Virus record (IMG/VR): IMGVR_UViG_3300026119_000002
Span: 1 to 25,626 of that record
DNA from: a virus
Length of the DNA stretch: 25,626 bases
Reading direction: 5' to 3' (one strand)
The notes under the pieces were generated by a model. That model did not search any database. It was not told where the DNA came from and saw nothing but the letters and a program-made list of their open reading frames with translations. Both the position numbers and the translations under genes were made by a program. Positions 1-25,626 of this stretch are shown one piece after another (the stretch's first letter is position 1; every line of letters begins with the position of its first letter).

Positions 1-293
1 ATTGGTACTCTTTTACCTGGTGGAGTTTTCCAATTTAAATAATCAACACACTTGTTTACTTCTAATATAAATTCTTTTTTACTTGTATAGTCAAAACTAG
101 GTTCGTGTAATCCTAATTTTTCTGCCCAAATGGCGTGTTCTACTCTAGTTTCTTCCGTTGCTTTCTTAACTGCAATAGGATTAGGCATAAATGTACCTAT
201 ACCATATGTAACAGCAGATATTAAAACTAATACTGTTATAAGTTTAGCATACAAGTATAATTTTTTTATTGTATCTTTTGTTGATTGTTTCAT
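1..293 (-). CDS. Membrane-anchored protein, C-terminus off window (possible cell-wall hydrolase)
   Basis: The reading frame starts at ATG 293 and stays open to the window edge, giving 97 residues. Its ATG shares one base with the stop of the upstream gene (TAATG), which supports the start. A lysine-rich N-terminus precedes one hydrophobic segment at about residues 18-34 (LITVLVLISAVTYGIGT), so the protein is probably anchored in the inner membrane with the rest outside. The periplasmic part ends in TPPGKRVP at the edge. A segment of this kind often precedes the catalytic domain of Bax-like glucosaminidases, but the catalytic part is outside the window, so a lysis role is only a weak inference. 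A TATAAATA motif upstream of the preceding gene would suit late expression. Confidence 0.7.
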   Translation of the reverse strand, partial: MKQSTKDTIKKLYLYAKLITVLVLISAVTYGIGTFMPNPIAVKKATEETRVEHAIWAEKLGLHEPSFDYTSKKEFILEVNKCVDYLNWKTPPGKRVP

Positions 294-565
294 TAGGACC
301 TCGCTACTTGGTAATCGTATCCACCAACTGGTTGTTCTAATCTCTTCTGAACGAAGATTAATTTATTCTGAAATTGTGCCATACGTTTAAATATCTTTTC
401 TGCTTGTATTTCAGTAAAGTTATCATAAATGTCATTTGACCAATTTCCAGAATAATAAATCATTGAAATTTCACCTTCTTCATCATCTAAAAATCTTTGA
501 AGTTCATCTGGAACTTTTAATATTATTCTTTTTAAATAAGAATCTAATTCTTTTGTTTTTCTCAC
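293..565 (-). CDS. Hypothetical protein, 90 aa
   Basis: I do not recognise this family. The start is GTG at 565, preceded by GAGG five bases upstream; no ATG lies in frame, so GTG is the best start. The protein is soluble and charged, with an acidic DDEEGE patch around residue 28 and basic stretches near both ends. It has no membrane segment. It lies directly upstream of the membrane-anchored protein with a one-base overlap and follows a TATAAATA motif at 591-598, so the two probably form a late-expressed pair. Confidence 0.75.
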   Translation of the reverse strand: MRKTKELDSYLKRIILKVPDELQRFLDDEEGEISMIYYSGNWSNDIYDNFTEIQAEKIFKRMAQFQNKLIFVQKRLEQPVGGYDYQVARS

Positions 566-590
566 TTTATCCTCACTTTATCCATAATGT

Positions 591-598
591 TATTTATA
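591..598 (-). promoter_or_regulatory. T4-type late promoter motif TATAAATA
   Basis: The minus strand reads TATAAATA here, the late consensus recognised by gp55-type sigma factors in T4-like phages. It lies just after the stop of the SprT-like gene and 25 bases upstream of the GTG start at 565, a sensible distance for a late transcript. It is a single 8-base motif in AT-rich DNA, so a chance match is possible. Confidence 0.5.
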
Positions 599-600
599 TA

Positions 601-1005
601 TTATATATCTAAACCGATAGCATTTAATTTAGGTCTAAAACTATAAAATGTATCGTTATGGTTTCCTGTATCCCCTAAATTTGCCATCTGATACAAATGT
701 ATCATTTCGTGCCCTAACGTATCAACAAATTCTTTTTTATTTTTATATGTCTTATTCATTTCTAAATTAAATTGATTTGTTCCTTTTCTTTTCCATTGCA
801 ATATAAGCACTTGAGCAACATATTTTTTTCTATTCATATACATTATATTGATATCATTAAAAGGAGATAATTTCCCACTAAAAACGTTATCGTTGATTAA
901 TCTAAAATACTTTTTAATATCTTTATATGTAGTTTTATATTTTCTCACAGATAAAAGTTCTTTCTTTAATCTTTTTTTGACTTTTTGTTTTCTTTTACTT
1001 GGCAT
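601..1005 (-). CDS. SprT-like zinc metalloprotease
   Basis: At 134 residues this is a minimal SprT-like domain. The zinc-binding HExxH motif is visible as GHEMIHLYQ (H99, E100, H103), and a likely third ligand lies in GNHNDTF (H116). The N-terminal 20 residues are very basic, suggesting nucleic-acid contact. SprT and Spartan proteins are DNA-associated proteases, and stand-alone SprT-like genes occur in T4-like marine phages; the substrate is unknown. No strong ribosome-binding site precedes the ATG, which lies inside the end of the upstream small ORF, so translation may be coupled. Confidence 0.88.
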   Translation of the reverse strand: MPSKRKQKVKKRLKKELLSVRKYKTTYKDIKKYFRLINDNVFSGKLSPFNDINIMYMNRKKYVAQVLILQWKRKGTNQFNLEMNKTYKNKKEFVDTLGHEMIHLYQMANLGDTGNHNDTFYSFRPKLNAIGLDI

Positions 1006-1139
1006 TGCTTGTTTTTTCTATCTCCGTATTCTAAAAAACCATATAATATAAAACACCCAAGGATTACAATAAACAATTCCTGTGGTATTAAACTATAAAT
1101 TATTTGCAATGTTTCGTATATTGCTTCAGTTACACTCAT
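966..1139 (-). CDS. Small single-pass membrane protein, 57 aa
   Basis: This ORF begins at ATG 1139 inside the end of the upstream gene and runs into the SprT-like gene by about 40 bases. It has a hydrophobic stretch at about residues 24-38 (LFIVILGCFILYGFL) followed by a basic, hydrophilic tail (DRKNKQCQVKENKKSKKD), a normal topology for a small inner-membrane protein with a cytoplasmic C-terminus. The tail overlaps the start of the next gene in another frame, so its last residues are less certain. Function unknown. Confidence 0.55.
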   Translation of the reverse strand: MSVTEAIYETLQIIYSLIPQELFIVILGCFILYGFLEYGDRKNKQCQVKENKKSKKD

Positions 1140-1467
1140 ATTGACTATTCTTCAAAAGAGCACATTTAAACTCTTTATCATTTTTTTGTCTGATTTCACT
1201 AGCAAGACCATCTAGTATGTTTGGTAAGTGTTCTTGTAATACACCACTAAACTCGGTAATCATATTATATAATATTCTTTCTAACTGCGCTTCCATTACA
1301 GCAGCTGCGTCAATATCATTACTTTGTAATACCTGTGTAATTACGTGTCCTACTACTGCCTCATCATATTCATCGGCTCCTGCTTCACTAAAGGCACCAT
1401 ACATCATTATTGATATACCAGCCCAAAATAAAACAAATATCATTATCCCTTTCAATATCACTTTCAT
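1126..1467 (-). CDS. Membrane-anchored or exported hypothetical protein, 113 aa
   Basis: The N-terminus has a lysine followed by a hydrophobic segment (about residues 8-24, IMIFVLFWAGISIMMYG), so this is a signal anchor or signal peptide. The remainder is mostly acidic and helical (AVMEAQLERILYNMITEFSG), ending in a short tail with two cysteines. I do not recognise the family. It is the first gene after the sigma70-type promoter at 1511-1539, about 35-40 bases from the expected transcription start, with a purine-rich AGAGAG element upstream of the ATG. It overlaps the next small membrane ORF by 14 bases. Confidence 0.75.
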   Translation of the reverse strand: MKVILKGIMIFVLFWAGISIMMYGAFSEAGADEYDEAVVGHVITQVLQSNDIDAAAVMEAQLERILYNMITEFSGVLQEHLPNILDGLASEIRQKNDKEFKCALLKNSQYECN

Positions 1468-1510
1468 TATATATTTCTCTCTTTCATTATTATTTATTCT
1501 TTATAAGTCT

Positions 1511-1539
1511 ATTATAGACTAAAAAGCTCGTAGAGTCAA
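1511..1539 (-). promoter_or_regulatory. Sigma70 promoter (TTGACT - 17 bp - TATAAT)
   Basis: On the minus strand a TTGACT -35 box (1534-1539) and a perfect TATAAT -10 box (1511-1516) are separated by exactly 17 bases. It lies between a likely terminator at 1552-1593 and the start of the gene at 1467, so it should drive the 1467-601 unit with host RNA polymerase. Confidence 0.85.
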
Positions 1540-1551
1540 GTAGTATTTTCA

Positions 1552-1593
1552 TCAAAAAATCAAGTAAAATCAAGGATTTAGATAATACTTGAT
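1552..1593 (-). terminator. Probable intrinsic terminator after the DUF6433 gene
   Basis: Just past the stop at 1604 the minus strand reads ATCAAGTA (1586-1593) and, after about 19 bases, its reverse complement TACTTGAT (1559-1566), followed by a run of Ts (complement of 1554-1559). An inner CTTGAT copy could form a competing stem. The stem is AT-rich, so efficiency is uncertain. Its place before a new promoter supports the call. Confidence 0.5.
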
Positions 1594-1603
1594 AAAAAAT
1601 GTT

Positions 1604-2137
1604 CTATTTTTGTTCTACTTTAGTACCAGTTTGATACAATTCGTTCCATCCAAACGCTTCTTTTACTACCGAATCACTTAAACCCTTATAAACTCTATGT
1701 AATTCCTTATTTTTTACGTGAAGTAAAAGTCCTGCTTCCTCACTACTTAATCCTTCTAACATTTGAATAAACAAACTTTCTTTTTGAGTTCTTGTTGTTT
1801 TATTATCTGCACCTTTGACAAAATGCCACAATCGTTTTGCTTCAGTTTTCAATATTGTGTGTTCAGTACCTTTTGGTGAAGGATTTGCCATATAAGGTGG
1901 TGTTCCTTCTGGTAGTTCCCACTCAACAGTAGGATCAAATGATCCTTTTAATATCATCCTTAAAGATGGATGGTCATATTGTTTTAAGACCTCTACCTTT
2001 TTAGCTTTATCTTTTGCGTTATTTACCTTTGTTAGTATTTCTGAAAATAATACGTCAGCTGACCCTGCTGTTCTGGCCATTGCCTCCATAGAAGACCTGG
2101 GTATTATTGATGGATGTTGTTTTAGTTCGTCTGCCAT
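1604..2137 (-). CDS. DUF6433 family protein
   Basis: This 177-residue protein matches my memory of a family conserved in T4-like marine phages and annotated as DUF6433. Typical blocks are LRMILKGSFDP and VEWELPEGTPPY near the middle and KELHRVYKGLSDSVVKEAFGWN near the end. Its function is not established. The start is placed at ATG 2137 because GGAG lies six bases upstream; an upstream in-frame TTG would put that GGAG inside the gene. It stands alone between a terminator on each side and has a TATAAATA motif 35-42 bases upstream, which suggests late expression and perhaps a structural or assembly role. Confidence 0.85.
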   Translation of the reverse strand: MADELKQHPSIIPRSSMEAMARTAGSADVLFSEILTKVNNAKDKAKKVEVLKQYDHPSLRMILKGSFDPTVEWELPEGTPPYMANPSPKGTEHTILKTEAKRLWHFVKGADNKTTRTQKESLFIQMLEGLSSEEAGLLLHVKNKELHRVYKGLSDSVVKEAFGWNELYQTGTKVEQK

Positions 2138-2171
2138 TATATTCTCCAATTTTTAATATTAATCATATACC

Positions 2172-2179
2172 TATTTATA
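2172..2179 (-). promoter_or_regulatory. T4-type late promoter motif TATAAATA
   Basis: The minus strand carries TATAAATA (with a preceding G) between the terminator at 2182-2217 and the DUF6433 start at 2137. Transcription would start about 25-30 bases before the ATG, leaving room for the GGAG ribosome-binding site. The isolated position of this one-gene unit makes the motif more credible than a chance match. Confidence 0.65.
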
Positions 2180-2181
2180 CT

Positions 2182-2217
2182 CTTAAAATACAGGCGACCT
2201 GTTAGGGTCACCTGTAT
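2182..2217 (-). terminator. Intrinsic terminator ending the lipoprotein/glutaredoxin unit
   Basis: A 12-bp hairpin pairs 2206-2217 with 2188-2199 in the minus-strand transcript (ACAGGTGACC against GGTCGCCTGT, one G-U pair), with a six-base loop at 2200-2205 and a following TTTT stretch. It is among the strongest GC-containing stems in the window and lies 30 bases past the stop of the winged-helix gene. Confidence 0.8.
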
Positions 2218-2247
2218 CAATCGTATTGGTTACGATTTTGTTATGCT

Positions 2248-2580
2248 TTAGTAAGCATATAGAGGACCGTATAGTTTAGTTATACCAGCAGCAATTATTG
2301 CTCTACTTGGTTCGCCTAATCTGTACGAAGTACCTTTAGATCCTTTATTAATATATATCATATTACCTCTGGATCTTAATTTATCCACCATTGCTCGTGG
2401 TGAACGAAGGTCAAATCTGTTTCTCAAAGTTTTCCAAGTTACAGGTTTGCCTTGCTCTAAAAGGCTCATCACCTTTTTTGTTTTTGAAAAGGCTTTTCTG
2501 CCTCTAGTGTGTAGTACTCTCTTACGAGTTCCCACAACTTTAAGTTCGTCTTTTTTTCCGAACCATTTAAAATTAAACAT
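2248..2580 (-). CDS. Winged-helix DNA-binding protein, 110 aa
   Basis: Residues about 30-85 read as a winged helix-turn-helix: a helix (KTKKVMSLLEQG), a second helix (TWKTLRNRFDL), a recognition-type helix (SPRAMVDKLRSRG), then a short wing (NMIYINKGSKGTSYRL). The N-terminus is strongly basic (FGKKDELKVVGTRKRVLHTRGRK), consistent with DNA binding. It is probably a transcription regulator or DNA-structuring protein; the target is not visible. AAAGGAG lies nine bases before the ATG. It is the last gene before the terminator at 2182-2217, and small hairpins separate it from the upstream gene. Confidence 0.8.
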   Translation of the reverse strand: MFNFKWFGKKDELKVVGTRKRVLHTRGRKAFSKTKKVMSLLEQGKPVTWKTLRNRFDLRSPRAMVDKLRSRGNMIYINKGSKGTSYRLGEPSRAIIAAGITKLYGPLYAY

Positions 2581-2610
2581 TGTTTAATTCTCCTTTATTA
2601 TTGCATTTAA

Positions 2611-2640
2611 AGTCCGCTGGGACTATTCCTTCTACGGAAT
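2611..2640 (-). repeat. Two tandem small hairpins between genes
   Basis: The minus strand carries ATTCC-GTAGAA-GGAAT (2625-2640) directly followed by AGTCC-CAGC-GGACT (2611-2624), then TTTAAAT. Each stem is 5 bp. They lie in the gap between the stop at 2641 and the winged-helix start at 2580. They may be RNA processing or stability elements, or an attenuator; neither is a strong terminator. Confidence 0.45.
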
Positions 2641-3168
2641 TCATTTGGGTTTGTCAGGTGGTTTATTACCATTTAAATCCATATCGGATTCAAACATATC
2701 TGACCCATCCCTTAAATCGTTTAACTCTTCTTTTAATTCTTTATTAAAAACATTTGTTGGTTTTTGTTTTTTCATTTGGTCTTTTAAAAAATCTGAATAA
2801 TCTATCCTTGCTGATGAAGCTTTACCACCTCTATTAAATCTTACTGATACCATTTTATTTGCAAGTAATTGAGCAGCGTGTGCCATATTAAAATCTCTAT
2901 AAATTAAACCTCTTATACAATCAATTACCAATGCAAGGTCTTTTGTAAATGATTCTTTAGTTGTTTTTAAACCCATATCTACAAATTTCTTTAATAAATC
3001 AAACCCAATTTCATCTACATTACCTTCTATAAATTCTCTAGTTTGTTGTTCTTTTAATCTTAATGCAAAAGGTGAATCTTGAGGTTTAGTTATTTTCTTT
3101 TTGATTTTACTTTGTGGAAATAAAATTATTTTAGCACTTTTCTTTTTATCTTTATCCTTATTGTTCAC
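2641..3168 (-). CDS. Conserved-looking hypothetical protein, 175 aa
   Basis: The start is GTG at 3168 with GGTGAG seven bases upstream, inside the end of the glutaredoxin gene. The first 30 residues are very basic (KDKDKKKSAKIILFPQSKIKKK). A helical middle follows (FVDMGLKTTKESFTKDLALVIDCIRGLIYRDFN), and the C-terminus is acidic. Proteins with this layout (short KIILFP-type start, then a helical domain ending in IR.L.YR) seem familiar from T4-like marine phages, but I cannot name the function. Cytoplasmic, no membrane segment. Confidence 0.8.
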   Translation of the reverse strand: MNNKDKDKKKSAKIILFPQSKIKKKITKPQDSPFALRLKEQQTREFIEGNVDEIGFDLLKKFVDMGLKTTKESFTKDLALVIDCIRGLIYRDFNMAHAAQLLANKMVSVRFNRGGKASSARIDYSDFLKDQMKKQKPTNVFNKELKEELNDLRDGSDMFESDMDLNGNKPPDKPK

Positions 3169-3451
3169 GTATTATCTCACCTTTGTAATTAACTAATTTC
3201 TTATCATTAAAATATTCTATAAGTTGATTATAACCACCAACTAATTTATCATCTATTTTAATTTGTGGCATTGCACGTACTTTTTTTCCTATATCTGTTA
3301 TCATTGCGTCAACAGATTTAAATTCTTCTAGTTTCTTTTCTTGAAATTCTAGGCCAAGGCCTTTTAACAAGGCCTTCGCCTTAACACAGTACACACAATT
3401 TTCTTTTGTATATACTGTGATATTTTTAATTAGTATTTGCTGACTCATCAT
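3158..3451 (-). CDS. grx: Glutaredoxin
   Basis: This is a complete 97-residue glutaredoxin. The redox-active CVYC motif is at residues 19-22 after a YTKENC strand-loop, the cis-proline segment is MPQI (61-64), and the glutathione-binding GGYN follows at 72-75. It would reduce disulfides with glutathione, and in T4-like phages it is the natural electron donor for the phage ribonucleotide reductase, whose genes lie at 19653-23730 in this window. AAGGA lies eight bases before the ATG. It overlaps the lipoprotein gene upstream by 26 bases and the next gene by 11, so all are probably co-expressed. Confidence 0.95.
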   Translation of the reverse strand: MMSQQILIKNITVYTKENCVYCVKAKALLKGLGLEFQEKKLEEFKSVDAMITDIGKKVRAMPQIKIDDKLVGGYNQLIEYFNDKKLVNYKGEIIREQ

Positions 3452-4052
3452 TATCTGATTCCTTTTTCATAAGGTTTTCAAATGACTTGTTAGCGTGATA
3501 CTTTAAGTTATAAGCGTCTGTAGCTTGTGCTATTGTATAGTTGAACATTTTGTTGTATTCACCTAATGGCAATCTCAAACCAATCCAAGCTCTATAGTAA
3601 CCGTTTTTTGTTAACGTTACATCTTGAGCAAAAATTTCATAGCCTCTAACTGGTGTATCTTTAATTACATTGACCAATACAGATTCCACTTCACTAACAA
3701 CCGTCTTACTGTTATGTTTACCTATTTCGGTAATAAACTGTTTAGACTGCTTGTTCATTTCGCCTTTGATTATATCAGCAATTTCTGCTTTCGCAATCAT
3801 TTTTGCTTTTTCAATAGCGAGATTCAAACTTGGACTAACAGATGTTCCAACTCCAAAGATACATTCTTTTTCTTTATCTTTACCAAATCTTGCAATATCG
3901 CAAGCTTTAGTTTCAGAAAAATCGGCCATATACCATTTTGGAACGGAATTAACTACTTTTCCAGTTTCATTTTTGATTTTATAATTACCAGCACAATTCG
4001 TCAATAATAGACCTAGTACTGTAACTGATAAAATCTTAATGTATTTGTTCAT
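3426..4052 (-). CDS. LPP20-like lipoprotein
   Basis: A lipoprotein signal peptide is clear: MNKYIKILSVTVLGLLLTNC, with the lipobox L-T-N-C placing the lipidated cysteine at residue 20. The mature part (VPKWYMADFSE, then a long helix in A..KAK..AKAEIAD and a strand-rich end with GYYRAWIGLRLPLGEYN) resembles the LPP20-type bacterial lipoproteins, so it was probably acquired from a host. Residues 23-36 (NYKIKNETGKVVNS) are encoded by a 44-bp sequence found identically in the oxygenase gene at 11023-11652. AAAGGAG precedes the ATG, which shares a base with the stop of a small upstream ORF. Likely role: altering the envelope of the infected cell. Confidence 0.88.
   Translation of the reverse strand: MNKYIKILSVTVLGLLLTNCAGNYKIKNETGKVVNSVPKWYMADFSETKACDIARFGKDKEKECIFGVGTSVSPSLNLAIEKAKMIAKAEIADIIKGEMNKQSKQFITEIGKHNSKTVVSEVESVLVNVIKDTPVRGYEIFAQDVTLTKNGYYRAWIGLRLPLGEYNKMFNYTIAQATDAYNLKYHANKSFENLMKKESDNDESANTN
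3944..3987 (-). repeat. 44-bp perfect repeat, copy 1 (in the lipoprotein gene)
   Basis: Bases 3944-3987 are identical to 11052-11095, in the same orientation and the same reading frame. Both encode NYKIKNETGKVVNS. Identity stops sharply at both ends. This copy lies just after the lipidated cysteine and looks native, because the following VPKWYMADFSE is typical of this lipoprotein family. Confidence 0.95.
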
Positions 4053-4195
4053 TAGTTTTTCACACTCCTTTGTACATTATATAATAGTTCTTGTATTAAG
4101 TCAATGCTGGATTGAGCATAGCCCAAAAAGTCTGAAGCACTAACTCCATATACAATTACTAACAGAAGCACAATTATGATAATAGTTTTTATCAT
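4052..4195 (-). CDS. Small membrane or secreted peptide, 47 aa
   Basis: The ORF starts at ATG 4195, overlapping the upstream stop as ATGA, and ends at 4052 overlapping the next start as TAATG, a tight fit on both sides. It begins MIKTIIIIVLLLVIVYGVSASDF, a strong hydrophobic segment with a plausible signal-peptidase site after VSA, so the short remainder (FLGYAQSSIDLIQELLYNV) may be released or stay anchored. The AAAGGAG near its 3' end is the ribosome-binding site of the lipoprotein gene. Function unknown; the neighbours are all exported proteins. Confidence 0.75.
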   Translation of the reverse strand: MIKTIIIIVLLLVIVYGVSASDFLGYAQSSIDLIQELLYNVQRSVKN

Positions 4196-4704
4196 TTTAC
4201 CTTCCATTCTCCGTTCTCATTTAAACACACTTTTCCGAACGATTTAAAAGCGTGATTTTTTCTACTGTAAAATCTACAATACTCTGGTGTAGCAATATCA
4301 CGGTAGTAAAATTGGGCAAAAAGTTCCCAATAAGAAGGTGTATCTGATACACCACTTCTCCCATCGGAACAATATAATTTCTCTTCTTTTGAAATATTTC
4401 CATTTGATTCTTGTTTAATAATAACTTTTACATAACAAAATTGGTTAGCGTCATTATTTACTGGTTTAACATTATCATATAATATTTTTTGAGAACCATC
4501 TACAACTTTTACACTACGTTGTATAGTTCCATCTGGATTATGCCACTCTATTTCCATTACTTCAGCAGTTTTCTTAAATTCTTTTTTATTTAAATCACAA
4601 TCTACACATAATGAGTTTGCCGCTTGAGCACCACTTACTGCATATGCACATAGTAATAATACTATGAATATTGTTGTAACTACAATTTTATCTGTATTAT
4701 GCAT
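4192..4704 (-). CDS. Secreted cysteine-rich protein, 170 aa
   Basis: A signal peptide is visible (hydrophobic residues about 10-23, then SGAQAANS with a likely cleavage after AQA). The mature protein starts with LCVDCDLNKKEF and holds further cysteines in FCYVK, LYCSDG, EYCRFY and KVCLNE, an arrangement that suits disulfides in the periplasm. I do not recognise the family. GGAG precedes the ATG, which shares a base with the stop of the upstream lipoprotein gene, and its stop overlaps the next small gene. It belongs to the exported-protein run from 5599 to 3426. Confidence 0.83.
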   Translation of the reverse strand: MHNTDKIVVTTIFIVLLLCAYAVSGAQAANSLCVDCDLNKKEFKKTAEVMEIEWHNPDGTIQRSVKVVDGSQKILYDNVKPVNNDANQFCYVKVIIKQESNGNISKEEKLYCSDGRSGVSDTPSYWELFAQFYYRDIATPEYCRFYSRKNHAFKSFGKVCLNENGEWKVK

Positions 4705-5195
4705 TAATTAACTCCATCTGGTTTTTCTATCCATTGTCCATCTGGTAACTGACAAGCACTTCCAAATACTACTTCTCTATTCACTCCACCAATACCTATC
4801 ATTGGCCATCTATTTGTTATATCTACTGTATGGTCATAATCTTTACATTTAATAGGTCCAACCATATAAGATTTTGTTATATGAATTATGCCACCATTTC
4901 CTGTTGATGAATTATACCAATTCGTATATGAAGACCCATACCCACTTGTATTCAAATGGTCTACAAATACGGCATTATGTACGTCTTGATCCCCTTTATA
5001 TAAAATTTCTGCACCTGCAAAGGCAGCGCCTACAGCACACGTAGCAATCAAATATGGATTGTCTGATATGTACTGTAAACATAAAGTTGTTCCTGTTGTT
5101 GCACCCAAGACAGCACCTGTATGTGACCTATTCGCACAATTAGTTAAAAATAAACTAATCGCTAATAGACATATTAGTTTTGCGTATTTGTTCAC
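4704..5195 (-). CDS. Lipoprotein with glycine-zipper-like segment
   Basis: The start is GTG at 5195 with AAGGAA five bases upstream. The signal sequence MNKYAKLICLLAISLFLTNC ends in a lipobox with cysteine at residue 20; its first residues and L-T-N-C match those of the lipoprotein at 3426-4052. A small-residue helix follows (TGAVLGATTGTTLC, then AVGAAFAGAEIL), like glycine-zipper outer-membrane lipoproteins of the 17-kDa surface antigen type. The rest has aromatic and glycine-rich stretches and ends with QLPDGQWIEKPDG. Probably inserted in the outer membrane; role unknown. Confidence 0.83.
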   Translation of the reverse strand: MNKYAKLICLLAISLFLTNCANRSHTGAVLGATTGTTLCLQYISDNPYLIATCAVGAAFAGAEILYKGDQDVHNAVFVDHLNTSGYGSSYTNWYNSSTGNGGIIHITKSYMVGPIKCKDYDHTVDITNRWPMIGIGGVNREVVFGSACQLPDGQWIEKPDGVN

Positions 5196-5358
5196 AAATG
5201 TTCCTTCCGTCTTTACTCATTACAATATAATGTTCTTCATTATTATCAACAACAAATTTACTCATATTATTTTTCTGCCACCAAGTTTCCGCACTTGCGG
5301 ATACTGGTCTAATCCAATGTGTTCCATCATTAGGACTTGTTACGTGAAAATCATCCAT
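5155..5358 (-). CDS. Hypothetical protein, 67 aa
   Basis: A short soluble ORF starting at ATG 5358, with GAAG upstream. It overlaps the preceding gene by eight bases and the following lipoprotein by about 40. The sequence is rich in aromatic and polar residues (THWIRPVSASAETWWQKNN, then SKFVVDNNEEHYIVMSKDG), which looks like a small beta-rich domain. There is no signal peptide, unlike its neighbours. The last third overlaps the next gene in another frame, so its C-terminus is less secure. Family unknown. Confidence 0.6.
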   Translation of the reverse strand: MDDFHVTSPNDGTHWIRPVSASAETWWQKNNMSKFVVDNNEEHYIVMSKDGRNICEQIRKTNMSISD

Positions 5359-5599
5359 TATTATCTTCTTTATTCCTGTTAAATAGATTTGATAATGTTT
5401 GAAATAATCCTGCTAATTGCACTCTTGCTTCTTCCCAAGACTTCTTTTGATATGCAATTGTCTTTTCCTTCTCATTAACTACAAATGTTTTAACAGTGTT
5501 TGATACATCATTAATCTTACTTGTAATTATATTGTCTTCTGCTAATGCAACTGTTCCAGTTAACATAAGAGCGACAATAATTGTTGTAAACTTATTCAT
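5351..5599 (-). CDS. Small secreted protein, 82 aa
   Basis: The start is set at ATG 5599, not the upstream in-frame ATG at 5641, because a strong AGGAGG lies directly upstream and because the protein then begins with a textbook signal peptide (MNKFTTIIVALMLTGTVALA, cleavage before EDN). The mature 62 residues are helical and charged (VKTFVVNEKEKTIAYQKKSWEEARVQLAGLFQTLSNLF), possibly amphipathic. It opens the run of exported proteins that continues to 3426. Family unknown. Confidence 0.82.
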   Translation of the reverse strand: MNKFTTIIVALMLTGTVALAEDNIITSKINDVSNTVKTFVVNEKEKTIAYQKKSWEEARVQLAGLFQTLSNLFNRNKEDNNG

Positions 5600-5609
5600 A
5601 TTTTCCTCC

Positions 5610-5852
5610 TTAATGTAATAAGTGTTTTTTAAACGGTTCAATCTTATCTTTTGATTGATAAACCGTATCCATCATTCCGTCATAATCCTTTGCAGGCATT
5701 ATTGACTTCATAATTTTTAACATTTGACCTAATACTGTCATCTGAACCATTACTGGATCATACTGTTTCATTTCCTTTTGAATCCACTCGTGGAAATTAT
5801 CACATACAGTTTGCATAGGGTCTAATATTTCGTTATTTTGATTTTTTCTCAT
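5610..5852 (-). CDS. Hypothetical protein, 80 aa
   Basis: A small soluble protein, methionine-rich in the middle (MVQMTVLGQMLKIMKSIMP), probably all-helical. The ATG at 5852 lies inside the end of the upstream gene, with a 20-base overlap and no clear ribosome-binding site, so coupling is likely. The order (two cytoplasmic proteins, then exported ones) suggests one transcript from the promoter at 6206-6234. I do not recognise it. Confidence 0.75.
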   Translation of the reverse strand: MRKNQNNEILDPMQTVCDNFHEWIQKEMKQYDPVMVQMTVLGQMLKIMKSIMPAKDYDGMMDTVYQSKDKIEPFKKHLLH

Positions 5853-6168
5853 CTATATCTGGTTCTTCTTCTTGTTCTGCCATTTTTTCTGCATACGTTT
5901 TACCGAATACTGACATATAAAAATGGTCTCTAGGATTAGGACTCTCATATGCTTTCAATAAGTTGTCAAAATTAATTCTTAATCCGTGTTCATAACTTGT
6001 TGGTGATTGTTTCATTAATTCTGCGTGTTCTTTACAAAATTTAATACGATTTTTGTGGATATCGTTTTCTTTATCTTCGTCTAACTTCTTTTTTGATAGT
6101 ATAATATCTTTTGCTTTTGCAATATTAAACTCTTTCCATACGTTATCTTTGTTGTATATAGCACTCAT
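5833..6168 (-). CDS. Hypothetical protein, 111 aa
   Basis: First gene behind the perfect-hexamer promoter at 6206-6234, with a GGGAG element before the ATG. The protein is charged and helical, with a lysine- and aspartate-rich centre (SKKKLDEDKENDIHKNRIKFCKEHAE) and an acidic tail (EQEEEPDIDEKKSK). No signal or membrane segment and no motif I recognise. Its position suggests early and strong expression. Confidence 0.78.
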   Translation of the reverse strand: MSAIYNKDNVWKEFNIAKAKDIILSKKKLDEDKENDIHKNRIKFCKEHAELMKQSPTSYEHGLRINFDNLLKAYESPNPRDHFYMSVFGKTYAEKMAEQEEEPDIDEKKSK

Positions 6169-6205
6169 AATATAATTTTCTCCCTATTTTTCAATTATTG
6201 TTATT

Positions 6206-6234
6206 ATTATACATTAAATCTCTTTAAATGTCAA
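6206..6234 (-). promoter_or_regulatory. Perfect-consensus sigma70 promoter (TTGACA - 17 bp - TATAAT)
   Basis: Both hexamers match the sigma70 consensus exactly: TTGACA at 6229-6234 and TATAAT at 6206-6211 on the minus strand, with a 17-base spacer. Transcription would start near 6199, about 30 bases before the ATG at 6168. It should be a very strong early promoter for the unit that includes the exported proteins and the glutaredoxin. Confidence 0.92.
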
Positions 6235-6346
6235 TAGTAAGATTAACCTCTATTTTACTCGTTTTTTGCACTTTTAAACGTTCTAGCAACGTCATAGGCG
6301 GCGATTCTAAGCACATCCCATAGTCTGCTATAGTGTGTTTTCCCAT
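6224..6346 (-). CDS. Doubtful small ORF, 40 aa, in a locally GC-richer segment
   Basis: An ORF starts at ATG 6346, overlapping the upstream stop as TAATG, and ends at 6224 inside the -35 box of the next promoter. The product starts MGKHTIADYGMCLESPP. A second frame through the same bases reads THYSRLWDVLRIAAYDVART up to a stop, which looks more protein-like but has no good start codon. Either only one frame is coding, or this is a non-coding or regulatory segment. The TAATG overlap favours the first. Confidence 0.35.
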   Translation of the reverse strand: MGKHTIADYGMCLESPPMTLLERLKVQKTSKIEVNLTIDI

Positions 6347-6528
6347 TATTTGTGATTATCCTTATCTGTTTCTTTACTAATCTTTTCTACTTTATTCATA
6401 AGTCCTTTAGTTCTTTTTAATAATCTTTCAAGAATTAAACTCATTTCATTTGAAAGAAATATCATATAAACTAAACAACCCATTAAAATAATAGAGCCGA
6501 TTAAGACAACCATTTCATAATTATCCAT
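6346..6528 (-). CDS. Small single-pass membrane protein, 60 aa
   Basis: One hydrophobic segment spans about residues 6-26 (MVVLIGSIILMGCLVYMIFLS). A charged cytoplasmic-type helix follows (LERLLKRTKGLMNKVEKISKETDKD). The start ATG 6528 overlaps the end of the upstream small gene. Function unknown; the layout is a membrane anchor with a short coiled tail. Confidence 0.72.
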   Translation of the reverse strand: MDNYEMVVLIGSIILMGCLVYMIFLSNEMSLILERLLKRTKGLMNKVEKISKETDKDNHK

Positions 6529-6664
6529 ATTGTTTTTTCAACATACCACCCAACAAGTTTTCTAAACTTGTTACAACATCTTTACTCATTTGTTGCTCTT
6601 TACTATCATAATGATAAACTCTTAATATCTTTCTTAACTCTTCTATCATTTTTTCTTTGTTCAT
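6521..6664 (-). CDS. Small soluble protein, 47 aa
   Basis: The ORF starts at ATG 6664, 14 bases after the stop of the upstream gene, and overlaps the next gene by eight bases. The sequence is helical and charged (MNKEKMIEELRKILRVYHYD, then KDVVTSLENLLGGMLKKQYG) with no membrane segment. Codon use is AT-rich like its neighbours, and the fit between two genes supports it. Family unknown. Confidence 0.65.
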   Translation of the reverse strand: MNKEKMIEELRKILRVYHYDSKEQQMSKDVVTSLENLLGGMLKKQYG

Positions 6665-6677
6665 TATTTACCTTTCT

Positions 6678-7025
6678 TTATTTTCCTTGTTTTGCTTCGT
6701 TTTCTAATTGAATCATAGTATCAACCTTTGAATCTTCTGGTTCTTTACTATTTTCAACTAGAACATATTTTCCATTTGGATTTAATGCTTCTTCTTTCCA
6801 TTCTTTTACTGATTTGCCATATCTTCCAGCATAATGTTCAAAGTCTGGATTATTAACATCATCCACTGTATCTCCAACATTTGTTGAAGCGTCAGCAACA
6901 AATCCTTCTTCAACTTCTTTTAAAAGTTCTAAAGAATCCTTAGCAGTTGCCAAATCATTGTTGTCTATATTATCAATAACTGATTGTATAACATCAACTT
7001 TTGTTTCCATACCGTTTATGTTCAT
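6678..7025 (-). CDS. Acidic hypothetical protein, 115 aa
   Basis: The start ATG 7025 overlaps the upstream stop as ATGA, with GGAGG upstream in the end of that gene. The product is strongly acidic (VEEGFVADASTNVGDTVDD) with a central FEHYAGRYGKSVKEWKEE block and a helical N-terminus. No known motif. It may be an inhibitor or DNA-mimic type of acidic protein, but nothing in the sequence proves that. Confidence 0.75.
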   Translation of the reverse strand: MNINGMETKVDVIQSVIDNIDNNDLATAKDSLELLKEVEEGFVADASTNVGDTVDDVNNPDFEHYAGRYGKSVKEWKEEALNPNGKYVLVENSKEPEDSKVDTMIQLENEAKQGK

Positions 7026-7255
7026 AACGTTGTTCCTCCTATTCTTTGTCTTAAATCTTTTTTTAATATATACTCTTGCACTTCGTTTTTTCCTTTAATT
7101 AAATATTCCGCTGCTTTATATGTGTCACCTTCAATAGATAATCTTTCACTTGCAGGTAGTAATACATTACCGCACTTATCACATATACTTTTATCTTCTT
7201 TATCTACAAGATAAAAGAATTTCATTTTTTTGTATATAATACTATTTCTTACCAT
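7022..7255 (-). CDS. Small protein with one CxxC zinc-knuckle half, 77 aa
   Basis: A CDKCG motif (about residues 25-29) looks like half of a zinc knuckle, followed by a segment that resembles small bacterial C2 zinc-ribbon or Dksa-like fragments (NVLLPASERLSIEGDTYKA). The start is set at ATG 7255; an in-frame GTG three codons upstream is possible. Rich in lysine, with no membrane segment. It lies between the DUF3310 gene and the acidic protein with short overlaps on both sides. Confidence 0.7.
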   Translation of the reverse strand: MVRNSIIYKKMKFFYLVDKEDKSICDKCGNVLLPASERLSIEGDTYKAAEYLIKGKNEVQEYILKKDLRQRIGGTTL

Positions 7256-7508
7256 TTTGTTCACTTGATATTAACAATACAATATAATGTACTGCTTTAT
7301 ATAAATCTAATTTGTTTTTTCCATCTTTTTTACCATATCTCATAAGGTATTTTATTGCATTTGATAAACTAAAATCTTTGTCTATATCTAAATGTCTTAA
7401 TATATCTTGTACTTGGAAACCTTCTTTAGTAGTTGAATAATGTTTTGAATATGTACCTTTAATATATTCTAAAACTTCTTTTAATATTTTATCTTCGTTG
7501 TATTTCAT
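7242..7508 (-). CDS. DUF3310 family protein
   Basis: The block FQVQDILRHLDIDKDFSLSN, followed by AIKYLMRYGKKD and LDLYKAVHYIV (about residues 31-80), matches the pattern of DUF3310, a small phage family with a conserved AIKY..R.G.K segment. The family is common in phages; its biochemical role is not settled. AAAGGA precedes the ATG. It is 88 residues, close to the domain alone. It overlaps the small membrane ORF upstream and the zinc-knuckle gene downstream. Confidence 0.85.
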   Translation of the reverse strand: MKYNEDKILKEVLEYIKGTYSKHYSTTKEGFQVQDILRHLDIDKDFSLSNAIKYLMRYGKKDGKNKLDLYKAVHYIVLLISSEQNGKK

Positions 7509-7602
7509 TTCTTCCTTTAATTAAATCTTCTTCTGCTCTTAATTGAGTATAAAAAAATACTCCCCAAAGAATAAGTGCTATAACCATTATAATTTTTTTC
7601 AT
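7489..7602 (-). CDS. Small membrane peptide, 37 aa
   Basis: The ORF starts at ATG 7602, overlapping the upstream stop as ATGA, and runs 20 bases into the DUF3310 gene. It begins MKKIIMVIALILWGVFFYTQ, a single hydrophobic segment, followed by a charged tail (LRAEEDLIKGRNEIQRR). The GGAAG near its end serves as ribosome-binding site for DUF3310. Function unknown. Confidence 0.65.
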   Translation of the reverse strand: MKKIIMVIALILWGVFFYTQLRAEEDLIKGRNEIQRR

Positions 7603-7778
7603 AATTTTTTATCATTATTATTGTTGTTGTTATATTTCTTCCCAAATAAATCTCTTAATGCTTCAGGTACTTCGTTTTTATCTTTTGGTTTATCTCCATA
7701 ATAATAAGCAAGAAACAACCCCACTATTGTGAGGGTCATTCCTAATAAAAATAATAATAGTCCTGCTTCTAATGTCAT
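7599..7778 (-). CDS. Small membrane protein with asparagine-run tail, 59 aa
   Basis: ATG 7778 is one base from the stop of the upstream gene at 7780. Residues about 5-26 are hydrophobic (AGLLLFLLGMTLTIVGLFLA). The cytoplasmic-type tail ends with six asparagines, encoded by an AAC/AAT run, then DKKL. It overlaps the next small gene as ATGA. Together with the 37-residue ORF it forms a pair of small membrane genes before DUF3310. Confidence 0.7.
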   Translation of the reverse strand: MTLEAGLLLFLLGMTLTIVGLFLAYYYGDKPKDKNEVPEALRDLFGKKYNNNNNNDKKL

Positions 7779-7779
7779 A

Positions 7780-8220
7780 TTAAAATGGTACTGGTTCTGA
7801 TTCTGCTTTTTCTTTTACAAAATCATTTATACATTTGCCATCATCTTTAACAACTTCGCCTTTGTCATTAATGACATCGGTTTCATCTGCATAAGTAGAT
7901 AGTTCAACATCACCGTTTTCTTTAGCGTTTTCTAAACCGTCATAGTCATCATAAACTACTTTAGCAACATATTCAGTTTTACCTGAATCTGTATAGTTAG
8001 CGTCTACCATATAGGTTTCAACACCATCTTTAGTTTCAGTTAATTCTTTATTAACTTTTTCGTGATTGATTCCGCAATCACTTAATTTAGTGTCTGCTTC
8101 ATCTTGATTATTAGCAAGGCATTCTTGTTCTATGCAAAGAGTATAGTAAGTTTTCTTTTTATAAAGGTTTTTACCAATATCTTCTTTATTAACATAAATG
8201 TCTGTATCAATTTTACTCAT
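7780..8220 (-). CDS. Acidic hypothetical protein, 146 aa
   Basis: Start ATG 8220 overlaps the upstream stop as ATGA and has GAGGAGG a few bases upstream, among the strongest ribosome-binding sites in the window, suggesting high expression. The product is soluble and very acidic (KVVYDDYDGLENAKENGDVE) with four cysteines and a central TYMVDANYTDSGKTEYVAKV strand-rich region. No known family. The alternating strands and charge suggest a small beta-rich domain. Confidence 0.78.
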   Translation of the reverse strand: MSKIDTDIYVNKEDIGKNLYKKKTYYTLCIEQECLANNQDEADTKLSDCGINHEKVNKELTETKDGVETYMVDANYTDSGKTEYVAKVVYDDYDGLENAKENGDVELSTYADETDVINDKGEVVKDDGKCINDFVKEKAESEPVPF

Positions 8221-8456
8221 ATTACTGCCTCCTCTCTTAATTTTTGTACTTTACTTTGTGTTTCTTTAACAACAATATCAATCCACTCTTCAGCGTCATC
8301 TGAATCAGTGATACCTTCAAGTGCTATATTGTAATTGGTTTTTGTTAATTTGTCTAAAGCTTGCTCTTTAGTGATTTCACCGTTAGTTAAATCAACTTCA
8401 ACTTTAGATAAAAATTCAGTTGCTTGATCCCAAGCCATATTTTTTACTGCACCCAT
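8217..8456 (-). CDS. Hypothetical protein, 79 aa
   Basis: A soluble helical protein with a central TNGEITKEQALDKLTKTNYN motif that looks like helix-turn-helix packing with acidic loops. AAAGGAG precedes ATG 8456, and both ends overlap neighbours by one to four bases. It lies in the early-type unit that starts at 8887-8915. Family unknown. Confidence 0.75.
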   Translation of the reverse strand: MGAVKNMAWDQATEFLSKVEVDLTNGEITKEQALDKLTKTNYNIALEGITDSDDAEEWIDIVVKETQSKVQKLREEAVI

Positions 8457-8878
8457 TATTTGTACTCCTTTGTTAGTTGTGGATTATAGTCTTTTTTAAA
8501 GAATTGTCTACCATTAGATAGTTGACCATAATCGTTATATAAACTTTTCCAATCCTTTGTATCGCAAACATCTGGATATATGTCACCAAAAGTTTCATAA
8601 TATTCTTTTCCAAACATTATTTCTACTTTAGATGAATTTAAATCGTTTGCTGGTTTGTCTTTAGTATTTTTGTCACAATATTCTTTTAATTTTGTAAATG
8701 TAGATTCTAGTTTTGATTTCTTTTCAAGGTCTATAGGCATATTTCTATAGATTGTATTATATGAATAAAATGTATCACCATACTTTGATTCTGGATCTTT
8801 CATTTCTCTAGCATAAACTAGATTCATTGTATTCATTGATTTTTCTTTTAAATTGTTCATAGTGTTTTTCTTAATCAT
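8456..8878 (-). CDS. Hypothetical protein, 140 aa, sharing its first six codons with the sigma-like protein
   Basis: The product starts MIKKNT, identical to the first six residues of the sigma-like protein at 8961-9446, because the promoter and start region are duplicated. The rest is unrelated: a soluble protein with YGDTFYSYNTIYRNMP and a C-terminal DTKDWKSLYNDYGQLSNGRQ block, no recognised family. ATG 8878 lies only eight bases after the -10 box, so the mRNA would have almost no leader. An in-frame ATG at codon 18 (MNLVYAREM) is an alternative start but has only a poor AAAGAAA element ahead of it. Confidence 0.75.
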   Translation of the reverse strand: MIKKNTMNNLKEKSMNTMNLVYAREMKDPESKYGDTFYSYNTIYRNMPIDLEKKSKLESTFTKLKEYCDKNTKDKPANDLNSSKVEIMFGKEYYETFGDIYPDVCDTKDWKSLYNDYGQLSNGRQFFKKDYNPQLTKEYK

Positions 8879-8915
8879 ATGTGTATATTATACAGGAGTT
8901 TTATGTGGAAGTCAA
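8859..8915 (-). repeat. Duplicated promoter/start cassette, copy 1
   Basis: Bases 8859-8915 match 9427-9483 at 52 of 57 positions. The block covers the -35 box, spacer, -10 box, start codon and the first codons (MIKKNT), and the differences are concentrated in the promoter spacer. Beyond the block the two genes are unrelated. Confidence 0.92.
8887..8915 (-). promoter_or_regulatory. Sigma70 promoter almost abutting the start codon (TTGACT - 17 bp - TATAAT)
   Basis: TTGACT at 8910-8915 and TATAAT at 8887-8892 on the minus strand, spacer 17. The ATG of the downstream gene begins at 8878, eight bases after the -10 box, so transcription should start 1-3 bases before it, giving a leaderless or nearly leaderless mRNA. 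Confidence 0.9.
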
Positions 8916-8960
8916 GATAAAAATAAACTTTTTTGTTCTTGTTTTGTTCTTGTTTAATCA

Positions 8961-9446
8961 TTATGCAACTTCCAGTAGTTCTTTAAAGTCTTTACAATAG
9001 TAACTTAACTTTCTCAAAGCCTTGGCTTCAATTTGTCTTATTCTTTCTGCATTTACAGATAATTTTAAACTAACTTCTTCTAAAGTATGGTCGGTATTCA
9101 TTCCTACACCAAATCTCATTCTTAAAATTCTTTCTTCTCTAGGTGTTAAATAAGTAAGAGCTTGAGTGATTTTGTCTTTTATCTGTTTTTTTGCAATGAT
9201 ACTGTCAAAGTTGATTTCACTTATCATATTATCAGCAGCGGACATATCAGTAGATTTAAATATGGCGTCTTCTTTTTTATATTTCACTTGTTTTGTCTTT
9301 TGCATTGCAAAATATACCTTACCTTTTTCTTTTCTAAGCATAGGTCTATAATAGTTTACAGAATTGTCAAGTGAGTAAACTTTTCTTGTATAGTATCTTT
9401 TTTTAATTGTTGAGTAGGTTTGTATTATAGTGTTTTTCTTAATCAT
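8961..9446 (-). CDS. Sigma70 region 4-only protein
   Basis: Residues about 96-155 closely match region 4 of a bacterial housekeeping sigma factor of the RpoD type: LTPREERILRMRFGVGMNTD, then HTLEEVSLKLSV, then ERIRQIEAKALRKL. The first 95 residues are basic and show no region 2 motifs, and at 161 residues it is far too short for a full sigma factor. Region 4 normally binds the beta-flap of RNA polymerase and the -35 element. In the recognition helix the residue matching E. coli R584 is alanine (A133), while the E585 and R588 equivalents remain. It may redirect host polymerase, replace gp33-type function alongside a gp55 sigma, or block the host factor. It has its own promoter, part of the duplicated cassette, with no visible ribosome-binding site. 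Confidence 0.9.
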   Translation of the reverse strand: MIKKNTIIQTYSTIKKRYYTRKVYSLDNSVNYYRPMLRKEKGKVYFAMQKTKQVKYKKEDAIFKSTDMSAADNMISEINFDSIIAKKQIKDKITQALTYLTPREERILRMRFGVGMNTDHTLEEVSLKLSVNAERIRQIEAKALRKLSYYCKDFKELLEVA

Positions 9447-9483
9447 ATGTGTATATAATACAGGAGATTTTAATGGAAGTCAA
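9427..9483 (-). repeat. Duplicated promoter/start cassette, copy 2
   Basis: Partner of 8859-8915, 52 of 57 bases identical. It holds the promoter, ATG and first codons of the sigma-like gene. The -10 box differs by one base from copy 1 (TATTAT against TATAAT). Confidence 0.92.
9455..9483 (-). promoter_or_regulatory. Sigma70 promoter of the sigma-like gene (TTGACT - 17 bp - TATTAT)
   Basis: TTGACT at 9478-9483 and TATTAT at 9455-9460 on the minus strand, spacer 17. The ATG at 9446 begins eight bases after the -10 box, the same geometry as copy 1. A weak imperfect inverted repeat (AGCACT/AGTGTT) lies just upstream, around 9484-9500. Confidence 0.85.
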
Positions 9484-9539
9484 GCACTAAAAAGTGTTGA
9501 TTTTACTGACTTTTTTGATTATTTCGTTCTTGTTTTGTT

Positions 9540-10217
9540 CTAATTCCACTCTTTTTGAACCCATTTTTGTTCGGATTCGTGGGGTCTTGGGTGACCGTGA
9601 AACACAGCAATTTTAGTATTTGGTTTTTTTTCAAATGTCCATCTAGTTTTACCAAATCTAGGGTCAGTTCTACTAAACCATTTGTAAGAAAACGTCCATT
9701 CATCTGGCATAACTTTTAGGTTATCATTACCTTTTATTAGTTTTGACATCACATTTTGGTCACCTTGTAATTCCATTAGTTTAGCTTTATTTTCTAAAAA
9801 CTTACTCCATATTACTTTCGTTGCAACATCATTGTTAAATTTCATTACACTTGAATTAAACTCTTTCGTGTTAGGGTTGAAATCATTAATAACCCCAAAT
9901 GTCATATCATCACCAAACGTTGCTATTTCATCAATGTTATCTAAAATCACGATATCTAAATCCAAGTATAAGCAAGGTCCTGTTAAATGTGCCTCTTCAC
10001 TAAACAATTGTAGTTTATTCCACCAACCATCATAATCGTGGTGTTTAAACTTTCTAAAAGTAATATCTCCTTTTAGTAACTTTTGAGGTTTTACGTGGTC
10101 AGAAAAACAAATAAACTTATGAGGTACTGTTAAATGCCTTTGCACCATATTATATAACACTTGTACATAATCTAATGGATATTTTAAGCCATAATATACA
10201 CATACAACATTTATCAT
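9540..10217 (-). CDS. GT-A type glycosyltransferase, 225 aa
   Basis: The N-terminal strand MINVVCVYYGLKYP, the KFICFSD segment and the LYLDLDIVILDNIDE block with a DxD motif (D86-L-D88) indicate a GT-A fold enzyme that binds a nucleotide sugar and a metal. A downstream HGHPRP motif near residue 210 is typical of this group. It would transfer a sugar in the cytoplasm; donor and acceptor are unknown. ATG 10217 overlaps the upstream stop as ATGA. It is the last gene of the long unit, and the sigma-like gene's promoter follows. Confidence 0.87.
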   Translation of the reverse strand: MINVVCVYYGLKYPLDYVQVLYNMVQRHLTVPHKFICFSDHVKPQKLLKGDITFRKFKHHDYDGWWNKLQLFSEEAHLTGPCLYLDLDIVILDNIDEIATFGDDMTFGVINDFNPNTKEFNSSVMKFNNDVATKVIWSKFLENKAKLMELQGDQNVMSKLIKGNDNLKVMPDEWTFSYKWFSRTDPRFGKTRWTFEKKPNTKIAVFHGHPRPHESEQKWVQKEWN

Positions 10218-11026
10218 ACCATTTGACCTTGAAAAGTCTTATATGCAATACCAGTTTCTATCTCACCTATTGTAAACTGATTTTCTACTACCATTTTCAA
10301 CCATTCATTTATAGTCTTTCTTCCAGGTTTCATTGGTTTGTTTATAAACTTTAAATCTCTTGATGATACAAATGAAGCAATGTTCCTTTTATGACATATA
10401 ACAGGTACTTGATTTAAGATAGCGTCAATAGCAGCTAAACTCATATTAGTTACTAAACAATGACAATTTTTTAAATCATCCTTAATATCTTTACCCCACC
10501 ATTTGTTACCAGGTCTTGGTTTATTTCTGAATACAACTGGCTTATCAGTATATAATGCTAAATCTTTTCTTACTTGGTCTACCCATTGAGTTTGTGATAC
10601 ACCATTAATCTCATAAGTAACAGTTTCGGAAGATGGACAAATTAATATATGAGTAGTTTCACCTGTATTCCAACCCCTAAATTGAACATCTATACCTTGA
10701 CTTTCTAATTTCTGTAATCTAACACCTGGACCTACTCTACATCTAATTGTATGTAATCCACCTTTAACTATTCTAAAATAAGTCTTATCATAATCGTGTA
10801 TTTTAGGTTCTGGATATCGTGTAATTTGTTGTGTTAAATATCCAACATCAACATACCACCATTCCTCACCTTTCTCCATACACTCTTTAATATTTTTTTT
10901 ATTTTGTCCTGCTAGACCCCAAAAGAAATGTACAGGTTTATCTGTTTCAGGCCAACCTTTTTGAAAGGCAGGCCACATCTGATTGGATAAACATTTATCC
11001 CACGCTATTTTATGATAAATGTTCAT
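10214..11026 (-). CDS. Capsule-type glycosyltransferase-like protein (GT-B), 270 aa
   Basis: The C-terminal half has a Rossmann-like arrangement: CHCLVTNMSLAAIDAILNQV followed by PVICHKRN, the pattern by which capsular polysaccharide and KpsC/KpsS-type proteins recognise a nucleotide sugar. It ends with VENQFTIGEIETGIAYKTF, close to the end of the protein at 13181-14125 (ANQFTMSEIRNGTAWEHV), so the two are paralogues. The start is ATG 11026, which overlaps the upstream stop as ATGA; an in-frame TTG two codons earlier is less likely. Enzyme activity is inferred. Confidence 0.7.
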   Translation of the reverse strand: MNIYHKIAWDKCLSNQMWPAFQKGWPETDKPVHFFWGLAGQNKKNIKECMEKGEEWWYVDVGYLTQQITRYPEPKIHDYDKTYFRIVKGGLHTIRCRVGPGVRLQKLESQGIDVQFRGWNTGETTHILICPSSETVTYEINGVSQTQWVDQVRKDLALYTDKPVVFRNKPRPGNKWWGKDIKDDLKNCHCLVTNMSLAAIDAILNQVPVICHKRNIASFVSSRDLKFINKPMKPGRKTINEWLKMVVENQFTIGEIETGIAYKTFQGQMV

Positions 11027-11652
11027 TGCCAAGGTTTAAGTCCAAAGTTTTCGGAATTAACTACTTTTCCAGTTTCATTTTTGATTTTATAATTAACAGT
11101 ATCACCATAATGTAAATAAGACATTATAACATATTTTGTTCCTTTAATTGGTTTTAATCCAGCGTGTGGGTGAGTCCAAAAAGGAGGAAACATTAATAAT
11201 CTTCCTGCCTTTGGTTTAACTTTTATATTCTGCTTTGGAAGATATGTTTCACCACCTTCTTCAACATCATTAAGATATAAAATATAAACTAAAAAACGGT
11301 TTGCTGAAAGAGCACGTCTTATATCAGTGTGGATTTTAAATTCATCTTTATCATTAGGTAAATATTTTTTTATTCTTATGTTTTCCATATCAACTATTGG
11401 TGGAAAATCGCCCTTATGTATATTCAAATCTTTCATAAATTTATGCATATACATTTTCATCATAGATAAATATTTTTCTTTAGTTTCACTCCAAGGTGTA
11501 TTAAATTTATCTATATCAATTTCAGTATATTCTTTCCGTCCAGTATTAAATTTACTAATCTGGTCTTTATTCGTTTCAAAGAGTTCAATAATCTTTTTAC
11601 AATCTTCAAGTGACATTGCATTGTCATATATTTTAAAAGTATTTTCTGTCAT
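11023..11652 (-). CDS. 2-oxoglutarate/Fe(II) oxygenase, prolyl-4-hydroxylase-like
   Basis: The double-stranded beta-helix core carries the iron ligands H108-x-D110 (KIHTDIRR) and H163 (THPHAGL), with K173 ten residues on as the likely 2-oxoglutarate ligand. LYLNDVEEGGETYLP is the typical P4H strand-turn. Such enzymes hydroxylate protein proline or lysine, or small molecules; 2OG oxygenases are common in marine phages. Past the fold, residues 187-200 are NYKIKNETGKVVNS, encoded by a 44-bp sequence also present in the lipoprotein gene at 3426-4052, then a nine-residue tail. The repeat looks foreign here. Lying among glycosyltransferases, it could create hydroxyl groups for glycosylation, but this is speculative. 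Confidence 0.9.
   Translation of the reverse strand: MTENTFKIYDNAMSLEDCKKIIELFETNKDQISKFNTGRKEYTEIDIDKFNTPWSETKEKYLSMMKMYMHKFMKDLNIHKGDFPPIVDMENIRIKKYLPNDKDEFKIHTDIRRALSANRFLVYILYLNDVEEGGETYLPKQNIKVKPKAGRLLMFPPFWTHPHAGLKPIKGTKYVIMSYLHYGDTVNYKIKNETGKVVNSENFGLKPWQ
11052..11095 (-). repeat. 44-bp perfect repeat, copy 2 (in the oxygenase gene)
   Basis: Identical to 3944-3987, same strand and same frame, near the 3' end of the oxygenase gene. Identity ends sharply on both sides. It falls after the conserved beta-helix, where an added segment could be tolerated. Confidence 0.95.
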
Positions 11653-12140
11653 ATTAATAATTTTAATTTTTCAACTAATTCAATATCTATTTTAGATAGC
11701 CATTTCTCATAACTAAAAATTTCATAGTTTTTATACTTATTTGTACGGAATCTAGCCCATTTAAAATCAAATGCTACCAATTGTCCTTTATTTAATGTCA
11801 TATTACGTAAAGCTCCATTAAGTTTAAATACATTTTTATCTTTAAAAAATTTATACATTTCTAAAGTTTGACTTGCTAAATCTTTAGGTCTACTTAAATA
11901 ATGAACTTTAGTTAAATCTGGTCCATAAAAACTAGTAATAACATAATTATTACCAACTTCTAATAATTCAGGCACCCATTTACTTTTTAAACAATTAAGC
12001 CAAAAAACTTCATTTTTTAAAAGGGCAAAATTATCTTCTTCTTCATAATTAAATATCTTTTTAACTGTACCGCCTTTAACCTCAATCATCTGCGAATCCG
12101 CATATGTAGCGTTTATTTGATTTTCTATAAGTTTATTCAT
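11649..12140 (-). CDS. Kinase-like protein with degenerate active-site motifs, 163 aa
   Basis: The arrangement recalls small protein-kinase-like folds of the aminoglycoside or lipopolysaccharide kinase type: a glycine/lysine start (KGGTVKKIFNY), a hinge-like VGNNYVITSFYGPDL, then NGALRNMTLNKGQLVAFDFKWARF, which lines up with the HGDLxxxN and DFD/DFG motifs. The catalytic-loop aspartate appears to be alanine (NGAL in place of HGDL), so it may be inactive or use other chemistry. The start is ATG 12140 within the end of guaC; an upstream in-frame TTG is unlikely. It lies between GMP reductase and the oxygenase. Confidence 0.6.
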   Translation of the reverse strand: MNKLIENQINATYADSQMIEVKGGTVKKIFNYEEEDNFALLKNEVFWLNCLKSKWVPELLEVGNNYVITSFYGPDLTKVHYLSRPKDLASQTLEMYKFFKDKNVFKLNGALRNMTLNKGQLVAFDFKWARFRTNKYKNYEIFSYEKWLSKIDIELVEKLKLLI

Positions 12141-13179
12141 ATGATTCAAATACTGTATTTAATGGTTGTACACATCTAACAAAACTTGCACATTTAGGTA
12201 TATCTTTTAATCGTCTTGCACCAATATAGGTACAACTTGAACGAACACCACCTAATATATCTTCAACTGTTTCTTTTACAGATCCTCTATCAGATAATAT
12301 AACTGCTCGTCCTTCATTACCTCTATAACCATCTTTTCTTTTACCGTGTACCTCTCTTGCTCTATCGGAACTCATCCCATAAAATTCTCTTTTACCATCT
12401 TTTAATTCTGTTTCTGATTCATTATGTCCTGCCAACATACCACCTAACATTACAAAATGAGCACCTGCGCCAAATGCTTTTGCAATATCTCCAGGCATAT
12501 TACATCCACCATCTGCAACTATATGACCACCAACACCATTAGCAGCGTCAGCACACTCCATTACAGCACTAAATTGAGGTACTCCTACACCTGCCATTGT
12601 TCTAGTTGTACATACACTACCTGGTCCAATACCTACTTTAACTACGTCTGCACCTCTTATAATTAACTCTTCGGTCATTTCTGCTGTCACTACATTACCT
12701 GCAATTATAGTTTTATCTGGATATTCATCCCTTATTTTTGCTATAAAATCTGAAAAATTTGTATGATATCCATTTGCCACATCTATAGTAATAAACTTAA
12801 CATCTGGATAATTATTTAATACGTGTTGCAATGTATTATAATCTTCAGCGTCTTCTTTCCATAATCTACCTGTGCCTGTACATACTGAAAGATACTTTAA
12901 TTTAATACCTTCACCAATTGCTTTTTTCCATTGTTCTATTGTTGTTATCTTTGTAATAACAGTCATCATTTTATATTCTTGTATAACTTTCGCCATACTA
13001 AATGTACCAACACCATCCATATTAGACGCTATAATTGGACAACACTCATACGTTTCACCTGAATGCCTAAACGTAAATGACCTTGTCATTTTAACATCTT
13101 TTCTTGATGATAATGTTGAACGTTTTGGTTTTAATAATACGTCTTTATAATCTAATTTTATTTCGTTATCTAATCTCAT
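12133..13179 (-). CDS. guaC: GMP reductase
   Basis: At 348 residues with no CBS domain, and matching the E. coli GuaC pattern throughout (DYKDVLLKPKRSTLSSR, NMDGVGTFSMA, IDVANGY), this is GMP reductase rather than IMP dehydrogenase. The catalytic loop GIGPGSVCTTR carries C190 and T192, and E289 lies in YRGNEGRAV, as in known GMP reductases. It converts GMP with NADPH to IMP and ammonia, feeding guanine nucleotides back toward adenine nucleotides. Placement inside a glycan island is unexpected. The gene is intact and overlaps the kinase-like gene by eight bases. A plausible benefit is shifting purines toward A for an AT-rich phage genome. Confidence 0.93.
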   Translation of the reverse strand: MRLDNEIKLDYKDVLLKPKRSTLSSRKDVKMTRSFTFRHSGETYECCPIIASNMDGVGTFSMAKVIQEYKMMTVITKITTIEQWKKAIGEGIKLKYLSVCTGTGRLWKEDAEDYNTLQHVLNNYPDVKFITIDVANGYHTNFSDFIAKIRDEYPDKTIIAGNVVTAEMTEELIIRGADVVKVGIGPGSVCTTRTMAGVGVPQFSAVMECADAANGVGGHIVADGGCNMPGDIAKAFGAGAHFVMLGGMLAGHNESETELKDGKREFYGMSSDRAREVHGKRKDGYRGNEGRAVILSDRGSVKETVEDILGGVRSSCTYIGARRLKDIPKCASFVRCVQPLNTVFESYE

Positions 13180-13180
13180 A

Positions 13181-14125
13181 TCATCTTTTATTCTTGCGAA
13201 AGTAATCCAAATAGATTTCCAAGCCCCTAGGCACTTGATAATCTTCGTGTGTCTTCGCTATTTTTTCTCCTTCAATATCTTTAACGTGTTCCCACGCTGT
13301 TCCGTTTCTAATTTCTGACATTGTAAATTGATTTGCTAATAATGAATCAATCCATTCTTTTCTATTATCTGGATAAAATGGATCTTTTATTTTACTAACA
13401 GACGATTCACCCCTACCAGTTCTTGATACAGGAGCACACATTGATGTTACATCACAAAAATGTGGTACACCTTCTAATAGTGCTGTAATACCAATAGTTG
13501 ATTGAAATGTTACAATTGCATATGCGTGACGCAAATGAACATCTAAAGGTGTTGATTTACCCACACTAACCTCACGTGAGTATGGGAGTGGTTTTGGTCT
13601 ACCTATATAATTCCAAGGACCTAAACGGTTATTACATAAATGTTTAACACGTCCTAGTGTTTGATTATACCAATGCTTCATACTATAGTGTTTAGTTGTA
13701 TAATAATCCCAAACATATGGAGATATATCACAAAATATTATATCTCTACCTGATTTCTTCCAAGGTTTTATATTAATAAAAGGTTTATATTTTTCTATTC
13801 TATTTTTATCTTTATCTGTAAGTTTTTTTATAGTTACAATATGTTGCCAATTTTTAGTTAATCTGTATATTTTTTCATCAAACTCTTTAGAGGGATTATG
13901 TCTATTACCAAATAGATAAGCGTGGTCAAAATAATATACATCTGACTTTGCCTTTTTAATTATCTCACCTGTGCCTCTTAATACTCCAAAACAAGCAATG
14001 GGTTTATTTAAATCTACACTTTTAAATTTAGGTCCATCTGTATGGAAAGTTCCTCCTGCACCATTTTCAACAAATGCACTTACAATTTCATCTGTTTTAG
14101 GTCTTGTTAATAATCCTTGTATCAT
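13181..14125 (-). CDS. Capsule-type glycosyltransferase-like protein (GT-B), 314 aa
   Basis: A paralogue of the protein at 10214-11026. The C-terminal half has AYAIVTFQSTIGITALLEGV followed by PHFCDVTS, then SLLANQFTMSEIRNGTAWEHV, the same order of blocks. The N-terminal half (YYFDHAYLFGNRHNPSKEF) differs. This layout is typical of capsule or surface-polysaccharide enzymes of the KpsC/KpsS kind, in which a conserved serine-glycine segment binds the nucleotide. ATG 14125 overlaps the upstream stop as ATGA. Substrate unknown. Confidence 0.7.
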   Translation of the reverse strand: MIQGLLTRPKTDEIVSAFVENGAGGTFHTDGPKFKSVDLNKPIACFGVLRGTGEIIKKAKSDVYYFDHAYLFGNRHNPSKEFDEKIYRLTKNWQHIVTIKKLTDKDKNRIEKYKPFINIKPWKKSGRDIIFCDISPYVWDYYTTKHYSMKHWYNQTLGRVKHLCNNRLGPWNYIGRPKPLPYSREVSVGKSTPLDVHLRHAYAIVTFQSTIGITALLEGVPHFCDVTSMCAPVSRTGRGESSVSKIKDPFYPDNRKEWIDSLLANQFTMSEIRNGTAWEHVKDIEGEKIAKTHEDYQVPRGLEIYLDYFRKNKR

Positions 14126-14799
14126 TTTATTAAATTAATTTGTGTAGTTTCTTCTTTTAATGTTTGCCATTCTTTAGCATAATCACAATGTAAATAATCT
14201 ACAAACCAGGGTCCACCTTCTGTAAAATGTACATTGTTAACCTTTTCTTTTTTTTCATATTCACCAACTAACCAATTCCACTCTAATGGTAACTCACCTA
14301 TTAAACTATCATTTTCTAACCATTTAAATTGATGTAATTGTAGACCTGTTGCACTATTTACATAATCAGGTGTTAGTGCTGTACATTTATCACAATTCAT
14401 TAACATAACACTTGACCAATTTTTCTTTTCATATATTGTTTGTACTTGCCCTAAAAATTTCTTTTGTTTTCTAGGTACATAATCGTGTTTACATACTTGT
14501 ATAGCATATCTTTCATCCCTTAATCTCCATAATTCAGCAACATCTGTTAACATTAACTGGTCACAATCCATAAACAATGCCCAACCCTTATAATTCATAA
14601 GATGTGGTACAATAAATCTACTAAAACTAAATTCAGTTGATTCTATTTTACTACGTTCTCTAGTAAAATTATCTTTTATATTTTTTAAATATAATGGTGT
14701 AATAGATACAGGTCTAGTACTATGTTTTAATATACTATATGAAAGTACATTAAAAGCAACCTTCTCCTCACTATCATAACCAATAAAAATATTAATCAC
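14122..14799 (-). CDS. GT-A type glycosyltransferase (GT8-like), 225 aa
   Basis: The N-terminus MINIFIGYDSEEKVAFNVLS and the block WALFMDCDQLMLTDVAELW with a DxD motif (D78-C-D80) resemble GT8-family enzymes. The start is GTG at 14799, which overlaps the upstream stop as GTGA. A tryptophan-rich C-terminal part (LPLEWNWLVGEY, GGPWFVDY) completes the fold. It would add a sugar, most likely to a surface glycan or lipid-linked precursor; donor and acceptor are unknown. Confidence 0.85.
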   Translation of the reverse strand: MINIFIGYDSEEKVAFNVLSYSILKHSTRPVSITPLYLKNIKDNFTRERSKIESTEFSFSRFIVPHLMNYKGWALFMDCDQLMLTDVAELWRLRDERYAIQVCKHDYVPRKQKKFLGQVQTIYEKKNWSSVMLMNCDKCTALTPDYVNSATGLQLHQFKWLENDSLIGELPLEWNWLVGEYEKKEKVNNVHFTEGGPWFVDYLHCDYAKEWQTLKEETTQINLIK

Positions 14800-15575
14800 C
14801 CTTTATATCTCCCCCTTTCTGGACTATATGGAGAAGAATAGCTATGTCTGCTCCATTCTGGACTATGCTGTTGTTCTTTTCTGCTACCTTTTCTATGGTC
14901 TATATATGGGTTTATAAATTGATCCCTTGCTATAATGTGTCCAATTTGTCCGTCACCTAATTTATATTCACTATATTCAGGATTATTTTGATACAATTGT
15001 CTAGTACCATCCAACGTATGACAATCTGTCCAAAAATTCTTACCTAATCTTTGTATTTTATATACTGTATCTTTAACATAAAAATCTTTATAGTCTTTAA
15101 AAAATTGTAATGATACCTTCCGCATATTATTAAACGCTACAAAACCTGTTTCTGTATATTGTTTAGTTCTATTATAAAACGCTAAAAATATATTATCTGG
15201 TAAACAACACTCATACCAACTATTAGGTATCTGTGCTGTAAAAACACAATCACTATCTACATAATAAACTTTTTCTCCATATTTTCTCGCCGCTGATTGA
15301 GCAAATACTTTATAACTAAATCTTATTGCTTCTTCATAAAAATTATTTGCTACTCTATGTTTATTTCTTTCTACAAATCTTCGTAATTCTGGTTCTTCAT
15401 CATATAAGTTTATATAATGTACATTATTTTCTTGTGGATACTTTTTAGGGTCATCTTCAACAAAAACATACATAGGTTTTGTTTGCTTTGTTTTTAAATA
15501 TGATGTTATCAATTGATTAGCATACGCTTTATACAACCTCATATTATACGTAGTTATAAATATTTTACTAGCCAT
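14796..15575 (-). CDS. GT-A type glycosyltransferase with a low-complexity C-terminal tail, 259 aa
   Basis: The N-terminus (MASKIFITTYNMRLYKAYAN) and KVYYVDSDCVFTAQIP with a DxD motif (D107-S-D109) point to a nucleotide-sugar-dependent enzyme of the GT-A fold. Residues about 230-259 form a serine-, arginine- and tyrosine-rich tail with a twice-repeated SPE motif (HSPEWSRHSYSS, YSPERGRYKG) that is not part of the usual domain. AGGA precedes the ATG, and the stop overlaps the next start as GTGA. Confidence 0.8.
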   Translation of the reverse strand: MASKIFITTYNMRLYKAYANQLITSYLKTKQTKPMYVFVEDDPKKYPQENNVHYINLYDEEPELRRFVERNKHRVANNFYEEAIRFSYKVFAQSAARKYGEKVYYVDSDCVFTAQIPNSWYECCLPDNIFLAFYNRTKQYTETGFVAFNNMRKVSLQFFKDYKDFYVKDTVYKIQRLGKNFWTDCHTLDGTRQLYQNNPEYSEYKLGDGQIGHIIARDQFINPYIDHRKGSRKEQQHSPEWSRHSYSSPYSPERGRYKG

Positions 15576-15579
15576 TATC

Positions 15580-15648
15580 CTACCATAGTAATAACAATAT
15601 CACTACTATTACTATTAATGTTATCTTCCATTTCCTTTGTATCTTCAT
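15580..15648 (-). CDS. Tiny membrane peptide, 22 aa
   Basis: ATG 15648 overlaps the stop of the preceding tiny ORF as ATGA, with AAAGGA a few bases upstream. The peptide has a basic start (MKIQRKWK) and a solid hydrophobic segment (ITLIVIVVILLLLW). It ends five bases before the next glycosyltransferase start. Real translation is plausible from the overlap and ribosome-binding site, but at this size it cannot be proved from sequence. Confidence 0.5.
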   Translation of the reverse strand: MKIQRKWKITLIVIVVILLLLW

Positions 15649-15731
15649 ATTAATCCTTTAAACCTTAACATCAAGTATATTGTTATTATACAAATAACTA
15701 CTAACAATGTTATTGTTCCTTTATATTTCAT
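15645..15731 (-). CDS. Tiny membrane peptide, 28 aa
   Basis: ATG 15731 lies inside the last codons of the dehydratase gene. The product is a basic start (MKYKG), a hydrophobic segment (TITLLVVICIITIYLML) and RFKGLI. It overlaps the next tiny ORF as ATGA. The two form a tandem pair of one-segment membrane peptides in an otherwise empty 145-base gap. Confidence 0.5.
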   Translation of the reverse strand: MKYKGTITLLVVICIITIYLMLRFKGLI

Positions 15732-16737
15732 CTGGTCTCTTAAAATATCTTTTTCTATCAGCATCAACCATTTCTTTCATTAAACTTTCTACATTATGTT
15801 TATGTTCCCACCCTAATACTTTTTTTGCTTTACTTGCGTCACCTTGTAATACATTTACTTCAGCAGGTCTTAAATGTTTCTTATCTGTAGTAATAAGTTT
15901 AAGTTTACCTACTTTAGTAAAACACTCTTCATCTTTCCAATAATGTGGGAGATCCTGATAATCTAATGCCATATCTGCAAATTCTTTTACTGTATGAATT
16001 TTACCAGTTGCTAGAACATAATCATCAGGTTTATCGTGTTGTAACATTTGCCACATACCTCTAACAAAATCCTCAGCGTGTCCCCAATCTCTCTTTGCAT
16101 ATAAATTTCCTAAAACAATAGGTGCGCCATTACTTTTCCACAATGCTAAACCTTTTGATATTTTTCTAGTTACAAAATCTTCACCTCTATGGGCACTTTC
16201 GTGATTAAATAATATTCCACAACACGTAAACATATCATACGACTCTCTATAATTAACTGTTATATGATGAGCATATAATTTTGCAACACCATATGGAGAC
16301 CTAGGCCAAAATCTAGTTGTTTCTGTTTGTGGAGTTTCAAATGCTTTACCATACAGTTCACTTGTACTGGCTTGATAGAATTTTATTTTAGGATTTACTT
16401 GTCTTATACTTTCTAATATTCTTAAACACCCCACAGCGTCAATTAAAGTAGTAAGTTCTGGTTGTTTAAATGATAACCATACAAATGATTGTGCCGCTAA
16501 GTTATAAACTTCATCTAGTTTTGTATCTTCTATTGCTCTTCTTATATTTGCTTGGTCCATAACATCTAATTCAACAAACTCAATATCTTTTGTTATTCCC
16601 ATTTCATCTAATCGCCAATGTTTTGGTGATGTGCTTCGTCTTTGTCCACCATAAACTTTATAACCTTTATTTAATAATAGTTTCGCTAGATAAGCGCCAT
16701 CTTGTCCTGTTATACCTGTAATCAATGCTGTCTTCAT
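15721..16737 (-). CDS. gmd: GDP-mannose 4,6-dehydratase
   Basis: A short-chain dehydrogenase fold with the NAD(P) motif GITGQDGAYL (8-17), STSELYG (S126, E127) and the catalytic pair Y149 and K153 in SPYGVAK, plus LFNHESAHRGEDFVTRKI, typical of Gmd. It turns GDP-mannose into GDP-4-keto-6-deoxy-mannose, the precursor of fucose, rhamnose or perosamine sugars. The second-step enzyme is not in this window. The substrate-side loop reads SFVWLSFKQPE, slightly unlike the usual SFV.VSF.QP. AAGGAATTG precedes the ATG, which overlaps the upstream stop as ATGA. Length (338) is normal. Confidence 0.93.
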   Translation of the reverse strand: MKTALITGITGQDGAYLAKLLLNKGYKVYGGQRRSTSPKHWRLDEMGITKDIEFVELDVMDQANIRRAIEDTKLDEVYNLAAQSFVWLSFKQPELTTLIDAVGCLRILESIRQVNPKIKFYQASTSELYGKAFETPQTETTRFWPRSPYGVAKLYAHHITVNYRESYDMFTCCGILFNHESAHRGEDFVTRKISKGLALWKSNGAPIVLGNLYAKRDWGHAEDFVRGMWQMLQHDKPDDYVLATGKIHTVKEFADMALDYQDLPHYWKDEECFTKVGKLKLITTDKKHLRPAEVNVLQGDASKAKKVLGWEHKHNVESLMKEMVDADRKRYFKRPDEI

Positions 16738-17843
16738 TGTATCAATTCCTTTATATAAGGAAAAATCAAAGGTGAATCAAATTCTTGGATAGTAAATTCT
16801 GTATAAGATACCATTTTATACCAGTCTAAAAGTTCTTTAGGTGTAGCATAATATAAATCTTCTATCTTATCAATATTAGTATTTTTTAATTCAACTCCAA
16901 AATTATATTGTGAAGTAATACAAGGTATTCCTAAATTAATGAGTTGAAAAATACTTGTACTTTCTCCTAACACTCCACAATAAACCTTATCTATAATAGA
17001 ATTTAAAGGTATATTTTTTGGCACAACTTCAACATCTTTCACTAAATCTTGAATTACAATTTTACTATGTGGGTGTGGTTTAACTAAAATTTTTCTTGTG
17101 GTTGCTTTTATAACTTTTTCAACACTAGTTTTAATAAATTCAGATACAGGAATAGAAGATGTTGGGTCGTGTTCTAAACCAGGCACAATTAAAACTACAC
17201 CATCTTTATCTTTATTATTTTTCCATTGATGATTGTATATATTATCTATCTGTACATCTGGATTATGTCTTTCTGTTAAATGAATCATACTATCTAATCT
17301 TTTTAAACTCCCCCACTTATTACTCTCATAATCGTGTGGGTATGTAGCAGACTTTTGTTCAACAACTTCACTTACCTTACACCATTTAGTTTTTCCATAT
17401 GTCCATTGACCTAATCCCATACGGTAATATCTTGGAGGTGATTTTTTATACCAAATGTCTATGTAATTACATTTAATTCTACTTAATGTTGCACTTTCAG
17501 TAACTAATAATGGTTTATTATATTTTTTTGATAGAAGATTAGCTTGGAGATTTATATATTCCATCCAGGCAAATCTCTTAAAATCTATAATTTTTCCATC
17601 CTGGTCTTTTTGAATATCAACTGTTTTATATTTTTGTCTTTGAGGACTTGTACTGCCCCAAGTTCCATCAACCAAATAAGCATCACAATTTTTTAAATTA
17701 TCTACATCCTCTTCAGATAAAGCTTTACCTGGTTTTTTAAAAATTCTATAAATTGATAAATTTTGTTTCCTACCCCATTGCTTTATTGCAAATGCAATAG
17801 CAGATATCGCATTAGAAGTTCCTAAACTAACTATTTTTAACAT
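16734..17843 (-). CDS. Capsule-polysaccharide-type glycosyltransferase-like protein, 369 aa
   Basis: The motif KILVKPHPHSKI (about residues 252-263) followed by VYCGVLGESTSIFQLINLGI and PCITSQYN is typical of capsular polysaccharide and CDP-glycerol-type transferases. The N-terminal half (MLKIVSLGTSNAISAIAFAI) forms the other Rossmann-like domain. The ending SYTEFTIQEFDSPLIFPYI recalls the NQFT.EI ending of the two other capsule-type proteins here. ATG 17843 overlaps the SET gene's stop as TAATG. Likely works with Gmd on a surface glycan. Confidence 0.72.
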   Translation of the reverse strand: MLKIVSLGTSNAISAIAFAIKQWGRKQNLSIYRIFKKPGKALSEEDVDNLKNCDAYLVDGTWGSTSPQRQKYKTVDIQKDQDGKIIDFKRFAWMEYINLQANLLSKKYNKPLLVTESATLSRIKCNYIDIWYKKSPPRYYRMGLGQWTYGKTKWCKVSEVVEQKSATYPHDYESNKWGSLKRLDSMIHLTERHNPDVQIDNIYNHQWKNNKDKDGVVLIVPGLEHDPTSSIPVSEFIKTSVEKVIKATTRKILVKPHPHSKIVIQDLVKDVEVVPKNIPLNSIIDKVYCGVLGESTSIFQLINLGIPCITSQYNFGVELKNTNIDKIEDLYYATPKELLDWYKMVSYTEFTIQEFDSPLIFPYIKELIQ

Positions 17844-18199
17844 TATTCAAGTTCCATCATAGGAGCATTTACAGTATTATCTTTATCTTCCTCTATCTTA
17901 TAAAAAGTATATTTTACAGTTAATTCTTCCCACGCCTTTATAGGTTTTCTAGTATATAAAAAATACTTATTAGTTTGTTCAACCTCTTTAAGTCCTAGTA
18001 CTCCTCTTATCTTTATACAATTTGGGTTATCACTATGATTAACAAAACCACCTAACGGTGTTCTTATAATTTCTCCATCAACAAGTATATGACATAAACC
18101 TAACTTTACATCTTTCTCAATAAACTTTGTTGTAAATAATCCTTGACCTTCTATAGAAGATTTTTTAATTATTAATCCATCTGGTAATGGTTTATACAT
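17843..18199 (-). CDS. SET-domain protein (likely lysine methyltransferase)
   Basis: The SET motifs are in order: GQGLFTTK (18-25), FVNHSDNPNC (52-61), corresponding to the conserved NHxxxPN segment, and EELTVKYTFY (91-100), matching the ELTxDY end. It is 118 residues, about the core domain only, without pre- or post-SET cysteines. SET proteins use S-adenosylmethionine to methylate lysine side chains. In a phage the target could be a host ribosomal, polymerase or nucleoid protein, or a virion protein; nothing in the sequence says which. It overlaps the ParB-like gene upstream by eight bases. Confidence 0.87.
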   Translation of the reverse strand: MYKPLPDGLIIKKSSIEGQGLFTTKFIEKDVKLGLCHILVDGEIIRTPLGGFVNHSDNPNCIKIRGVLGLKEVEQTNKYFLYTRKPIKAWEELTVKYTFYKIEEDKDNTVNAPMMELE

Positions 18200-18602
18200 T
18201 TGGGTATGATTCCTTCAATATAAATGTTTGTTTAACAATAGCAGCTTGTTCTTCTTTACTCTCTACATAATATCCTTCAATATGAGTATAACCATTTTGT
18301 TTTGCCCAATAAACTCTTTTATTACCTGTATGTACTGCAAGTCCAGGTATACAATTACCATCTTTATCTTTCGGCCATCTTTTTTCTTTTAACCAATAAT
18401 GTTCTAGGTCTGTATAGATAATTGGATATATCATACCTGCACCTTCAATACTATTTTTAAAATTTAAATATCTTTTTTTCATCCAATCAAGATTAGCAGT
18501 TAACATCAAATCATTTACACTTGCTAATTTTACTTCAGGTGCAATACGATTCAAAGGTTTATGCTGGCACGTAATGTGTTTTTTTGCTCGTAAAATTTTC
18601 AT
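18192..18602 (-). CDS. ParB/sulfiredoxin-like fold protein, 136 aa
   Basis: The segments SIEGAGMIYPIIYT and GLAVHTGNKRVYWAKQNGYTHIEGYYV (about residues 48-62 and 87-113) match the ParB N-terminal pattern, in which GNKR.WA...GY..I binds nucleotide. It lacks the helix-turn-helix part of true ParB, so it is more likely a stand-alone ParB-like nucleotide-binding or nuclease domain. ATG 18602 overlaps the upstream stop as ATGA. Confidence 0.65.
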   Translation of the reverse strand: MKILRAKKHITCQHKPLNRIAPEVKLASVNDLMLTANLDWMKKRYLNFKNSIEGAGMIYPIIYTDLEHYWLKEKRWPKDKDGNCIPGLAVHTGNKRVYWAKQNGYTHIEGYYVESKEEQAAIVKQTFILKESYPNV

Positions 18603-18916
18603 ATGTTTATTTCATCAAGGTCTAATTCAATACCTTGTAATTCTTTTGGTTTGCCTTTAGGATATGTTGGATATAGTTTAAATACTTCTCCTGTATCATC
18701 ATTTTTACATCCTGCAACTAACCAATCCCATTTAAACTCTCCATCTATAACAAACTCGTTCATCACTTCATATCTTTTATCAGGTTTTTGTTTAAGTAAT
18801 TCTTCCTTACACGCTTCCATAGTTGGATAATACCCTTGCATTTGAAACGTTTGTTGCGTTGCAACTGGATCCATACCAATAAGATATGCTAATATTAAAA
18901 TTTTAAATGGTCCCAT
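18599..18916 (-). CDS. Hypothetical protein with N-terminal hydrophobic segment, 105 aa
   Basis: The first 16 residues (MGPFKILILAYLIGMD) look like a weak signal or anchor. The rest is soluble, with two cysteines (ACKEEL, AGCKND), resembling small periplasmic proteins that begin with a YPTMEACKEEL-type helix. It ends in an acidic DLDEINI. It overlaps the RuvC-like gene by 14 bases. No family recognised. Confidence 0.72.
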   Translation of the reverse strand: MGPFKILILAYLIGMDPVATQQTFQMQGYYPTMEACKEELLKQKPDKRYEVMNEFVIDGEFKWDWLVAGCKNDDTGEVFKLYPTYPKGKPKELQGIELDLDEINI

Positions 18917-19469
18917 AATTTGCCTTTGCTATATACCAGCTATCAACTATATCTGATACTGGATTGCCTGCTTTTGCTGTATCTAATAATTTCTTTAAAT
19001 TTGTTTTTGTATCTTTACAAAATTGTTCATACATCATTTCTTTATCTGCATTACCTTTACCTGTAGCAAGTTTCTTAACAACACTTGGTACAATAACATT
19101 ATAACTCCATTTTTGTTCTAATAATCTATATTTAAGTATACCACAATTTTCTGCTATTTGAAATAATGCTCTACCTTTAGAACCATAAGAATAGTTTTCT
19201 ATTGCTATTGATGGTCCAATGCCAACAGTATGGTTTCCTGGGTGATATAAACGTAAAACTTTTAAAACCCAATCAGAAATTTGAGTAAATCTTTGGATAG
19301 GGTCTGTATATGGTTGATGTTCAGAACCATTTATATTACCAAATATACCTAAATGTTTCTTCTTATTAGTAAGAAAATAAAAACGACTATGTTCAAATAT
19401 AAAGTCATCTGTTACACATATTGCAGGACTTGTCATACTATAATCAATCCCAACTTGGTTCATCTTCAT
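18903..19469 (-). CDS. RuvC-like Holliday-junction resolvase
   Basis: An RNase H-fold nuclease: GIDYSMTS with the first aspartate (D9), AIENYSYGSKGRALFQIAEN with the glutamate (E91), and PVSDIVDSWYIAKA with the final aspartates (D173, D176). VPSVVKKLATGKGNADKE is the matching DNA-binding stretch of RuvC. It would cut branched DNA before packaging, the role of endonuclease VII in T4. The start is ATG 19469, nine bases after GAGG; an in-frame GTG two codons upstream is too close to that site. Length 188. Confidence 0.87.
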   Translation of the reverse strand: MKMNQVGIDYSMTSPAICVTDDFIFEHSRFYFLTNKKKHLGIFGNINGSEHQPYTDPIQRFTQISDWVLKVLRLYHPGNHTVGIGPSIAIENYSYGSKGRALFQIAENCGILKYRLLEQKWSYNVIVPSVVKKLATGKGNADKEMMYEQFCKDTKTNLKKLLDTAKAGNPVSDIVDSWYIAKANYGTI

Positions 19470-19638
19470 TTTCACTTACCTCTTTTTCTTGTTCATCTTC
19501 ATCTTCCAGTTCATAACTACAAAACGGACACACAGTCACTCGTTGTTCTGTTTTATCTTCATCATATACAATAGAAAACCTTGTATTACAATTACCACAA
19601 TACCTTTTATATTTTTTAGTTAAATCATCTAAATTCAT
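19444..19638 (-). CDS. Small zinc-ribbon protein, 64 aa
   Basis: Two CxxC pairs (C14-x-x-C17 in YCGNCNTRFS, and C37-x-x-C40 in VCPFCSYEL) make a compact zinc ribbon. A very acidic tail follows (DEDEQEKEVSENEDEPSWD). It lies between nrdB and the RuvC-like gene. Such ribbons occur in transcription and DNA-repair complexes; the partner is unknown. No clear ribosome-binding site precedes ATG 19638. Confidence 0.78.
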   Translation of the reverse strand: MNLDDLTKKYKRYCGNCNTRFSIVYDEDKTEQRVTVCPFCSYELEDEDEQEKEVSENEDEPSWD

Positions 19639-19652
19639 AATAATATATTCAA

Positions 19653-20756
19653 TTATAATTTAAATTTTTTAAACTGGTCTTTTTGTACATCTTGTTTAAT
19701 TCCACCTATAACATAACTTTCAATTTCTGTTTCTTGTGGTGCATTTTGTAATGACCTACTATTTAACCAATGGTCTACCCAAGGTAATGGGTTTGTCTTT
19801 TGGTCATATTGTGGTTCTAATCCAATTGCTTTCATCCTACGATTTGCCATATACTCTATATATTGATGTAACAATTTTTCTGATAAACCTATCATAGAAC
19901 CTTTTGAAAACAAATAAGTTGCCCAACGTTTCTCTTGTCCTACTCCGTGTTCATACATTTTATAAACTTCTTTTTCTGAATCTCTCATCACTTTGTTCAT
20001 AGTTTTATCGTGTTCTAGTTCACGATAATTGTTAAGTATTCTTTGTGTTATTAATAAATGTAAACTTTCATCCCTTGCAATTAATGAAAGTATTTTAGCA
20101 GAACCTTCTAACATCTTTAATTCACCAAATGCAAATGAACAAGCAAAAGAAACATAAAATCTTAAACCTTCTAATATATTAACTGTCATTAACGTTAAAT
20201 ATAATTTCTTTTTTAACTCATACATATCAACACTATCAGGTTTTAATACCCATTTATAACCTAAATGCATTAAATCATCATACGTTTGTGTAATACTATT
20301 TGCCCTACTTTCAATCTTTTCATCTGTAATAATAGTATCAAAAACTTCACTAGGGTTAGAATATAAATTTTTAATAATATATGTATAAGAGCGACTATGA
20401 ATACTTTCCATAAAATCCCAAGCAATTATACAACTTTCTAATTCAGGTATAGATACAAATGGTAAAAATGCCAAACAAGGACCTCGTCCTTGTACACTAT
20501 CCATCATTGTTTGATATTTTAAATTAGATGTAAATATAAATTTACCTTGTTCAGATAAAACTTTATAATCTGCTATATCTTTTTGCAAAGATATTTCTTC
20601 AGGTCTCCAAAAATAACCTAATTGTCTTTGACAAAGTTTATCAAAGATAGGATACTTCATATTATCATATCTTTGTACTTGTAAACTCTTACCAAAAAAC
20701 ATAGGTTGTTTTGTAAAGTCTAAATTCTTTTCTGTATTAAATACACTTCTAGCCAT
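19653..20756 (-). CDS. nrdB: Ribonucleoside-diphosphate reductase beta subunit (class Ia)
   Basis: The radical-generating subunit is intact. Iron ligands are visible: D86 in DSVQGR, E117 and H120 in FMESIHSRSY, E196 in NILEGLRFY, and E230 and H233 in ARDESLHLL. The tyrosyl radical residue is Y124, in the context of E. coli Y122. It pairs with NrdA (21430-23730) to make deoxynucleotides for phage replication, with the phage glutaredoxin as a likely reductant. The start overlaps the end of the 223-residue gene upstream. Length (367) is normal. Confidence 0.97.
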   Translation of the reverse strand: MARSVFNTEKNLDFTKQPMFFGKSLQVQRYDNMKYPIFDKLCQRQLGYFWRPEEISLQKDIADYKVLSEQGKFIFTSNLKYQTMMDSVQGRGPCLAFLPFVSIPELESCIIAWDFMESIHSRSYTYIIKNLYSNPSEVFDTIITDEKIESRANSITQTYDDLMHLGYKWVLKPDSVDMYELKKKLYLTLMTVNILEGLRFYVSFACSFAFGELKMLEGSAKILSLIARDESLHLLITQRILNNYRELEHDKTMNKVMRDSEKEVYKMYEHGVGQEKRWATYLFSKGSMIGLSEKLLHQYIEYMANRRMKAIGLEPQYDQKTNPLPWVDHWLNSRSLQNAPQETEIESYVIGGIKQDVQKDQFKKFKL

Positions 20757-21420
20757 TTATCGGTTCCAATTGGTCTTGCATTCTTTCTGATTCTGTTAAA
20801 TCATAATGGTGTTTATCACTATCTCCTGCTGTCCATTTACTTTTATCATCCACACTAAACTCTCTTGTAGATGTTTTATAATCTGGTTTAGTTAATTTGC
20901 TAGGTGTTAATGATTTATCATAAAATAAAACTCTATTGTTAGGTTGAGCAGCAAAATGTCCATTATCTAATTTAACTATGTTAAATGATTTATGTTGACT
21001 TGGTGTTTCACTATAACTTACATTTAATTCCCTATTAGTTGCACAACAATTATCTATACTAAACATATAATTTCCTTCATACACTTTCTTATTAGGTGAT
21101 AGATAACTACATCTATTACCACTTACAACTTGTTTTTCAATAACAGCAATATCATAAGAAAAACAATCCCATAACTGTAATTCTGTTAATGGTAAATCTT
21201 CTTTAGTTTTTTTCCAAACAAATGCTGATATAGGAAGTTTATCATATAACGCACCTGATTCATACAGATATGTTTCAAAATATAATGCTCTACCTTGAAT
21301 ACTCTTAACTGTACACCACATACCTGGTACAAATTCTCCATATCCTTTTTCTAAATCATACAGGTATTGTTTCTTAACTAATACTTCCGTGTGTGGAAGA
21401 TTTGCACATAAAAACGCCAT
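20749..21420 (-). CDS. Conserved-position hypothetical protein between nrdA and nrdB, 223 aa
   Basis: This gene interrupts the usual nrdA-nrdB pair. AAAGGAAG precedes ATG 21420, and it overlaps nrdB by eight bases, so the three are one operon. The sequence is rich in aromatic residues (VKSIQGRALYFETYLYESGA), has a strand-rich body and several cysteines, and ends in a polar tail (SESRMQDQLEPING-like, residues TESERMQDQLEP). There is no membrane segment and no motif I recognise. The position suggests a link to nucleotide metabolism or reductase regulation. Confidence 0.82.
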   Translation of the reverse strand: MAFLCANLPHTEVLVKKQYLYDLEKGYGEFVPGMWCTVKSIQGRALYFETYLYESGALYDKLPISAFVWKKTKEDLPLTELQLWDCFSYDIAVIEKQVVSGNRCSYLSPNKKVYEGNYMFSIDNCCATNRELNVSYSETPSQHKSFNIVKLDNGHFAAQPNNRVLFYDKSLTPSKLTKPDYKTSTREFSVDDKSKWTAGDSDKHHYDLTESERMQDQLEPING

Positions 21421-21429
21421 ACGCTTCCT

Positions 21430-23730
21430 TTATATTACGCAAGTTTCACAGTCCTCCGTGTCTTGTTTTGTTTCTTCTACATTATCCTTCCAACCAACTG
21501 GATGGACAGGTTCATCAAAATCTTTCTTACTATCATATGTATTTTGATAATAAGAAGTCTTCCAACCTAACCTATAAGTATTTAGCAAATCCTGTGCCAT
21601 AATAGATAATGGTACTTGTCCTTCTTCATAATGTTCAGGATTATATGACCAGTTACCACTTATTGCCTGGTCAAAATACTTTTGCATTACTGCAACGATA
21701 TTTATGTAACCTTCATTTGATTTCATATCCCATAGTAACGTATAACTATTTTTCAACCTTTTGTAATCAGGTACAACTTGTTTTAAAGTTCCCTTTTTAC
21801 TTTTCTTTACTGAAAGATAATCTCTAGGTGGTTCAATGCCGTTTGTAGCATTACAAACCACGCTAGAGCTTTCAGAAGGCATTTGAGCCGAGAGTGTGCT
21901 ATGTCGTAGCCCAAACTCCTTAATATCTTTTCTCAATTCTTCCCATTTATAAGATAATTTACGAGATACAATCTCATCAACTTCTTTTTTATAGGTGTCT
22001 ATTGGTAAGATACCGTCTGAATACTTTGTTTTCTTAAAGTCTTTACATTGACCTTTTTCTTTTGCTAATTGATTACTTGATTTTAATAGATAATATTGGA
22101 ATGCTTCTGTTAACTTATCAACTTCTTTCCAAGCAGTTTTCATTTCATAACCTACTCCTAATGTTGCTAGATAATGAGCAAGACCAATATACCCAACTCC
22201 TAAACTTCGTCTATTTCTTGTAGAAATTTCTGCTGCCTTAACTGGATATTTTTGATGGTCTATAATTTCATCTAATGACCTTACTATTAAATCACATAAT
22301 GGTTCTAATTCATCTAAATCTTTTATAAGTCCTACATTAACTGCTGATAAAATACATAATGCAATTTCACCTTCTCCATCTATGTGACTTATAGGTTCTG
22401 TTGGTAATGTTATTTCTTGACATAAGTTTGACATTGTTATTCTATCTTTAAAAGAAGAGTGAGTATTACAATGGTCTATATTCATAATGTAAATACGACC
22501 TGTTTCTGCTCTTTCTTTTAATATTGACATAAACAAACTTTGTGCTTTAACTTTCTGTTTCCATATTGATAATTTTCTTTCTGCTATTTCATACAATTTA
22601 TCAAATTCTGGTGTACCCCAAGAATCAATTAATTCTGGTACTTCGTGTGGTGAAAATAATGTTATATCTCCATCATTAATAAATCTTTCATAAAATAATT
22701 TAGATAACTGTATAGAATAATCTAATTTTCTTACTCTATTATCTTCACTACCTTTATTGTTTTTAAGTACAAGTATATCTTCTATTTCTTTATGCCAAAT
22801 TGGAAAATGAACAGTTGCTGAACCACCACGTACACCATTTTGTGTACAACATTTAACAGTTGCTTCAAACTTTTTAAGAAAAGGAATAACACCTGTGTGC
22901 TGTACTTCCCCACCTCTTATTTTAGAATTAATTCCTCTAATACGTCCTGCATTAATACCAATACCTGCCCTTTGAGCAACATATTTACCAATTGCCATAT
23001 CACTAGAGAAGATTGAAGATAATGTATCTGCAACATCAACTAGTACACAACTAGCATACTGTCTAATAGGTGTTCTTACACCTGCCATTACTGGAGTAGG
23101 TATATTAATTTTAAATCTTGAAATTGCATCATAATATCTTTTCACATAACTCATCCTTTTATTTTTTGGGTAATGTGCAAAGATAGTAGCAGCAATCATC
23201 ATATACATAAATTGTGGAGTTTCAAAAATATCACCTGTACTTCTATCTTGTACAAGATACTTGTCAATAACTTGTCTTAAACCTGCATATGTAAAAGTAT
23301 AATCTCTTTCGTGAGTTAACCAATTTTCCATTCTATCAAAATCATTTTTATTATACCATTTTAAAATATCAGAATCATATACACCTCTTTTTACAGTATC
23401 ACTAACGTGAGTGTAAATGTGTGGGTGATCCCATAATTTGTGAAATAATTGTTTTCTTAAACTATAGAGTAATAGTCTAGCGGCAACATATTGATAATTT
23501 GGATTGTCTAGTGAAATTAAATCATTTGCCGACTTGATTAAAATTTGTTGAATTTCATTTGTGGTAATTCCATCATAAAATTGTAGACCACTACTCATTT
23601 CAACTTGTGATGAAGATACGCCTGTAATATCTTCTGTTGCATACTCTACCATTTCGTGAATCTTCTCAATGTTAAGAGCTTCCTTACCCCTACCATTTCG
23701 TTTCACAACACTTATATTTTCATTTACCAT
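21430..23730 (-). CDS. nrdA: Ribonucleoside-diphosphate reductase alpha subunit (class Ia)
   Basis: At 766 residues this is a full catalytic subunit. An N-terminal ATP-cone region (VVKRNGRGKEALNIEKIHEM, about 8-27) is followed by the barrel with C228 (YASCVLVD), C437 and E439 (SNLCQEITLP) and C459 (ALCILSAVN), matching E. coli C225, C439, E441 and C462. The radical-relay tyrosines appear in KTSYYQNTYD, and the tail ends in the redox pair CETC (761-764). It reduces ribonucleoside diphosphates with NrdB. AGGGG precedes ATG 23730. No intein or frameshift was seen. Confidence 0.97.
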   Translation of the reverse strand: MVNENISVVKRNGRGKEALNIEKIHEMVEYATEDITGVSSSQVEMSSGLQFYDGITTNEIQQILIKSANDLISLDNPNYQYVAARLLLYSLRKQLFHKLWDHPHIYTHVSDTVKRGVYDSDILKWYNKNDFDRMENWLTHERDYTFTYAGLRQVIDKYLVQDRSTGDIFETPQFMYMMIAATIFAHYPKNKRMSYVKRYYDAISRFKINIPTPVMAGVRTPIRQYASCVLVDVADTLSSIFSSDMAIGKYVAQRAGIGINAGRIRGINSKIRGGEVQHTGVIPFLKKFEATVKCCTQNGVRGGSATVHFPIWHKEIEDILVLKNNKGSEDNRVRKLDYSIQLSKLFYERFINDGDITLFSPHEVPELIDSWGTPEFDKLYEIAERKLSIWKQKVKAQSLFMSILKERAETGRIYIMNIDHCNTHSSFKDRITMSNLCQEITLPTEPISHIDGEGEIALCILSAVNVGLIKDLDELEPLCDLIVRSLDEIIDHQKYPVKAAEISTRNRRSLGVGYIGLAHYLATLGVGYEMKTAWKEVDKLTEAFQYYLLKSSNQLAKEKGQCKDFKKTKYSDGILPIDTYKKEVDEIVSRKLSYKWEELRKDIKEFGLRHSTLSAQMPSESSSVVCNATNGIEPPRDYLSVKKSKKGTLKQVVPDYKRLKNSYTLLWDMKSNEGYINIVAVMQKYFDQAISGNWSYNPEHYEEGQVPLSIMAQDLLNTYRLGWKTSYYQNTYDSKKDFDEPVHPVGWKDNVEETKQDTEDCETCVI

Positions 23731-23737
23731 TTAACCC

Positions 23738-24733
23738 CTAAATTTTTTTATAATAACTTAATTTTTCTAATGCTTCTAATTTTTTAAATGTATTTTTCTT
23801 AATAATATTTTTTAATTCAGTCACACTCATTCCAGACACAATCATTTCGTTTACATCTTTTAGTTGAATATGGTTTGGCCATATAACTACATTATAATTT
23901 TTTTCAATAACAGCGTACATCCGTTTTATAATTTCTTTATTACGAGGTTCATTGTCGAATATATATGTAACTTGGTCATTAGGCATTCTCAATGTCAAAT
24001 CTGCGCCACCTGCCGCTAAACAATTATCTAAAAACAAACTATCAAGTGGACCTTCTACAATGTACACGTGTTTTTGAAAATTTACACGTTCAAGTCCAAA
24101 AACTTTTTGTTTTGTATCATCAAGTTTAATAGTAATATATTTAGGTTGTTCGTTTCCAAATGCTCTTCCTTGAAATGCAAACAAATTACCTGTTACATCA
24201 AAAAATGGTACAATCAATCTTGGGTGTTCGTACTTTTCTTTAAATATGCCTGGTTTCACCTTGTTGGCAAATTTGTGAAATTTATCAACAAGATATAATT
24301 TCTCATAATATTTGGTAGGTATCAATCTCTTTTTAATATAATCCTTTGCAGGATGGTCGTTTTTCAAATTACTTATTTTTGTACAAGTATCTAATAAATT
24401 TATTTCTTTAAATTTTGAAGGTTTAAAGTCAAATTTAGGCTGGGGCGTGGAGGGTGCCGATCCTTTGTACCGTTCTAATAAGTATTCTCCATATTTCTTG
24501 GGATCCAAGTATTTTATGAAATTTGCTAAATTTTGTCCTTGACCACAATTGTGACATTTGAAGAACATATCATTTTTTACTCTATAGAGATATGCTCTTG
24601 CTTTTGTTTTACTCTTCTTTGAGTCTCCACAATGTGGACACCTAAAGTTAAAAAGATAGTCATTCTTCTTTTTAAATTGATTTAATCTTGACGATATTTC
24701 ATTAATATATTTTAAATCTATATAACTTGACAT
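23738..24733 (-). CDS. DNA primase, T4 gp61-like
   Basis: The N-terminal zinc-binding module shows CPHCGDS (C32, C35) and CHNCGQG (C60, C63). The TOPRIM domain has VYIVEGPLDSLFL (E227, D231) and YIFDNEPRN (259-265), the acidic pairs that bind metal. The 331 residues suit T4 gp61, which makes RNA primers with the gp41 helicase; the helicase is not in the window. A sigma70-type promoter lies just upstream with an expected leader of about seven bases and no clear ribosome-binding site. The gene opens the long 15-kb unit. Confidence 0.93.
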   Translation of the reverse strand: MSSYIDLKYINEISSRLNQFKKKNDYLFNFRCPHCGDSKKSKTKARAYLYRVKNDMFFKCHNCGQGQNLANFIKYLDPKKYGEYLLERYKGSAPSTPQPKFDFKPSKFKEINLLDTCTKISNLKNDHPAKDYIKKRLIPTKYYEKLYLVDKFHKFANKVKPGIFKEKYEHPRLIVPFFDVTGNLFAFQGRAFGNEQPKYITIKLDDTKQKVFGLERVNFQKHVYIVEGPLDSLFLDNCLAAGGADLTLRMPNDQVTYIFDNEPRNKEIIKRMYAVIEKNYNVVIWPNHIQLKDVNEMIVSGMSVTELKNIIKKNTFKKLEALEKLSYYKKI

Positions 24734-24746
24734 AACACTATCTCAT

Positions 24747-24775
24747 AATATACTATGAATCACTTAAAAAGTCAA
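24747..24775 (-). promoter_or_regulatory. Sigma70 promoter before the primase (TTGACT - 17 bp - TATATT)
   Basis: TTGACT at 24770-24775 and TATATT at 24747-24752 on the minus strand with a 17-base spacer. Transcription would start near 24740, about seven bases before the primase ATG. It is the only promoter visible upstream of a chain of overlapping genes reaching 9540. The remaining gap (24776-24849) shows only a T-run past the upstream stop and no good terminator hairpin. Confidence 0.83.
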
Positions 24776-24849
24776 GTCTGTTTGGAAAAAAGTTGGAGTG
24801 TAAAAAATTGCTCCCTTATTTTCCCCCACTAAACGTGTATAAAAAAACT

Positions 24850-25278
24850 CTACTTTAACAGTCTAACTATTTCATCAAAATTCATAGATAGTACCCATCC
24901 ACCTGCTAATATAACTCCAAATATAATCCAACGGTGTTTTTCTAATACACCTACTCTTGAACCTATATCTATTCTGATATTCTTAATCTCTATTAACAAT
25001 CTTTTTTCAATTGATTGTATCTCTCTGGTCAATTCTAAGCGAACATCATCTATTTTATCTGCTCGTTCTTTGAGTTTATCAAATATGATTTCATCAACTT
25101 GTTCTTGCCTACTTATCTTTTCAGCGTGAACAGCCAACATTGATTTGATTGATGTGGATACGTCTGTTAAACGTTCAATAGCAACGTTTAATCTTTCTGC
25201 TATACCTTGTGTTGACTCAACATCTTTTTTGAGTTTAGCTATGTCTATTTTTGTTTTAGTATTGTTTTCTTCTGGCAT
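24850..25278 (-). CDS. Coiled-coil protein with C-terminal membrane segment, 142 aa
   Basis: Residues about 10-110 form a long charged helix with heptad character (TQGIAERLNVAIERLTDVST, QVDEIIFDKLKERADKIDDV), and a hydrophobic segment follows (WIIFGVILAGGWVLSM, about 117-132). This is a tail-anchored coiled-coil layout seen in many small phage membrane proteins; no specific family is recognised. ATG 25278 shares a base with the stop of the upstream small ORF. A T-run directly follows the stop. Confidence 0.78.
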   Translation of the reverse strand: MPEENNTKTKIDIAKLKKDVESTQGIAERLNVAIERLTDVSTSIKSMLAVHAEKISRQEQVDEIIFDKLKERADKIDDVRLELTREIQSIEKRLLIEIKNIRIDIGSRVGVLEKHRWIIFGVILAGGWVLSMNFDEIVRLLK

Positions 25279-25364
25279 TAAAATTCTCTATCTATCCATT
25301 TCCATATTGAATAACACATCCAACCTAAAAGAAACATTATTAAAAAGAAATTAATCATCCCCAT
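25278..25364 (-). CDS. Tiny membrane peptide, 28 aa
   Basis: ATG 25364 is preceded by GGAGA, and its stop overlaps the start of the coiled-coil gene as TAATG. It has one hydrophobic segment (MGMINFFLIMFLLGWMCYSI) and a short charged end (WKWIDREF). The ribosome-binding site and overlap make translation plausible. Function unknown; it may work with its membrane neighbour. Confidence 0.6.
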   Translation of the reverse strand: MGMINFFLIMFLLGWMCYSIWKWIDREF

Positions 25365-25494
25365 TGTATCTCCATTGAGTTGGCAACCACCATTCACTAT
25401 ACCAATGTCTAAACTGTGCTGGGTGTCTTCCTATGATAAAAATATGCCAAAAACCTTTTGTTAATTCCATTAGTGCTATGATTTTCTTACACAT
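25351..25494 (-). CDS. Small tryptophan-rich protein, 47 aa
   Basis: ATG 25494 follows AAGGG and comes three bases after the stop of the upstream gene. The product is rich in tryptophan and basic residues (GFWHIFIIGRHPAQFRHWYS, then EWWLPTQWRYNGDD), with a short hydrophobic patch. The 14-base overlap with the next ATG fits the pattern of this region. Family unknown. Confidence 0.65.
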   Translation of the reverse strand: MCKKIIALMELTKGFWHIFIIGRHPAQFRHWYSEWWLPTQWRYNGDD

Positions 25495-25497
25495 CCC

Positions 25498-25626
25498 TTA
25501 ATCGGTTTGAATAATTGTTATATTTTCTTGGCTAGAACTACTGCCAATATCAAAATGTTGAGCTTCTTGGTCTTGTAAAATTTGGATGTCTGCTTCGTTA
25601 TCAGTGTCAATTTTTAGATATGTTCT
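25498..25626 (-). CDS. C-terminal end of an unidentified protein (truncated by the window edge)
   Basis: The frame enters from the window edge and ends at a stop at 25498, giving 42 residues (RTYLKIDTDNEADIQILQDQ and a serine-rich end). It is polar and acidic, with no motif. The start and most of the protein lie outside, so no function can be given. Confidence 0.6.
   Translation of the reverse strand, partial: RTYLKIDTDNEADIQILQDQEAQHFDIGSSSSQENITIIQTD

Follow-up and report, generated by a model that had tools for sequence, protein, structure and literature searches.

A conserved run of exported proteins in a T4-like pelagimyophage: a candidate outer-membrane remodelling or superinfection-exclusion cassette

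Genes of the exported-protein run

The window, which is the whole stretch of 25,626 nucleotides analysed in this study, covers part of the genome of a T4-like pelagimyophage that has Mosig and HTVC008M as its kin. The genes of the run are all found on the minus strand and in the ORF list each of them overlaps or abuts the next (Table 1). A preliminary description had placed here one overlapping run of two L-T-N-C lipoproteins, two signal-peptide proteins and a small hydrophobic peptide. All five proteins were recovered: the hydrophobic N-termini of both lipoproteins end in L-T-N-C, sp4192 and sp5351 have signal-peptide-like N-termini and tm4052 is the membrane peptide. The overlap was also seen, but the exported set is interrupted by a 67-aa cytosolic ORF and the proposed boundary at 3426 does not hold, as the glutaredoxin gene overlaps the end of the run. 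A further conserved exported protein, exp1126, is encoded at 1126-1467. A GDP-mannose dehydratase gene is present in the window upstream of the run, and in Mosig annotated glycosyltransferases lie upstream of the homologous run, the genes of which carry hypothetical annotations in Mosig and, for the most part, in HTVC008M.

Table 1. Features of the run and its surroundings, in window positions
Feature	Position	Strand	Basis or remark
P1 promoter, TTGACA-17-TATAAT	6206-6234	-	37 bp before gene 5833-6168
Cytosolic protein, 111 aa, first gene after P1, no assigned function	5833-6168	-	64/107 loci
Cytosolic protein, 80 aa, no assigned function	5610-5852	-	ORF list, hydropathy
sp5351, signal-peptide protein, 82 aa, helical	5351-5599	-	68/107 loci
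Cytosolic 67-aa ORF within the run	5155-5358	-	62/107 loci
lip4704, lipoprotein, 163 aa, 17-kDa-antigen-like	4704-5195	-	Pfam PF16998, 19.1 bits (cut-off 26.6)
sp4192, Cys-rich protein of 170 aa, exported or N-anchored	4192-4704	-	Alignment A2
P2 promoter, TTGACT-17-TATAAT	4076-4104	-	23 bp before LPP20-like gene, inside tm4052 gene
tm4052, membrane peptide, 51 aa; P2 within coding sequence	4052-4207	-	
LPP20-like lipoprotein, 208 aa	3426-4052	-	Lipobox, predicted fold
Glutaredoxin, overlapping LPP20-like gene	3158-3451	-	Pfam PF00462
exp1126, further conserved exported protein, 113 aa	1126-1467	-	69/107 loci

The N-terminal calls were made by a simple hydropathy rule and not by a signal-peptide program. 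According to this rule a hydrophobic N-terminus is present in 5 of the 8 ORFs in the run and in 10 of the 47 minus-strand ORFs of the window (P 0.007 by a hypergeometric test at this site; P 0.13 by permutation when any 8 ORFs in a row are allowed), so that the clustering is only suggestive when judged from the window alone. The clustering is real because the gene order is conserved across phage loci. The order lipoprotein, Cys protein, membrane peptide and LPP20 lipoprotein was kept in 84/84 loci with sufficient upstream DNA, of which 62 are distinct in that stretch, and glutaredoxin was the next gene in all 102 loci with more than 700 bp after LPP20; gene presence was counted over 107 phage loci.

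The lipobox cysteine of the LPP20-like protein is invariant in 16/16 aligned phage proteins and in all 14 rows of an alignment of phage and host LPP20 proteins. Its score against Pfam PF02169 (17.4 bits) is below the curated cut-off of 25.9, and a PDB sequence search with the LPP20 profile gave one irrelevant weak match. Both Foldseek and VIA-align placed Helicobacter pylori Lpp20 first for the structural model (core pLDDT 71-87), with a Z of 9.4 and 3.5 A across 107 residues; FlgT was among the weaker matches (Z 4.8). The protein is thus predicted to fold like Lpp20. It shares this predicted fold and a lipoprotein signal with Lpp20 (HP1456; PF02169), whereas the identity is 15% or less. LPP20-labelled lipoproteins are also found in other phages, such as S5WJL7 of Campylobacter phage CP8, a T4-like phage by annotation; S5WJL7 is a weak structural match to the phage LPP20-like protein (E 3.1e-3), and the first 50 kb of CP8 hold no LPP20 label.

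In the relatives of lip4704 the lipobox cysteine is invariant (15/15). Its likeness to the 17-kDa outer membrane antigen family stays under the curated Pfam cut-off, and its profile found no match in a PDB sequence search. The alignment of sp4192 (A2, n=18) has revealed invariant cysteines and a P-x-YW-x-LFAQFYY core, and its model (mean pLDDT 50.5) was too poor for a structure search. A paralogy of sp4192 and lip4704 was found to be unsupported (hhalign probability 9.5). The PHROGs matches of six run proteins were weak and of no use.

Promoters and expression timing

The exact TTGACA-17-TATAAT sequence occurs only once in the 25.6 kb, on the minus strand at 6234-6206. The perfect-consensus promoter that had been described as leading the exported run therefore exists, but it is situated about 600 bp upstream, and two cytosolic genes (5833-6168 and 5610-5852) stand between it and the run. 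A P1-type site (at least 11/12 positions) precedes the homologue of gene 5833-6168 in 14 of 39 distinct loci, against 0.2 expected. The second promoter, P2, was absent from the preliminary description. A P2-type site is present before LPP20 in 35/46 distinct loci (0.3 expected), and within the coding sequence it is kept in 36 of 48 distinct relatives against 2.67 expected under synonymous recoding; P2 is selected beyond the coding constraint. At the P2 position Mosig has only a 10/12 site.

No T4-type late motif was found in the run of the window. In Mosig such motifs directly precede many structural genes, and one precedes the exp1126 homologue. Expression of the run is probably of host-sigma type and hence early, because two conserved host-type promoters are present and the late motif is missing from the window's run; the absence of P2 from the HTVC008M clade, the imperfect P2 site of Mosig and the late motif before its exp1126 homologue stand against this part of the earlier claim. 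Expression may also be strong, as predicted from the promoter consensus alone.

Related units in SAR11 genomes

Using profiles built in this analysis, LPP20 units were detected in 20 of 397 SAR11 genomes (about 5%) at E 1e-29 or better. Their distribution is patchy and they stand without structural genes. The Pfam profile PF02169 gave no match on 147 SAR11 genomes, but its control matched nowhere and the search is hence uninformative; PF16998 matched one of the 147, below cut-off. With a single case in 327 ORFs, a count of lipoboxes over the SAR11 loci gave too few data to use.

The type-A units resemble ordinary envelope operons and have clear counterparts to three of the phage families and weak ones to one or two more. 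The counterpart of sp5351 was matched with an hhalign E of 1.6e-13. Eight mismatched profile pairs, taken as controls, gave E values between 4.5e-5, where just the signal peptide was matched, and 0.27, and profile matches near 1e-5 or 1e-6 are therefore only suggestive. None of 17 candidate stretches was a viral contig carrying type-A LPP20.

Among the type-B loci, 6 of 14 have a serine recombinase nearby. In two SAR11 genomes the type-B unit is carried as cargo by an integrative element of 4.9 kb, which splits tRNA-Leu, and the integration site is intact in 27 of 30 compared loci. Tycheposon-like elements are tRNA-carrying integrative elements, and the SAR11 element, which has an LPP20 unit as its cargo, may be compared with them for its tyrosine integrase, replacement tRNA and small cargo. 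An 84-aa type-B protein considered as the sp4192 counterpart gave no match. PADLOC, run on 10 proteins from the flanks of the host units, returned no full defence system; a Cas4-like nuclease and weak DruK-type matches came from two PD-(D/E)XK proteins.

Possible role of the cassette

Our analysis suggests that the run may be an early-expressed cassette for outer-membrane remodelling, most likely for superinfection exclusion or receptor masking, a reading to which we give a probability of roughly 45%. Superinfection exclusion or surface alteration, already proposed in the preliminary description, is plausible and gains weight because of the mobile host units and the surface-sugar genes upstream; the GDP-mannose dehydratase of the window and the Mosig glycosyltransferases would fit a theme of surface change. 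Host RNA polymerase would transcribe the run from P1 soon after infection, and P2 would supply additional LPP20 lipoprotein. The outer membrane would then receive both lipoproteins, the periplasm the Cys-rich and helical proteins and the inner membrane the small peptide. Acting jointly, these proteins may cover or modify a receptor in the outer membrane or the route of DNA entry and so keep further phages out. The SAR11 copies might serve the cell, or the mobile element carrying them, in the same way. The phage T5 protein Llp is an early exclusion lipoprotein located at the outer membrane; the cassette resembles it in proposed mode alone and differs in being a multi-protein set. No sequence match to known exclusion proteins was obtained with Pfam (10 proteins) or PHROGs (six run proteins), and the titles and abstract openings of open-access literature on pelagiphage and Campylobacter-phage lipoproteins and LPP20 yielded no description of such a cassette.

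A rather unlikely explanation, which still comes first among the alternatives, is an accessory part of curli-type (type VIII) secretion, with LPP20 and the periplasmic proteins serving a CsgG pore. Pelagimyophages, including Melnitz, are reported to carry csgG and csgF (PMC9004378, PMC7029224, PMC9599517); FlgT is among the weaker fold matches; and one alphaproteobacterium outside SAR11 has its LPP20 gene next to that of a GNA1162-like lipoprotein with repeats. However, the csgGF module, although it likewise gives this phage group proteins of the outer membrane, consists of other genes at another locus: in Melnitz it is reported to adjoin thyX and the tmRNA gene (PMC9004378), several kb from LPP20. 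Moreover, none of the 10 proteins scanned with Pfam matched a CsgG or CsgF family, and the scan of type-A proteins likewise brought up nothing of curli type.

Slightly less likely, host-type envelope operon proteins may support envelope integrity, nutrient uptake or redox in infected cells, as the type-A operons, the 17-kDa-antigen-like and Cys-rich proteins and the adjoining glutaredoxin would suggest, but the SAR11 units are patchy and partly mobile, unlike a core host function. Lysis, in which the lipoproteins and the membrane peptide would disrupt the outer membrane in a spanin-like manner, is improbable. The membrane peptide and lipoprotein genes adjoin and a cell wall hydrolase directly follows LPP20 in Melnitz, whereas the promoters are of host type, the spanin profile match is weak (E 0.18) and falls on the signal-peptide stretch, and homologous units persist in SAR11 genomes, where lysis would harm the carrier; no lysis genes were recognised among the window proteins scanned. 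A virion or structural role, favoured by conservation alone, looks very unlikely because the homologous SAR11 units are without structural genes, and the secretion signals and host-type promoters also speak against it.

Returning to envelope remodelling and exclusion, a broader and distinctly more doubtful proposal is an exclusion system shared across the SAR11 world, in which phage, element and cell would compete with LPP20-centred versions of one weapon. If so, lytic T4-like phages would use it to exclude rivals, and SAR11 cells or tRNA-splitting elements to the same end. SAR11 and its phages rank among the sea's most abundant entities, and to our knowledge the means by which SAR11 keeps further phages out seems largely open. 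The cassette offers a possible role for genes that are hypothetical in Mosig and largely so in HTVC008M, and with a conserved exported set, host-type promoters and mobile relatives in the host, the question of exclusion becomes experimentally approachable.

Conservation of the exported-protein run

The window (25,626 bases of viral DNA) is part of a T4-like pelagimyophage genome. Its primase, reductase alpha and reductase beta genes, named by sight, follow the order by position of Pelagibacter phage Mosig. In a search of 50,697 phage records, its LPP20-like protein matched Mosig EXVC030M (64%) and HTVC008M (40%, under two accessions), and no further LPP20-like match was found at E 1e-5. A protein with an IMP dehydrogenase/GMP reductase domain (12133-13179) and a GDP-mannose dehydratase (15721-16737) stand among other genes resembling surface-sugar genes by sight. 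Sigma-70 region 4 was recognised in a protein of 161 aa (8961-9446), and an early-type promoter-like site lies close to the start of its gene.

Genes of the exported-protein run in transcription order (window coordinates) and the SAR11 integrative element (coordinates of loci L252 and L248)
Feature	Position	Strand	Character
Gene 1	5833-6168	minus	cytosolic
Gene 2	5610-5852	minus	cytosolic
Gene 3, helical protein	5351-5599	minus	signal peptide
Gene 4	5155-5358	minus	cytosolic
Gene 5, lip4704	4704-5195	minus	lipoprotein
Gene 6, sp4192	4192-4704	minus	exported, Cys-rich
Gene 7	4052-4207	minus	membrane peptide
Gene 8	3426-4052	minus	LPP20-like lipoprotein
Gene 9	3158-3451	minus	glutaredoxin
4.9-kb integrative element	L252:4484-9424; L248:4352-9294		direct repeats

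Adjacent genes of the run overlap or almost touch, and some are preceded by a clear ribosome site. A strongly hydrophobic N-terminus was found in 5 of the 8 ORFs of the run and in 10/47 minus-strand ORFs of the window. This clustering gives P 0.007 for the run's own place but P 0.13 for any place in the window; the case for a non-chance grouping of the exported proteins is built on conservation. A search of viral contigs gave 270 relatives, from which the 80 best were retained; with 25 obtained via the HTVC008M protein, Mosig and HTVC008M, they make 107 loci, which include near copies and a second HTVC008M record (L210). In every one of the 84 loci with more than 1.3 kb upstream of LPP20, whose upstream sequences are of 62 distinct kinds, the lipoprotein, Cys protein, membrane peptide and LPP20 genes follow one another in this order, which upholds the run. 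Glutaredoxin is the next gene after LPP20 in 102/102 loci with more than 700 bp there. The helical protein and another exported protein, exp1126, were found in 68/107 and 69/107 loci, respectively, loci cut short being counted as misses.

The LPP20-like protein scores under the Pfam cut-off. Its structure model (mean pLDDT 67; core blocks 71-87) has H. pylori Lpp20 as the top match in both Foldseek (E 1.7e-3) and VIA-align (Z 9.4, 107 residues), followed in the latter by HP1454 (Z 6.4) and Tip-alpha (Z 5.9). The viral library already contains LPP20-labelled proteins of other phages (one at E 1.7e-6; Campylobacter phage CP8 at E 3.1e-3), so the presence of LPP20 proteins in a phage is in itself no novelty. 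Lip4704 resembles the 17-kDa antigen, under the Pfam cut-off. In the alignment of sp4192, all rows (18/18) share the invariant cysteines and the core YW-x-LFAQFYY.

Promoters within and ahead of the run

The exact-consensus promoter reported earlier is present, but at 6234-6206, outside the stretch claimed for it (3426-5599). Sites matching at least 11/12 lie ahead of the first gene of the run (5833-6168) in 14/39 distinct loci, against 0.2 expected, and before LPP20, 23-26 bp ahead of the start, in 35/46 (0.3 expected); ahead of lip4704, sp4192 and glutaredoxin they occur in only 1/47, 1/54 and 0/52, respectively. The entire minus strand of the window has 5 such sites against 1.7 expected. 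As the site before LPP20 (P2, 4104-4076) falls within the membrane-peptide coding sequence, 48 distinct peptide genes were synonymously recoded as the null. P2 occurs in 36/48 (2.67 expected), and as the exact consensus in 6/48 (0.14 expected). Related sequences are non-independent, so these counts exceed the true number of events, yet the gap is still wide. It therefore appears that a selected promoter of its own serves the LPP20 gene, one which the preliminary description had not recorded. Against this, the HTVC008M clade is devoid of P2 and carries a late motif within LPP20, shortly ahead of glutaredoxin (14/80 distinct segments), and Mosig has only a 10/12 site at the P2 position.

In Mosig, TATAAATA motifs stand directly ahead of many structural genes and one stands ahead of the exp1126 homologue, which may be late in this phage. 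The window's own exp1126 (1126-1467), a conserved exported protein, has an early-type promoter ahead at 1539-1511.

Relatives in SAR11 genomes

A profile from 16 phage LPP20 proteins matched 13 of 247 SAR11 genomes, 5 at 1e-27 or better. The second profile (14 phage and host proteins), built partly from SAR11 matches of the first, found 32/397 SAR11 genomes at E 1e-3, 20/397 at 1e-29 or better, and 2/385 in a class-wide draw. Two gene arrangements were seen. Type A (6 loci, one broken off by its contig with four genes visible) reads helical protein, LPP20, 114-aa Cys protein, lipoprotein A and lipoprotein B; three phage loci (L227-L229) likewise have the helical gene immediately before LPP20. 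Profile comparison with the phage families gave E 6.7e-26 for LPP20, 1.6e-13 for the helical protein and 3.9e-8 for lipoprotein B; the 114-aa protein (4.8e-6) and lipoprotein A (1.7e-5) are merely suggestive, because mismatched control pairs reached 4.5e-5 through signal peptides. Type B (14 loci) reads 80-aa protein (9/14), 84-aa protein (13/14) and LPP20, the 80-aa protein being weakly similar to phage exp1126 (44 columns, E 2.5e-6). A tree built from 28 LPP20 proteins unites all type-A members (99/99), all type-B members (100/100) and, with weak support (79/70), the 15 phage sequences, the deep order being unsure owing to long branches.

A shared regulator-like family with a weak CII-like signal occurs near 4/6 type-A and 5/14 type-B loci, and a serine recombinase near 6/14 type-B loci. 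Recurring type-A neighbours (L243, L244, L245, L246) are a regulator-like gene, a nuclease of PD-(D/E)XK (Cas4-like) type and two proteins of 98 aa and 850 aa, the larger of which gives a weak Castor/Pollux channel signal. A pilin-like gene lies within 3/6 type-A units (L243:9085-9594, L246:10026-10583, L247:5930-6439), its N-methylation motif recognised by Pfam in L243 and by sight and BLAST in the others. Proteins with many DUF4116 repeats adjoin SAR11 LPP20 units (L253:2476-4524, L244:6823-7641). The weaker LPP20 matches L250 and L251 belong to a different operon (320-aa lipoprotein, 265-271-aa secreted protein, 500-aa protein).

In two of the 14 type-B loci (L248, L252), the unit, a serine recombinase, tRNA-Leu(caa) and a tyrosine integrase are enclosed by a pair of direct repeats spaced 4.9 kb from each other. 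The two copies agree exactly over 24 bp in L252 and at 91% over 23 bp in L248; the remaining short repeats look like chance. In a survey of the site, 67 of 78 genomes carrying the flanking membrane-protein gene yielded 30 kept loci. In 27 of these, this gene, an intact tRNA-Leu(caa) and a flanking ligase-type gene lie within about 330 bp; the other three are L252's own genome, one with about 1.1 kb extra and one without the tRNA and ligase-type gene. Together with tRNA-like pieces beyond both repeats of L252, this indicates that the element very likely splits the host tRNA-Leu and supplies a replacement, the LPP20 unit being its most recognisable cargo.

Possible role of the run

The conserved secreted set, the host-type promoters and the accessory, sometimes mobile, host relatives favour a putative envelope remodelling that excludes other phages. 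A role in lysis fits less well; its best point is the OM43 phage Melnitz, which has a cell wall hydrolase after its LPP20-like gene and, like the run, a short membrane peptide ahead of it. Exclusion by envelope remodelling would also fit better than a part in virion structure. A part in curli-type secretion is a less likely candidate role; csgGF, known from pelagimyophages and Melnitz, has a separate location in these phages (PMC9004378, PMC7029224, PMC9599517). Superinfection protection is proposed in the same papers for genes other than those of the run: PMC9599517 names curli fibres, PMC7029224 surface-sugar genes and PMC9004378 an S-layer-type protein.

Searches of open-access literature on these phages and LPP20 found no description of the cassette. 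Phage envelope exclusion proteins are a known kind of system, and an LPP20-centred multi-protein set common to phages and SAR11 mobile elements would be new as such a variant.
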